A stretch of DNA of 64,000 bases from Bacteroidales bacterium (GTDB lineage Bacteria; Bacteroidota; Bacteroidia; Bacteroidales; P3). Location: positions 1-64,000 of the forward strand of contig JAEEHQ010000094.1 in NCBI GenBank assembly GCA_016280915.1, read 5' to 3'. This document shows positions 1 through 64,000 of the stretch, piece after piece. The translations under genes were made by a program, and so were the position numbers. Within the stretch, counting starts at the first letter, position 1. Every line of letters starts with the position of its first letter. Below the pieces are notes generated by a model, which saw only the letters and a program-made list of their open reading frames with translations, was not told the origin of the DNA and did no database searches.

Positions 1-76
1 AGCTCTCTCTGCTCTCGGCTTATGAAAACGTTCTGTTCGGCGCTCTCGCTGTGCCTCACTTTCGAAATGTCCGGAC

Positions 77-2097
77 ATTTCTTCATCCTTGTTTTGATGG
101 GATATGGTATCTGAGTGCGGAAATTATCGGATAATCTTTTCATTTTCTTGTGTCTTAATCCTTATTTTAATGGGATGTGACAATTGGAAAAAGAAGGAAA
201 ATGAAGTTCTACCTGGTGTCTTAATCCTTATTTTAATGGGATGTGACAATAGACCTTATGATGGTAATAATGGTATTAATGGTGTCTTAATCCTTATTTT
301 AATGGGATGTGACAATAGTGCCTCCTCCGTCATCGACAAACTCATCGGTGTCTTAATCCTTATTTTAATGGGATGTGACAATTGCATCTTGTATGGATGG
401 TCACTCTTTGGTGGTGTCTTAATCCTTATTTTAATGGGATGTGACAATAAGAAAGGACAACTATGAATAATTATGGTAGGTGTCTTAATCCTTATTTTAA
501 TGGGATGTGACAATAGTTCCTGTTGGTGCCACACACAATGGTGGGGTGTCTTAATCCTTATTTTAATGGGATGTGACAATTCTTCTCCATATGGAGGGAG
601 GACTGATTAAGGTGTCTTAATCCTTGTTTTAATGGGATGTGACAATATTGGCAGTACTACACGCCTGAGAGCGTCTAGGTGTCTTAATCCTTATTTTAAT
701 GGGATGTGACAATAGTGTTCTGGCATGATAACGATTGTGCTGAGGTGTCTTAATCCTTCTTTTAATGGGATGTGACAATCAATAGAACAATTGAGTTTGA
801 TCAAAAACCGGTGTCTTAATCCTTATTTTAATGGGATGTGACAATCAGCTAAGGACAAAGTATTCAATGAAACAGGGTGTCTTAATCCTTATTTTAATGG
901 GATGTGACAATTAGACGTACCCTGCAATGTCCACTTTGAGGGGTGTCTTAATCCTTATTTTAATGGGATGTGACAATATGAAGAAACTTTTTAAAATTTA
1001 AACCGCAGGTGTCTTAATCCTTATTTTAATGGGATGTGACAATTCAGAAGTGCAATGTTCCCTGTCTTATTATGGTGTCTTAATCCTTATTTTAATGGGA
1101 TGTGACAATTACTGAAGAATTATTAGAAAATATGGATAGGTGTCTTAATCCTTCTTTTAATGGGATGTGACAATAAAGGTATTGAACATGATATTTATAT
1201 CAGTGGTGTCTTAATCCTTATTTTAATGGGATGTGACAATCGTATGGCCGTCACCACTAAGGCCGCTCAAGGTGTCTTAATCCTTATTTTAATGGGATGT
1301 GACAATAACGGTACTCAAAAGTAATACGTCAGCGGTGGTGTCTTAATCCTTATTTTAATGGGATGTGACAATTGACAATCGTGAAGCTGCAATTAACGAG
1401 ATGGTGTCTTAATCCTTATTTTAATGGGATGTGACAATTAATAAAATGTAAGTTGGTGTCCACTTATAGGTGTCTTAATCCTTATTTTAATGGGATGTGA
1501 CAATATAGAACTCCGCAACCTGCAAATAACAAGGGTGTCTTAATCCTTATTTTAATGGGATGTGACAATTTCAAATGGGCAGAAAATATAAGGAGGACGG
1601 TGTCTTAATCCTTATTTTAATGGGATGTGACAATCAATGCTGAAAAATACTGTATGGGTATTAGGGTGTCTTAATCCTTATTTTAATGGGATGTGACAAT
1701 ATATTCCAAGGTATGTTAAATAATCTGTTCGGTGTCTTAATCCTTATTTTAATGGGATGTGACAATTGCACCCCGTCAATCGTGTAGCGTATCGGCGGTG
1801 TCTTAATCCTTATTTTAATGGGATGTGACAATTTAACATTAAAAACTTTGTCAGAATGGAAAGGTGTCTTAATCCTTATTTTAATGGGATGTGACAATCT
1901 ATGACTTTTCAACAACAATCCCCTTATGGGTGTCTTAATCCTTATTTTAATGGGATGTGACAATTTCCGGATTAAAAACAAATTCATAGCGTGGGGTGTC
2001 TTAATCCTTATTTTAATGGGATGTGACAATCATTGTAGACAGGTAGTTGTTTAGGATGGAAGGTGTCTTAATCCTTATTTTAATGGGATGTGACAAT
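77..2097 (-). CRISPR. CRISPR array, 30 intact repeats (GGTGTCTTAATCCTTATTTTAATGGGATGTGACAAT on +) plus 1 degenerate terminal repeat; spacers ~29-31 nt
   Basis: Repeat starts counted at 65-66 bp period from 150 to 2063. Near-identical repeats with single variants (cctTGtttt near 612, ccttCtttt near 745 and 1140). Degenerate copy at 77-111. Minus orientation inferred from the degenerate end and spacer coding bias. Confidence 0.98.
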
Positions 2098-2400
2098 CAC
2101 GATTTTCATATTCAAAATAATATCAGTTTGTTACGCTAAGTTTTAAAGATATTATTTTGGCTTGGGTAGGTATCATAAGGACCCTTTCGTGGCATTTTTC
2201 TTATCGTAATGGTGCGGCGATGATGTCCGATAAAGTGTTTCTTTGTTTGTTGATGATAGCCTTTACGATGTCCAAAATGTCAAAGAACGCTTACAATAGC
2301 CATAGGGATACAACCTTATGGTGTTTGTTTTGCAAAAATACACTTTTTTTTTGACTTGTTTTTCTTTTTCTAAAAAAATCAAGAGGTTTGACTATCTACC
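2098..2400 (-). promoter_or_regulatory. Candidate CRISPR leader (AT-rich, next to the non-degenerate array end)
   Basis: Lies at the end opposite the degenerate repeat. Minus-strand -7-like TATTTTTG at 2341..2334. No clear -33 box seen. Confidence 0.5.
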
Positions 2401-2639
2401 CTCCCTCCTCCCCTAGGTAAAAAGGGGTTGATGACTACTATCTGATGATGGTAATTCATTTTTTTACCTACTTCAAGGTCCTGTTACTTTTTTCTTTTTG
2501 GGATAATATCAATCTAATTAACAGCATATTACCAACTAAATAAACGTGATTATAATACCTTGTGCAAATTGATTGCATGAGGTTGTGTTACTTTTGTGGC
2601 GAAAAATAATGAAAAAAGGAGAAACAAAAAGTAAAAATA

Positions 2640-2771
2640 ATGAAATCAAAAACTACCAAATACATCGTTAAGATTGCCATCGCAGTTCTTCCCATTGTGT
2701 TGGATTTGGTGAATCAGGAGGATGGAGAAGAAAAAAAAGATGTTAGGGATTTCTATTTATCAAGAATTTGA
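2640..2771 (+). CDS. Small amphipathic peptide, copy 1 (MKSKTTKYIVKIAIAVLPIVLDLVNQEDGEEKKDVRDFYLSRI)
   Basis: Translated by hand. Shares the KIAIAVLPIVLDLVNQE core with the three downstream tandem copies. Upstream TACTTTTG -7-like box. Confidence 0.7.
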   Translation: MKSKTTKYIVKIAIAVLPIVLDLVNQEDGEEKKDVRDFYLSRI

Positions 2772-2936
2772 GAATTGGAGAAATTGGAAATCGCATTTTT
2801 TGAATTTGATAAGGATTAGAGACTTTAATTGCAAGCAATAAAGAGAATTTGAATATATGCAAATAGACTGCACGAGAAGGTTGTTTCTTTGCACCATCAA
2901 ACAAAAACGATTATTAACCTTTAAAATATTTTTACT

Positions 2937-3050
2937 ATGAACCCTATAGTTGTAAAGACCCTAGTTAAGATCGTCATCGCAGTTCTTCCCATTGTGTTGG
3001 ATTTGGTGAATCAGGAGAATGGAGAAGAAAAACAAACGCCATGCAAATAG
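2937..3050 (+). CDS. Small amphipathic peptide, copy 2 (MNPIVVKTLVKIVIAVLPIVLDLVNQENGEEKQTPCK)
   Basis: Tandem copy, below the ORF-track length cutoff. Confidence 0.75.
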   Translation: MNPIVVKTLVKIVIAVLPIVLDLVNQENGEEKQTPCK

Positions 3051-3120
3051 ACTGCACGAGCAGGTTGTATCTTTGCACCATCAAACAAAAACGATTATTA
3101 ACCTTTAAAATATTTTTACT

Positions 3121-3234
3121 ATGAACCCTACAGTTGTAAAGACCCTAGTTAAGATTGCCATCGCAGTTCTTCCCATTGTGTTGGATTTGGTGAATCAGGA
3201 GAATGGAGAAGAAAAACAAACGCCATGCAAATAG
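3121..3234 (+). CDS. Small amphipathic peptide, copy 3 (MNPTVVKTLVKIAIAVLPIVLDLVNQENGEEKQTPCK)
   Basis: Tandem copy at 184-bp spacing. TATCTTTG box at 3068-3075. Confidence 0.75.
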   Translation: MNPTVVKTLVKIAIAVLPIVLDLVNQENGEEKQTPCK

Positions 3235-3304
3235 ACTGCACAAGCAGGTTGTATCTTTGCACCATCAAACAAAAACGATTATTAACCTTTAAAATATTTT
3301 TACT

Positions 3305-3418
3305 ATGAACCCTACAGTTGTAAAGACCCTAGTTAAGATTGTCATCGCAGTTCTTCCCATTGTGTTGGATTTGGTGAATCAGGAGAATGGAGAAGAAAAA
3401 CAAACGCCATGCAAATAG
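3305..3418 (+). CDS. Small amphipathic peptide, copy 4 (MNPTVVKTLVKIVIAVLPIVLDLVNQENGEEKQTPCK)
   Basis: Tandem copy at 184-bp spacing, with its own TATCTTTG box. Confidence 0.75.
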   Translation: MNPTVVKTLVKIVIAVLPIVLDLVNQENGEEKQTPCK

Positions 3419-3672
3419 ACTGCACAAGGAGGTTGTACTTTTGCACCATCAAACAAGAAATGAATGATTACTTTTAAAACTGATAAGATATGAACAAAAA
3501 AGATTTATTGTAGTCGACGTAATAAGAATTGTGTTGAATCAATTGTCTGGTGCAAATCCAGCAGAAGCCATCACACAGCCTTGAGCGACAGGGACAGGCC
3601 AGTTCCCAGCACAGGGAATCCCCATACAACAAAAATACCGGCCATCAATAAACAAACCAAAAAAAAGAAAAT

Positions 3673-4167
3673 ATGAAAACCAGTACCCTTACACACACCC
3701 AGAGCATGGTAATGAATAGCAACCAAACCCTCAGCACCCTTATTACCAAACATCTTCCTGCCTTGTCGGGTAGCTCGTTGACCTACAATCCCGCCAAACA
3801 GGTGTTTCTGACAATGGGCTACACCAGCAGAGCTGGCAACACCTACTACAAAGCCATACGCGTGTCGGACCGACTGGCCATATACTATGATTTGGGCGAG
3901 GGCTATGCCCACACGTTCCTAAACGGCATCACGCTGTTCTGTTGGGACGGACAGGAGGCCAAAGTGATTGCCCGCAGATCGTGGGGAGGATGCAACTACA
4001 GGATATTCAACGAAGGCAATGCCAAGATGGAATGTATTGACATGCTGCGGGAGTTCCTGTCGGGGCAGCTGAAGGCCTCGGGCGAGCAGGTGGGACAGGG
4101 CCAGCTGCTGGAATACTCGCGTGAGATGGTCAACGAGACCCACCAACAGCGGCTGCTGGCCGTGTAG
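3673..4167 (+). CDS. Hypothetical protein, paralogous to the next ORF
   Basis: ORF. Shares GNxYYxxxRxxDRxAIxxxxGxxxxxTxLxGxxLxxxxGQxxxxI with the 167-aa ORF. Confidence 0.75.
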   Translation: MKTSTLTHTQSMVMNSNQTLSTLITKHLPALSGSSLTYNPAKQVFLTMGYTSRAGNTYYKAIRVSDRLAIYYDLGEGYAHTFLNGITLFCWDGQEAKVIARRSWGGCNYRIFNEGNAKMECIDMLREFLSGQLKASGEQVGQGQLLEYSREMVNETHQQRLLAV

Positions 4168-4224
4168 GGACGAGGCCGAATCATATAATTAATATCATTT
4201 CATCAACAAAAAAACAAATATACT

Positions 4225-4728
4225 ATGGCAAATCTTACAAAAGCAATCAACAAGAATTTTTTAGACCAAGTGCTTCCCACTTTTGGCAATCCCAGAACCG
4301 CAATACCCGTTTGGGACAACGGACAGAAGATGTTTATATGTAATGAGATGGAAAGCCTCAGCGGTAACCGCTACTATATGGGGGTGCGCTTCTGTGATAG
4401 AGTTGCCATTGTGGAACATGTGGGCATCTACCACAACTGGACCTATTTGGACGGGTTGGACCTCTACGCCTTCAATGGGCAGCGAGTTGAACTGATACAG
4501 AAAAAAGAATATAACAAGATGTACCGCAAGGAGGAGACTGTGCGCCAGGAGGCTGAGCAGATGATTGTGGATTACCTGAAGGGAGTGCACAAGGCCAAGC
4601 GGGTGACCGTGGCAGCGGATGAGTTGGCTCAGCACGCCCATGAGATGGTGGAGGCCTGCTATAAGAGTTATCTGGATAGCGACTACAACACATGCCTGGT
4701 CAAGATACTGCCCGCCATAAGTCGATAA
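4225..4728 (+). CDS. Hypothetical protein, paralogous to the preceding ORF
   Basis: ORF. Co-directional, same core pattern. Confidence 0.75.
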   Translation: MANLTKAINKNFLDQVLPTFGNPRTAIPVWDNGQKMFICNEMESLSGNRYYMGVRFCDRVAIVEHVGIYHNWTYLDGLDLYAFNGQRVELIQKKEYNKMYRKEETVRQEAEQMIVDYLKGVHKAKRVTVAADELAQHAHEMVEACYKSYLDSDYNTCLVKILPAISR

Positions 4729-4761
4729 GCCTGAAGTATAACCAATAAAAAAACATATAAA

Positions 4762-6840
4762 ATGAACGGCGTACAAATTGACACCACCAATGCACAGCAG
4801 GTTTTTGCCTACGAACTGATAGCCCACACCAACAGCAGTTTCTTCCTGACAGGGAGGGCCGGCACGGGCAAGACCACTTTTCTGCACCGTGTGCAGGAGC
4901 TGGTGGACAAACGTTTTGTGGTGCTGGCACCCACGGGTGTTGCCGCCATTCTGGCGGGAGGAGAGACCATACATAGTTTCTTCGGCCTGCCTCTGGAGGT
5001 TTGTACGCCGGCCACTTGTGGCAAACTGAACGAAAAGCGGATACTTACCATCCTGCATGCCGACACAATTATTATAGACGAGGTGTCGATGGTTCGGTGC
5101 GACATAGTGGATGCGATAGATTACACCCTGCGCCGAGTGCTGCGCAACAACATGCCCTTCGGCGGCAAACAGGTGGTGTTTGTGGGCGACATGTTCCAAC
5201 TGCCCCCTGTGGTGTCCAACGGCCCTGAGAAAGAGATGCTGCGCTATCTATACCAGGCGGATGATTTCTTCTTCTACAAGGCCAACGTGATCAGACGTAT
5301 GCGGTTGGTGACGATAGAATTTCAGAAGGTGTACCGCCAGGCAGACACGGCATTCCTGCACATACTGGAAGATGTGCGGCTGAACAAAATTACCCCTCAC
5401 GACGTGCAACAACTGCATCGGCGCGAGTGCTTGCCGCAACCAGAGGACGGCATGGTGATTACGCTCACATCGGTGAACCGGACGGCCGACAGCCTGAACC
5501 GCCAACGTCTGGCAGAGATAGAGGCGGAAGAGAGGGTATATGAGGGCGTTGTGGAGGGTCGGTTTGACGGCAAACGCTTCCCCGTGGAGGAAAACCTGCA
5601 CCTGAAGGTGGGGGCACAGGTGATGTTTACCCGCAACGACCAGATGAAGCGTTGGGTGAACGGGACGCTGGGCGTGGTGGAACGGCTGGAAGAGAATGCA
5701 GTATACGTCACCGTTGACGAAGGCGACACCTATGAGGTGCCCAAAGCATCATGGGAATCGGTAGAGTATGAGTACAACGCGACAGATAAGAAACTGAACA
5801 AGGAGGTGACAGGCACGTTTACCCAATATCCCCTGCGCTTGGCATGGGCCATCACGGTGCATAAGAGCCAGGGCATGACCTTTGACAAGATGTCGCTGAA
5901 CCTGAGCAACGGTTTCTTTGCTGCCGGACAGCTGTATGTGGCGTTGAGTCGCGTGCGCACGCTGGAGGGCTTGTACCTGAAGGGTGGCATGAGGGGCCTT
6001 TGTGCAAAGACCAACAAGGAGATTGTGGCCTTTGCCAGCAACTACAACGACGAGGCGGCCATCAGCCACGAGATTGAGAGCGGCAAGGCGGTGTATGGGC
6101 TGATACAGGAGCATGACTATGATGAAGCTGCCAAACAGTATCTGCTGTTGGTACATAAGTATGCGGAGCAGGGAGACATCAAGGAGGCGATGCAACAGGC
6201 CAAGCGTTTCTTGGACACCGTGGTGTGCGATGAGGAGCTGTATGGGGTGATTGCATCGGTGCCCGTGACGCTGAGCGAGGCAAGCCATTGGTCGACACAA
6301 TTTCTGGCCGCGCTGTTGAGCCTGTATGCAGGAAAGTACGAAGAGGCGTTGGCCTGTGTGGACCGTGTGCTGGCATACCACCGCTGCCAGGAGGCCCTCT
6401 ATGTGAAGTCGCGCTGCTTGGAGAAGCAGGAACGCTATGAGGAGGCCGACAGGGTGAATGCCGGGATTGCCGAAACATTTGAGGTGAATGTGCCAGACGC
6501 AAAGGTGCTATATGCAATGGCCATGCTGAACGAGCTGCATATCGGCGACCCGGGGCTTGCCATCATGCAGATGCTGGTGGATGCCAAGCCCAAATATGAC
6601 CGCGGGGTCGTGTCGATGAGGATGTTGATGCGCCGTCACCAGTTGACCTTACCGGCCAAACAGGATTGCGGGATGGTGGATTTGTTCAACTCAGATATGT
6701 CTGACCACGACTTTGCCGCCCGCCTGAAAGAGGGCAGGAAAAAGTCGCCTAAGGAGGTGAACTATCTGGTGGGACGTATCCGCAAGCTGAAGTTTGAGGA
6801 AGGTGAAGCGAGTGTGGTTGAGGAAGAGGAGGCGGATTAG
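4762..6840 (+). CDS. PIF1-like SF1B helicase with C-terminal helical/TPR-like region
   Basis: Walker A GRAGTGKTTF, Walker B IIIDEVSM, GDMFQLPPV, AWAITVHKSQGMTFD, YVALSRVRTLEGL motifs. Confidence 0.93.
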   Translation: MNGVQIDTTNAQQVFAYELIAHTNSSFFLTGRAGTGKTTFLHRVQELVDKRFVVLAPTGVAAILAGGETIHSFFGLPLEVCTPATCGKLNEKRILTILHADTIIIDEVSMVRCDIVDAIDYTLRRVLRNNMPFGGKQVVFVGDMFQLPPVVSNGPEKEMLRYLYQADDFFFYKANVIRRMRLVTIEFQKVYRQADTAFLHILEDVRLNKITPHDVQQLHRRECLPQPEDGMVITLTSVNRTADSLNRQRLAEIEAEERVYEGVVEGRFDGKRFPVEENLHLKVGAQVMFTRNDQMKRWVNGTLGVVERLEENAVYVTVDEGDTYEVPKASWESVEYEYNATDKKLNKEVTGTFTQYPLRLAWAITVHKSQGMTFDKMSLNLSNGFFAAGQLYVALSRVRTLEGLYLKGGMRGLCAKTNKEIVAFASNYNDEAAISHEIESGKAVYGLIQEHDYDEAAKQYLLLVHKYAEQGDIKEAMQQAKRFLDTVVCDEELYGVIASVPVTLSEASHWSTQFLAALLSLYAGKYEEALACVDRVLAYHRCQEALYVKSRCLEKQERYEEADRVNAGIAETFEVNVPDAKVLYAMAMLNELHIGDPGLAIMQMLVDAKPKYDRGVVSMRMLMRRHQLTLPAKQDCGMVDLFNSDMSDHDFAARLKEGRKKSPKEVNYLVGRIRKLKFEEGEASVVEEEEAD

Positions 6841-6883
6841 GAGGGTTGGATGCTGTTGGCCAGGAAGAACCCAGCCCTGTCGA

Positions 6884-8521
6884 TTAGAAGTATCTGCGGA
6901 ACTGAACGAACTGGAAGGTGGAGATTTTTTGTCCTGAGCCATCCTCGACGACATCGCGCCGGGTGGTGGATGCCACACATGGGATATGATGTTCCTGGAG
7001 GAGTTGGAGCAAGGCAAAGGTGAAGTTCATCTCGCCCATCAGATGGACAGTAACGTCAAACTTTTGGCGATAGCTGAGAATCTTGTTGAGGTAGTTGTTG
7101 GCAAGTTGCGAAATGTAGTTCTCGTCCTTGGCTGGGTCGATTTGTGGGAACTCGAGGTCGACGATTTTGCCGTAAGGCTCAGCTGCCTTTCTTTGTTCAT
7201 CAGACCATGTTTCTTTAGAATGATTAGATAGATTGATAAGACACCTTTGGGTAGGTTTCGGAGTGGGGTGGTTTATGTTTACCCAGATGGATTCTAATTT
7301 CTTTATAGAATCGCCAAGAGTGTTTATCAACTGTAAGGGGGTCTGCTTCAGCTTCAACTCATGGGCTATACTATTCCGTATTTCATTGACATCCTTATAA
7401 ATCCTTCTCAGTTGAGGCAAGCATGTTATTTTATAGGTCTTGCTGGTATTCTTGTATATGAGTATTAATTTTGCTTCTTCTCTGGCCTCTTTGTCGTTGT
7501 AGTTGGAATCCACTATCTGGCAGATATAGGTAATCATGGCTTCCTGCAGGGCAAGATAGGACGAGGCGTAGTTCTTATGTAGGAAATGCCATTGAGCTAC
7601 ACGAAACTGGAAAATATAGGGCTCGGATTGATAGGGGAATTTCTTGGTGAAGTCTTGTATAATAGGAGGTATTAGCAATGATGACAAGGTATCAAATTCG
7701 GTGTTTTTCATGCTTGCCATATTACCAATTTGATTTCTGATGCCACCCAGGTGGTTGAGGTTCATTACATCGGAGAAGTTCCTTAGGCGCTGGCTGATAT
7801 CTTTGCGGTTTCCCTCTTCTAATAAGTCGGCCACTTTATAGCCATTGCCGAATTCAGATAGGCTGTAGGCTCCAATAATCCAGTCGTTAATGTTCATGAT
7901 TTCGTTGAGCTCTACAATAGGAGCATAATTCATCTCCCTTACAACATCAAGCATGCCATAAGTGATATGAGTTATGGAGATATTCTTGTGGCTAACATTT
8001 TTTAGATACACAAGAAGATTCATGATGTAGAGAGGTAAAGAACGAAAAGAATGAGTGATGTCAACCAGTATTTCGTCACCTCTATTGATATACTTTTCTA
8101 TTCCAAGTATGATAGAGGCATTCTCCTTCAGTTCTTCCGGGGTAATACCATATTTGACTAACACAACTTTGGAATCAGGGCCAAGAGCCTTTTCCAGTAT
8201 TTCTTGGGATGGTATGGTAAGGCCAGAGTTATAGTTGGAACTTTCACAATAATCACCTAACTCTATATAGTACTCCTCATTAAAAGTGGAATTAACCTTT
8301 TCCTTTTCGAAGACTTGATAGACTTCTTCCCACATGGATTTTACTGTTCCAATAAGAATGATTCGGTCCACATTATAGTACTTGGCCAAGGCATGGGCTA
8401 CAAAGGTAGTAGTAATGTCGGTATTGTCGGGCAAACGATAGGTTGCTTTTCGGTAATTTCTTTCGCTACCGTTTTTGGTAGGATATCCCGTACCAAGGAA
8501 AGAGATTAAGATTTTTCCCAT
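6884..8521 (-). CDS. Type III CARF-HEPN ribonuclease (TIGR02221/TM1812, Csx1/Csx2-like) with extra C-terminal small Rossmann-like domain
   Basis: N-terminal ILISFLGTGYP CARF start. HEPN RX4H motif RNSIAH. C-terminal segment LINLSNHSKETWSDEQ...VHLMGEMNFTFALLQLLQEHHIPCVASTTRRDV...ISTFQFVQFRRY. Confidence 0.88.
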   Translation of the reverse strand: MGKILISFLGTGYPTKNGSERNYRKATYRLPDNTDITTTFVAHALAKYYNVDRIILIGTVKSMWEEVYQVFEKEKVNSTFNEEYYIELGDYCESSNYNSGLTIPSQEILEKALGPDSKVVLVKYGITPEELKENASIILGIEKYINRGDEILVDITHSFRSLPLYIMNLLVYLKNVSHKNISITHITYGMLDVVREMNYAPIVELNEIMNINDWIIGAYSLSEFGNGYKVADLLEEGNRKDISQRLRNFSDVMNLNHLGGIRNQIGNMASMKNTEFDTLSSLLIPPIIQDFTKKFPYQSEPYIFQFRVAQWHFLHKNYASSYLALQEAMITYICQIVDSNYNDKEAREEAKLILIYKNTSKTYKITCLPQLRRIYKDVNEIRNSIAHELKLKQTPLQLINTLGDSIKKLESIWVNINHPTPKPTQRCLINLSNHSKETWSDEQRKAAEPYGKIVDLEFPQIDPAKDENYISQLANNYLNKILSYRQKFDVTVHLMGEMNFTFALLQLLQEHHIPCVASTTRRDVVEDGSGQKISTFQFVQFRRYF

Positions 8522-8597
8522 TGTGTTATTGTATGTTTACTTTGTTCTTTTTGTATGAATTGATTTAGGTGTGTTCTATTTATTTGTTCTCATTGTC

Positions 8598-8694
8598 GCG
8601 TCCCGTCGGGACGCAGTTTCCTGATGTCTGAGTATCACGGCACTGCGCCTTTGGCTTGTACCGTGTTATTAATAGTCTCACCTCTTCGAGGTGA
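8598..8694. repeat. Three consecutive hairpins in the intergenic gap (REP-like or attenuator)
   Basis: GCGTCCC-GTC-GGGACGC (8598-8614); CACGG...CCGTG (8636-8665); TCACCTC-TTC-GAGGTGA (8678-8694). Confidence 0.75.
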
Positions 8695-8735
8695 TTTATA
8701 GAAGTCCCCTTTAGTTTACTATCTTTAAACCATTA

Positions 8736-11174
8736 TCATTTGATATCATTGAACAATTGCTGGGCTTTTTCGGACGAAGTCCACTCCGATATTTTTTTCC
8801 AGATAGGGGAATCGAGAGTTGCCCATCCTTTGTCGGGTTTAGGCATATTGGCCAGTCGGGTGAGTGTTGCCTTGAAGGCCTCTATTTGGTCGTCGGGGAT
8901 AGCACTATTGCCAGAGTCTTTGAGCCATTTATCGACTTTCTTGGCACAAACCTTGAAATCTTTCACAGCATAGTCGCCATTGGCAAGTTTTTTCTCCAAC
9001 TCGGCAGCGATGCCACTTTGGGAAGAGGAGGCTTGCTTGGCCTGGCGGATGCGTTGCTCGACTTCGGCAAAACGGCTGTCGTTGGGGAGTAACGATTTGG
9101 CTTGGATGACTCTTGCAAGTGCTTGCTCAAACTGGGCTTCTTGGGAGAGACTATCAGCTTCCTGTAGCAGTTGGACGAAACGATTCTCGAGATCGGCGGC
9201 TTGCTGCGCCTCTTCAGCCGCTTTCAGACCAGTAGTGTACTGCTGGATAAGATTTTCGATTTCATCCATTTGGGTAGCATCTGCCAACCCTGCCAAATCA
9301 ATCTTCAGTTGTCGCAATAGGTCAATGGCTTGTTCCCATTTACCCTCCTCGGCAAAAGTCTTTGCCCCAGAAAGTACTGAGGTGCTCTTCTCATTAACAA
9401 ATTGCATCCTATGGAACTCTTTGACCTCGTCTTCGTTGACCAAGATATTGATGTTCCGTTCGTTTTCAACAAGACTGGATTTGTTGTTATTGTTTTTATA
9501 GAGTTCACACGTATCGAAATCCATTTCAAGCATCTCTTCGGGTGTATGAGTGGCAGAGGCGATACTGACTAACTGTTTTAGGCAGGCTTCGGAGGAGAGA
9601 GAGCTTCCGTTGGATTGGAGGAAATAGGAAATCTCGCTGTTGAATTCTTTGAGATAATCGTCCATGCTGAATTGAAACCCCTCCATGTTCACAACCTGAC
9701 AAGTGATGATGCCGTAGCCAAAAGACTTGGCCATGCCAATATTATGGTAGGTTCCTTCTGTTTGGTTGAACGTGATGGCAGCGAGCAAGGCTCCTATCTC
9801 AAGTTTGCGCAGGTTGTGAACGCGAATCTTGCAGGTGAAGGTGTTATTGGAAGGTAGGGGCGTGAATTTCGACATGATGTTTTCGTTGCCATTGCCTTGT
9901 TGTAGTGGAATGGTCGTAAGTCCTCTTGTGATGCGGTATCGCTTGCGGCCGGCTATGGTGGCGAACTCTGAGGAATAGCGTTGCAGCTCATTTTGGTTTT
10001 GCTGCAGGTAGAGAGGATAATAGGAGGCACGGGGCTGTCCCAAGACACCGCTGACGGTTTGCATGGGCTGAATGTTGGTGTTGTCGGCAAAGGCATTGCC
10101 AAAGAGAACACGTCCACGCAAGGAATTGCCATCGCCGATGTGGCCGAAGATGGCATGTGGAAGGTCGATGTAGCCTTCGGCCAACTTGGCTTGGGCATGC
10201 TCAACCATGTCTTTGACGGAGAATTGATAAGGATAGCGATACTTGGCTGTAATGCCCATGGTGAGAACTTGGTGGGTACGTTCGTCCTCTTCGAAGAAAA
10301 CGGGGATAGGGTCACCTGCATCAAGCCGATTCTTTAAAAAGCCACCCTTACCATTCTTTCCACCATAATATGGGGTGTTCTTGTGGACGGTATCAAATTT
10401 CTTGAACACTTCGGGAGAAACCTCAATGGGTTTTTCCTGGTTCTCGGAGAAAAGGTATTCTACTCCTTTGCCTTCCATGTAGCCTGTGCACACCACACGG
10501 TAATTGCCTCTTGGAACGGTCTTTACTTGACCGGCCATTTTGTAATGAAGCGTATCGCTTTCAACGGTTATGATGGGATAGAGTTCTCCACCTTCATTGA
10601 AAGCAAGGCTTTTTTGTTTTTTCTCGGCGCTATCAGGGCTTTCTTCGTTGAGGAAATTGGGGAAGTGTTCATTAAAGAATACATTACCTCTACCATTGAC
10701 CTTGATTGGTTGTATATTGGAAATGCAAGGTCTGATGAAATAGGATGTTTTATTGCTGTCTTCCTTCTTAAAGAGCCATCCACAACGCTTCGCATTCTTT
10801 ATCTTGTTGGGATATTCTTTGCTTACCTTTGTATTGAAATCTCTAAATCCAAAGTAGTCGTCATTATATTGCTCCAATTGTGCAAACGAGAGGATTTCCA
10901 TGACGCTGCGGAAACACCCCTTGAGGGTGGTGCCGGGGATGTAGTAACGTTTGCTCCCATCGGGCATATCGATGTGGCGTGACAGCGGGATTTCGCTGTC
11001 GTCTCCCTCTTTCTTGTTGCCGATGAATAAGGGTGAATGATTGGTAATCTTGAGCGTAATGGTACCATCCTCACCATCGGCAAAGGGTATGTCCATGGAA
11101 ATCTGGTCGCCCCAATCGACGGTGTAGGCCTTTTTGTATAAAGGAACGAAATTATATGGTGCAGTAATAGGCAT
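8736..11174 (-). CDS. Type III CRISPR RAMP protein, TIGR03986-like, with long C-terminal helical extension
   Basis: Start ITAPYNFVPLYKKAY...DIPFADGEDGTITLKITNHSPLFIG; RAMP glycine loop YYIPGTTLKGCFRS; helical Ala/Glu/Gln-rich C-terminus. Confidence 0.87.
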   Translation of the reverse strand: MPITAPYNFVPLYKKAYTVDWGDQISMDIPFADGEDGTITLKITNHSPLFIGNKKEGDDSEIPLSRHIDMPDGSKRYYIPGTTLKGCFRSVMEILSFAQLEQYNDDYFGFRDFNTKVSKEYPNKIKNAKRCGWLFKKEDSNKTSYFIRPCISNIQPIKVNGRGNVFFNEHFPNFLNEESPDSAEKKQKSLAFNEGGELYPIITVESDTLHYKMAGQVKTVPRGNYRVVCTGYMEGKGVEYLFSENQEKPIEVSPEVFKKFDTVHKNTPYYGGKNGKGGFLKNRLDAGDPIPVFFEEDERTHQVLTMGITAKYRYPYQFSVKDMVEHAQAKLAEGYIDLPHAIFGHIGDGNSLRGRVLFGNAFADNTNIQPMQTVSGVLGQPRASYYPLYLQQNQNELQRYSSEFATIAGRKRYRITRGLTTIPLQQGNGNENIMSKFTPLPSNNTFTCKIRVHNLRKLEIGALLAAITFNQTEGTYHNIGMAKSFGYGIITCQVVNMEGFQFSMDDYLKEFNSEISYFLQSNGSSLSSEACLKQLVSIASATHTPEEMLEMDFDTCELYKNNNNKSSLVENERNINILVNEDEVKEFHRMQFVNEKSTSVLSGAKTFAEEGKWEQAIDLLRQLKIDLAGLADATQMDEIENLIQQYTTGLKAAEEAQQAADLENRFVQLLQEADSLSQEAQFEQALARVIQAKSLLPNDSRFAEVEQRIRQAKQASSSQSGIAAELEKKLANGDYAVKDFKVCAKKVDKWLKDSGNSAIPDDQIEAFKATLTRLANMPKPDKGWATLDSPIWKKISEWTSSEKAQQLFNDIK

Positions 11175-11176
11175 AT

Positions 11177-11614
11177 TTAGTCCTCCTTATCGTTAATAAA
11201 TCCAACAAAAACCAGTTTCTCAGGCACAAGGGTTTCCATCTCTTCGCAAAAGCAATCGGGCTCAGGCTTCCAATACTGAAGGAACTGGAGGTAATAGGGC
11301 ATCTGGTTGCCGCGGTAGTTGACGATGCGGACGTTCTCGCGGTTGTAGTCGAGCGAATCGACCTTGGTGTCGGTGACGATATAGTTGCCATCGACAAATT
11401 TGATGCTGTAGGACATGAGGTTGTCTGAGTCGTAGAGGAGCCCTTCGGCAATAAACTGCCCGGGCTGGAGTGAGAAACCTTCATACTGGACGGTGGCAAC
11501 TCCGTCGGAAAACTTGATTTCTATTTGCTTGTCATTATGTATAATCGAAGGCTTCTTCTGGTCGCTGAGCCAGAGATAGCCTTGGCATTTGCATTTATCA
11601 ATCTTCTTATTCAT
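11177..11614 (-). CDS. Small type III-associated protein, TIGR04423-like
   Basis: 145 aa, embedded in the type III operon; MPYYLQFLQYWKPEPDCFCEEM. Family assignment is tentative. Confidence 0.65.
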   Translation of the reverse strand: MNKKIDKCKCQGYLWLSDQKKPSIIHNDKQIEIKFSDGVATVQYEGFSLQPGQFIAEGLLYDSDNLMSYSIKFVDGNYIVTDTKVDSLDYNRENVRIVNYRGNQMPYYLQFLQYWKPEPDCFCEEMETLVPEKLVFVGFINDKED

Positions 11615-12974
11615 AGATTACCTCCTTGTTTTTTGTCAATTTACCAGAGAAGACCCCATTGCCCCGATTGACACCACCACCAAGGGGCAGCAGGCCCCGG
11701 CAGATGTCTTTGAGGGTTTCTTCTAAGGCTTTTTGTATAATAGCACTTTTGCTATCAGTATTATTGAATACTTTCTTGTCGACAAGAATGGTGAGCTGGA
11801 TGGGGTAGTCGTGGGCATAGACATTCTTTTCGAAAAAGAGGGCACCCTCGAGGGCACCACCGGTGAAACGGTCGACAGCAAGGTGGCTGTTGACGTAGGA
11901 ATTAAGAGCGGTTTTCTCAATAAAGACATCGGACAAGATGACGTGGCCGCGTTCTTGTTTTTCTTGAGATTTTCCAATAAAGCCAAAAAGGGTTGACACG
12001 GCAGGGTTATCCTCGCCAGTTGTGGCATAAGGATGCCCCACGGTGTAGCCTTTTTGTTTGTTCCAATGATAGCAGACACGATGAGAGATGGCACCCTTGA
12101 TGGATGAAGCGGGAAGCAGGTAGCACTCTTTCCAGTCGGCTTTATTGCCATCCCAAACTACGATATACTCGGTGACAGGAGCCATGTCGACCTCGTCGTC
12201 ACCCAATCCGCTACCAAAAAAGAAGAAGTCGTCTGCCTTTAACTCTAAGAGATACTCATCCCAGCTGTTGGAGGAATTTGGGGTAGCAGGATGATACTCC
12301 TTTGACCAAAAATCGCTACCGAGCATGGCACTCTTGTTGAGGTATTTATTGCGTTCGGTTGGATTGTCTATGTCAATCACTCGCTGCTGGAGGTCAACAA
12401 CTTTGACATTGCCGAACCCATTGCGTGTGCCACCTCCCAGACGGAACTCGCCATGACAGATGGTGTCAAGGACCTGCTGGAAACGATGGTCGTCGCGGGT
12501 GTTGCTAATCATTTCCAATTCAAAGCAGAAACGAGTGCCGGCATAAACTATTTGCTCGTCGAATTTACCATAGTTGTCCTCATCGGAAACGCCACGATGG
12601 TTGATGCGGACATGCTGGCGGATGGGAAGGTCGCTGTAGAATTGCAAAATGGGGTCGTTGGCTATGTCTGAGTAAGGCACGATGCCGTCCATGACACGAC
12701 CTTGTGAATTGATGATTTTGGCCTCGGTAAAGAGGATAGAGGAGCCTATGGGATTATCACCTGCTTGACCAAAGAACACGTCCTTTTGTGTGGGATCCAT
12801 CAAGCTGCGAACCACACCTGCAATGGCTGTGCCTGGAATGTAAGGCAAATAGTTGGAATCGACAGCCACGGCGGCATCGGTCTCGAAAAGTTTTTCGCCG
12901 GAACCGATGGCGAGAGGCGAGGTCAGCTCGATGACGACTTGGGCTAAATATCTGAATTGGTTGAGTGTACTCAT
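11607..12974 (-). CDS. Two-domain Cas7/Csm3-like RAMP protein
   Basis: First RAMP: SPLAIGSGEKLFETDAAVAVDSNYLPYIPGTAIAGVVRSLM. Second: FFFGSGLGDDEVDMAPVTEY...YLLPASSIKGAISHRV. Start set at internal MSTLNQF. Confidence 0.88.
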   Translation of the reverse strand: MSTLNQFRYLAQVVIELTSPLAIGSGEKLFETDAAVAVDSNYLPYIPGTAIAGVVRSLMDPTQKDVFFGQAGDNPIGSSILFTEAKIINSQGRVMDGIVPYSDIANDPILQFYSDLPIRQHVRINHRGVSDEDNYGKFDEQIVYAGTRFCFELEMISNTRDDHRFQQVLDTICHGEFRLGGGTRNGFGNVKVVDLQQRVIDIDNPTERNKYLNKSAMLGSDFWSKEYHPATPNSSNSWDEYLLELKADDFFFFGSGLGDDEVDMAPVTEYIVVWDGNKADWKECYLLPASSIKGAISHRVCYHWNKQKGYTVGHPYATTGEDNPAVSTLFGFIGKSQEKQERGHVILSDVFIEKTALNSYVNSHLAVDRFTGGALEGALFFEKNVYAHDYPIQLTILVDKKVFNNTDSKSAIIQKALEETLKDICRGLLPLGGGVNRGNGVFSGKLTKNKEVIYE

Positions 12975-14455
12975 GATTGTTTCTCCTTTCTGCAAATTTT
13001 GGCCATTTCGGAAGAAAGATTGATAAGTGCACGACGTGCAAAAATATCGCCTTTGGGGCCAAGATCAACAATGAATTTCTCAAGATCATCACGGCGTTTG
13101 CGCTTAGACCACTTATCTTTGGCGACACCATGGTTGAGGTAGGAATCATTATTATTGACTATCTTGTCCATCATTTCTTGGTGTGTATAACAATCCATGG
13201 CTTTTGACCTAATGGTACTCCATTGAGAAGAAAATGATTCGGTGCTGATGAACTGGTTTCTGTGCTGTTCAATCCAGTCGTTGACCATGCTGTAGATTTC
13301 TTGAGAATCGTTTTCTTCTTGAATACGGTCTTGGACGTATTGCAACAACTCGGAGGACTTGAGCTGGGGATTGTCGGAAAGGTAATCGTGGAGTGTTGCC
13401 TTATGCTCTCCATCAGGGGAAGACGATTGTAGCAGGTATTGGGCAACGCCATTATCGTCGGCATGGAGGAAGTCGGGGTTGTAGATGACTCGACCAAACC
13501 CCTCATTGTTGTAGTTGCCGATATACTGTGAATCGTGGGTCCAATTCGCTTTGGCTTCTATTACAAAGACGCTGCCACTTTCGATGCCGGTGCGTTCGGT
13601 GTCGAAGCACCCCCGGGCGTAGTTCCATGGGGAGTAGCGGAAGGTGCGTATTTGCGAGAGATCCCAACGTATTTTCCCATCGACGTTGGGGTCTTTTAGC
13701 AGTTGGGTGACGGTAGGACGGTAGGTGGCTTCTCCTGTTGAATCGTCAAGGAAGATAAGCCGACTGTCGGCATATACTGAAATAAGATTATCCTTAGAAG
13801 GGCCACTTGTGACTTCGTCAAATTCATAGGGCTGGATGTCCACCAATCCGTATTGAGCCGAGCGAGAACGCCCAATGCGGTGGATGCCCGTGAGATAATT
13901 TTGGATGATGCTGGATAACCTTTCGCAGTTGACATCGACTTCGACGGTAAAGTAAAGAGTAAGGCCTTTCTGGAGAGATTGATAGCCAAAGAGTTGACTG
14001 TTAGCAGAGGATTGTGTCTCGTAGTCGCGGGCAGATTTGATGGCAAAATTGACATTTGTATCAATCTTTTTTGCTACAGATTGATTGAAGCTGTAGTAGC
14101 CTGAGCGGCATTGTTTTAATTGAGTGTCGCGGAGGCGTTGCTTCTCGACAGGACTAATCCAATGGTGGATGTAGCATTTGTCGGCAGGGGTCTCCAATTT
14201 GGGGTAGAACATGGATGCCGGCACTTTGAGGCCACGGAATTGACCGGAGGAAGGGTGGGCATCGCCGAAACGCACATGTCCACTATGGAAGAGGAGCAAG
14301 GAATCAGCTTTTAATTCCTGGTAATGCTGTGCAACGATTCCCAAGAAGTTGCTGCCAGGGATGAAGTCAAGCGTTTGATTAGGTCCCTCAGAGGCTGCTT
14401 TTTGGTTGAGAATGACATCGGTTAGCAGCTGACATCTCATTTTAAGCGCTTTCAT
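12971..14455 (-). CDS. csx10: Csx10-like RAMP protein (type III, Cas5 group)
   Basis: DFIPGSNFLGIVAQHY near N-terminus; GIHRIGRSRSAQYGLVDI glycine-rich loop; position in operon. Confidence 0.75.
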   Translation of the reverse strand: MKALKMRCQLLTDVILNQKAASEGPNQTLDFIPGSNFLGIVAQHYQELKADSLLLFHSGHVRFGDAHPSSGQFRGLKVPASMFYPKLETPADKCYIHHWISPVEKQRLRDTQLKQCRSGYYSFNQSVAKKIDTNVNFAIKSARDYETQSSANSQLFGYQSLQKGLTLYFTVEVDVNCERLSSIIQNYLTGIHRIGRSRSAQYGLVDIQPYEFDEVTSGPSKDNLISVYADSRLIFLDDSTGEATYRPTVTQLLKDPNVDGKIRWDLSQIRTFRYSPWNYARGCFDTERTGIESGSVFVIEAKANWTHDSQYIGNYNNEGFGRVIYNPDFLHADDNGVAQYLLQSSSPDGEHKATLHDYLSDNPQLKSSELLQYVQDRIQEENDSQEIYSMVNDWIEQHRNQFISTESFSSQWSTIRSKAMDCYTHQEMMDKIVNNNDSYLNHGVAKDKWSKRKRRDDLEKFIVDLGPKGDIFARRALINLSSEMAKICRKEKQS

Positions 14456-15003
14456 TCGTCACCCCCTTTCTGTATGTCGATAAACTGGCAACGGCCAAGT
14501 CCACGGCTGCGGCCTGTTCCGAGTCTTTTGATATATTTCATAGCATCAATTACATTGTTCGCAGCCTCATCGGGCACATGATAGATACAGCCTTGCAACG
14601 TACATGGGATGGCAACCTCGATTTTGCGAAGGCTTTGATGTTTGGCTACACCTTTTTCATCAATAGCTGTACTGGATATTTTGCGGTAAAGGTATTGCTG
14701 AGAGCGAGTGGCAACGAGAGCGTTCTGCTCTTCTTGGGGTAGTTCGGCATCGGTGAAGAAAGCTTCAGCAGGGGCTTTGTCGGTTGCGGGGGTGTCGGGG
14801 CCAAACAATCGGAGGGTGACATCCTCAGCGGAGGAGGCAACCCAGGTGTAGGCCTCACGAATCAAGCCTTTGACGGTTTTGCCAGGAAGGAAGGGCAACT
14901 TATCAGGGGTTTTGATTACCAACATGTCGACATCGGCTCCAGCCGCAAGGCCAGAACCACAATGCCAGTCGGAATAGAACTTTATTTTATAACTAATTTT
15001 CAT
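14452..15003 (-). CDS. Csm3-like Cas7 RAMP protein
   Basis: FYSDWHCGSGLAAGADVDMLVIKTPDKLPFLPGKTVKGLIREAY; IKRLGTGRSRGLGRC C-terminal loop. Start at MKISYK. Confidence 0.88.
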   Translation of the reverse strand: MKISYKIKFYSDWHCGSGLAAGADVDMLVIKTPDKLPFLPGKTVKGLIREAYTWVASSAEDVTLRLFGPDTPATDKAPAEAFFTDAELPQEEQNALVATRSQQYLYRKISSTAIDEKGVAKHQSLRKIEVAIPCTLQGCIYHVPDEAANNVIDAMKYIKRLGTGRSRGLGRCQFIDIQKGGDE

Positions 15004-16591
15004 TTTTATCTGTGTTTCTGGTAATTTGACTATTGATAGTATGGAGAGCCAACATATCATAGGTGGGATAGGCTATGACATCTTTTTCGAGCTGGCGACC
15101 TTGGGTCATGCTTTTGATAATGCTGCTTCGGCTCTTTTCTAAGTTGATGATGCGGCTGAGCATTTGTTTGGCCTTTCCGCTGTCCTCGAATAGCGTTGAC
15201 ATCCAACGACGTAGCGAAGATTTGATGCGATTGCCCTCATCAGCATTTAGCATGTCCACTTTTAGGAGAAGGTTGTCGATGGTCCAGTTGTTGCCGTGTT
15301 CTTCAAGATAGTAGGGACCATATTTAAAAGAAGTGTGGGAGTCGGGCATCAACTCGCGTTTGACAACATCGGTATAATTCTCATTGAAAGAATCCTGTAC
15401 TTTGTGGAACATCATACAGGAGTCGGCCAGCTGCTCTCCGGCTTTGATTGCGGGGCTGTTTTTGGCATCTTTCTTGGCGGCTTCACAAAGTTGTTCGGCA
15501 AGGTCATAGGCATAATAGAAAGGGTAGGCGGACTTGACGAATGCAATGCCAGCACATGCGGTTAGGCAATCGGTCTTATTACCTTTGGTGAAAACCTTGT
15601 AATCTTTATTATTTAGGATATTGGCAAGGTACTTACGTGTTTGCTGCTCAAATGCCTGCATGAAATTTTTCACATAATCGATGGCAAGGTCGCCACGGCA
15701 GATGAGGGTGTGGTCGTCGCCACCCAGCACGACAGGACGGATGGGGATGGCCTTGGAATCGCCAAATTGACCACGGACAGCATTAAACGCCATGTTGGCA
15801 GATTGGACAGTTGCCTTATTTAGATTTTCAGAGAAAAGCTTAAATTGTTCAGGGTTTGTGCCCACTTTACGAACAACCTGTCCCATGCCATTACCATCGA
15901 TATGAATGACGGCTATCCATTTGTTTTTGTCGATCATGTTTTCGATGTTGTAGGCTACTTCCTTGTTTTTAATAGGAATGTTGCCGAAGGCCTTTTGACA
16001 CAACCTGTAGGTGGTTTGGCGCGGAATATAGGTTATCTTGCGGCCACTCCGCTCGACCAGATAGTTGAGTTTGGCCACGGTGGCCTCGTCCAGATAATCT
16101 TCTCCTTCTTTATGCACAACAGGCATATTGGTGCGACGACTGCGTTGGAGACCGATAAGACCATGGCTCAGACTAACCATGGGTTTGTTGCGCTGAGACA
16201 AGAGAAGTTCAGCTAACGTTTCAGACGCATCGCTCAAGGGTTTGTTTTCGTCTAATAATAAGACAGCCTGGCTGATGGTGATGCCTGGGGCAAACTCGGA
16301 GATGCGCTTGGGAAAGTAGCGGACGACCTTACGACAGGCCTCTTCGTCGTTGAAAATGTAATTAACGGTTCCGGCAGCATGACGGATTGCACAGGGGTCG
16401 TTGCATAAGAGATTGTCTGCATCTTCGAAGCTAAGTTTGTTATCCCCAGTTAGCATCTTGGCAAACTCCAGCGTGCATATTTCTTCTACCAACTCGCTGG
16501 CCCCTACAATCTCACGCAGTTTGTTGGTTTGGAAAATGAAGCTCTGGATGCCTTGGACAGCTGCTCCATATAAGTATTTTTTACCTTCCAT
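14993..16591 (-). CDS. cas10: Cas10 (Csm1/Cmr2-type) large subunit, no N-terminal HD domain, GGDD cyclase motif intact
   Basis: GIQSFIFQTNKLREIVGASELVEEI, VIHIDGNGMGQVV, VVLGGDDHTLIC, CAGIAFVKSAYPFYYAYDLAE; 532 aa. Confidence 0.95.
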   Translation of the reverse strand: MEGKKYLYGAAVQGIQSFIFQTNKLREIVGASELVEEICTLEFAKMLTGDNKLSFEDADNLLCNDPCAIRHAAGTVNYIFNDEEACRKVVRYFPKRISEFAPGITISQAVLLLDENKPLSDASETLAELLLSQRNKPMVSLSHGLIGLQRSRRTNMPVVHKEGEDYLDEATVAKLNYLVERSGRKITYIPRQTTYRLCQKAFGNIPIKNKEVAYNIENMIDKNKWIAVIHIDGNGMGQVVRKVGTNPEQFKLFSENLNKATVQSANMAFNAVRGQFGDSKAIPIRPVVLGGDDHTLICRGDLAIDYVKNFMQAFEQQTRKYLANILNNKDYKVFTKGNKTDCLTACAGIAFVKSAYPFYYAYDLAEQLCEAAKKDAKNSPAIKAGEQLADSCMMFHKVQDSFNENYTDVVKRELMPDSHTSFKYGPYYLEEHGNNWTIDNLLLKVDMLNADEGNRIKSSLRRWMSTLFEDSGKAKQMLSRIINLEKSRSSIIKSMTQGRQLEKDVIAYPTYDMLALHTINSQITRNTDKNEN

Positions 16592-16681
16592 ATATTGGGT
16601 GTTTATTGATATAATTAGATTTTAATCTTTTTTATTTAAGGATTTGACAGAATTCTCAATGAGGGTACCTTTTGTTGGTGG

Positions 16682-17770
16682 TTATTGTTGTTGAGTTATC
16701 CTCTGGTAAATGTCGCAAATGGATTGAGCTCGGTTGATTATCATTTCTTGTATATCCTTGGGCTCGAGCACTACAAGGTCGTTGCCGAAGGATGAGAGTT
16801 CGCGGATGAGCTCGTAGTTTACTTTGCAATCAATCGTGCAAAAGATTCCACCCTCCAGTTGGGGGTATTTCTCACGGTATTGTTCATCGGATTTGATGAG
16901 CTTGAAGGAAGAGTGTATGGACTTGGTGGTAACATAGCCCTTGGAGTTATCGCTGACCCAGAATAGTATTGTTTGGCATGGCTTATCTTGATAATTGGTG
17001 ACTCCTATTATTTCTTCGAAAAATTCAAAAAGTAACCCCGAATATTTTCGGTAGGGATGTTGTGTAAGAATGATAACTTGGTCGATAGAGTCAAGCCGGA
17101 AAGGCCATGGGACTTGGGCGACTTTTCCATTTTCTTCAACACATCCCATTAAGAACCATCGATTGTTGTATTCGCGCAACTGGTAAGGGTGGACAATACT
17201 GATGATGGGTACATCGGGTTCTTGGAACGTGTGGTGATGTAATTCAATGGGGCGTTGTTTGGTAATGGCTGAAAACAATTCGCCAAAGTATTGGGTGTTC
17301 TCTATGCAGCTGCTCTCCATAACGACAATAGGGTTCTCGTCTTGGGGTAACTCCTTTATCTGACTGCGAAGACGCTCAAGGCCTTTGAGATTGGGAATGC
17401 CTTCAAAATGGCCCAACAAGGAGAGCGATTGAGTTAAGATGTATTTCTCGTCTTCGGTCATGGGAACGGTGAAAATGGAAGAATGGGGGTCTTCGTAGTG
17501 AATCCATTTCATCGTGTATTTGTCAGAGTCGGATTTGCTACTATGGGCCGCGATGGGGGTGCGGAGGAGTGTGACGCTATTGCAAAATTCGGTTTCGATG
17601 AAGTCGAGGTCGTACTTGAGCGTACGTGACGAGATACCTAAAGAGCCTTCTTCTTCAAGACGTTGATTTAAACCATTAAGTAAAGTATCGTACGTATATT
17701 GGACGCTCTTATCGGAAAGCATCTGGTCGAGTATCTTGTATCGTTTTAAGGCATCTTTTGTGGCTGGCAT
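16682..17770 (-). CDS. WYL-domain transcriptional regulator
   Basis: N-terminal HTH-like region (GISSRTLKYDLDFIE); HPYQLREYNNRWFLMG WYL signature. Confidence 0.88.
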   Translation of the reverse strand: MPATKDALKRYKILDQMLSDKSVQYTYDTLLNGLNQRLEEEGSLGISSRTLKYDLDFIETEFCNSVTLLRTPIAAHSSKSDSDKYTMKWIHYEDPHSSIFTVPMTEDEKYILTQSLSLLGHFEGIPNLKGLERLRSQIKELPQDENPIVVMESSCIENTQYFGELFSAITKQRPIELHHHTFQEPDVPIISIVHPYQLREYNNRWFLMGCVEENGKVAQVPWPFRLDSIDQVIILTQHPYRKYSGLLFEFFEEIIGVTNYQDKPCQTILFWVSDNSKGYVTTKSIHSSFKLIKSDEQYREKYPQLEGGIFCTIDCKVNYELIRELSSFGNDLVVLEPKDIQEMIINRAQSICDIYQRITQQQ

Positions 17771-17828
17771 GGTGATGATTGTTTCTGTCGTTGTTTCGTA
17801 ATAATGTTCATGAGGGCTTTATGGCATG

Positions 17829-18518
17829 TTACTTTTCACCTGTATTACCTTGAGTCCTTTGGATGATGATTCCATGTGCCATGCTGGCACCTTTGCCTAA
17901 GCCGATGTAGTTGGGGAGGGTGATGTTGCTTTTGAACTCACCGTCGAGAGTCATGTAGGGGATGCCCTTGAATCGGGTGACTCGGGGTTCACCGGTGTGG
18001 AGGATCTTGCATTGGATTTCGTTTTCAATCGTTACCCCCAGACCCTTGCAGGCCGAGAGGATGTTGCCGATGAGTACCTTCTCGAGCATCTGGGTGCGCT
18101 CAACCAATCCTTCCATTTCCATGTATTTTTGATGGTTTTCCGGATTCAGGGGTAACCAGTTGCGTAGATAGTAGGCAAATGACTCATTCCATACTTGTAC
18201 CAATGTGCGATGGGGAATGATGGATTCTATCTCGAATTGGGTGGCGGGCTTATCGCCTAACTTAAACATAAAGTCGCTGTTGCGGAAAAAAGCTCCAATC
18301 TCTTCAACCCCTTCTCCAACACAGACAATTGTGGCCTGCCCCTTGATGCATTTGTACTGGATCAATGGGTATCTGTACCGGAATCCATCCCCTTGGTGGT
18401 TGTGGAACAACTGACAGTTGCAGTCGCTTGCCGCCTCGATGATGGCACCCCGGAAGAGGGGGATTTCCCATTGAGCTATCTGATTTTTAAACTTGACTAT
18501 GAGTGTATTAATATACAT
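17829..18518 (-). CDS. cas6: CRISPR Cas6-like endonuclease (Cas6b-type)
   Basis: 229 aa, first gene of the operon; C-terminal LPNYIGLGKGASMAHGIIIQR glycine-rich loop. Confidence 0.82.
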   Translation of the reverse strand: MYINTLIVKFKNQIAQWEIPLFRGAIIEAASDCNCQLFHNHQGDGFRYRYPLIQYKCIKGQATIVCVGEGVEEIGAFFRNSDFMFKLGDKPATQFEIESIIPHRTLVQVWNESFAYYLRNWLPLNPENHQKYMEMEGLVERTQMLEKVLIGNILSACKGLGVTIENEIQCKILHTGEPRVTRFKGIPYMTLDGEFKSNITLPNYIGLGKGASMAHGIIIQRTQGNTGEK

Positions 18519-18551
18519 TATGATTGTTTTTCGTCACTACCATTAGAATTG

Positions 18552-18582
18552 CAAATGTACAAAGAAATGACGAAAAATCAAA
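18552..18582 (-). promoter_or_regulatory. Bacteroidetes-type promoter for the cas operon
   Basis: Minus strand TTTG (18582..18579), 19 nt, TACATTTG (18559..18552); cas6 ATG at 18518. Confidence 0.75.
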
Positions 18583-18723
18583 ATGATTAACACAATTTTT
18601 TTCAATTCTACCCAAGAGTAGCGGTACTGACTATTTAGTTGAAAGTTGAACGTTGAGAGTTTAGAGTTGTTGAGAGTTGAAAGTCAGTTTTTTTGTTCAA
18701 GTTTATTGTTTAACCCAAATCGG

Positions 18724-18814
18724 TCATTAGAAGAGTGAAAATGCATTATAAACGCTGCAAATGGCAGATAATCAACGAGCTGCATTACGATTATTCTAAT
18801 GATGGTCATTAGAA
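18724..18814. promoter_or_regulatory. Candidate operator sites: perfect inverted repeat TTCTAATGA-TGG-TCATTAGAA (18794-18814) and half-site TCATTAGAA (18724-18732)
   Basis: Same CATTAGAA motif at 18541-18548, overlapping the predicted cas operon start. Confidence 0.5.
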
Positions 18815-18854
18815 AAGCAACATTGTGTTTATGCATAATATGCTATTTCTCAGT

Positions 18855-18915
18855 TGCGGCAGATTTGTAATCTGACGCAAAATATTATAAAGATTTGCAA
18901 TCCAGAGCGGTCGAA
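18855..18915. repeat. REP-like element, imperfect inverted/direct repeat (GCGGCAGATTTGTAATCTGACGC ... AGATTTGCAATCCAGAGCGG)
   Basis: GCAGATT-TGT-AATCTG hairpin, with a related AGATTTGcAATC half repeated downstream. Confidence 0.5.
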
Positions 18916-19338
18916 AGGTTTTCAAGTTTGTGATTTATAAGGACTTAGTATTTTATATCGGTAAGCTTACCTGGGCGTGTCGCCACCAGACAGGTGGATG
19001 CCCAGAGCCATAATATAATCAACCATTTCCTGAACAGGAATTTGGCTTCTGCAAAGCCCAAGTCGTTCTTGCGCTTATATATCATTATCATAACGGCAGT
19101 ATTGAGGGGCATATACAATACTATGCGTAGGCCATTCTGTTAACATAGGGTTATGCAGGTGAACCGGGGTTTCTACGAGATGTTGCTACATATAGGTTAA
19201 ACTGATTAGCTTGTCAAATACTGGAATTTTTTGCAAATAGAATGGGTGAATGAACCCTGTAAGCTGACGGTAGGATGAAAAAAGGTAATGAATTTAGATA
19301 AAAATTGTACTTTTGCAAACAGAAAAAGAGGACTTGAC

Positions 19339-20040
19339 ATGAGAAATAATACGAGTTATAAGATGAAGAAAGGGGCTTTTATTGTGCCCATACTGGTATT
19401 TATGGCCTTGCTGACTCCAGCTCGAGGGCAGTATGACCGAGCGGTGGTGGCGTTGACGCGACTGGATTATGTTTACTACAACATTGATAATCCTATGTCG
19501 GTATCGGTGCCAGGGTTGATGCCCAGAGATTTGGTGGTGTATATAGGCGAAGAGAAGGCTTTCATCCACCGCGACCCCGATGGGAGCAACATCAACGACT
19601 TTATCATCCGCCCCAAAGACTCGACAGGGACAATCGATGTGCATGTGGACGAACGGCTAGAAGCCAACCTGACCAAGACACGAGGGATTGTAAGATTGAG
19701 GGTGATCACCCTCCCCGACCCTATCCTGTATCTTGGCTATGTGCGAGCGGGAGACACCGTGTCGCTGGACGATTTGCTGAACAAGGGCTACATACAGGTG
19801 AAAGCCGAGCTGGAAGACTTCAATTTCCCATTGGAGGCACCGGAAGTGCTGAGCTATGAGTTCAACCGCTCGGAATCCTTTCAACTACCCGTTGTGGTGA
19901 ATGGGGGCAAGATAACGCAGGAAGTACGTGACATGCTCGCCAAAGCGCGCCGGGACGAAACCATCTACATAGAACATGTGAAAGTACGCATGCCCGACGA
20001 GCGAATCGTCACCCTGAAAGCCGAGTTTCCGCTAAAGTAG
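19339..20040 (+). CDS. Secreted GldM C-terminal-domain-like protein
   Basis: Signal-like MKKGAFIVPILVFMALLTPARG; VYYNIDNPMSVSVPGL, LRVITLPDPILYLG, LEDFNFPLE, DETIYIEHVKVRMPDERIVTL resemble GldM/PorM C-terminal domains. Start placed after TACTTTTG, which lies inside the longer ORF. Confidence 0.7.
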   Translation: MRNNTSYKMKKGAFIVPILVFMALLTPARGQYDRAVVALTRLDYVYYNIDNPMSVSVPGLMPRDLVVYIGEEKAFIHRDPDGSNINDFIIRPKDSTGTIDVHVDERLEANLTKTRGIVRLRVITLPDPILYLGYVRAGDTVSLDDLLNKGYIQVKAELEDFNFPLEAPEVLSYEFNRSESFQLPVVVNGGKITQEVRDMLAKARRDETIYIEHVKVRMPDERIVTLKAEFPLK

Positions 20041-20071
20041 CGAAAACAATCCCAAATAGAGGAAAGCCTTG

Positions 20072-23000
20072 CTATCGCACGACTACTTTCCTGGCTTTAA
20101 GGCCCTCTATCTGGACAAGATAGACACCGGCCGAAGAGACGGGGAAGGAGATTGACTCGCCCGCTTGAGCCTCAAAGGCGACGGGGCGACCTATGAGGTC
20201 GAAGACCGTTACAGCACGGTTGGCAGCACCTTGAACATGAATTGTTTTGTTGCCGGTGGTGATGACGCAAGATTCACCCTGCACATCGTCTATGCCCACC
20301 AAATCGCGGAAAAGGGCATAGAAGAGCGTGTCGCTGGTGACAACAATCGTGCGGGGATTGTCGGTAATGCTGTCGCTCCAACCCAAGAATTCGGCACCAG
20401 GGAAAGCCACCGCGGTAATGACAACCTCTTCGCCATAGGAGTACTCACCGGCTCCATAAAGGGCTCCGATAGCGGGGTAGTTGGCGGTGAGGGAAACCTG
20501 ATATGTTTCGGGTGCAAAGATGGCGGTATATTCGAAGTCGGAGAGGACCTGAACCGTTCGGGGATTCTGAGTGGAGCCATCGGACCAATATAAGAAGTGC
20601 GCCCTCTCGGCAGGAATGGCTTGAAGGGTGGCTTGGTCGCCATAGAAATAATAGCCTTGGCCAGAGACGGAACCTAGAGAATCATCGTTGCTGTTTACAG
20701 TTATGTAGTACTTTCCATCTGACTCAAAGAGCGCCGTGAAGGTACTATCGTACAACACGGTGACAAGACGAGGATTGGTAGTCACGCCATCGCTCCAGGC
20801 AACAAAATGGCAATGGCTGTCAGGAACAGCCTCGAGGAGAGCCTGCGAGAGGTAGTCATAAATACCAGCACCATTCACCACACCCAGATTCGTATCATTG
20901 GACAGACAAGAAATGATGCAATAATTAGAGGCAAAATGGGCAGCCAACATGGTGTCGCAAGTAATCACAATGGTGCGGGGATTGTCGAGCACCCCATCGC
21001 TCCAACCCAAGAAACGGCTGTTGCCGACAGGAATTGCCTCGATGGTGACCGAAGAGAGGTAGTTGTAGGAGCCTGCTCCGGAGGTCACACCCAAGGAGGT
21101 ATCGTTGGAAGGAACGGAGAGCGTGTAGACATTATAATCGAACAGGGCAGAGAAGACCGTGTCGGATGACACAATCACACGGCGTGGATTCTGGAGATTA
21201 CCATCACTCCACTGGGTGAAATGATAGCCATAATTGGGCAGCGCGGTCAGGTAGGTTGCCGTACCGTATGCCCAGGTGCCAGAGCCAAAGACTTGTCCCA
21301 TGACACTATCGGCAGAAAGGGCAAGGACAGCGTGTGTGTCGAGCGCAAATTGAGCGGTAAAAAGGGTGTCGCTGGTTAGGGTTACGAGACGGGGATTGGT
21401 GGTAATGCTGTCGGTCCATTGGACGAAATGATAGTGGGGCATAGGCATGGCCGTGATGGTGACCTGGCTGAGATAAGCATAAGAGCCACCACCGACAACA
21501 TTGCCAGCAGCGTAATTGGTACTGGAGGTATAGAGGGTGTAATTGATAGAATCGAACTGGGCGATAAGATTGACATCGCTGGTGACCGTTAGGATGCGCG
21601 GATTATCGGTATTGCCGTCGCTCCATTGGGCAAAATAGAAGCCATGCAACGGAGTGGCCGTAAGGTTTGCCTGTGAGTTGTAGACATAAATGCCCCCACC
21701 CGTCACGCTGCCCAATGCGTTGTTATTGGATGAAACCGAGACCGAATAGCTGTTGATGGCAAACTGGGCCACATAACTGGCGTTTTGGGTAACTGAAATC
21801 AGACGCGGGTTATCGGTATTGCCATCGTTCCACTGGGTGAAGTGGTAGCCATAGGAAGCTGTGGCGGTGATGTAGGTGTTGGCACCATGGACGAAAGAGC
21901 CTCCGCCGGAGGCGGTGCCCATGAGCGGATTGGCACTCGTGACGGAAACGGCATAGCTGTTGATGGCAAACTGCGCGGTATAAGAGGCGTTGCCCAAGAC
22001 GGTGACGAGACGAGGATTGCTGGTGTCGCCATCGTTCCATTGCACAAAATGATAACCGAAGGAAGGTACGGCAGAAATAGAGGCGATGCTATTGTAGCTG
22101 TAAACACCATTGCCATAGACAGTACCCATGGCGGTATCGTTGGCAGAAACGGCAACTGAGTAGTTGTTGGGAGCGAACTGAGCCACAAAGGAAGAGTCGC
22201 TTAAGACAACGAAGGTGCGGGGATTGTCGGTCACACCATCGGTCCATTGGACAAAGTGGTAGCCAAAATTGGCCGTAGCCGAAACGGTGGCAGATGAGAG
22301 GTAGTTGTAGCTGCCGTTGCCAAGCACACCTCCCATTGTATTATTGTTGCTTGCGACAGAGATATTGTAGATATTGACAGCAAAATTGGCACTAAAAGTG
22401 GAGTCTTGAGAAACCAATACGGTGCGCGGATTGGCGGTGATGCCGTCATGCCAAGCGGTGAAATGGTAGCCGTAGAATGGAGTGGCCGTGATGACGGCTT
22501 GATTTTGATAGTAATAGGTGCCGCCACCACTTACAGAACCCATGGTGGGATTATTGTTTATTACCGTGATGGTGGAATTGTTGGAGAGGAATATGGCAGT
22601 AAAGGTGGTATCCTGAGAGGCAAAAAGCAGTCGGGGGTTGGCGGTGTTGCCATCGTTCCAATACTGGAAATGGTAACCAGCATTGGCCGTGGCGGTGAGG
22701 ATAACCGAATCGTTGTAACTATAGAGGCCGGAACCCGTGACGGAGCCTGCCGCGGTGTCGTTGCTCAGGACCGTGACATAAGAATAGTCGGAGACAAAGA
22801 CTGCCATGAAAGAGGTGTCGGAGGATAAGGTTATTTGGCGAGGATTGGCGGTATTGCCGTCGTTCCAACGGATGAAATGATAGCCGGTGTTGGCAGATGC
22901 CTGAATTCGAGCAGTATGGTTGCTACAGGTGGGCTGCTGGAGGATGGTGACATTGCCCATGAGTGTATCGTTGGCAGATACATTCAGATCGAAAGGAGCT

Positions 23001-24913
23001 GCCTCGGCAAGATTGACAAAGTCGTCCCAATGGCTGGAAACATAATAACTAAGCAAGGAGCCACAAGGAACAAAAACAGGGATGGTAGAGGGGGCTGATG
23101 CAAAAGTGTTGGCATAGATGGTGGGGGGGGGGACAGCCTTGACCGTGATGGCGGTAATGGCGGCTGTGTTGGCAAAAGAATGGTTGCCAATTGAAGTTAC
23201 CGCAGAGGGGAAGGTGAGATGTCCACCCAGCAAAGAACAACCGTAGAAAGCACTATCGCCCAGGGTGGTTAGGCTATTGGGGAAAGTGGGGGTCGTCAAG
23301 CGGACGCATCCCTGGAAAGCACGCTGGCCAATCGTGGTCAGAGAGGTCCCCAAGGAGACATTAGCCAGACGGAGACAATTGCGGAAGGCGTTAGGACCAA
23401 TGGAGGGCGTGTGGTCACCCAGATTGACCTGATAGAGTCGCTCGCAATTGTAGAAAGCATCGGCCGGAATAGCGGCTTGCGCGTTGAAGGTGTTGAGTGC
23501 GACAAGATAGGTACAGCCATAGAAAGCCGCCTGACCAATAGTGGTGACCGAAGAGGGAATGTTGAGGGTGCCACTTAGTGAGGTGCAGCCGCGGAATGCA
23601 TTGCTGCCAATGGACACCATGGTATTGGGCAAAGTGAGGGTTCCTGAGAGGTTGGAGCACCCCTGGAAAGCCGAAGCACCAATGGAAGACAACGTATTGG
23701 AGAGCTGAACCGTAGACAACGTACCGCAGCCATAAAAACAAGAATCGCCAATTGCATTGACCGAGTTGGCCATGGTGACAGCATATAAACTGTCTTTCTG
23801 GATAAAGGCACGAGCGGGAATGCGTAAAACACTATCCCCAACCACTACTTGCGTCAAGCGGGAGAAAACGTTGAGGGCTGCTGAAGGGAACGTGTTATCG
23901 GTAAAACGGCCAGCATTGTAATTCAGGTAATGAACGTTTGCACAATCATGAAAGGCGCTACTGCTGACAGAAGTGAGGCTGAAACCCAGAGTAACAGAAT
24001 CTAAGTGGATGGCTCCCGAAAAAGCGTATTGCTGGATGGATTGGACGCTGTCGCCCACCACCAGTTGGGTAATGCTACCGACTGGCAATGCTGACTGATA
24101 ACCCAGAATGGTAAAGTAAGAGACGTTGGCATTTTTGGCATTATAGTGCAGATAACGCACATTGTCGGTTCCGGCAAAGGTATTTTGCAGGAAATAGGTG
24201 ACGGAAGAACCGATATAGAGGGAATCGAGACTGGTTAAATTGCAAAAAGCCCAGTTGCCGATAAGGGTAACTGAATTGGGGATGCTGAGCGAAGTGACGG
24301 AACTACATCCTTCGAAAGCGACATTGCCAATAGTCGAGACAGACGAGCCTAAAGTAATGGTTTGCAGGCTACTGCAACCTTGAAAAGAGCCCACTCCAAT
24401 CATTGTGACGGAATTGGGAATATTCAAAGAGGCCAACGATGTGCAACCCATAAATGCATTATCGCCAATGGAAGTGACAGCGTTGCCAATTGTCAACGAT
24501 GTCAAACCGGTACATTGACTGCAGGCAGAAGAGCCAATGGTAGTGACCGTATTGGGGATGGTGACAACCGTGAGCCCTGCACAAGAATTGAAAGCATTGT
24601 CGCCAACTGAAACCACCTGATAGGTTGTGCCACCATAGGAGACGGAAGCAGGAATGGCGAGACTGCCCGTTGGTTTTTGAAAACCACTATAATAGGAGCT
24701 CAAGACATGATTGGGATAGGTGACTGCGACCGTACTATCTGACAAAATATTGTAATACAACACCTGTCCCGAACTGGCAGAAGCCGAAAAGTCATAGGCT
24801 CGGGCGGTGTATATGGAAGTCATCGATAGGAAAAGCAAGAGAAGCGCTTTGACCATCGGTTTATTTTTGCACATGATTATCCTCCTTGCAATATAACTAT
24901 ACATATTAATCAC
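20072..24913 (-). CDS. Large T9SS-secreted surface protein: BspA-type LRR_5 repeats plus ~15 tandem ~70-aa Flg_new/InlB-B-like repeats plus Por sorting domain
   Basis: IPNSVTxIGxxAFxGC repeats; repeated SNDTxxGxVxGxGxYxYxxxxxxxAxxxxGYHFxxWxDGxTxNPRxxxVxxDxxFxAxF; C-terminal VTVFDLIGRPV...GVYLVQIEGLKARKVVVR. Confidence 0.93.
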   Translation of the reverse strand: MINMYSYIARRIIMCKNKPMVKALLLLFLSMTSIYTARAYDFSASASSGQVLYYNILSDSTVAVTYPNHVLSSYYSGFQKPTGSLAIPASVSYGGTTYQVVSVGDNAFNSCAGLTVVTIPNTVTTIGSSACSQCTGLTSLTIGNAVTSIGDNAFMGCTSLASLNIPNSVTMIGVGSFQGCSSLQTITLGSSVSTIGNVAFEGCSSVTSLSIPNSVTLIGNWAFCNLTSLDSLYIGSSVTYFLQNTFAGTDNVRYLHYNAKNANVSYFTILGYQSALPVGSITQLVVGDSVQSIQQYAFSGAIHLDSVTLGFSLTSVSSSAFHDCANVHYLNYNAGRFTDNTFPSAALNVFSRLTQVVVGDSVLRIPARAFIQKDSLYAVTMANSVNAIGDSCFYGCGTLSTVQLSNTLSSIGASAFQGCSNLSGTLTLPNTMVSIGSNAFRGCTSLSGTLNIPSSVTTIGQAAFYGCTYLVALNTFNAQAAIPADAFYNCERLYQVNLGDHTPSIGPNAFRNCLRLANVSLGTSLTTIGQRAFQGCVRLTTPTFPNSLTTLGDSAFYGCSLLGGHLTFPSAVTSIGNHSFANTAAITAITVKAVPPPTIYANTFASAPSTIPVFVPCGSLLSYYVSSHWDDFVNLAEAAPFDLNVSANDTLMGNVTILQQPTCSNHTARIQASANTGYHFIRWNDGNTANPRQITLSSDTSFMAVFVSDYSYVTVLSNDTAAGSVTGSGLYSYNDSVILTATANAGYHFQYWNDGNTANPRLLFASQDTTFTAIFLSNNSTITVINNNPTMGSVSGGGTYYYQNQAVITATPFYGYHFTAWHDGITANPRTVLVSQDSTFSANFAVNIYNISVASNNNTMGGVLGNGSYNYLSSATVSATANFGYHFVQWTDGVTDNPRTFVVLSDSSFVAQFAPNNYSVAVSANDTAMGTVYGNGVYSYNSIASISAVPSFGYHFVQWNDGDTSNPRLVTVLGNASYTAQFAINSYAVSVTSANPLMGTASGGGSFVHGANTYITATASYGYHFTQWNDGNTDNPRLISVTQNASYVAQFAINSYSVSVSSNNNALGSVTGGGIYVYNSQANLTATPLHGFYFAQWSDGNTDNPRILTVTSDVNLIAQFDSINYTLYTSSTNYAAGNVVGGGSYAYLSQVTITAMPMPHYHFVQWTDSITTNPRLVTLTSDTLFTAQFALDTHAVLALSADSVMGQVFGSGTWAYGTATYLTALPNYGYHFTQWSDGNLQNPRRVIVSSDTVFSALFDYNVYTLSVPSNDTSLGVTSGAGSYNYLSSVTIEAIPVGNSRFLGWSDGVLDNPRTIVITCDTMLAAHFASNYCIISCLSNDTNLGVVNGAGIYDYLSQALLEAVPDSHCHFVAWSDGVTTNPRLVTVLYDSTFTALFESDGKYYITVNSNDDSLGSVSGQGYYFYGDQATLQAIPAERAHFLYWSDGSTQNPRTVQVLSDFEYTAIFAPETYQVSLTANYPAIGALYGAGEYSYGEEVVITAVAFPGAEFLGWSDSITDNPRTIVVTSDTLFYALFRDLVGIDDVQGESCVITTGNKTIHVQGAANRAVTVFDLIGRPVAFEAQAGESISFPVSSAGVYLVQIEGLKARKVVVR

Positions 24914-26154
24914 TCTGTCACAAAAGTATATTCAGCACCATAAACTGTGCCGACACCATTCACGGCATAAGCACGATAATAATAGGTGGTGCCGGAAGTA
25001 AGGTTGGTCATTTGACTGACATAATCGCCAAGTCCCACACCATCGGTGGTATGGCGGCCTTCGATTGTGGGCATGGGTTCGGTGCCAAAGCAGATGCCTC
25101 GACGCAAAATGGGGTAGCCACTATCAGCAACGACGGTGCCACCGGCCAAGGCGGAAGTGGCAGTAATCGCGCTCACCTCGGCGGTAGTCACAAATGGCAA
25201 CCCATTCAACGTATTGAACGTCTGAGCAGGACCATAGGAGACACCCGCCTCATTCTGGGCATAGGCCCGAACAAAATAGACCGTGCCCGGAAGGAGATTA
25301 TGCATTTCGCTCTGGAAGCTGCCTGTGTCACCCATTTCGATCGTGTGGCGATTGGCAATCGTCGGATTGTTCTGGACACTCCAGCAGACACCACGAGCGG
25401 TGATGGGAAATCCACCATCACTAACAACACGTCCACCACCGAGAGCCGAATTAGCGGTAACATCGAAAACATTGTCGGTGGTGACGACAGGGAGGCCGCT
25501 GAGCGTTGTGACAGCAACCTGATTGCCATAGCCGACCCCCATGCTGTTGACAGCATAGGCTCTGAAATAATAAGTTGTATGGGGTGTGAGTGGGAGGTCG
25601 GCCGCAAAGGTGTCACCCACAGCGGCTACGCTCACCACGGTATTGTTAAGGGTAGGATACTGCATTGTGCCATAGACAAAACCACGCTCGGTGATTTCGG
25701 AGTAACCAAAATCGTTGATGACACCCACAAGGTGGGCTGAGGTGGTAGTAATATTATCTGGCACAACCGTATGAACAGAAGGCACGACAGCTCCTAAGAA
25801 GTAAATCTTGCCCAAGTCGTAGGACTCCTTGCCTAAGTCGAGGTCGTTGACCTTGATTTCAAAACTTTGAAACAGCGTATCAGCTTCAAAATAAATGTAA
25901 TAGTCGGAAACAAGTTTCTCTACATGAACTGGTATTTCGAAAGTACCATCCTCCTTGGAATAGACCGTCTCGTCAACTTTGGAATGGTTGGTGGTGACGA
26001 TGCGGACATTGGCCATAGGCTGTTCGGTTCGACTATCTAAAATAACACCATAACAACGGGTAGTTTCATACACGCCTCTTTGCTCTAAATCCTTGATACA
26101 GGAGGAGAAGAAGATGGTGCCAATCAAAAGTAATAAAGCTATTTTCTTTTTCAT
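24910..26154 (-). CDS. Lipoprotein with carboxypeptidase-regulatory-like domain and fibronectin-like repeats
   Basis: Lipobox FFSSCI; CYGVILDSRTEQPMANVRI; three VTTxxVxxxTxxSAxxGGxVxxDxGxPIxxRGxCxxxxxxPTIxxxHT repeats. Confidence 0.85.
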   Translation of the reverse strand: MKKKIALLLLIGTIFFSSCIKDLEQRGVYETTRCYGVILDSRTEQPMANVRIVTTNHSKVDETVYSKEDGTFEIPVHVEKLVSDYYIYFEADTLFQSFEIKVNDLDLGKESYDLGKIYFLGAVVPSVHTVVPDNITTTSAHLVGVINDFGYSEITERGFVYGTMQYPTLNNTVVSVAAVGDTFAADLPLTPHTTYYFRAYAVNSMGVGYGNQVAVTTLSGLPVVTTDNVFDVTANSALGGGRVVSDGGFPITARGVCWSVQNNPTIANRHTIEMGDTGSFQSEMHNLLPGTVYFVRAYAQNEAGVSYGPAQTFNTLNGLPFVTTAEVSAITATSALAGGTVVADSGYPILRRGICFGTEPMPTIEGRHTTDGVGLGDYVSQMTNLTSGTTYYYRAYAVNGVGTVYGAEYTFVTE

Positions 26155-26185
26155 AAATAGAAACGTGGCTACAGGTGGAGCGTTG

Positions 26186-27001
26186 TTAGAATTTCAAAGT
26201 GAGCCCCAAAGTGGGAGCAGTAGTGTAAGGGGTGCTCATGACAGAAGGAACTACGGCCAAATTGGAAGTGCTCTTGGGGTCGAGCGTGAAGGCTCTGACA
26301 AAATTAAGGATATACAAAGCTCCGGCAGCACCCCAAAGGAAAGACTGGGTGCTCTTGAGGGTGTTGTAGTTGGTGCGGGCGGAATTGTAGGTTTGGTCGC
26401 CATACACGGCCGACTGCATCTGCTCGAATTGCTTTTCGGCCAAGAAATAGCAGCCAACTGCACCACCCACCAGCAGGGTCTCGCCTACCAAGGTAAAAAC
26501 ACCTTCGCCAACATAGCCCTTGCTCATCTGACCAACACCCGGAACGATGGAACGGAACAGGCAAGTCCAATTGTAGTTCATATCGATGTTCTTGCCACGA
26601 TCCCAGATGGGTGGAACATCTTTGCTGGCGCTTACCTGGCATAAGACATATGTCCAGAAAGTACCGTCCTTTTCCTTGGTGGTATAATGGTCGACCAGGT
26701 TGACGGGAACGCTATATTGCAAGACGATATCTTCGTACTTGACCCCTTTTTGCAATTGGGCAAAGGCCTCTTCTGAGTCGAAAGCCCTACCGATACGTTT
26801 GGATGTGGTTTCAAACACATGAATCAACGCCTTATTCAAAGAGCCCGATGGGGTTTTATCCTGACCAGCCTCTTTGACATAGATATAGGTGTTGTTTCCT
26901 GGCAATGGAAGCTCGGTCATCCAGGAAGGTTTGGGTCGTGCTTGGCTACTACAAACGGTAGCAATAAATAGGATTAATAATAGTAAATATCTCTTTTTCA
27001 C
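26186..27001 (-). CDS. Hypothetical secreted/membrane protein
   Basis: ORF with signal-like KKRYLLLLILFIATVCSS. GTG start at 27001 preferred because the longer ORF overlaps the upstream acyltransferase. Confidence 0.7.
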   Translation of the reverse strand: MKKRYLLLLILFIATVCSSQARPKPSWMTELPLPGNNTYIYVKEAGQDKTPSGSLNKALIHVFETTSKRIGRAFDSEEAFAQLQKGVKYEDIVLQYSVPVNLVDHYTTKEKDGTFWTYVLCQVSASKDVPPIWDRGKNIDMNYNWTCLFRSIVPGVGQMSKGYVGEGVFTLVGETLLVGGAVGCYFLAEKQFEQMQSAVYGDQTYNSARTNYNTLKSTQSFLWGAAGALYILNFVRAFTLDPKSTSNLAVVPSVMSTPYTTAPTLGLTLKF

Positions 27002-27032
27002 GGTATCGTAAATATATGGTTTTTCAGAACAA

Positions 27033-27593
27033 TCAATCTTGAGCCAAGTTACCATCGGGCAGCAGATGATAATGACGGCCACAGGAACATTGGAGCGAAT
27101 CGTTGAGGCGCTTGCCACATTCGCAGACCCACCCGATGCGACGAGCCGGCACACCTGCCATCAAGGCATAGTCGGGCACATTTTTGGTAACCACGGCACC
27201 TGCGGCAATAAGTGCTGAACGTCCTACAGTATGGCCACATACCACAGTAGAGTTGGCACCTAAGGAAGCACCCTCCTTAATCAGGGTTTTGGCATACACA
27301 CCATGACAGGGAAAATGTGCACGAGGTGTGGTCACATTAGTGAAAACGCAACTGGGGCCACAGAAGACATTATCCTCAATCTCAACGCCTTCATACACCG
27401 ACACGTTGTTTTGGATGCGAACGCCATTGCCGATTTTTACGTTGTTGCCTACGTTAACATTCTGGCCAAAAGAGCAACGCTGACCGATATGTGCGCCACG
27501 CTGGATGTGGCAGAAATGCCAAATCTTGGTATCTTCGCCGATGATGACATCGTCATCAACATAGCTGCTTTCATGGACAAATGGAGCTGACAT
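27033..27593 (-). CDS. Left-handed beta-helix N-acetyltransferase (WbpD/WlbB-like)
   Basis: Hexapeptide repeats [64 protein letters not shown]. Confidence 0.88.
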
Positions 27594-27605
27594 ATTGTGA
27601 ACTAA

Positions 27606-28472
27606 TTATTTACTTAACAAATTATTCAAACACACAGAAAGGCTGTCAACCCAATAAGGGATAGACAGATGAAAGGTTTTCTTGAATTTGGTTTTATCAA
27701 GAACTGAGAAACTGGGACGGACCACAGGCGTGGGGTATTCATTGCTGTGGCATGGCTGGATGTCACATTGGGTATGACCCGCCTGGCGTGCAATCTCCTT
27801 GGTGAAATCGAACCAACTGCAAACTCCCTCATTGGTGAAATGATAGATACCTTCGTTCCCCCGATCCAATCCTTTCTCAAGTATCGTGGAAATGGCCACA
27901 GCCAAATCGCCGGCATAGGTGGGTGTGCCCACCTGGTCGAAAACAACGGTAAGCATGGGCTTGCTCTCCGTGAGGTTAAGCATGGTTTTGCAGAAGTTCT
28001 TGCCATACTCGCTATAGAGCCATGCAGTACGGAGGATGATGTAACGGCAACCTGAGGCCAAGACAGCCTTTTCTCCGGCAAGTTTCGTTCGGCCGTAGGC
28101 ACCCGTAGGGTTGGGTGCAGCATCTTCCACAATGGGGGTATTGTAGAGTGCCCCACCAAAAACATAGTCGGTAGAGACATGCACCAAAAGGCCTTTTACC
28201 GATGCCATCACCTCAGCCATATAGCCAACTGCAATATGGTTGATTTGGTCAGCCATTGCCTCATCCGACTCAGCCTTGTCAACATTGGTGTAAGCCGCAC
28301 AGTTGACAATAGCCTGAATATCATTCTCTTTTACGAATTTCTCAATGGCGCTACGATCCGTAATATCCAATTCTTCGATATCGGTAAAAAAGTAATGATG
28401 ACATGAGTCTGAACTCTTCAAACGCATGTGTGTACCTAACTGTCCGTTAGCTCCTGTAACAAGAATATTCAT
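27606..28472 (-). CDS. rfbD: dTDP-4-dehydrorhamnose reductase
   Basis: NILVTGANGQLGTHM; VNCAAYTNVDKAESD; STDYVFGG; PTGAYGRTKLAGEKAV. Confidence 0.95.
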   Translation of the reverse strand: MNILVTGANGQLGTHMRLKSSDSCHHYFFTDIEELDITDRSAIEKFVKENDIQAIVNCAAYTNVDKAESDEAMADQINHIAVGYMAEVMASVKGLLVHVSTDYVFGGALYNTPIVEDAAPNPTGAYGRTKLAGEKAVLASGCRYIILRTAWLYSEYGKNFCKTMLNLTESKPMLTVVFDQVGTPTYAGDLAVAISTILEKGLDRGNEGIYHFTNEGVCSWFDFTKEIARQAGHTQCDIQPCHSNEYPTPVVRPSFSVLDKTKFKKTFHLSIPYWVDSLSVCLNNLLSK

Positions 28473-28523
28473 ATTCTTTTAAATAAAGAATAGGGTCAAT
28501 GGCCCTACTCTATTGGTAAATCA

Positions 28524-29081
28524 TCATATTTTAAACGGCGATTTGAAATCGCGTAGGAATGGGTGCTTCTTGTCTTTGTCGGAAAGCAGAACCTTATCGG
28601 CAGGTATTTGCCAATCGATGGCCAAATCGGGGTCATTCCATGCGATGGCGCCCTCACTCTGAGGAGCGTAGAACTCGTCACACTTATACTGGAAAATCAC
28701 CTCGTCGCTCAAGACTGAGAATCCATGGGCAAAGCCCTTGCTCATGAAGAATTGACGGTGGTTATCCTCGGTAAGCTCTACTGAAACGTACTTTCCATAG
28801 GTGGGAGAACCCACACGAATGTCGACGGCAATGTCCAGGACCCTACCTTTCACCACACGAACCAACTTGCTTTGGGCAAATGGAGGTTGCTGGAAATGCA
28901 GCCCTCTGAGGACACCATAGTGAGACATAGATTCGTTGTCTTGAACGAAGTTCACCTGCATGCCCGTCTTCTCGGCGAACTCCCGCGCATTAAAACTCTC
29001 GAAAAAATAACCGCGGGCATCGCCGAAGACACGTGGCTCGATGATTACAACCCCCTCTATTTCAGTTTTTATGACTTCCAT
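28524..29081 (-). CDS. rfbC: dTDP-4-dehydrorhamnose 3,5-epimerase
   Basis: EPRVFGDARGYFFESFN; VLRGLHFQQPPFAQSKLVRVVKG; GFAHGFSVLSD. Confidence 0.96.
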   Translation of the reverse strand: MEVIKTEIEGVVIIEPRVFGDARGYFFESFNAREFAEKTGMQVNFVQDNESMSHYGVLRGLHFQQPPFAQSKLVRVVKGRVLDIAVDIRVGSPTYGKYVSVELTEDNHRQFFMSKGFAHGFSVLSDEVIFQYKCDEFYAPQSEGAIAWNDPDLAIDWQIPADKVLLSDKDKKHPFLRDFKSPFKI

Positions 29082-29106
29082 TCAATCTAAATTGTTGTGA
29101 ATTATA

Positions 29107-29985
29107 TTAATTCTCCTTGACAAGGTTCAAAAGATACTGACCATACTGATTTTTGGCCATTGGCTGGGCAATACGGCGAAGATCGTCAGCCGTAATCCAA
29201 CCTTTCTCGTAAGCGATGCTCTCCAAACAGGCGACCTTGAGACCTTGACGCTTTTCAATCACCTCAATGAAAGTAGAAGCTTCGGCCAAAGAATCATGGG
29301 TACCCGTATCAAGCCAAGCAAAACCACGACCCATAATTTGCACTTTCAACTCGCCATCATTCAAGAACTGCTGGTTGACGGATGTGATTTCCAATTCGCC
29401 ACGGGCAGAAGGTTTGATACCTTTAGCCACCCGGACAACCTTATTAGGATAGAAATAGAGACCGACAACTGCATAGTTGGATTTAGGCTCACGGGGTTTC
29501 TCCTCTATAGAGAGCACATTGCCCTCCTTGTCGAATTCGGCCACGCCATAACGCTCTGGATCAGCCACCCAGTAACCGAAGACCGTGGCCTTCTGTTCCT
29601 TCTCGGCAGCCTCAACAGAGTCGCGCAACAGCTTACTAAAACCGTTGCCCTGGAAGATGTTATCTCCCAAAACCAAACAAACTGAATCCTCACCGATGAA
29701 ATCCTCACCAATAATAAAAGCCTGAGCCAGTCCATCTGGCGAAGGCTGTTCGGCATAGGAAAAATGAACACCATAATCAGAGCCATCGCCCAACAGACGC
29801 TTGAAACCGGGGAGGTCATACGGTGTGGAAATAATCAAAATATCTCTAATGCCTGCCAACATCAACGCCGAAATGGGATAATAAACCATTGGCTTATCAT
29901 AGATTGGCAGAAGCTGTTTGCTAACACCCTTAGTAATAGGGTACAGGCGGGTACCAGACCCGCCTGCAAGTACAATTCCCTTCAT
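29107..29985 (-). CDS. rfbA: Glucose-1-phosphate thymidylyltransferase
   Basis: [37 protein letters not shown]. Confidence 0.97.
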
Positions 29986-30011
29986 ATTATTAAATGATTA
30001 ATATGATTCAA

Positions 30012-32528
30012 TTAATCTTCGCCCTTCTTTTTCTTCTTGTCGTCATCGTCATCGTTGCCGTAACCATAGCCATAACCGTAGCCGTAGCCATAGCCATAAC
30101 CGTAGCCATAACCATAGCCATAACCGTAGCCATAACCGTAGCCATAACCGTAGCCATAGCCACCATAACGACGCTTAATCAGAGGAACGTCAGTCATGAT
30201 AATAGCCATGTTCTTGAACTTACCCTTGTCAGCCAGTTCCTGGATGAAGGGGAAGGAGCTCTTATTGAGATAGCCCACACGAGTGATGTAGGTGGTCAAG
30301 TCGGCACAATGGTTGATGATGGAGGAGTCAGCAACAATCTGAGCAGGCGTAGAGTCAAGAATAATGTAGTCATATTGAGGACGGAGGAAATCCACCAGAT
30401 TATCCATCTTGTCGTCAAGCAACAGCTGGGTGGCATTTGGCGGAGTCTTTTCGCAAACGATGTAGTCAAGACAGGGTGAAGTCTCGCTGTGCATAATGAT
30501 CTTAGACATATCCGTTTCTTTACCCAACATATAATGGATAAGACCGGTACGGTTGTTACGGTCGATGGTCTTAGACAAGCTACGTTTACGCAAGTCGCAG
30601 TCAACCAAGATGGTCCTCTTGCCCAAGTAAGCCAGCGAGAGGGCTAAGTTAAGAGCCACATAAGATTTACCCTCGCCAGGAACGGTGGAAACCGTCTGAA
30701 TGACTTTCTGACCATCTTTGAGGAAGAATGGTATGTTGGAATGTAATATTCGGAATGCCTCGGTGACCACATCGGTACCATTGGCAGTAACGATAATCTC
30801 ATCGTTGGCGCGAGCCTCGGGTTTCTGCGGAATTTCACCTAAGATAGGAATGGTGAGAGCCCTCTCGATGTCAGACTTAGAACGGAGTTTGACATTGAAG
30901 AAATTGATGCAGAACATGATAAGTGCGGGCAGCGCAGCACCAGCCAACAAGCCGACAAGGACATGCATCGACAGGTGGGGACCCAGATTGGAACGGGTGC
31001 CGGGCTCCACAACTTTGGCATTGGTGATCGTAACTGCCAAATTCATGGCATTCTCCTCACGCTTGCTCAACAGATATAGGTACAGCTCTTCCTTAATCTT
31101 CTGTTCACGAGTCACCTCATTAACAGCCTTGGTTTGGGTTGGCATAGCATAGGTCTGACCTTGAGCACGTGCCTCCTGAGATCTTGCGGTACGCAGACGG
31201 ACACTTACTGAGTTGACCAGATTGTCGACAGAAGAGATGATGTTGCTTCTGCCTGCCTCCATCTGCTGTACAAGATGACGAACCTGAGGGTTATTGGGAC
31301 CCGCATTGTTGAGGAGCTTGCGATACTGAAGCACCTGATTGTTGTACTGAGCAATCATTCCTTGCACACCACCATCGGATATACCCACATTGGCAGGTAT
31401 CAGTTCTTCCTTATTGGCAGGGTTTTTGAGATAATCCTTAATGGATTTAATCAACTGCAACTCGGCTTCCAAGCTATTGACCTCTTCGGAATAACGGGTA
31501 ACCGTCTGAAGAATAGCACCTGAAGCCGTATTCAAATCGGGCAGGCCCGAACTACGCTTTAACTGCTCAACTTGAGAGTCAACATCTTCCAACTGACCAG
31601 AAATAAGTGCAATACGTTCAGATACGAACTGTTCGGTCTTTTCTGCAATGGCCTTCTTATCGTTGATACCGTCTTCGTTATAGGCCACCACGATAGCATC
31701 CACAATCTCCTTAGCTCTCATCTCATTGTTGTCGGTGTAAACAATTGAAACGATAGAAGCCATTTTGTCAACACGAGAGACTGCGATTCCCCTTGCCAGC
31801 TGATAAGCCTTTGTCATGACAGGGACCTGATACATGAGGTATTCGACCCTATAATTCCGTTGGGAGAAATATTCAGTCTTGTCAATTGAGAATTCCACAT
31901 AACCCTCTTTGTCGATTTTCACACGGTCAGTATAATGAGCTTTGCCTGCTCTCTCCATCTTCATGCCGTTGATGGAGGCAACAGAATACTCATAACTATT
32001 CTGGTCGATAGGAGTCACGTTGACATAGAGATTCACCTCTGGAACCACATTGGGACTATCCTCATAAGGACGAGCGTACACCTTCATTTCGATGGGGCGG
32101 TCCTTATAATAAGAAACCTTCGTGAAAAGTCCATTGCGGTCACAACCTTTGTTCAAGTCAAGGTTTTCAACGACACTTCTGGTGATGGCCGTGGACTTGA
32201 TGAGGTATATTTCGTTCTCTAAGGAATGCCAACTATTGTCCATGCCCATGCTATTGAAGATGGCATCCATGTTACGGGACTGATACTTTCCTTGGTTCGA
32301 TTCATCGCGGACCAAAATGGTGGTAGTATACTCGTAGGACTTAGGTTTAGTCTTGTAAACCAAACCGGCAACCACCAAACAGATAAATAACGACAGGGCG
32401 AACCAATACCAGTTGTTGATAACTAGAAACACTATATCACGCAAGGAGATAGTGTTTTCAGTCTCTTGCTGATTCGCATTGCCTCCTTGGGCGTTTTGCG
32501 TGCTTCTTAATTGTTGTTGATTTTCCAT
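30012..32528 (-). CDS. Wzc-like polysaccharide co-polymerase/tyrosine autokinase with (Gly-Tyr)n C-terminal tail
   Basis: Wzz-type N-terminus; VSTVPGEGKSYVALNLALSLAYLGKRTILVDCDLRK; Tyr-rich tail then DDDDDKKKKK. Confidence 0.94.
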   Translation of the reverse strand: MENQQQLRSTQNAQGGNANQQETENTISLRDIVFLVINNWYWFALSLFICLVVAGLVYKTKPKSYEYTTTILVRDESNQGKYQSRNMDAIFNSMGMDNSWHSLENEIYLIKSTAITRSVVENLDLNKGCDRNGLFTKVSYYKDRPIEMKVYARPYEDSPNVVPEVNLYVNVTPIDQNSYEYSVASINGMKMERAGKAHYTDRVKIDKEGYVEFSIDKTEYFSQRNYRVEYLMYQVPVMTKAYQLARGIAVSRVDKMASIVSIVYTDNNEMRAKEIVDAIVVAYNEDGINDKKAIAEKTEQFVSERIALISGQLEDVDSQVEQLKRSSGLPDLNTASGAILQTVTRYSEEVNSLEAELQLIKSIKDYLKNPANKEELIPANVGISDGGVQGMIAQYNNQVLQYRKLLNNAGPNNPQVRHLVQQMEAGRSNIISSVDNLVNSVSVRLRTARSQEARAQGQTYAMPTQTKAVNEVTREQKIKEELYLYLLSKREENAMNLAVTITNAKVVEPGTRSNLGPHLSMHVLVGLLAGAALPALIMFCINFFNVKLRSKSDIERALTIPILGEIPQKPEARANDEIIVTANGTDVVTEAFRILHSNIPFFLKDGQKVIQTVSTVPGEGKSYVALNLALSLAYLGKRTILVDCDLRKRSLSKTIDRNNRTGLIHYMLGKETDMSKIIMHSETSPCLDYIVCEKTPPNATQLLLDDKMDNLVDFLRPQYDYIILDSTPAQIVADSSIINHCADLTTYITRVGYLNKSSFPFIQELADKGKFKNMAIIMTDVPLIKRRYGGYGYGYGYGYGYGYGYGYGYGYGYGYGYGYGYGYGNDDDDDKKKKKGED
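30055..30172 (-). repeat. Imperfect hexanucleotide repeat encoding the (Gly-Tyr)n tail
   Basis: Repeated (g/a)tagccataacc units. Confidence 0.9.
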
Positions 32529-32552
32529 ATGTTGTACTTTTTATTTTCTGAC

Positions 32553-33383
32553 TTAATTCTTGTCCATATAGTACCTAGACAGGATATAGTAGTAGAACAC
32601 CGAAGAGAGCACAGAAACAATCGACACGGCACTCGAGATATAGGTCATCGTCATAGGATCGCGCTCGGCATTCTTCTTCTTACGCATGTTGGGCTCCACA
32701 TAAACCACATCGTTCTGGTGCAAATAGTAGTATGGGGAGTCAAAAACAGACTTGGAAGAAAGGTCGATTTCGCCAATGGTACGCACCCCGTTCTCCTCAC
32801 GGATGACAGTCACATTGTGACGTTGTCCATAGATGGTGAGGTCGCCCACCATACTCAATGCCTCGAAGATGGTGAGGCGCTCGCCAGCGACAACCAACTG
32901 ACCCGGACGAGTTACATCACCCAGAACACAAACCTTAAAGTTCATCAGTTTGACGGTGACCACAGGATCGGTAATGTGGCCCTGACTGATGAGCTGCTTT
33001 TCAATCAAAGCTGCCAATTCGTTGTGTGTAAGACCAACCACATGTATTTTTCCTAAAACGGGGAAGATAATGTCACCATCATGGTTAACCAGATAGCCGG
33101 AAACCACCGAGTTGCCAGAATTCATAACGGTTCCGTTTGTCGTAACGACAATCTTATTGGTCTCCTGATTAAACTGGATGGTCGACTCTGGGGTTTCACT
33201 CTGCACATAGATACTCAGCAAGTCATTTGCCTGAATACCACCAGAGAACTGACCCTTTAGTGCAAAAGCAGAATCACGTTGTGCATCGGCGATGTAGGCA
33301 ATTTCTTCAGCAGGTTTGCATGATGCGAACATCAATGCAAACGCAATTGCGCCAAAAAATAATTTATTTATTTTCATATACAT
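32553..33383 (-). CDS. Polysaccharide export outer-membrane lipoprotein (Wza-like)
   Basis: FASCKPAEEIAYI; DGDIIFPVLGKIHVVGLTHNELAALIEKQL; VLGDVTRPGQLVV. Confidence 0.93.
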   Translation of the reverse strand: MYMKINKLFFGAIAFALMFASCKPAEEIAYIADAQRDSAFALKGQFSGGIQANDLLSIYVQSETPESTIQFNQETNKIVVTTNGTVMNSGNSVVSGYLVNHDGDIIFPVLGKIHVVGLTHNELAALIEKQLISQGHITDPVVTVKLMNFKVCVLGDVTRPGQLVVAGERLTIFEALSMVGDLTIYGQRHNVTVIREENGVRTIGEIDLSSKSVFDSPYYYLHQNDVVYVEPNMRKKKNAERDPMTMTYISSAVSIVSVLSSVFYYYILSRYYMDKN

Positions 33384-33455
33384 TATATTTTATTTCATTA
33401 AAAATCAACCCACTAATAAAATGTCATATTTTCATGACATCTAAAGTGTGATTTG

Positions 33456-33463
33456 CAAAGATA
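33456..33463 (-). promoter_or_regulatory. Promoter -7 box (TATCTTTG on minus) upstream of wza-like gene
   Basis: CAAAGATA on + strand; wza ATG at 33383. Confidence 0.65.
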
Positions 33464-33573
33464 CTAATTTTTTTCATGACAAATTATTTTTTTCCGCCTA
33501 AAACAATTTTTTTTGTGATAATAGGGAAAAAAAATGTACTTTTGCATCAAGTAAAGAAGCACAAAATACATCT

Positions 33574-34296
33574 ATGCAAGCATTCATTCTCGCAGCAGGA
33601 CTGGGCACTAGGCTGCAGCCCTTGACCAACCACCTACCTAAAGCCTTGGTACAAGTGCAGGGACAGCCTTTGCTCAAAATAGCTATCGACAACCTCGTCC
33701 GACAGGGTGTGACCCATATAGTGGTCAACGTTCACCATTTTGCCGACATGGTATGCAATTACCTGCAGAACCAACATTGGGATATTCCCATCTCCATCTC
33801 CGACGAACGAGGGCAACTACTCGATACAGGCGGAGGCCTAAAGAAAGCCTCTCCCCTTTTCTCAAAGGACGACCCTATTCTAATCTATAATGTCGATATA
33901 TTGTCGCATCTTGATCTCTCAAAACTCTTGAGAAAACATACTGATTCCATGGCTCTTGCAACACTTGTCGTAAGTCAAAGAGCCACGTCACGCTACTTAT
34001 TGTTCGACACCCATGAACAACTGATTGGTTGGGAAAATAAACAAACAGGTGAAGCCAAATGGGTTCATTCGGTTGCTGAAAATTATCTCGAATTAGCCTT
34101 CGACGGCATTGCCCTGATAGATCCCCAACTACTCGAACTACTTCCTCCTTCCGACACTCCCTATTCTATCATTCCCTCCTATCTCGAAATCGCCAAAAAC
34201 CATAGTATCAACTACTTCGAACTAAATCCTAAAGATTGGCTCGATGTTGGAAAACCCCAAACCCTCTCACAAGCACAGCAATGGAAACTTTTCTAA
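33574..34296 (+). CDS. Nucleotidyltransferase (MurU/NDP-sugar pyrophosphorylase-like)
   Basis: MQAFILAAGLGTRLQPLTNHLPKALVQVQGQPLL; upstream TTTG-N21-TACTTTTG promoter. Confidence 0.9.
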   Translation: MQAFILAAGLGTRLQPLTNHLPKALVQVQGQPLLKIAIDNLVRQGVTHIVVNVHHFADMVCNYLQNQHWDIPISISDERGQLLDTGGGLKKASPLFSKDDPILIYNVDILSHLDLSKLLRKHTDSMALATLVVSQRATSRYLLFDTHEQLIGWENKQTGEAKWVHSVAENYLELAFDGIALIDPQLLELLPPSDTPYSIIPSYLEIAKNHSINYFELNPKDWLDVGKPQTLSQAQQWKLF

Positions 34297-37106
34297 CCGA
34301 AGTAGCACACACACTTCTGAACGAACACCCTGACGACCTTGACCAAGTAACTGTCGTATTCAACAACCAACGTTCTGGGCTGTTCCTTCGACGTCAATTC
34401 GCTTCAATGTGCGAAAAGCCCCTCTTTTTGCCCCGAATCATCGGAATAGACGAACTGATTGCCGAGCTGGGTGGGTTGGAAATTGTTCCCAACGAATTCC
34501 TGCTGTTCGAGCTCTTCGACATCCATCGCCAACTGGGTGGTGAAACAAGAAAATTCATTACCTTTGAGGAATTCATTTCCTTTGGCGACATGATGCTTGC
34601 CGACTTTTCCGAAATTGATCTCTATTGTGTTGATGCCCAGCAGCTTTTCAGCAATCTTCATGAGCTGAAAGCCATTGGCGAGTGGGATGTAGAAACAGGC
34701 AGACTCACCCCATTCCAGCAAAAGTATATAGAATTCTATAAGTCGCTCTACTTATACTACGACCACCTGCACCAACGTCTTATCTCTCAGCACAAAGCCT
34801 ATAGTGGCATGGCTTACCGACATGTGGCCGAAAACATCGAGCAACTGGCCACAAAAATCAATGGAACGCAATTCTATTTTGTCGGCTTTAACGCATTGTC
34901 TACCAGCGAACACACCATCATCCGACACTACACCAGAGCAGGACTTGGCAAACTCATTACAGATGGGGATGCCTATTACATAGAAGACAAAGCACAGGAA
35001 GCTAGTCACTTTCTCAGAAAGTACCAGAATGGCGATATTCCCATACCCAAAGAATATCCTGACCACTTTTTACAGAGCCACAAGCATATCACCATCGTCA
35101 GCTGTCCTGAGAACGTCCTTCAATGCAAATACGTTGGAAAACTTATTTCCAATCAGATAGCTTCCTCTCAAACCATCGAGCATACTGCCGTAGTATTGGC
35201 AGACGAGTCGCTACTTCTGCCCACCCTGAATTCCCTACCGCAAGAAGTCAAGACAGCCAATGCGACAATGGGCTACCCTTTCGTAAACACAGCTGTGCAT
35301 TCATTGATGATGAAGCTATTCTCCCTTCAGCAACGACGCCGCAAAGAACTATTCTACCATCAAGACATATTAGACTTCCTGTCGGACCAATATATCTGCA
35401 AAACTCTTGGAATCAACAATATTCATTACAAACTAAGTCAGTTACTATCCAACAATCACATCATCTATGCCGGGCAGGAAGAAATCATCACCTTATGCAA
35501 AACTATGGGGTGTGACCCCTCATTGTTGCTCGACATCCTATCAAAGGAAATTCCTACGCCCGAACGATTTCTCGAACAAAGTAGAAGGCTCGTCAATACC
35601 CTATATGCCTCTGGGGCATTTGACAGCAACACCAAAGAAAAAGAGGCGCTGGCATGTCTGCTACAAATCATAGATTATTTTATTGATTTACAAGAAAAAT
35701 ATCACTTTGTCGACAATCTCAATATCCTCCTAAAAATCTATACCCGACTTGCCAAAAGACGCTCGGTTGCCTTCTATGGCGAACCACTTCAGGGCTTGCA
35801 GATATTAGGTGTGCTTGAAACCCGTAACCTCGACTTCAAACGTGTCATTCTCGTTTCAGCCAATGAGGGCACTTTACCTTCGGGCAGAACCGCTAATACC
35901 CTTATTCCATACAATTTGAAGAGAGCATTCGGCATTCCTACATTTCACGAAAAAGATGCTGTCTATGCCTATAATTTCTATCGCCTCCTCCAACGAGCCG
36001 ACGAAATATACTTGCTCTACAACACCGAGTCCGATGGCATGGGGAAAGGTTCGCCAAGTCGTTTTATCCTGCAGGTTCGCCGCGAATTGGCCGAACGTTA
36101 TCCCAACAACATTACACTCCACGAAGAGGTTCTTTCTGCAGACAACTCAACTAACATAGAATCAAACACTTTATCGCATCAGAAAGACCCGCTAACCATA
36201 CAACGGCTCAAAGAAATGGCCGAAAAAGGTTTCTCCCCGTCTGCACTCAACAAATATAGGAACTGCCCTCTCAAATTCTATTTCGAGAACGTTCTTGGAA
36301 TCAAAGAGATTGACCAAGTGAATGAAGACCTCGAACAAAACGAACTCGGCACCCACATCCACGCCATCCTCCAAACCATTTATACCAAAGGAATTGGACA
36401 ACCTGTCCAGATAAACGAGCTGCAACAAGCGCTTACGGATTTGGATAGCCTGTTGAAGGCCGAATTCGACAAAGATTTCCAGCATGGGCGTAGTCATGAG
36501 GGTAGGAATCATTTCTTGGAATCTGTTGCCAAAACCCAAATTACCAATTTCCTACAAAGCGAAATTAAGAACATTGAGAAAGGTGACGAATTAACCATTA
36601 TTGAGCTCGAGAAGCCGCTGTCGCATCAATTAGCCATAGAGACGGCCGAAGGCACAACAAGCGTAAACATTGCCGGAATTGCCGACCGTATTGATTTGTG
36701 CAACGGAACCATCCGCGTACTTGACTACAAATCCGGCAAGGTTGAAGAAAAAGACCTGCGAGTGAAAGATGCGGAACCCAATTGGGCAGAAGTGTCTGAC
36801 AAATGGTTCCAGGTCATGCTGTACACCTGGCTATTCCATTACGAAAAGCAAAGCCCAATCCAACACCGAGCTGGTATCATACCCCTCAGCCATCTTCACT
36901 CTAAAATCCTGCTGGCTGAATGGGAAGGGGCGGATTACATGACCGAGAACCATCTTTCCACCTTCGAAGATATTCTCAAGGAAATCGTCTCCGATATTCT
37001 CAACCCCAAAATTCCATTCATAGCCAACACGGATAGCAAAATGTGTAGCTATTGCCCTTTTGCCGAAACCTGTAACTTGGAAAGTAATAACCGCCCAAAC
37101 AACTAA
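34281..37106 (+). CDS. PD-(D/E)XK nuclease family protein (AddB-like)
   Basis: C-terminal FSPSALNKYRNCPLKFYFENVLGI, IRVLDYKSGKVEEKDL, CSYCPFAETC. Start at METF; overlaps upstream gene end. Confidence 0.88.
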   Translation: METFLTEVAHTLLNEHPDDLDQVTVVFNNQRSGLFLRRQFASMCEKPLFLPRIIGIDELIAELGGLEIVPNEFLLFELFDIHRQLGGETRKFITFEEFISFGDMMLADFSEIDLYCVDAQQLFSNLHELKAIGEWDVETGRLTPFQQKYIEFYKSLYLYYDHLHQRLISQHKAYSGMAYRHVAENIEQLATKINGTQFYFVGFNALSTSEHTIIRHYTRAGLGKLITDGDAYYIEDKAQEASHFLRKYQNGDIPIPKEYPDHFLQSHKHITIVSCPENVLQCKYVGKLISNQIASSQTIEHTAVVLADESLLLPTLNSLPQEVKTANATMGYPFVNTAVHSLMMKLFSLQQRRRKELFYHQDILDFLSDQYICKTLGINNIHYKLSQLLSNNHIIYAGQEEIITLCKTMGCDPSLLLDILSKEIPTPERFLEQSRRLVNTLYASGAFDSNTKEKEALACLLQIIDYFIDLQEKYHFVDNLNILLKIYTRLAKRRSVAFYGEPLQGLQILGVLETRNLDFKRVILVSANEGTLPSGRTANTLIPYNLKRAFGIPTFHEKDAVYAYNFYRLLQRADEIYLLYNTESDGMGKGSPSRFILQVRRELAERYPNNITLHEEVLSADNSTNIESNTLSHQKDPLTIQRLKEMAEKGFSPSALNKYRNCPLKFYFENVLGIKEIDQVNEDLEQNELGTHIHAILQTIYTKGIGQPVQINELQQALTDLDSLLKAEFDKDFQHGRSHEGRNHFLESVAKTQITNFLQSEIKNIEKGDELTIIELEKPLSHQLAIETAEGTTSVNIAGIADRIDLCNGTIRVLDYKSGKVEEKDLRVKDAEPNWAEVSDKWFQVMLYTWLFHYEKQSPIQHRAGIIPLSHLHSKILLAEWEGADYMTENHLSTFEDILKEIVSDILNPKIPFIANTDSKMCSYCPFAETCNLESNNRPNN

Positions 37107-37608
37107 AGGCCAAACCAAATCCTTGTCGTGGTCATTCATGCCTTTTCGTAGAATAATCAGAAGACATTTTACACTCATGCCTATTGCAACTCACACAATC
37201 CCCACGACTGATTACTAATCAGACATAAACCCTAATATCCGATTGGGGACAACTCCACCCCGCCGAGGCCGTAACTGCGCCGTAAGTTGTATGTAACTGC
37301 TCCATTTATATTATATTTCGCTTAGGTTTAGATTTTATTTATATTAGAAAAGATAAACTAAATATAAACAAAATGTAATACAAACCTAATCTAAATGTAA
37401 TCTAAATAATGGATTATTAAACACCCAACAATGGGTTTACAATCAGTTCTTTGTCAGAATAGTGCGTTCGGCAAAAGAAAAAAATTGCACATTCAAAAAA
37501 AACTTTGTATCTTTGCAGATTGATAATAAAACGCCCTTGCTTATGGCAATTGGGCTCAATGTATTGATTTATATTTTAATGCGAAATAATAAATATATAA
37601 ACATAAAG

Positions 37609-39438
37609 ATGAGAAAAGCTCTATTAACTCTCCTCGTGGCTGCAGCAGTCGTTTTTTCTGGCTGCAGCGGCTTGTCCAAGATGAAGCGTAACAGCGGTAA
37701 AATACGCTATCAGGCCGTTCCAGACCCCGTTGAGGTCCGTGATGAAAAAGTAGTGGTAAATTTCACAGCTTCTGTTCCTGCCAAGTATTTCGACAAAGGT
37801 GTCGCTCTCTTCATCCAACCCGTTTTCACATGGGAAGGTGGCTCTACTCCTTTGGACCCCATTACTGTTAAGGGCGAGAATGTTTCTGGTCCTGGCAGCA
37901 CCATCAACTATACCACAGGAGGTCGTTTCACCTACAACGATGCCCTCGACTACAAGCCTGGTATGGAGACCGGCAGAGTGACCCTTGCCCCCGTTGGATA
38001 TAAGACCTCCACCGTGGATGACGAGGCTCTTTTTGCCGACGAGATTGTTAACCAACACAAAGGGGTTACCTTCCCCACCGTGCTGATTTCCGACGGAGTG
38101 AACATCACCACCGAATGGATTGACATCCGCGGCAACATATCTATCGCCCCACTCAACTACAATAAAAAACAGGGTGTTGTAGAAACTGCCGACATCTATT
38201 TCCCCAACGGTACCTCCATTCTTGATTGGAATTTCGATATGAACGTGCGTTTTGATGCACAATATACCGTCAACGACTTGAAACGCATCATGCTTGAGAA
38301 TGGTCTTCCCAAACAGATTACCATCACGGGTTGGGCATCGCCAGAAGGCGAAGAGACCGCCAATGTGGGTGTTTCGAAGAATCGTGCCGACATAGCCACG
38401 AACGAGCTCCGCCGCGTCCTGGACGACGTACTTACCGTGATGGCTCGTCGCGCAAAGGTAAAACCCCAAGACCTCGAATATTACAAACACGAGCAATTGA
38501 AGAAAATGGTTATCACCACCCGCTCCGCTGGTGAAGACTGGGTACATTTTGTCGTAATGGTCGAAGAAAGCAACATTCAAGACCGCCATGCTATCGTCAA
38601 CGTGGTTGAAACCCAACAGAACCTTGTGAAACGTGAGCAAATGATTAAGAACTACTCCGTCACCTACCCTCAACTTGAACGCGACATCTTCCCCAACCTC
38701 CGCCGTGCACAGATTGCCCTCTATTACTCCGAAGCCCGCCAGACAGATGTCGAACTGGCCAAACAGGCAACCCTCAATCCCTCAAAGCTTTCCTATGACG
38801 AACTCATGTATGCCGCATACATCAACTATAACTACGATACCAAGATGAAGTACTACAAATGGGCCACCGAGAACCACAGCAACGAATGGGGTGCTTGGAA
38901 CAACGCTGGCGCCATTGCCTTCTATTTGGGCGACTACGATGAGGCCGAACGCTATCTGAAGGTGGCACGTGACATCAACCCCCACAACCCCGACGTGCTC
39001 AACAACACCGGTCTGCTCTGCCTTGCTCAGAAAGACTACACTTTGGCCAAGTACTATTTTGAAGAAGCCAAACGTCAAGGCAGTTCCGATGCCGATGACA
39101 ATATTGTTATTCTCAACCTCAAACGCGGCAACTACGAAGAAGCTCAGAAGCTGATGAAGGGCACCTCCTGCAGCTATAACCTGGCTTTCGCCCAACTGCA
39201 GAATGACGAAACCGATGCATGCATCAGAACCCTCAACTGCTGCCTTGACCAAACTGCCGAAGTCAACTATCTCCGTGCCGTGGCATACTCACGTCTTGGC
39301 GACAAAGAGAACTGCCTCAAGAACTTGCAGGCCTCTGTCGACATGGAATATGACTACAAGCGCAAAGCTGCCGTAGATGTGGAATTTAGACAATATTGGG
39401 ATGACGAAGATTTTAAATTGGTCATCAAACTCTACTAA
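37609..39438 (+). CDS. TPR-containing lipoprotein with OmpA-like segment
   Basis: Lipobox VVFSGCSG; ITITGWASPEGEETANVGVSKNRADIATNELRRVL; TPR AWNNAGAIAFYLGDYDEAERYLKVARDINPHNPDVLNNTGLLCLAQKDYTLAKYYFEEA. Start after a TATCTTTG promoter inside the longer ORF. Confidence 0.85.
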   Translation: MRKALLTLLVAAAVVFSGCSGLSKMKRNSGKIRYQAVPDPVEVRDEKVVVNFTASVPAKYFDKGVALFIQPVFTWEGGSTPLDPITVKGENVSGPGSTINYTTGGRFTYNDALDYKPGMETGRVTLAPVGYKTSTVDDEALFADEIVNQHKGVTFPTVLISDGVNITTEWIDIRGNISIAPLNYNKKQGVVETADIYFPNGTSILDWNFDMNVRFDAQYTVNDLKRIMLENGLPKQITITGWASPEGEETANVGVSKNRADIATNELRRVLDDVLTVMARRAKVKPQDLEYYKHEQLKKMVITTRSAGEDWVHFVVMVEESNIQDRHAIVNVVETQQNLVKREQMIKNYSVTYPQLERDIFPNLRRAQIALYYSEARQTDVELAKQATLNPSKLSYDELMYAAYINYNYDTKMKYYKWATENHSNEWGAWNNAGAIAFYLGDYDEAERYLKVARDINPHNPDVLNNTGLLCLAQKDYTLAKYYFEEAKRQGSSDADDNIVILNLKRGNYEEAQKLMKGTSCSYNLAFAQLQNDETDACIRTLNCCLDQTAEVNYLRAVAYSRLGDKENCLKNLQASVDMEYDYKRKAAVDVEFRQYWDDEDFKLVIKLY

Positions 39439-39512
39439 TTGATTTTTCCTGAAAAAATATTAAGGATGTAGGAATCTCAACAATTCCTACATTCTTTTTT
39501 AATAAGGCTCCT

Positions 39513-40256
39513 ATGAACATACTTCAAGCTATCAAAAGGCAAATACCCAACTCCATCACTCTCTGCAACCTTATCTGCGGAGTGCTGGCGACCTACTACG
39601 CTATTCAATATCAGGTTTTCGACGACCGTCTCCACTATGCCGGCTGGTTCATTCTATTGGGCATTTTCTTCGACTTTTTCGATGGTCTTGCTGCCCGCCT
39701 ATTACATGTCTCGTCCGACATGGGCAAAGAGCTTGATTCATTGGCCGATGTGATTACATCGGGTGTGGCTCCAGGGTTTATCCTTTATGAAATTCTGGCT
39801 ACCTCCGACGGCCTTCCTTGGCTCAAATATCTTGCCCTACTCATGCCTGCCTTTGCCGCTTACCGTTTGGCCAAATTCAATCTCGACACACGCCAGAGCC
39901 ATAGTTTCTTAGGTCTTCCTGCCCCTTCTAATGCACTAATCTGGGTTGGGATAGCCTTCATCTTCTCATGTGCCCCTGTTGAGAAAGTGGGTTGGTTATT
40001 CAACAACGGTGGCCTCATTTGTCTTGCCATTCTCTCTCTCTTAACCAACATACTAATGATAAGCGAGATGCCCATGTTCTCCCTCAAATTCAACTTCAAA
40101 GACCTCACATGGAAGAGCAACAAGATACAATACATCTTCTTGACTGGCTGCATTCTGCTCATCATTTTCCTATTACACTACTCTATCTCTATTATCATAC
40201 TGTGGTACATTATTCTCTCCCTCCTCACTCAAAAGCAATCCTCAACCAATGAATAG
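39513..40256 (+). CDS. pssA: CDP-diacylglycerol--serine O-phosphatidyltransferase
   Basis: IPNSITLCNLICGVLATYYA; DFFDGLAARLLHVSSDMGKELDSLADVITSGVAPGFILYE. Confidence 0.94.
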   Translation: MNILQAIKRQIPNSITLCNLICGVLATYYAIQYQVFDDRLHYAGWFILLGIFFDFFDGLAARLLHVSSDMGKELDSLADVITSGVAPGFILYEILATSDGLPWLKYLALLMPAFAAYRLAKFNLDTRQSHSFLGLPAPSNALIWVGIAFIFSCAPVEKVGWLFNNGGLICLAILSLLTNILMISEMPMFSLKFNFKDLTWKSNKIQYIFLTGCILLIIFLLHYSISIIILWYIILSLLTQKQSSTNE

Positions 40257-41460
40257 TCCCAAGAACATCCTAATAGCCGACTTCGACTACCCGCTTCCTG
40301 ACGAACGTATTGCAAAATTCCCATTAGAACGTCGCGACCAATCTAAACTACTGATTTATAAAGACGGATCCATCAGCGAGAGTCAATTCTTCCACATCCC
40401 TGAACTTCTACCTGCCAACACCTTACTGGTTTTCAACAACACAAAGGTCATTCATGCCCGTTTGTTCTTTCAGAAACCCACAGGTTCCATGATTGAGATA
40501 TTCTGCTTAGAGCCATACGAAATGGCTATTTCTCAAGCATTCGATCAGCGTAGCCACGGCACATGGACTTGCTTTATCGGCAACAACAAAAAATGGAAAG
40601 AAGGGCCTCTTGTGCGCAATGTTATCATCGATGGCAGGGAGGTAAGCCTTACTGCTGAACGTCAGCAAGCCGTCGGTAACGCATGGATTGTAAACTTTAG
40701 TTGGACAGGGGACGTGAGTTTTGCTGAAATCATCGACAAAGCCGGTGTCATCCCCCTCCCACCCTATCTTCACCGCGAGGCAGTCAGTAGCGATAATGAG
40801 CGCTACCAAACCGTCTATGCCAAATGGGAAGGCTCAGTAGCCGCTCCTACCGCAGGACTTCATTTCACTCCAGAGGTGTTTGAAACCTTGAAAGAGCGAA
40901 ATATTGACACAGATTTCATCACGCTCCATGTTGGGGCTGGCACTTTCAAGCCGGTCAACACCCCCACAATTGGCGAACATGAAATGCATGTAGAGAAAAT
41001 CGAGATTGCTTATCAGAATATTAAGTGCATCCTCAATCACTTTGGCCAACCCATCATACCCGTTGGCACAACTACTGTACGTACCATAGAATCAGTTTAT
41101 TGGTTCGGCGTCAAACTCGGTCAACATCCTCATCTTGATGCTATGCACGTTATGCAATGGGACCCCTATGAATTGGCCGAAGTTGCCCTGCCAGCTGATC
41201 AGGCTTACCGCAACGTACTCAGCTGGATGGATGACAATGAATTGGATCACCTTGACGGCGATACCCAACTGATGATAGCACCCGGCTACACCTATCATGT
41301 TATCAATGGTCTCATCACCAACTTCCACCAACCTAAGAGCACCTTACTACTTCTTGTGTCAGCCCTCATTGGTGATGCCTGGCGCGACTGCTACCAATAT
41401 GCCCTTGACCACGATTTCCGTTTCCTCAGCTATGGTGACAGCTGCCTGTTTCTAAAATAA
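40249..41460 (+). CDS. queA: S-adenosylmethionine:tRNA ribosyltransferase-isomerase
   Basis: DFDYPLPDERIAKFPLERRDQSKLL; VAAPTAGLHFTPEVFE; LHVGAGTFKPV; INGLITNFHQPKSTLLLLVSALIG. Confidence 0.96.
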   Translation: MNSPKNILIADFDYPLPDERIAKFPLERRDQSKLLIYKDGSISESQFFHIPELLPANTLLVFNNTKVIHARLFFQKPTGSMIEIFCLEPYEMAISQAFDQRSHGTWTCFIGNNKKWKEGPLVRNVIIDGREVSLTAERQQAVGNAWIVNFSWTGDVSFAEIIDKAGVIPLPPYLHREAVSSDNERYQTVYAKWEGSVAAPTAGLHFTPEVFETLKERNIDTDFITLHVGAGTFKPVNTPTIGEHEMHVEKIEIAYQNIKCILNHFGQPIIPVGTTTVRTIESVYWFGVKLGQHPHLDAMHVMQWDPYELAEVALPADQAYRNVLSWMDDNELDHLDGDTQLMIAPGYTYHVINGLITNFHQPKSTLLLLVSALIGDAWRDCYQYALDHDFRFLSYGDSCLFLK

Positions 41461-41464
41461 ATAG

Positions 41465-42148
41465 ATGCTCCGTGAGCTGCTGCATATAATCTATCCTGCC
41501 CTCTGCATTCATTGTGGTAAACCACTCGTGGGGAATGAGCGGAATATATGCACCATTTGTATCACAGAAATACCTTGGACACATCAAGCCTCCCAGCGTG
41601 ATAATGTAGCAGAAATGCGACTAATAGGCCGTGTTCCAGTACAGTCGGCCGCCGCCCTTATGACTTTCAGAAAAGGCAATGTCACACAAAGCATTGTCCA
41701 TGAAATCAAATACCATGGAAACATCACATTAGCACACCAATTTGGAAGCATTTTAGGCAATGAATTACTTATCTCAGGGCGTTTTTCAAGCATCGACTAT
41801 ATAGTCCCCGTGCCGCTACATTGGTGGCGTAAGCTGCGACGTGGATATAACCAAAGTCAACTGATTTGCGAAGCCATGTCCAAAGTGATGGGGAAACCTA
41901 TCGTTAGCAACAATCTTTATCGTAAAAGATATACAACCAGTCAAACCCGAAAAAATAGAGTTGACCGACTGGATAATATGAGCGATGTATTTGCCGTTCG
42001 TAAACCACAGAAATTTGAGAACAAACATATCTTGATTGTAGATGACATTCTCACCACGGGTGCCACGACCGAAAGTTGCTATCATGCCCTTTCCTCTATT
42101 CCAGATCTTCAAATCTCGGTGGCAACATTAGCAATTACCAGCAACTAA
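41465..42148 (+). CDS. ComF family protein (phosphoribosyltransferase)
   Basis: CxxC pairs; VPLHWWRKLRRGYNQSQLICEAMSKVMG; ILIVDDILTTGATTESC. Confidence 0.93.
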   Translation: MLRELLHIIYPALCIHCGKPLVGNERNICTICITEIPWTHQASQRDNVAEMRLIGRVPVQSAAALMTFRKGNVTQSIVHEIKYHGNITLAHQFGSILGNELLISGRFSSIDYIVPVPLHWWRKLRRGYNQSQLICEAMSKVMGKPIVSNNLYRKRYTTSQTRKNRVDRLDNMSDVFAVRKPQKFENKHILIVDDILTTGATTESCYHALSSIPDLQISVATLAITSN

Positions 42149-42440
42149 GTTTTGTCATTGGCTGACTATCCTTCTAAATAATCTCCCAAAAGCTACTACC
42201 CCAGTAACTGAATAACGCTTCCGTTAATACATTCGGTATTTCGAGGTCTTTTCATAATTTGTGCAATTGGTTTTAGGCAGTTTTGAAGTAGCAATCGATG
42301 TCTATCAGAGTCTTTCTGATATTGTTAATAAACATTTTTTTGACAGAATCAAAATAATTTTGTAATTTAGTCGTTTAAAAGAAATCCTATATCCAATAGC
42401 AACATTATATTAATCAACATATTAAAGACAACAACACATT

Positions 42441-43151
42441 ATGAAATACAATCGCATCCTTCTAAAACTGAGTGGTGAATCGCTCATGGGCAAACAAAGC
42501 TATGGAATTGCTCCCGAAATGCTGGAACAGTATGCCAAAGATATTAAGACCGTTGTGGAAAAAGGAGTAGAGGTGGCCATTGTCATCGGTGGCGGGAATA
42601 TTTTCAGAGGACTCAGCGGTGCCTCCAAAGGCATGGATCGCGTTCAGGGCGACTATATGGGCATGTTGGCCACTTTGATTAACAGTATGGCTCTACAGGC
42701 AGAGTTGGAAAAGCAAGGCATGAAGACAGAACTCCTGGGCGGTTTAGCCATAGAGCCTATTTGCAAAGAGATGTCACGTCGCAGAGCAATCGAGGCCATG
42801 CAGGAAGGCCGTGTGGTTGTTATTGGTGGCGGCACAGGCAATCCGTTCTTCACGACCGATACAGCCTCAACATTACGTGCCATCGAAATCAAAGCTGATG
42901 TGATTCTAAAGGGTACGCGCGTAGACGGAGTATATACAGCCGACCCCGAGAAGGACCCCACCGCAACCAAGTTTGCGTCCCTCACATTCCAAGATGCTCT
43001 CGGCAAGAAACTGAAAATTATGGATTTGACCGCATTTGCTCTTTGCGAGGAGAACAATCTACCCATTTATGTGTTCGACATGAACAAGCCTGGCAATCTG
43101 CTAAAAGTGGTCACAGGCGAACCCATTGGCACCGAAGTAATAAAAGGTTAA
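42441..43151 (+). CDS. pyrH: UMP kinase
   Basis: YNRILLKLSGESLMGKQSYGI; VIGGGNIFRG; DYMGMLATLINSMALQ; GTGNPFFTTDTASTLRAIEI. Confidence 0.97.
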   Translation: MKYNRILLKLSGESLMGKQSYGIAPEMLEQYAKDIKTVVEKGVEVAIVIGGGNIFRGLSGASKGMDRVQGDYMGMLATLINSMALQAELEKQGMKTELLGGLAIEPICKEMSRRRAIEAMQEGRVVVIGGGTGNPFFTTDTASTLRAIEIKADVILKGTRVDGVYTADPEKDPTATKFASLTFQDALGKKLKIMDLTAFALCEENNLPIYVFDMNKPGNLLKVVTGEPIGTEVIKG

Positions 43152-43186
43152 TCATCCAAATATAGTATAATAAAAACTTTACAAAT

Positions 43187-43750
43187 ATGAACGATTTATC
43201 TAAAGCCTGTATCGACGAAGCTAATAATAGTATGCATTCTGCTATTAACTTCCTGAACAAAGAACTCGAGAAAATTCGCGCTGGTAAAGCAAATCCTGGT
43301 ATGCTTGAGGGTGTTAAGATTGACTATTATGGCACTCCTACAGAAATAAGCCAGGTGGCCAACATCAACACTCCCGATCCGCGCAGCATCATCATCCAGC
43401 CTTGGGAGAAAACCATCATTGGTGCCATCAACAAAGCCATCTTGGATGCCAATTTGGGATTCACTCCGCGCCACGAGGGTGACATTCTCCGCATCGTTAT
43501 TCCTCCTCTGACAGAAGAACGCCGTAAAGAACTTAGCAAAGCAGCCAAAAGCGAAGTAGAGAACAGTAAGGTGAATATTCGCAATGCTCGCCGCAATGTA
43601 ATGGACAAGGTAAAGAAACTGAAAGACAAATCAGTTCCTGAGGACGAGGTAAAACAGGTGGAGAAAGAGATTCAAGACATTACCGACAAATTCATTGCCG
43701 AATGTGACAAAATCTTCACTGCCAAGGAAAAAGAAATCATGACTGTGTAA
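43187..43750 (+). CDS. frr: Ribosome recycling factor
   Basis: LEKIRAGKANPGMLEGVKIDYYGTPTEISQVANI; RKELSKAAKSEVENSKVNIRNARRN. Confidence 0.97.
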   Translation: MNDLSKACIDEANNSMHSAINFLNKELEKIRAGKANPGMLEGVKIDYYGTPTEISQVANINTPDPRSIIIQPWEKTIIGAINKAILDANLGFTPRHEGDILRIVIPPLTEERRKELSKAAKSEVENSKVNIRNARRNVMDKVKKLKDKSVPEDEVKQVEKEIQDITDKFIAECDKIFTAKEKEIMTV

Positions 43751-43781
43751 GTCCTATAGGACTTCACCTACTGTTGTTGAG

Positions 43782-44513
43782 ATGAAGATAATCACATTTG
43801 ATTCTTTACCCTCGACAAATCAATATTGTGAACTCCTCGACTTAGAAAAGTACGAGGAGTTTACTATTATTAATGCAGTTGAACAAACTGCCGGTATCGG
43901 CCAACGAGGTAATCATTGGGAAGCCCAAGCAGGCAAGAATATCACATTCAGCATTATACTCAAACCAGCTTTTCTGCCCATAGCTGACCAATTCCAACTG
44001 ACCAAATCAATTTCATTGGGTATCACCGATTGGTTAAAGACAATTGTTCCAAAAGAACACAACGTTAAGATAAAATGGCCAAATGACATCTATGTAGACA
44101 ACAATAAAATTTGCGGCACACTTATATCTGCAATAATAAGTGGTAACCATGTCTCAACCGCCATCTGCGGAATCGGAATCAATATCAATCAAACACAGTT
44201 TTCCGATTGGATTCCAAATCCTATATCTCTGATTCACCTTCTTGGAGCAGAAACCCCAACAGAAACTGCCCTAATAAAAGCAAATGAGGCCATAGCAAAA
44301 CGCTATAGCCAGTTAAGAGGTAACCTTCGAGCCCCAGATAATGATTATTTGGAAACCCTATTACATTTAGAAGAAGAGCGACCGTACCTTTATCAAGGAA
44401 GACAGATACAAGCAACAATAAAAGGAGTGAACCAATTTGGTCACCTTAAACTCATCTGTTCGTCAGGAGAGATGATCAGCTGCCAGATGAAAGAGATAAA
44501 ATGGGTGTGGTAG
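43782..44513 (+). CDS. birA: Biotin--[acetyl-CoA-carboxylase] ligase
   Basis: FDSLPSTNQYCELL; QTAGIGQRGNHWEAQAGKNITFSIILKP; VKIKWPNDIYVDNNKICGTLI; CGIGININQ. Confidence 0.94.
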   Translation: MKIITFDSLPSTNQYCELLDLEKYEEFTIINAVEQTAGIGQRGNHWEAQAGKNITFSIILKPAFLPIADQFQLTKSISLGITDWLKTIVPKEHNVKIKWPNDIYVDNNKICGTLISAIISGNHVSTAICGIGININQTQFSDWIPNPISLIHLLGAETPTETALIKANEAIAKRYSQLRGNLRAPDNDYLETLLHLEEERPYLYQGRQIQATIKGVNQFGHLKLICSSGEMISCQMKEIKWVW

Positions 44514-44523
44514 ACAATGCCCC

Positions 44524-45012
44524 CTACGGTTTGTTATTTCTTTGCAGGGAGTGCCGCATTTTCTCGATAAGATAGTTGACAATAACATCTGATTGCCTGT
44601 CGGTAGAGCAACAAAATATATATAACGTACGTGCAAGATAGGAGACTCCCAGATAACATGTATTAGATAGGTCAATCTGGTTATCTACCACTGGGGTAGG
44701 CTGAGTAGGGTCTTTCCGGTTTCGTTGAGTGAAAAAGGCGACATCCCACCCTTCATCCATTTGTTTTTGCTGTTCTGGCGAAAGTGTGGCCAAGTTAAAT
44801 TCCTCACATAGCCATTTCCATCCTTCATCATCGACTGCCTCAAGCAGGGTGACGTCAGCGGTAATGCCCGTGTCAAGGGTGAAGTTGGTAACACTGGCAA
44901 CACGGATATCAGTTCGAGACGCATACCGATTATACAAATCTGTTTGGCCTTCCGCCATTAGTGTGGAGAGGAATAGCAAGATTGTGATGGCTATAAACCT
45001 ATGCAAATACAT
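44524..45012 (-). CDS. Hypothetical secreted protein
   Basis: ORF with N-terminal signal-like sequence, adjacent to the ECF sigma locus. Confidence 0.65.
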   Translation of the reverse strand: MYLHRFIAITILLFLSTLMAEGQTDLYNRYASRTDIRVASVTNFTLDTGITADVTLLEAVDDEGWKWLCEEFNLATLSPEQQKQMDEGWDVAFFTQRNRKDPTQPTPVVDNQIDLSNTCYLGVSYLARTLYIFCCSTDRQSDVIVNYLIEKMRHSLQRNNKP

Positions 45013-45020
45013 TATATTGT

Positions 45021-45588
45021 TTATGTTCTAAGGAATTTCCAAATATCATTTATGACAGAATCGGGTGAACATGCCGTATTGCATGCTACAATGGGATCAC
45101 AATCTGAGATGATTGTTGGTTGAATGTCATTAACCACCTCTTCTGGTTCATTTCGTATTATTTCCGAAGCTGAAACTGATTTTGAGGGGTGCTGCATCGT
45201 CGATTGCTTCAAAACCGGCTTTTCTTCATCCAAAATAGACTTAGTTGAGGTTTCTTGAACAGGTGTTTCTGGAATTGTTGATTGAATGGGCTCTACTTTT
45301 GTGACATTAGAGGGTACTATTTCGGGTATTTCAGTCTTTGCAACCATGGGCTTACCAGTATTTATTCCCCCAATAGGAGGATAGACAAAAACAATGAACC
45401 CAGCAATTATCAAAACTGAGACCACACCTGTAACTCCTGCTAATTGACGCCGATGAAGCACCTTGGCTCGTCGTGTAGCGGTCGCAATAACTTGTTCACG
45501 ATGAGTAAGACGTTCAAGTTCTGACAGCTCCTCAGGACTGATATTACCTTCGTATTGACGGCGGAGAAGATTTTCTATATTACTCATT
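45021..45588 (-). CDS. Probable anti-sigma-type single-pass membrane protein
   Basis: Start at MSNIENLLRRQYEGNISPEELSELERLT; one TM segment; downstream of the sigma factor. Confidence 0.6.
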
Positions 45589-46119
45589 GTACAATGTTTT
45601 ATTATTCTTTTCAATATCAATTAGCTGTTTTCGAAGTCGCTCGTGGCCCTTATAGAGGAGTTTTTTTACCATCGACTCGGATATCCCCTGCTGCTCAGCT
45701 ATCTGCGTTTGTGTTAATCCATCGGCATAATACAAGTCAAGCACTTTTGCCAAACGCGGAGGTAGCTGAGCCTTCAACTCACGAAGCTGTTGCAGACGAT
45801 ATTCATCGATTCCATCCTCCTCAGCTGCCACATCAGGCAGGTCCCCTGGTAAACAATAGCTGCGTCTTGAGAGCAGCTTGAGACAGCGATTGTATAATAT
45901 CTTTACACAATAGCTGTAAGGGTTTGTCACAAAAGTTCGCGACATCGTTACAGTCAAAGCCTCCTGCACCATATCCTCGGTATCTGTTTCGTTACGCAGC
46001 AGATTATACGCCATCCGGTAAAAATCCAGATAATGATCGGCTAGCATTTGTTTGTCCTGTTCTCGCATAACGAAAAAATAACTTCTATATATAAGAGCCG
46101 AATGATGCGATTTCGTCAC
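45580..46119 (-). CDS. ECF sigma-70 family RNA polymerase sigma factor
   Basis: FYRMAYNLLRNETDTEDMVQEALTV; LYYADGLTQTQIAEQQGISESMVKKLLYKGHERLRK. Confidence 0.92.
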   Translation of the reverse strand: MTKSHHSALIYRSYFFVMREQDKQMLADHYLDFYRMAYNLLRNETDTEDMVQEALTVTMSRTFVTNPYSYCVKILYNRCLKLLSRRSYCLPGDLPDVAAEEDGIDEYRLQQLRELKAQLPPRLAKVLDLYYADGLTQTQIAEQQGISESMVKKLLYKGHERLRKQLIDIEKNNKTLYNE

Positions 46120-46136
46120 CCCTTAGACCCCATTAT

Positions 46137-46595
46137 TTAACTTTTTTTATGATAGTTTGGGATTTTGGGGATCTGGATGAGCCTTTTTTGCTCGAAATCC
46201 ACTCTGCAGCATATTTGATGAGGACCATTGGTGATACACAGATAAGGGACATGCAAAACCATATTATAACGACATGCTTGGTCGATTACTTTCTGCGTGA
46301 GGGGTACCGTTTCCTTCTTGCATTCGACAATAGCCAATGGCCGTACATCACTATCATATACCACAATGTCACATCGTCGAGTCATTCCATTTAATGTTAT
46401 AGTCCCCTCGACCTGCAGCAGTTCCAAGGGATAACCTTGTTCATAATGCAGCTGATGGATTACATGCTGCCGTACCCATTCCTCAGGAGTGAGGGCGACA
46501 AAACGATTTCGAACGACATCGAAGATTTCCTGTTGTCCCCCATTGTTCCTTATTTTAATATTCGGTTTCGGGGGATTCATCTTCTTCTGTTGCAA
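46137..46595 (-). CDS. Type I restriction enzyme R-subunit N-terminal domain (HSDR_N-like) protein
   Basis: EIFDVVRNRFVALTPEEWVRQHVIHQL; RRCDIVVYDSDVRPLAIVECKKE. Confidence 0.87.
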   Translation of the reverse strand: MQQKKMNPPKPNIKIRNNGGQQEIFDVVRNRFVALTPEEWVRQHVIHQLHYEQGYPLELLQVEGTITLNGMTRRCDIVVYDSDVRPLAIVECKKETVPLTQKVIDQACRYNMVLHVPYLCITNGPHQICCRVDFEQKRLIQIPKIPNYHKKS

Positions 46596-49110
46596 CTGGT
46601 TTTTGTTTAAGACCGTTATTGATTTTGTATGAAAAACCTATTGAAATGGTGGGTGAGATGCGACGGCCGTAAACCAAACGGTTAAGCTGGTTGGTGTGAG
46701 TCACATGTCCCCAACCTCCTGTAGCAAATACATCCCCAATTCGAAGATTGATAGTTCCTCGCTTTTGCAGCACATCCTTCTTAACTGCCAAGTCGCACCA
46801 ATATGATGAAAACATGGAGGTCTGGAGATCAAGCCATGGGGCGAAGTACTGCCCCGAGAATTGGATAGTCCAATCTTTCGGTAGGTTCATAAAGGAAGAA
46901 AATTTGCCACTTGCCAAAACTGCTTCAGTTGACTGATTGTCCAACAGGGCAGTGCCCTCTATCTTACTTCTATATAGGTTGACGCTGACATTCAATTTCC
47001 ACCACTTAAGTATCTGCCAATCAACAATCAATTCAAGTCCATAGTTAAAACCACGGTCAAGATTCTGCCAAGTGCTTGCCCAATACCCATCGTACTGGGA
47101 GTTGTAAGGTATCCACCAGGAATAGCGGAGTTGGGAGATAGAATCCCACACAAACCCATATTGTGTCATCATATTATTAGTTTGGCGGTAATAAGCACAG
47201 GTATAGATGTTCCATTTGTCAAGACTTAAATTATAGGAAAGTTCAAAGGCATTAGTGAATTCTGGGTCCAAATTGGGATTTCCGAAACCTAATTCCTGGC
47301 CCTCCCGAACATCGAGATAGGGGTTCAAACTCCACATGTGAGGACGGCGTACGCGGCGACTATAACTTAATTGCATGCTGTTGTTTTTATTTATTTCATA
47401 GGAAACATGCAATGTGGGATATAGTTTCCAATAGTCTTTCTTCACAGAATCCGTAGTAGGGTGGTTGACATCATATCCCAGCAGATAGGAATACTCTAAT
47501 CTAAGGCCTGCTTGGGCTGATAGCTTATCGGTAATTTTACCTCCTATGGTCGTATAAGCAGCATGGGTCTGCTGAGTATAGTCAAAATGAGTTGATGAGA
47601 TTGAATCAAAATAACGATATGGAAGATGCGTCAGATAATTATACTCTGTACGGAAGTATTCGGCATTTTGGTTAGGCCAATCTAATCGTCCCTCATACCC
47701 GGATTCTAGTTTCCATACCTCTGCAAAAGGATGGACATAATTGACTTTGAGATTTAGTGCCTGATGGAAATTTTCGCTTTTCGTTTCTCTAAGATAGTAA
47801 TTATCAAAAGAAGCCAAAGGATTCTCATATTTCTGCTCTTGCAGACCTTGGCCCGACATGTGACGCATGGAGAATGTAACATCAGCTGTGAATTCCCTGT
47901 CTTTTTCGTCAAAACGTCTAATATAACTGACGTTGAAAGTATGATTAATGTTCTTATTAATATTGCTATCTGATTGGACATAATCAAGATAGTGGTCGGC
48001 ATTAAAAAGGTCAGTAGAAAAAATCTGGCTCTCACGATTTCTCAAACCACCTCTAAGTTGATATGATAGCAAAAGACTATTGTGCTCATTGAAATAATAC
48101 TCGCCCCCAATCTTCATACTTCCCATATAGTTACTACGGATACTGTATTGATCCATTGTATCACGACTCCAAGCAATTCCATTACGAAGTCGCTCACGAC
48201 TAGAGCTACTAAAACTGCCGCGGCTTCGCATTCCTCCATCAAGTGTGAAAAAAAGGTTATACTTCTCTGTTGTATAATTAAGGCTGATGCTACCCATCGT
48301 TGTGGGTATAACATTCGGCAAGATATCGGGAATTAGAAATGGCAACGGGGTTCCAGCATTCAGATTAATAACGCCATTGAGGCCCAAAGCTCCAGTCGTT
48401 TTGTCTTTAAGCTTGATATTGATTATCCCTGACATTCCTTCGGGATCATATTTTGCCGAAGGATTAGTAATCACCTCCACACTCTCAACCGTACTGGCAG
48501 GAATCTGTTCTAATAAGGTTTCCAAGTCATTGCCCATCAACTCGTAAGGACGACCATTTATGAGGACCTTAACATTTGAAGATCCTCTTAAAGATACATT
48601 GCCATCATTGTCGACCGATACACTTGGAACTTGTTCCAATACATCTGTGGCAGTTCCTCCACTTGAGACTATATTTTTATCTACGTTTACCACACGCTTG
48701 TCAAGCTGGTATTCCACCATTGTCCGCTCTGACGTAACTACAACCTCGTTAATCAAAACTGCGTTGGGTTCTATCATGATTTTCCCCAAGCTTATGGAGG
48801 ATTGTTTTTCGTTGATAGCCAATATATTCGGATAAAAGAATGTGGCATAACCCATAAAGGACACACGAACCAAATAACGGCCATTGGCTACTTTTACTGA
48901 AAATGATCCGTTACTCTCAGAAACGGTTCCTGTTACAATACTAGAGTCTTTTGCATTAAGAACAGCAACTGTGGCGTACTCTATGGGAGAGCCCGATTTC
49001 TTATCAAATACTTTACCGGAGATTTTTCCTTGAGAAAAAAGCGGAGATGCCGACATCAAAAAAGCAATAAGTATGGCGATAGACTTGGGTATCATATCAA
49101 TAACTAACAA
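46555..49110 (-). CDS. Outer-membrane beta-barrel/TonB-dependent receptor-like protein
   Basis: Carboxypeptidase-regulatory start ISGKVFDKKSGSPIEYATVAVL; plug VLEQVPSVSVDNDGNVSLRGSSNVKVLINGRP. Confidence 0.92.
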   Translation of the reverse strand: MLVIDMIPKSIAILIAFLMSASPLFSQGKISGKVFDKKSGSPIEYATVAVLNAKDSSIVTGTVSESNGSFSVKVANGRYLVRVSFMGYATFFYPNILAINEKQSSISLGKIMIEPNAVLINEVVVTSERTMVEYQLDKRVVNVDKNIVSSGGTATDVLEQVPSVSVDNDGNVSLRGSSNVKVLINGRPYELMGNDLETLLEQIPASTVESVEVITNPSAKYDPEGMSGIINIKLKDKTTGALGLNGVINLNAGTPLPFLIPDILPNVIPTTMGSISLNYTTEKYNLFFTLDGGMRSRGSFSSSSRERLRNGIAWSRDTMDQYSIRSNYMGSMKIGGEYYFNEHNSLLLSYQLRGGLRNRESQIFSTDLFNADHYLDYVQSDSNINKNINHTFNVSYIRRFDEKDREFTADVTFSMRHMSGQGLQEQKYENPLASFDNYYLRETKSENFHQALNLKVNYVHPFAEVWKLESGYEGRLDWPNQNAEYFRTEYNYLTHLPYRYFDSISSTHFDYTQQTHAAYTTIGGKITDKLSAQAGLRLEYSYLLGYDVNHPTTDSVKKDYWKLYPTLHVSYEINKNNSMQLSYSRRVRRPHMWSLNPYLDVREGQELGFGNPNLDPEFTNAFELSYNLSLDKWNIYTCAYYRQTNNMMTQYGFVWDSISQLRYSWWIPYNSQYDGYWASTWQNLDRGFNYGLELIVDWQILKWWKLNVSVNLYRSKIEGTALLDNQSTEAVLASGKFSSFMNLPKDWTIQFSGQYFAPWLDLQTSMFSSYWCDLAVKKDVLQKRGTINLRIGDVFATGGWGHVTHTNQLNRLVYGRRISPTISIGFSYKINNGLKQKPVATEEDESPETEY

Positions 49111-49123
49111 GCATTATTTGACA

Positions 49124-49468
49124 CTATTTCTTGTTGCTTTCCCTTACAAAGTGTGGCATTTCAAAGGGAATGGGCATGGACAACTCGATAAGGCCACCAA
49201 ACTCACCATTCTCATACCAAGGCACTTGATAGATTAGTTTTTTGATGCCATTTTTCTCTATTGTATAGGCATTCAATTTTTCATTATCTAACAAATCTTT
49301 CAATATGGCAGCGGCACGAGGGGGGTGGCAGTCAAACAGATTGTTTCCAATAATCTTCTGTCCATGGCTGTTCACATTGGCAGATGTAGTATTCATATCC
49401 AATATATTGCCTTCTTTGTCACACACGGTTATTGCGACACCTTTAAGCTCTTCAAAATACTTATCCAT
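49124..49468 (-). CDS. PAS-domain-like small protein
   Basis: GVAITVCDKEGNILDMNTTSANVN...GNNLFDCHPP. Confidence 0.72.
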   Translation of the reverse strand: MDKYFEELKGVAITVCDKEGNILDMNTTSANVNSHGQKIIGNNLFDCHPPRAAAILKDLLDNEKLNAYTIEKNGIKKLIYQVPWYENGEFGGLIELSMPIPFEMPHFVRESNKK

Positions 49469-49590
49469 GATTTATTCTTATCTCTAATTATCAATTAACT
49501 CTATCAACTCCATTTGTTTGCAACTATTGTATGGCAAATGGAGCCAATAGAGTTAATTTGCTTATTATTGACGGACAATCTTATCCGTTA

Positions 49591-50499
49591 TTATTTTGCA
49601 TTGAGGGCAGCCAAAGCGATGCTGTAAAGCTTGGTCTTAGCACTGTCACCACGGCTGGTGAGGATGCAGGGAACCTTTGCTCCAACAACCATGCAAGCCA
49701 ACTCAGCACCAGCGAACTTGGTGCAAGCCTTGTAGAACACGTTGCCACTTTCAATATTGGGGAACAGGAGGCAATCCGCGTCACCGGCAACTTCTCCACC
49801 AACTTTCTTGGTCTTGGCACTCTCAGCATTAATAGCGACATCCAAAGCCAGAGGACCATCAACGATAGCACCCTTGATTTGACCACGGTCGCCCATCTTG
49901 CTGATGATAGCAGCATCAACACAGGCCTGCATACCAGTAGATACCTGCTCAGTTGCAGCGAGCACAGCTACTTTAGGCTTAGCAATCTCTAAGCTCTTAG
50001 CGGTATTGATAAGATAAGTAAGGATGGTTTGTTTCTGTTTCAGATCGGGAGCAGGCATAACAGCCACATCACTACACACAAGAAGTTTGTGATATGCTGG
50101 AACCTCGAAAACAGCCATATGAGTGAGCATGTCGTTCTTCTTACCAGGCATCAAACCAGTTTCTTTATTAAGGATGGCACGCATATATTTGTCAGTTGAA
50201 AGCAAACCTTTCATGAGGATATTGCCTTTACCTTCACGGATAAGAGAAACAGCCTTTACACCAGCCTTGGTCTCATCAGCTTCCTGAACAAGCTCGAATT
50301 TGTTGGGGTCAATCCCCTCTTCAGCGCAAACTTTCTTAATGGTATCAATATCACCTACAAGAGTGGCATCAACAATGCCCTTGTCGATAGCAGCACTTAC
50401 TGCTCCAATGGTATGAGAATCGTTGGCATAGGCAGCAACAAGTCTTTTCTTTTCCTTGGTCTTTACGAGTTCCAAGAGATCGTCTAATTTTGTAATCAT
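49591..50499 (-). CDS. ptb: Phosphate butyryltransferase (phosphate acyltransferase family)
   Basis: RLVAAYANDSHTIGAVSAAIDKGIVDATLVGD; ILMKGLLSTDKYMRAILNKETGLM; GPLALDVAINAESAKTK. Confidence 0.92.
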   Translation of the reverse strand: MITKLDDLLELVKTKEKKRLVAAYANDSHTIGAVSAAIDKGIVDATLVGDIDTIKKVCAEEGIDPNKFELVQEADETKAGVKAVSLIREGKGNILMKGLLSTDKYMRAILNKETGLMPGKKNDMLTHMAVFEVPAYHKLLVCSDVAVMPAPDLKQKQTILTYLINTAKSLEIAKPKVAVLAATEQVSTGMQACVDAAIISKMGDRGQIKGAIVDGPLALDVAINAESAKTKKVGGEVAGDADCLLFPNIESGNVFYKACTKFAGAELACMVVGAKVPCILTSRGDSAKTKLYSIALAALNAK

Positions 50500-50600
50500 C
50501 TTGTTATAAAGTTATTAATTGTTATACAGATAAATTGATTTCATGCAAAAATACAAAAAATTATCCATATACAAGATATTTTTGTAACTTTGCAAATGAA

Positions 50601-51605
50601 ATGCCATTTGTAGAAAAATTACGTAACTATCGGAGTTTGTCCATTGTAGGACTTGAAAAGAACACTGGAAAGACTGTCTGTTTGAACTATATTCTGCGTC
50701 GCTTACACGAAATTGGAGTCACAACAGCTGTCACTTCTATCGGTGTTGATGGCGAACAGGTTGACTCCGTTTATGCCACTGCAAAGCCTGAGATTATTTT
50801 GTATGAGGGAATGCAATTTATTACTTCTCAAAGGCACTATCTACAACGACGACTTGTCTCCAAGATTGTGAATGTCGACGAAAGAAGAACAGCCTTAGGA
50901 CAACTCGTCACAGCCGAAGTGCTTTGCCAAGGGAAAGTCCTTCTATCTGGTGCCGCCACAACTGGGATCCTTCGCCAACAAATAGAACAGTTCAAAACGA
51001 ATGGCATACAACTATCTATTGTCGATGGGGCACTATCACGGCTCAGCCTTGCCTCACCCACCGTTACAGATGCCATGATTTTGGCTACAGGAGCCGCAGT
51101 TTCACCTAACATTCAGCAATTAGTCTCTAAAACTAAATTTGTTTACCGATTAATAAACCTCGAAGAGACTACCCCATCTCTACGAATGAAATTGAGCGAT
51201 ATCACCTCTGGTATTTGGGCCATTGATTCAGAAGGAGAAGTCCATGACTTGGGGATTAAGTCTGTCTTCCTATTAGGGCGTGGTGAGGACAACCTGTTTA
51301 GATACGGTGAAACACTATTTGCCGCAGGTGCCGTTAGCGACCGTCTGCTAAAATATCTTTCAGCCCAACCGAATATTAGTCGATGCAGACTTATCGTCCA
51401 AGATTTCACCAAACTATTCATATCTCCCGAAGTATACTCTGACTATATCAAAAGAGGTGGACAATTAGAAGTGATGCAACGGTCCAACCTAGTGGCAATT
51501 ACACTCAACCCAACTTCACCACAAGGTTATACCCTCAATTCATTCGAAACCTGCAAAACTCTCTCAGAAGCCCTAGAGTGTCCAGTATTTGATGTGTTAG
51601 CATAG
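50601..51605 (+). CDS. P-loop protein, possibly lysine 5,6-aminomutase reactivase subunit (KamB-like)
   Basis: SIVGLEKNTGKTVCLNYIL; start at MPFVEK, immediately after a TAACTTTG box. Family call is tentative. Confidence 0.6.
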   Translation: MPFVEKLRNYRSLSIVGLEKNTGKTVCLNYILRRLHEIGVTTAVTSIGVDGEQVDSVYATAKPEIILYEGMQFITSQRHYLQRRLVSKIVNVDERRTALGQLVTAEVLCQGKVLLSGAATTGILRQQIEQFKTNGIQLSIVDGALSRLSLASPTVTDAMILATGAAVSPNIQQLVSKTKFVYRLINLEETTPSLRMKLSDITSGIWAIDSEGEVHDLGIKSVFLLGRGEDNLFRYGETLFAAGAVSDRLLKYLSAQPNISRCRLIVQDFTKLFISPEVYSDYIKRGGQLEVMQRSNLVAITLNPTSPQGYTLNSFETCKTLSEALECPVFDVLA

Positions 51606-51746
51606 ATACACTTTGTATCACACTATCACTAATGGACACGGATAGTAATACTAACCTGCAGGATGATCCCATTCCATATTGAATACAAAAAAGAGGATGC
51701 CGATAAACTATGGTGGCATCCTCCTTTTATTCAAACCTGTTTCCAG

Positions 51747-52853
51747 CTATCTTACAATAAGACTTAGGATTCTATTCACATCATTATCTGATAGTTGATG
51801 ATGCATCGGAAGACAAATAACCTCGTTTGCCACTCGAGTAGCATTGGGAAGGTTGTCCGGGGATGCGCTAGGAAGACCGCGATAAGTACTAAAAGTACTT
51901 ATCAATGGATAAAAGTATCGACGACCGAAAACCCCATTTTCTCTCATCGTATCATAAAGCTCATCCCGGGTCATACCATACTCATCGGCATTGACAAATA
52001 TAGGAAAATAACTATAGTTGTGTTTCACCCCAGGCATATCATTAAAGTACCTAATACCCTTTACATTCTTTAATGCAGAACGATACTTGATAGCCACTTT
52101 ATGTCGGGCCTCAATTGCAGCATCAACTTGACGTAAATTCAACAATCCATATACAGCACGCACTTCGTCCATTTTACTATTGATACCCGGAGCTATCACC
52201 TCGGTCTCACTCTCAAAACCAAAGTTCTTCAAATAATCTATTCTTTCTTTTGTTGCCTTGTCATGCATTATCATGGCTCCACCCTCTATAGTAGTGAAGA
52301 CCTTGGTGGCATGAAAACTAAGAGTCGAAAGATCTCCATATTCAAGTATGGATTTCCCATTTACCTCAACTCCAAATGCATGAGCGGCATCATAAATAAC
52401 CTTCAATCCGTACTTGTCAGCAATTTGTTGAATACGGATTATATCACAAGGTTTCCCATAGCAATGGACAGGCATGATTGCAGTGGTCCTTGGGGTAATA
52501 GCGGCCTCTATACAATCTGGATCCATCCCACAATTGGTAGGGTCAATATCGACAAAAACAGGCTTTATTCCATTCCACCATATACTATGAGTAGTCGCAA
52601 CAAAACTATACGGAGTAGTTATCACCTCTCCACTAATACGTAAGGCTTGCAAAGCAGTCAATAATGGAAGCGTTCCATTTGTAAAAAGGCTTATATAGGG
52701 CACTTTAAGGTATTCACATAACGCCGACTCCAATCTTTGATGAAACTGTCCATTATTCGTTATCCATCTACTTGCCCAAACCTCTTTAAGCATTTCCGAG
52801 AAATCATCAAGGTCTGGTAGGAGTGGCGTTGTGACCGTTATTTGCTTTGACAT
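51747..52853 (-). CDS. DegT/DnrJ/EryC1/StrS aminotransferase family
   Basis: SLFTNGTLPLLTALQALRISGEVITTPYSFVATTHSIWWNGIKPVFVDID; VIYDAAHAFGVEVNGKSI; LSTLSFHATKVFTTIEGGAM. Confidence 0.95.
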   Translation of the reverse strand: MSKQITVTTPLLPDLDDFSEMLKEVWASRWITNNGQFHQRLESALCEYLKVPYISLFTNGTLPLLTALQALRISGEVITTPYSFVATTHSIWWNGIKPVFVDIDPTNCGMDPDCIEAAITPRTTAIMPVHCYGKPCDIIRIQQIADKYGLKVIYDAAHAFGVEVNGKSILEYGDLSTLSFHATKVFTTIEGGAMIMHDKATKERIDYLKNFGFESETEVIAPGINSKMDEVRAVYGLLNLRQVDAAIEARHKVAIKYRSALKNVKGIRYFNDMPGVKHNYSYFPIFVNADEYGMTRDELYDTMRENGVFGRRYFYPLISTFSTYRGLPSASPDNLPNATRVANEVICLPMHHQLSDNDVNRILSLIVR

Positions 52854-52891
52854 AATCTAACCTACTAGGCTATTTGAAAAGATTTAATTTC

Positions 52892-55399
52892 TTAATGTTT
52901 CTTCCCAAACAGACGATGTTTCTCTCTCCTGGTTGCTTTTTCTGTTGAAGAATGCTCATTATTCTCATCTTCAAAAGCGCCATAACCATATCCGTAACCG
53001 TAACCATAGCCATAACCATAACCATAGCCATACCCATAGCCATACTGACGACCATAGAGAGGTTGCTTTCCATATTTTACATCATTCAGAATAATGCACA
53101 TGCTGGGGAAAGTTTTGTCTTTATAAAGGCGCTCAACATCAAGGAGCATACGCTTGTCAAACTTACGAGCACGAACAACGAAACAAGTGTGGTCAGCAAC
53201 ACGCTTAATAATGTCAGTATCGACAACCATACCCGCCGGGGCACCATCGATGATGATAAACTCATACTTGTTACGCAACTGGTCAAATAACTGAGTGAAT
53301 AATTCTGTACCCAGCAATTCAGCAGGATTAGGCGGCAGCGGGCCAGAGAATAATGCATCTACCCCAGGTGCAATTACATCATGCTGAATGAGTTTATCTA
53401 TATCCGTGACCTTCTTTGTCATATAGTTAACAATTCCTGGATTTTTCCTTGAATAGAACTTATGGGTCAAAGAACCTTTACGCAAGTCAAGGTCAACCAC
53501 AAGCACCTTCTTGCCTGCAAGAGCAATACTCGCAGCTAAGTTACTCGAAATAAATGTCTTGCCAGAAGCTGGTACCAATGATGAGAATAGTAATACCTTG
53601 GCCTTATCGGGTTCACCACTGAGGAACTCAGTCTTTGCACGTAGCAAACGGAATGATTCTGCAACGCTACCGTGTTCCTGATCGGTAATTACGATGTTTC
53701 GGGTTTCATTGTTTTCAAGAGCAGGTATTTCACAGAGGAACGGGACGGTTGTTGCCTTCTCCACATCTGCATATGTTTTAACTTGAGTATCAAACAGGCG
53801 CCTTAACACATAAAAAACAATAGGTATCAACAATCCAATGATAATACCCATTGAAGTGTCTTTTGGAACATTTGGAGAAATCGGCTGTCCATCAGGTCTA
53901 GCATCATCAATTACTTTCGCGTTTCCTTCAAGGGAAGGTTGACTAATCATTAGTTCTTCTCGACGCGTCAGAAGTGATAAATACAATTCTTCTTTAATTT
54001 TTTGATTACGTTGTAAGCCTTCGAGATAAATCTGTTTCATTGGCACTGTGCGCACTTTCGATGAAGCAACATTTGCAATGTTACGCTCATTCATAATACG
54101 CTGCTCCAGAGAAGAAATATATCCTTCTGTTATGCTTATTAAATCCTTTCTCTGTTGCTCTTGGGATTCTATAGCCCTAGCAGCTACAGGATTGTTCAAT
54201 GCACCCATTTCTTTGTATTGAGAGACCTGCTGTGCATGATTATTATAATCTGAAAGATATGAAATCACCGCACCATTTGAAACAGCTCCTATTGGCACCA
54301 CCTTAGTGCCATCACTTGCCTTAATATCATTCAACAATGATCTAGCCATACCTAACTCATCCTGAAGCCGAACGGCCTCATTGGAAGACCTTATACTCGT
54401 ACTAACATAACTTTCTCCTATACTTGCTGAAGTTACAACATCGTTATTACTACGATAAGCAGCCACTGCCGATTCTTGCGCCCCCAAATCTTCACTAATT
54501 ACATTAATTCGTTCGTTAATAAAATTGTATGTCTCATTGATTATTCGTTTCTTATCATTTACAGCACCTTCATTATAAACACGAACTACCATGTTGATGA
54601 CATCTGCACAGCGCTGAGGTGAACTATCTCTTAAATAGATATTGAGAATTGTATTTCTATCATCATTTCTTTCTACATGTAGTTTGGATCGATAATAATC
54701 TGCCATCATCTCTTTATTGACAAAATCGACCTTGATTTCATTTCCTATTATGTCATTATCAAAAGCCCAAGTCTTATGCACTATTAGTTTCCCCATAGGA
54801 GTTACTACAACTTTTTCCATCGGTACATACAAGGAATGACTACCGGGACGAATTATCAACACATTGTCTTTATCAATTACTCGGATAGACAAATAATCTG
54901 GTTCCATGAATTCATCTTCAGCATATTCTATTTCAATAGGGGAAATCCCATAGAGGCTCTTTTCTCTTTTAAGTATATCTGTTTTAGTACTATAAACCAC
55001 ATTCAATTTCAATTCTTCTACCACTTTTAATATTGCAGACTTTGAGGTCAGAATCATCATCTCATTATTAATCGTGGTTGTATAGAAAGAACGTAACCCT
55101 AAGGCTGTTCTGACAGAGAGCTCTCTAGTGTCGGAATCACTTACTCCAACATCATTACCATTTCGTATCAATACTTTGGCACTACTTTGGTATACTTTTT
55201 CTTGACGGCGTGAGTGAAAGTTGGCAATTAAACCTCCTATTACGGCAAAAATAATTAACCAATGTAAATTTCTAAGCAGCAGGAAAACCAAATCTTTTAC
55301 ACGAAAACTAACAGACTGATTATCGTCCAAAAAAGCCAGATTAGTTTGGCTCTCTTCCTGATGGCTTGAACTATTATTGGAGGGAACTAAGTTATCCAT
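52892..55399 (-). CDS. Second Wzc-like tyrosine autokinase with (Gly-Tyr)n tail
   Basis: SSLVPASGKTFISSNLAASIALAGKKVLVVDLDLRKGSL; YGYGYGYG tail. Confidence 0.94.
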   Translation of the reverse strand: MDNLVPSNNSSSHQEESQTNLAFLDDNQSVSFRVKDLVFLLLRNLHWLIIFAVIGGLIANFHSRRQEKVYQSSAKVLIRNGNDVGVSDSDTRELSVRTALGLRSFYTTTINNEMMILTSKSAILKVVEELKLNVVYSTKTDILKREKSLYGISPIEIEYAEDEFMEPDYLSIRVIDKDNVLIIRPGSHSLYVPMEKVVVTPMGKLIVHKTWAFDNDIIGNEIKVDFVNKEMMADYYRSKLHVERNDDRNTILNIYLRDSSPQRCADVINMVVRVYNEGAVNDKKRIINETYNFINERINVISEDLGAQESAVAAYRSNNDVVTSASIGESYVSTSIRSSNEAVRLQDELGMARSLLNDIKASDGTKVVPIGAVSNGAVISYLSDYNNHAQQVSQYKEMGALNNPVAARAIESQEQQRKDLISITEGYISSLEQRIMNERNIANVASSKVRTVPMKQIYLEGLQRNQKIKEELYLSLLTRREELMISQPSLEGNAKVIDDARPDGQPISPNVPKDTSMGIIIGLLIPIVFYVLRRLFDTQVKTYADVEKATTVPFLCEIPALENNETRNIVITDQEHGSVAESFRLLRAKTEFLSGEPDKAKVLLFSSLVPASGKTFISSNLAASIALAGKKVLVVDLDLRKGSLTHKFYSRKNPGIVNYMTKKVTDIDKLIQHDVIAPGVDALFSGPLPPNPAELLGTELFTQLFDQLRNKYEFIIIDGAPAGMVVDTDIIKRVADHTCFVVRARKFDKRMLLDVERLYKDKTFPSMCIILNDVKYGKQPLYGRQYGYGYGYGYGYGYGYGYGYGYGAFEDENNEHSSTEKATRREKHRLFGKKH

Positions 55400-55406
55400 A
55401 ATATTA

Positions 55407-56180
55407 TTATTTAAATAATGCGATGATGGTTGTAGTAAAAGTCAAGACTGACAATGCAATAGACATCCATGAAACCAGACGACCAGCTTCATCTCGGGGT
55501 GTGGCTTTATTATATTTCTGGGTTATAATAAAATCATTCTGCTGAAGCATGAAAAAAGGATCTTGAAATACTGAAGACGAACGCGGATCAAGATAACGCA
55601 TTACCATCTTACCATCCACCTCTCTCATCACAGCAATTTTATCTCGGCTTGTATAGAGGCTCAGGTCACCACTGAGTGCCAATGCTTCCAAAAAAGTACA
55701 TCTTTCATTACTAATCGTGATAACCTTTCCACCTTCCGCACCTAAGAAAAAAATCTTAAAGTTAGCGAAACGAACCATTATTACAGCATCTGAAAGATAT
55801 CCTCCTCGTTCCAATTTAATTCTTAGGCTATCTTGTAATTCTAGTCGAGTTAATCCAAGCACATGAACCTCTCCTAGAATTGGAAATTGAATATTGCCAT
55901 TAACATCTACAAGATATGTTCCACGATAATTTCCAGCATAACTACTAGTTGTAATACCTCCTCCAATATTAAAAGGCTTTGCCAACTCTTCATTAGAAGC
56001 AAATACATAAATATTGAGTTCATCATAAGGTGCAATAGTAGCCTGAAATTTATTCTCCAACTCTATTTGGCTACCATGATGCATATCCTGCAGATAATTA
56101 ACCTGACTTGGTGTAATACAAGAGGTTAGTGCTGTCATTGCTATAAATGCAATCAATGATAATTTTTTTACAACTTTCAT
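55407..56180 (-). CDS. Second Wza-like polysaccharide export lipoprotein
   Basis: ALTSCITPSQVNYLQDM; DVNGNIQFPILGEVHVLGLTRLELQDSLRIKL. Confidence 0.92.
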   Translation of the reverse strand: MKVVKKLSLIAFIAMTALTSCITPSQVNYLQDMHHGSQIELENKFQATIAPYDELNIYVFASNEELAKPFNIGGGITTSSYAGNYRGTYLVDVNGNIQFPILGEVHVLGLTRLELQDSLRIKLERGGYLSDAVIMVRFANFKIFFLGAEGGKVITISNERCTFLEALALSGDLSLYTSRDKIAVMREVDGKMVMRYLDPRSSSVFQDPFFMLQQNDFIITQKYNKATPRDEAGRLVSWMSIALSVLTFTTTIIALFK

Positions 56181-56220
56181 ATTATTAATAACGAATAAAT
56201 GAATTGATTATTGTTTTTTC

Positions 56221-56964
56221 TTATTTTCTTTTTATCAAAAACCGTTTTACATTATTCTTTATCGACTGCAAACAGAATTCTTTAATATATTGCATACCAA
56301 ACGAATTCCACCTTTGTGGGTGAGTAGTCATCAAAATAGTGTATCCTGACTTATTAAGGATTGAAGCCCTATCTTGCAGTTGCTCAATAATGTCGTCTGT
56401 AGTGTGGAAACTCAATCCTTCAGATTCCCATTTCTCTTGGAAGAATGGGACTTTGTCCCTAACACTCACATGGTAACCGTCCCAACGTCTGCCTGTATCT
56501 GTCAAGTACAATGTCTTTGAAAAATCAGTATCTAAATAAGGTTCATAAACGATACCCAGTTGACGGTAATCATACTTTTTCCAGATATCCTTGCTATCCC
56601 ATGGACTTCTAGGCGACCCATGCATACAAATGCTGTCTACCGGAACCATCTGACGCAGTTTTTCAAGATTAGTACAAAAATCCTGATAAGCAGCATCGAC
56701 ATCGCCATTGCAAGTTGTCAGTGACTCATAATGATACCCAATTTCATGCCCCAACGAATGGATCTCCTTAATAATTTCTTCATCGTAACTCTCTGGTACC
56801 ACTCGGAAAAAATAAGTTGCTTTCAAATTCAACTGTGTTTCTATTCGGGCTGTACGCAAAGAGTTTTGGGGGAGACGGTCGACATCATGCCTTAGCCGGA
56901 AAGCCAAGCCACTATTCTTCAGAGCCACAAGAAGTTCTTTATACTTATCTATGGTGAAATCCAT
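56221..56964 (-). CDS. Polysaccharide deacetylase-like protein
   Basis: FRLRHDVDRLP; IHSLGHEIGYHYE; ILMTTHPQRW. Confidence 0.72.
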   Translation of the reverse strand: MDFTIDKYKELLVALKNSGLAFRLRHDVDRLPQNSLRTARIETQLNLKATYFFRVVPESYDEEIIKEIHSLGHEIGYHYESLTTCNGDVDAAYQDFCTNLEKLRQMVPVDSICMHGSPRSPWDSKDIWKKYDYRQLGIVYEPYLDTDFSKTLYLTDTGRRWDGYHVSVRDKVPFFQEKWESEGLSFHTTDDIIEQLQDRASILNKSGYTILMTTHPQRWNSFGMQYIKEFCLQSIKNNVKRFLIKRK

Positions 56965-56972
56965 GTTCGAGA

Positions 56973-57995
56973 TTAAATTTTTTCAATAAGTTCAACTATT
57001 TGAGCATTGCAATCTCCAACCTGTGCGTAATATTTATCTCTTTTCTCCATCCACTCAACTTTACGGCTATTCTTAGACATGTCAGTTGCCAGAGATATTG
57101 CCTCTGCCGGTTCTGCCACATTATAAAGTAGACCATACTTTTCCTGCAACATGATAAAGTTGGACATATCATTCGGCCCCACAAATGAATTAGAACGAAT
57201 AGCTGGAGTTCCCAAAAGTGCAGCTTCGGAAGCCATCGTTTGGGAGTCTCCAATATAGAGATCTGCAAAACTCAACACATCATGAATCACCGAAGCCGGC
57301 GTTGGGAGCCTATACGGTTCTAACTCATCTGGCAAATCATTCTCTGAGGAAATGTAAACATTCATGTTTTTTGAAATGGCTTGGACCAATTCCTCCTTTT
57401 CGCGCTGATTGAAACCACTCTTCCCCACATCATGATTAGCAAACCAACCGACGAACCGGACAACTGCATAAGGCCGCTTTAATCCATATTTCTCAATAAC
57501 CGCTTCATCTGCCTGAAATACATGGGGCGAGAGATAACAATCTTCAAAAATACCTTTTATCCTATAATGTTTACTTCCGTAATCCAGTCGGAACGAATCA
57601 GGAGTAACCACCTTTGTGCACATTGGCACCACATATCTGTTCGTAACCTTTACTACCTCAGAATCAGGAAAAATAACAGATTTCTTGTGGAAAATCTTTG
57701 CCATTGCCGAACCATACCACGATGCTTTCGAAACAAACACATCTGGCCGCTGTTCTTTTACAATTGCTATATATTTAAACATTAGCCCGAACGTTCCAAG
57801 CACCTTGGACAGCATGGTTTTTCTATGCTTTCCGAAAACCGTGTAGCCCACATGCTCCTCCTGAAGCACGTTCAGCAAAACATCCTTATCCCTGGCCAAT
57901 ACTGAAATCTCATGTCCGCGCGATTTCAAAATCTGCATTACATACTTGAACTGATAATAATGCTTGGGGTGATTTAGTTCAAAGATATATTTCAT
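56973..57995 (-). CDS. DUF354-like, glycosyltransferase-like protein
   Basis: MKYIFELNHPKHYYQFKYVMQILKSRGHEISVLARDKDVL; ADLYIGDSQTMASEAALLGTPAIRSN. Confidence 0.82.
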   Translation of the reverse strand: MKYIFELNHPKHYYQFKYVMQILKSRGHEISVLARDKDVLLNVLQEEHVGYTVFGKHRKTMLSKVLGTFGLMFKYIAIVKEQRPDVFVSKASWYGSAMAKIFHKKSVIFPDSEVVKVTNRYVVPMCTKVVTPDSFRLDYGSKHYRIKGIFEDCYLSPHVFQADEAVIEKYGLKRPYAVVRFVGWFANHDVGKSGFNQREKEELVQAISKNMNVYISSENDLPDELEPYRLPTPASVIHDVLSFADLYIGDSQTMASEAALLGTPAIRSNSFVGPNDMSNFIMLQEKYGLLYNVAEPAEAISLATDMSKNSRKVEWMEKRDKYYAQVGDCNAQIVELIEKI

Positions 57996-58033
57996 TGTCA
58001 GTCAAAAAAAGAAAGAGGTAGCCTCAAAATCGA

Positions 58034-58531
58034 TTACTGGTCATTACCGCCCAAAACTTTTACAACCTTAGCCGGAACACCTAGAGCTAAAGAATAGTCC
58101 GGCACATCTCGCGTCACCACCGACCCAGCACCAATCACCGATCCCTTGCCGATAGTGACCCCAGGCATAATAATGGAACCTATCCCTATGTGAGCTCCAT
58201 CTTTTATGACTATGGGGGCATACTTCAAAGGGCAGCTCATCACGGGTAAGTCTCTCTGATAATATTTCAAATCTCTCTGATGGCACAACAATTGGCATCC
58301 AGCAGTGACCCACACATTCCTTCCGATGGTAATAAGATCAGGCCGGGAATCGTCAATCAGTACGGAGCGGGCAATCTTAGATCCCTTTCCAACATGAACA
58401 CCCCTAAAGCGGTGAATCATGGTTGTTATCTGAGCCGGAAAAGTAAACTGAGCCACAATGGACCAAAATCGAATCCATACTCCAATAATAATAGACCCAA
58501 TCGTACGGTGCTGATTATTTGACATACTCAA
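58034..58531 (-). CDS. Hexapeptide-repeat acyltransferase
   Basis: IVIKDGAHIGIGSIIMPGVTIGKGSVIGAGSVVTRDVPDYSLALGVPAKVVK. Confidence 0.93.
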   Translation of the reverse strand: MSMSNNQHRTIGSIIIGVWIRFWSIVAQFTFPAQITTMIHRFRGVHVGKGSKIARSVLIDDSRPDLITIGRNVWVTAGCQLLCHQRDLKYYQRDLPVMSCPLKYAPIVIKDGAHIGIGSIIMPGVTIGKGSVIGAGSVVTRDVPDYSLALGVPAKVVKVLGGNDQ

Positions 58532-58696
58532 ACTTTTTTTCTATAATTGGCAAACAAATTAAAACAGAAACCTATAGGCTTCAGATCAAGAGTTGGGTGT
58601 AAGAAGACAACATCGACGTATGCCATGTGCATACAATAATACTATTAGGAGCCATACGGCAACTTGACCATTCAGTCATTAGGGGCATTTGACAAT

Positions 58697-60013
58697 CTAT
58701 TGATTATACAGGAATGACCGCTTGCCGTTAGCCAGTGGCTTAAAAGAATCTACATACTCAATCGTAATTTCCACCTCATCGCCCACATATTTCCGTATTG
58801 ACTCATATAGCAAATCATGCTCAGCCTGAGAGTAGTTCTGTCTCTTTTGAATTTGAACTAAAATGGTCGAATCGCTCTTTTTCACCATTCTGAAAGCCTC
58901 TACATTAAAGTTTCGAAAAAGGATACTAAACCCTGTGGTAGTAAGCTTATGTCCATTCTTAAAAGAGACCACGTCAGAAGTCCTTCCAATCACCTCCTTA
59001 AGCAATTGCCCATTATACCCACTGCTGTTAGCCGTATCACACATCTGCACCTCATCGCGATTAGCATAGCGTATTGTGGGGAAAGCAAAGTCTACAAGAT
59101 TGGTAGCATACAACTCGGAAGGCTTTTCCGAAGGAGCCTCTAGCCAGGTCGAGTAACCCACATGGTACATCCCCGGCTCTATCTCATAAGCAGTGATACC
59201 TCCGTCTTTGCTCCCATAACAATCCATCACTCTCGCACCCCAAGTATTCTCAATTTCCTCCCTATATGAAGGAGTCAACTTCTCTGAAGTGGCAAATGCC
59301 ACATCAAAATGCCACTGCACATTGTTCTCCCGGCAATATCTTGCCAACAAATAGACAGCTGTAGCATAACCATATATGTAATGGATATTATTTTTTCGAA
59401 TTATATCCATATATTTGGCACATGTGGCATCGTCCATATTCATACCATTGAGCGGAATAGTATTCCTCAGTCTAAAATAGACCTCATGCACCAAACTTTT
59501 CTTGTTAGTTGGGAAAAGCGACGAACTGCCCAATGACACATATTTATCACCATATTTATAACCAAACCGTTGCCACGAAAAAATCTTCATGGCAGTGACG
59601 AATCCCCATGTGTTCTCATCACAAATATATTTCATCGGCTCACCCGTCGACCCTCCAGTTGCACTTTTTCTATGGGGATACTTCTTTATATTATCAGGAA
59701 TTAGGTCGTCGTATCTTTCCTTTATAGTGTTTCTATCCAAAAATGGAAAGAGCTTAATATCCTCTAAAGATTTAACATCTTGTGGTTTAAGACCCATCCT
59801 GTCCATTACCTCTTTATAATACCGTGTATGGCAATAGGCGTGATTAACCAATGATTTTAATTGGGCTGTTTGCCAGTCGAGCACCTCTTGCTTTGTCCAG
59901 GCACTCATACGGACTATCTGCCTATACCATTTCATAGCGCAAGTACCCATTACCATATCGGCCATTGGGAACATGCAATTCAACAAAATAGATTCTTTTA
60001 TGTTTCTATTCAT
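58697..60013 (-). CDS. CapK/phenylacetate--CoA ligase-like AMP-binding protein
   Basis: YYKEVMDRMGLKPQDVKSLEDIKLFPFLDRNTIKERYDDLIP; HRKSATGGSTGEPMKYI. Confidence 0.88.
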   Translation of the reverse strand: MNRNIKESILLNCMFPMADMVMGTCAMKWYRQIVRMSAWTKQEVLDWQTAQLKSLVNHAYCHTRYYKEVMDRMGLKPQDVKSLEDIKLFPFLDRNTIKERYDDLIPDNIKKYPHRKSATGGSTGEPMKYICDENTWGFVTAMKIFSWQRFGYKYGDKYVSLGSSSLFPTNKKSLVHEVYFRLRNTIPLNGMNMDDATCAKYMDIIRKNNIHYIYGYATAVYLLARYCRENNVQWHFDVAFATSEKLTPSYREEIENTWGARVMDCYGSKDGGITAYEIEPGMYHVGYSTWLEAPSEKPSELYATNLVDFAFPTIRYANRDEVQMCDTANSSGYNGQLLKEVIGRTSDVVSFKNGHKLTTTGFSILFRNFNVEAFRMVKKSDSTILVQIQKRQNYSQAEHDLLYESIRKYVGDEVEITIEYVDSFKPLANGKRSFLYNQ

Positions 60014-60370
60014 ACTATATTTCGAGCTTGCTTTGCTGAGGGGAAACCTTTTTGCTAGACTTTGTTCTCTTTCTCAAAAAGTCGTGTTTCTTACCGAAGC
60101 TTATCTCGGAGGTTTTTGAAAGGTCGAAGAAGGTCCGTTGACGGTTTGCCGAAGGTCCGAACGATTAATCGGGAACAAGTTAGGGCTCTAGCGTTTCTAT
60201 TCTTGACTAACGAAGATAAATGGTTAACATTCGGAGAGATCTGTAAGTCAAATTCTATCAGATGAAGTTCAGGCACTTAACTATACAAGGCTTTATTCCA
60301 CAGACATCATTTATATAAATAACTGTCTCAAAGCAACTAGTACAATTTGCATAGTTCCATCCATTCGTCT

Positions 60371-60414
60371 GGGCTTAATGAATTCATCTACTCTTCGATG
60401 AATTTATTAAGCCC
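60371..60414. repeat. Long hairpin: 18-bp stem (1 mismatch), 8-nt loop
   Basis: GGGCTTAATGAATTCATC-TACTCTTC-GATGAATTTATTAAGCCC. Confidence 0.85.
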
Positions 60415-60470
60415 TAAATGCTTGTCAAACTTCAGTAAACATTATCACCTGAACGCAGTTAAGTTATTAG

Positions 60471-61412
60471 CTATGCTTTTGATACTAGTCCCTTGTAAAC
60501 AGATATTATTTTATTTGCAATCTTTTCGGTTGTCAATTCTAATTTTAATAACCTATCCCTGCCACGGGTTGTCCTATTGAAGGCCAGTGCCTCTCGGAGA
60601 AATGCAGAAAACTCTGACGGACTAAAGGTCTTAGCAACATAAGTCCCCTCAACCCCATTTGTTATCCACGATACGTCACCCACATCAGTTGATACAATCG
60701 GACAATTACACGCCATAGCTTCCTTTACCACATTCGGGGAACCTTCATTCAACGAAGTCAATACCAAAACATCAGCTGCACACATGTATTTTACTATCTC
60801 ATCATGGGGTTTGTTGTACACAGGGACGAGTTCAACATTATTATCATTAATAAGTTCTACTGACTTTTGCGCTAGGGCGAAGTTTTTCTCCGGACGTTTG
60901 GGGTCAGAAACGAAAATCACATATCTTTTATTATTAGCTAATCCAAGCATTCTTCGGGCCTCTTCCTTGTCAATTAAATAAAACTGGGACAGATTGACTC
61001 CATTGGGAATTACTGGCAGGTCTATGGCTAATTGATTGGATGTCCGCTGCGACTTAGTAATCGTGCTGTCCCACACATGCTTGACAAAAAAACGAACCCA
61101 ATATAATTTAAAAGATTCATGCGGGAAACTTCCCAAAATGGAAACGACCACCTTGGTCCTTAATCCAACACAGGCCATAGCGGCCACGACTCCACATATT
61201 GAATAATGCGCATGGACTATATCGGGACGTTCTTTTTTTATAAGATTTCTTAGTTGGGGTATGCTTTGGGCGTAGGCCTTCCATCCCTTTCCAATGATTG
61301 GGAATAAGTGCATATCCACCCCTTGTTGTTTTAATGACTCAAACTGCGAGTTGACGAATGCACTAACCGTACCTACAGTTTTATTACCACTTGCTACAAA
61401 GACGACCTTCAT
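60471..61412 (-). CDS. Glycosyltransferase family 4
   Basis: ERPDIVHAHYSICGVVAAMA; LPVIPNGVNLSQF; ADVLVLTSLNEGSPNVVKEAMACNCPIVSTDVG. Confidence 0.93.
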   Translation of the reverse strand: MKVVFVASGNKTVGTVSAFVNSQFESLKQQGVDMHLFPIIGKGWKAYAQSIPQLRNLIKKERPDIVHAHYSICGVVAAMACVGLRTKVVVSILGSFPHESFKLYWVRFFVKHVWDSTITKSQRTSNQLAIDLPVIPNGVNLSQFYLIDKEEARRMLGLANNKRYVIFVSDPKRPEKNFALAQKSVELINDNNVELVPVYNKPHDEIVKYMCAADVLVLTSLNEGSPNVVKEAMACNCPIVSTDVGDVSWITNGVEGTYVAKTFSPSEFSAFLREALAFNRTTRGRDRLLKLELTTEKIANKIISVYKGLVSKA

Positions 61413-62426
61413 TTATTTCAAATTATTCCAGTACCATTCACATGCCTGTTCGAAACCAGACAATGCATTATATTTTGGCTGATAACCTAACACCCGTTGA
61501 GCTTTTATTATTGAAGCTTGGGAATGTGGGATATCTCCCGGACGATTATCTCGATAGCATGGTTTTATATTGGCAATATAAGCATCATAATGAGACAGAT
61601 TGGTTCGTAAACAATCAAATAACTCATTAAGGGTTGTATTGCCTCCATATGCCACATTAAAAACCATATCAATTGGTGCATTCTTAGGCAAAGTCATATT
61701 ATACAATGACGCTCTCTCTCTAATAACTTCAGAGGGTGTTACTGCAGCTAACTCATTTGCTTGTATAACATTATCAACATAGGTAAAATCTCTCGAATAA
61801 CTGCCATCACCATTGATGAAGGGTGAATCATGACGAATTAGTGCCTTAACCCACAGTGGAATAACAGCAGCATAAGCTCCATTGGGGTCCTGTCTACGGC
61901 CAAATACATTAAAATACCTCAAGCCTATCGTTTCTATTCCATAAAGACTTGAGAATACATTTGCATATAATTCATTAACATATTTAGTTATAGCATAAGG
62001 TGAAAGTGGACGACCAATATTATGCTCAATTTTGGGCAATTCCTTACTATCTCCATAAGTAGAAGAACTAGCAGCATAGACAAATCTTTGAACACCAGCA
62101 TCACGCGCTGCAACCAACATATTCAGAAAACCATCTATATTGTTACTATTTGTATTTATCGGATCATTAATACTACGTGGAACGCTACCCAAAGCAGCTT
62201 CATGCAATACAACATTAGCTCCACTTACAACCTTCCGACAAGTATCAAGATCTCTGATATCACCCTCAACAAAACGAAAATTAGTTTTTCCAATCAATGG
62301 CTCAATATTATGTATGAAACCTGTAGACAAATTATCCAAACATGTAACATCATATTCCTTTTCTACGAAATACTCACAAAGATTGGAGCCTATAAAACCT
62401 GCGCCACCTGTTATTAATATTTTCAT
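61413..62426 (-). CDS. NAD-dependent epimerase (WbpP/UDP-hexose 4-epimerase-like)
   Basis: ILITGGAGFIGSNLCEYF; SSSTYGDSKELPK; PLSPYAITKYVNELY; RYFNVFGRRQDPNGAYAAVIPLW. Confidence 0.94.
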   Translation of the reverse strand: MKILITGGAGFIGSNLCEYFVEKEYDVTCLDNLSTGFIHNIEPLIGKTNFRFVEGDIRDLDTCRKVVSGANVVLHEAALGSVPRSINDPINTNSNNIDGFLNMLVAARDAGVQRFVYAASSSTYGDSKELPKIEHNIGRPLSPYAITKYVNELYANVFSSLYGIETIGLRYFNVFGRRQDPNGAYAAVIPLWVKALIRHDSPFINGDGSYSRDFTYVDNVIQANELAAVTPSEVIRERASLYNMTLPKNAPIDMVFNVAYGGNTTLNELFDCLRTNLSHYDAYIANIKPCYRDNRPGDIPHSQASIIKAQRVLGYQPKYNALSGFEQACEWYWNNLK

Positions 62427-62513
62427 TTTTTCTTATATAATTCTTTTTCTTTTCAAATTATCTTCACACTACAGAACAGAATGCCAAGAAAGAGAAATTC
62501 TTCTTAATCTGCT

Positions 62514-63911
62514 TCACGACAAACCTCTCGATCCAAGTTTAAAGAAAGCCCAAGCCATAATCATCACTGGCAATATCAGAAACCAGATTTTCACAAACCT
62601 ATAATTCTTAGCATTTAACTGAGTTATTCCATAGGCAGCAATCATTAGCAATATAGGAAATCCCGGTAACAAAAAGCGTTCAGAATTTGCAAATCCACTG
62701 GTGGATATAATACCTAAATATGCCATTACAAAAGCTCCTATCAAAGAAAAATCACGCCAATTTTTTTTCTTAAAAATAGCACTATATAACGCTATTAGCA
62801 CGAAAATACCCATAAAATTACGAACATAGTTTCCCGCATTCACCATTTGCTGATTATACTGCTCATCAACATCAACCATCGTAGGGAAAGGCAGGACGAA
62901 AATCATAGGTGCCATGACTGTTCCAGTAGCATACTTTGCCCACTCCACGCCCTTATTAACTTGTTGACTCCTTTTTAAATCTTGATTAGACCCACGAGAC
63001 TCCCAGTATCCTTCTACCTCATTTGCAATAGTTCCACCGGCCATCACCGCAACAGCTATAACAGCCCATATGATTAGAACCATTCGATTAGATTTTGTCA
63101 TCACAGCTGTACTTGAAAAAACCAAAGAAGTAAAGAAGGAGAATATCACTGCAGCGCCTAAGACTGTCCTAAAAAAGAACAAACTAATCACCAACAATGC
63201 TGAAACAACAATATTTAAAATATTCACATGCTTCTGTCGCAAAATGTTATCTAATCTTTCCAATGCGGCCATGGTCAAAAATATCATTTCAGTTTCTTTC
63301 AAATGCATTCCACAATAAATAACCAAATTTGGACAAAGCACACAAAAAATACCTGCTATTCGACCTGCTTCCTCTCCAAAGTTACGCTTGGCCAACTTGT
63401 AAACAAGAATACATGTCCAGGAACTAAAAATTGTTTTTAGAATACGAGTGACTAATATGTTGGGGCCAATAATTGAATATAGTAGAGTTAGATATAATGG
63501 GTAGCCAGCGTCCGAATAGGAACCTGTGAACAAGTAATCCATTGCATTAGACCACCCTATCTCCTTAAGCCAAATAGCTGTTTGGTGATATGCTAAAGCA
63601 TCACTAGAACCGAATTCAAATGGTATTCCTGTATTAATTAAATAAAAAAAGTAAGAAAAAACCACCCATATTAAACGCAAAACAAGAGCGGTTAAAAATA
63701 TTTTCCTAATAAATGTCTTTTCGTCTATCTCTAACCATTTTTTTGAATAACGATTGGACAATAGGAAGAATAATAATACCCATATAATACTGATTATAAT
63801 GAATGCTGGTTTCAACATATAATTCATGAAAACAACACTCACTATCGCCAACGAAATGATGTAAATAATTATCGCCCTTGACGAAAACTGTTTTGGAAAA
63901 TATGGTACCAA
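62514..63911 (-). CDS. Multi-pass membrane protein (GT39/ArnT-like glycosyltransferase)
   Basis: Many hydrophobic segments; GSSDALAYHQTAIWLKEIGW; DAGYPLYLTLLYSIIGPNILVTRIL. Confidence 0.75.
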   Translation of the reverse strand: MVPYFPKQFSSRAIIIYIISLAIVSVVFMNYMLKPAFIIISIIWVLLFFLLSNRYSKKWLEIDEKTFIRKIFLTALVLRLIWVVFSYFFYLINTGIPFEFGSSDALAYHQTAIWLKEIGWSNAMDYLFTGSYSDAGYPLYLTLLYSIIGPNILVTRILKTIFSSWTCILVYKLAKRNFGEEAGRIAGIFCVLCPNLVIYCGMHLKETEMIFLTMAALERLDNILRQKHVNILNIVVSALLVISLFFFRTVLGAAVIFSFFTSLVFSSTAVMTKSNRMVLIIWAVIAVAVMAGGTIANEVEGYWESRGSNQDLKRSQQVNKGVEWAKYATGTVMAPMIFVLPFPTMVDVDEQYNQQMVNAGNYVRNFMGIFVLIALYSAIFKKKNWRDFSLIGAFVMAYLGIISTSGFANSERFLLPGFPILLMIAAYGITQLNAKNYRFVKIWFLILPVMIMAWAFFKLGSRGLS

Positions 63912-64000
63912 ATGATTAATTATTAATAATTACTAATACCTCTCAGAAAAAAATGCTTCATAACTGCACCAATTGTGCGCATTTTGAAACAGAATCTCTC

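Follow-up and report, generated by a model that had tools for sequence, protein, structure and literature searches.

Does the last gene of a type III-D CRISPR locus in a Bacteroidales bacterium encode both an RNase and the enzyme that removes its activator? This question was raised by a gene in the window, which is the whole 64,000-nt stretch of DNA analyzed here (contig JAEEHQ010000094.1, positions 1 to 64,000). A sequence-only reading had described its product as a CARF-HEPN effector fused to a second, ring-nuclease-like domain of the Csx15/Csx16/Csx20 type. The gene is a single open reading frame of 545 aa, starting with ATG and containing no internal stop. Its parts are listed below.

6884..8521, minus strand: csx1-csx20 fusion gene, CARF-HEPN-Csx20, 545 aa (open frame; PADLOC PDLC01843 end to end, 1e-95)
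7907..8521, minus strand: CARF sensor domain, about residues 1-205, boundary approximate (TIGR02221; strand-helix pattern in the AlphaFold2 model)
7274..7906, minus strand: helical, HEPN-containing part, about residues 206-416, with RNSIAH (R382, H387) (PDLC01826 residues 1-412; RxxxxH alignment; mostly helices in the AlphaFold2 model)
7247..7273, minus strand: proline-rich linker NHPTPKPTQ, residues 417-425 (sequence; pLDDT below 50 at 418-423)
6887..7243, minus strand: Csx20 domain, residues 427-545, 119 aa (PDLC01397 1.4e-38; conserved residues; AlphaFold2 pLDDT 93.8)

The description of the N-terminal half was borne out. The proposed TM1812-type CARF start, ILISFLGTGYP, occupies residues 4-14, and TIGR02221, the model of this CARF type, matched residues 4-235 with E = 8.8e-49 and 166 bits against a cutoff of 76. 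The DxTHG motif model scored 28 for the CARF domain (cutoff 21), and the motif DITHSFR starts at residue 154. Among the PADLOC profiles, CARF_HEPN (PDLC01826) matched residues 1-412 with E = 8e-121. The RX4H motif of HEPN domains, RNSIAH, was found at residues 382-387 (R382-NSIA-H387) and is aligned with the RxxxxH of seven CARF-HEPN relatives. By family resemblance, this half is a predicted Csx1-type RNase that would be activated by cyclic oligoadenylate.

The remaining C-terminal tail begins with CLINLSNH from residue 427 and contains VHLMGEMNF from residue 492. That it is a separate domain behind a proline-rich linker was confirmed by the AlphaFold2 models. The tail alone was predicted as an independent alpha/beta domain (mean pLDDT 93.8, pTM 0.83), and the pLDDT of the linker was below 50 at residues 418-423 in the full-length model. 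The separate fold and the disordered linker rule out that the tail is an ordinary part of the HEPN domain. The best PDB matches of the tail model, which were weak (E about 1e-3, TM about 0.5), included the CARF domain of Cam1 (with cA4 or cA6), Csm6 and the SAVED proteins Cap4 and Cap5. The model thus suggests a CARF-like Rossmann fold. In the full-length model (mean pLDDT 69.4, pTM 0.40) the tail was well predicted, but the overall confidence is too low to fix how the two sites lie relative to each other. Its best match among solved structures was the Marinitoga Csx1-Crn2 fusion 8y7g (E = 2.2e-14), which supports the analogy with Csx1-Crn2 drawn earlier from the sequence; the TM-scores were low because the domain placement is uncertain. 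PDB sequence searches with the tail gave no match. A weak whole-chain PDB match to Abl interactor 2 was taken as chance.

The family of the tail was given by profile comparisons. Taken alone, the tail matched the PADLOC Csx20 model PDLC01397 with E = 1.4e-38 over positions 2-114 of 114, and only Csx20-type models matched it in PADLOC. The NCBIfam Csx20 model NF040559 gave 32 bits (E = 1e-7) and did not reach its cutoff of 70. Therefore, the tail seems to be a homologue in a Csx20 subgroup other than that of the NCBIfam model. Stand-alone relatives from the tail's subgroup likewise match the PADLOC Csx20 model. When 73 Csx20 sequences were aligned, all strongly conserved polar positions proved to be retained in the tail, including N430, N433, H434, W439, Q443, D455, H493, G496, E497, S518, T519, R522, R542 and Y544. 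Among the well-conserved positions, only residue 435 departs, with Ser where 66 of the 73 sequences have Pro. Judged by these profiles and residues, the tail is Csx20. Of the three families that had been offered, Csx15 and Csx16 were thus rejected: the combined Csx15/20 model gave 1.5e-14, compared with 1.4e-38 for Csx20, and the Csx16-only PADLOC model did not match. The Pfam model DUF1874 (Crn2) did not match the fusion protein either. A search of the genome for Csx16 found no match, but equally none was found in any control genome, so the search does not establish that Csx16 is absent. The ring-nuclease-like assignment of the tail held up, as stand-alone Csx20 was reported in 2025 to degrade cA4 in vitro (PMC12409355).

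The fusion gene is the last in a minus-strand gene set whose order is Cas6b, WYL regulator, Cas10d, Cas7, Cas5, Cas7, Csx19, Cas7 and the fusion. The other features of the locus are as follows.

8736..11174, minus strand: type III-D Cas7-type RAMP protein of the TIGR03986 family (PDLC02108 6e-125; TIGR03986 1.9e-80)
11177..11614, minus strand: Csx19, III-D subunit (TIGR04423 1.4e-27; PADLOC Csx19 8.5e-31)
11607..12995, minus strand: III-D Cas7 with two RAMP stretches (PDLC02107 2.9e-142)
12971..14455, minus strand: III-D Cas5, Csx10-like (PDLC02088 5.3e-141)
14452..15060, minus strand: III-D Cas7 (PDLC02110 1.3e-64)
14993..16591, minus strand: Cas10d, GGDD intact (residue 290), no HD dipeptide (PDLC02058 5.4e-153; motif scan)
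16682..17770, minus strand: WYL-domain regulator (Pfam WYL and WCX; PDLC01652)
17829..18518, minus strand: Cas6b (Pfam Cas6b_C 7.3e-31, Cas6b_N 4e-25)
80..2100, strand not given: CRISPR array, about 30 repeats with a period of 66

With Cas10d, the III-D Cas7 and Cas5 proteins and Csx19 all matched, the locus is type III-D by its gene content. Synthesis of cyclic oligoadenylate is expected because the GGDD of Cas10 is intact. Cas10d, a Csx1/Csm6-type protein and Csx20 each occur once in the genome. Despite the array, a search for Cas1 gave no match in the genome assembly, which is rated 99.5% complete. Around the fusion gene, no promoter or terminator stood out, and neither did any RNA structure on its 3′ side. 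Two other features of this region were observed. Between the array and the next gene, at 2667-3459, a unit of about 184 bases occurs in three tandem copies (96-97% alike) and a partial fourth. A PIF1-like helicase with a TPR-like C-terminal part is encoded at 4762-6840 on the opposite strand and converges with the fusion gene.

Taken together, we consider it probable that the Csx1-Csx20 fusion is a self-limiting CRISPR RNase, able both to sense its activator and to remove it. Because stand-alone Csx20 degrades cA4, the protein is best read as a self-limiting effector like Csx1-Crn2. On encountering target RNA, the Cas10 of the type III-D complex would make cyclic oligoadenylate, most likely cA4. 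Binding of cA4 by the CARF dimer should then switch on the HEPN RNase, as in the family, and the C-terminal Csx20 domain would bind and cleave the same cA4, as the stand-alone protein does. Of cA3, cA4 and cA6, we infer that cA4 is the signal. With the sensor and the off-switch fixed at 1:1, RNase activity would need high cA4 and would end by itself. For Csx1-Crn2, competition for cA4 between the RNase and the ring nuclease has been shown, with the latter limiting the former (PMC7293037).

How Csx20 is usually arranged was surveyed in genomes from the order, phylum, class and family and in database loci, which gave 80 distinct Csx20 loci. In this sample, which is centred on the phylum of the window so that its counts are not global frequencies, Csx20 was fused behind CARF-HEPN at five loci (the window, L014, L029, L047 and L091). 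It directly followed a separate same-strand CARF-HEPN gene at 28 of the 80 loci and a Can2-like gene at 16. Thus csx20 and csx1 are often neighbours (28/80 adjacent and 5/80 fused), and the fusion probably formed from a csx1 and a csx20 gene that shared a locus. All five fusions have lost the start Met of Csx20, which is replaced by Cys, Leu, Ile, Phe and Phe. In the window it has become Cys427 (TGT), and the surroundings of the junction contain no in-frame ATG, so a separate Csx20 product is unlikely. The three other fusions that were scanned score best with PDLC01843, and the window protein scores best with PDLC01826.

Csx20 also occurred in other settings. No phage record matched the tail. 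A Csx20 homologue at L096:5998-6351, possibly an anti-CRISPR ring nuclease, lies on the viral-collection contig IMGVR_UViG_3300020201_000037. At four loci (L003:3671-5572, L010:6456-8300, L011:9998-11818 and also L086), Csx20 is N-terminal to a RecD/PIF1-like helicase. These Csx20-helicase fusions match PADLOC PDC-M16A models (1.7e-117 for L010), and the one in L003 immediately follows a stand-alone Csx20; that locus also contains csx1, a Can2-like gene and an apparent cas1 downstream. In two 225-aa proteins (L075:1186-1863 and L078:1495-2172), each directly following a Can2-like gene, Csx20 is preceded by about 105 N-terminal residues that are apparently membrane-spanning.

We then asked whether the five fusions share one origin. 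The tree of CARF-HEPN proteins places the window protein with L002 and L003 at full support, on a long branch apart from the others, and a single clade of the five fused proteins was rejected (AU test, p = 1.5e-55). In L002 and L003, csx1, a Can2-like gene and csx20 are found in that order as three genes. The separate CARF-HEPN lineage and these relatives with unfused genes make an independent fusion the best reading; the window fusion apparently arose independently of the other four. The Csx20-domain tree is poorly resolved: a single fusion clade was not rejected in a quick tree (p = 0.64) and was weakly rejected in a careful one (p = 0.03). Only the CARF-HEPN tree is decisive on the number of fusions. 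Alternatively, an already fused Csx20 piece may have moved onto another CARF-HEPN gene.

Might the fusion itself be an artifact, with two separate genes joined during assembly? The assembly is fragmented (147 contigs), no second assembly with the fusion was found, and 190 genomes of the same family contained no other fused copy. Against this, the frame is open across a junction that has Cys in place of the start Met and no in-frame ATG nearby, the same architecture occurs in four more genomes, each without that Met, and a PADLOC model of it exists. An artifact is therefore extremely unlikely. It is also unlikely that the Csx20 domain has lost cleavage and now serves as a cyclic oligoadenylate-binding or dimerizing module, i.e. 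a sponge or a second sensor. A fused domain can always lose its catalytic activity, and in the 2025 study almost no cleavage was seen with the neighbouring candidate family Csx15, for which a sponge role was suggested (PMC12409355). However, a degenerating domain should have lost some of the strongly conserved polar positions of Csx20, all of which are kept here.

Another possibility concerns the client of the tail. Some Csx1 proteins are known to have intrinsic ring-nuclease activity (PMC12409355). The CARF domain might thus be the main ring nuclease, with the Csx20 tail redundant for the linked RNase and mainly clearing cA4 for other effectors, such as an orphan Can2-like nuclease. Such a gene exists on another contig of the same assembly (L099:6325-7494 on contig C74; CARF-PDDEXK, PDLC01880 1.3e-51), and elsewhere a Can2-like gene is located between csx1 and csx20, as in L002 and L003. 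However, the stretch read around it on C74, in which no CRISPR gene or array was found, has a GC content of 0.537 compared with 0.441 for the window, so the gene is possibly mis-binned. We regard this division of labour as very unlikely. If the Can2-like gene belongs to the organism, the fused Csx20 would limit its product in trans too, as has been proposed for another Marinitoga effector (PMC7293037). It is a tentative and rather doubtful extension that the fusion arose more than once and that the sole Csx20 here switches off both the linked RNase and the unlinked, orphan Can2-like nuclease.

The Csx1-Csx20 architecture is already known. The PADLOC model PDLC01843 (CARF2--CARF_HEPN_CSX20) has the same domains in the same order and aligned with residues 2-544 of the window protein over model positions 2-498 of 498, although the best CARF-HEPN model of the window protein is a different one, PDLC01826. 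The fusion that had been noticed from the sequence is thus real but not a new architecture. Its tail has the same domain family, length and conserved residues as stand-alone Csx20 (PMC12409355). However, the latter is a separate small protein, whereas here Csx20 is the C-terminal domain of the RNase and has lost its start Met. Marinitoga Csx1-Crn2 (PMC7293037; PDB 8y6z, 8y7g) likewise carries a ring nuclease at the C-terminus of a CARF-HEPN RNase, but that ring nuclease, Crn2 (DUF1874), belongs to a family other than Csx20. Crn4 (Unk01), another ring nuclease, is likewise adjacent to or fused with effectors (PMC12830947) and also differs in family from the tail. The 2025 survey of ring nucleases used a size limit of 250 aa, which excluded Csx1-Csx20 fusions (PMC12409355). 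No biochemical study of a Csx1-Csx20 fusion turned up in the literature searched, which did not include the primary NAR 2020 CARF classification.

The speed of signal removal decides whether type III CRISPR kills or spares an infected cell. With sensor and off-switch at 1:1 in the fusion, this balance would be measurable in one purified protein. Csx1-Crn2 is the only fusion of an RNase and a ring nuclease characterized in this way in the literature searched (PMC7293037). A Csx20 version that arose separately, if true, would suggest repeated selection for tying the RNase to its brake.
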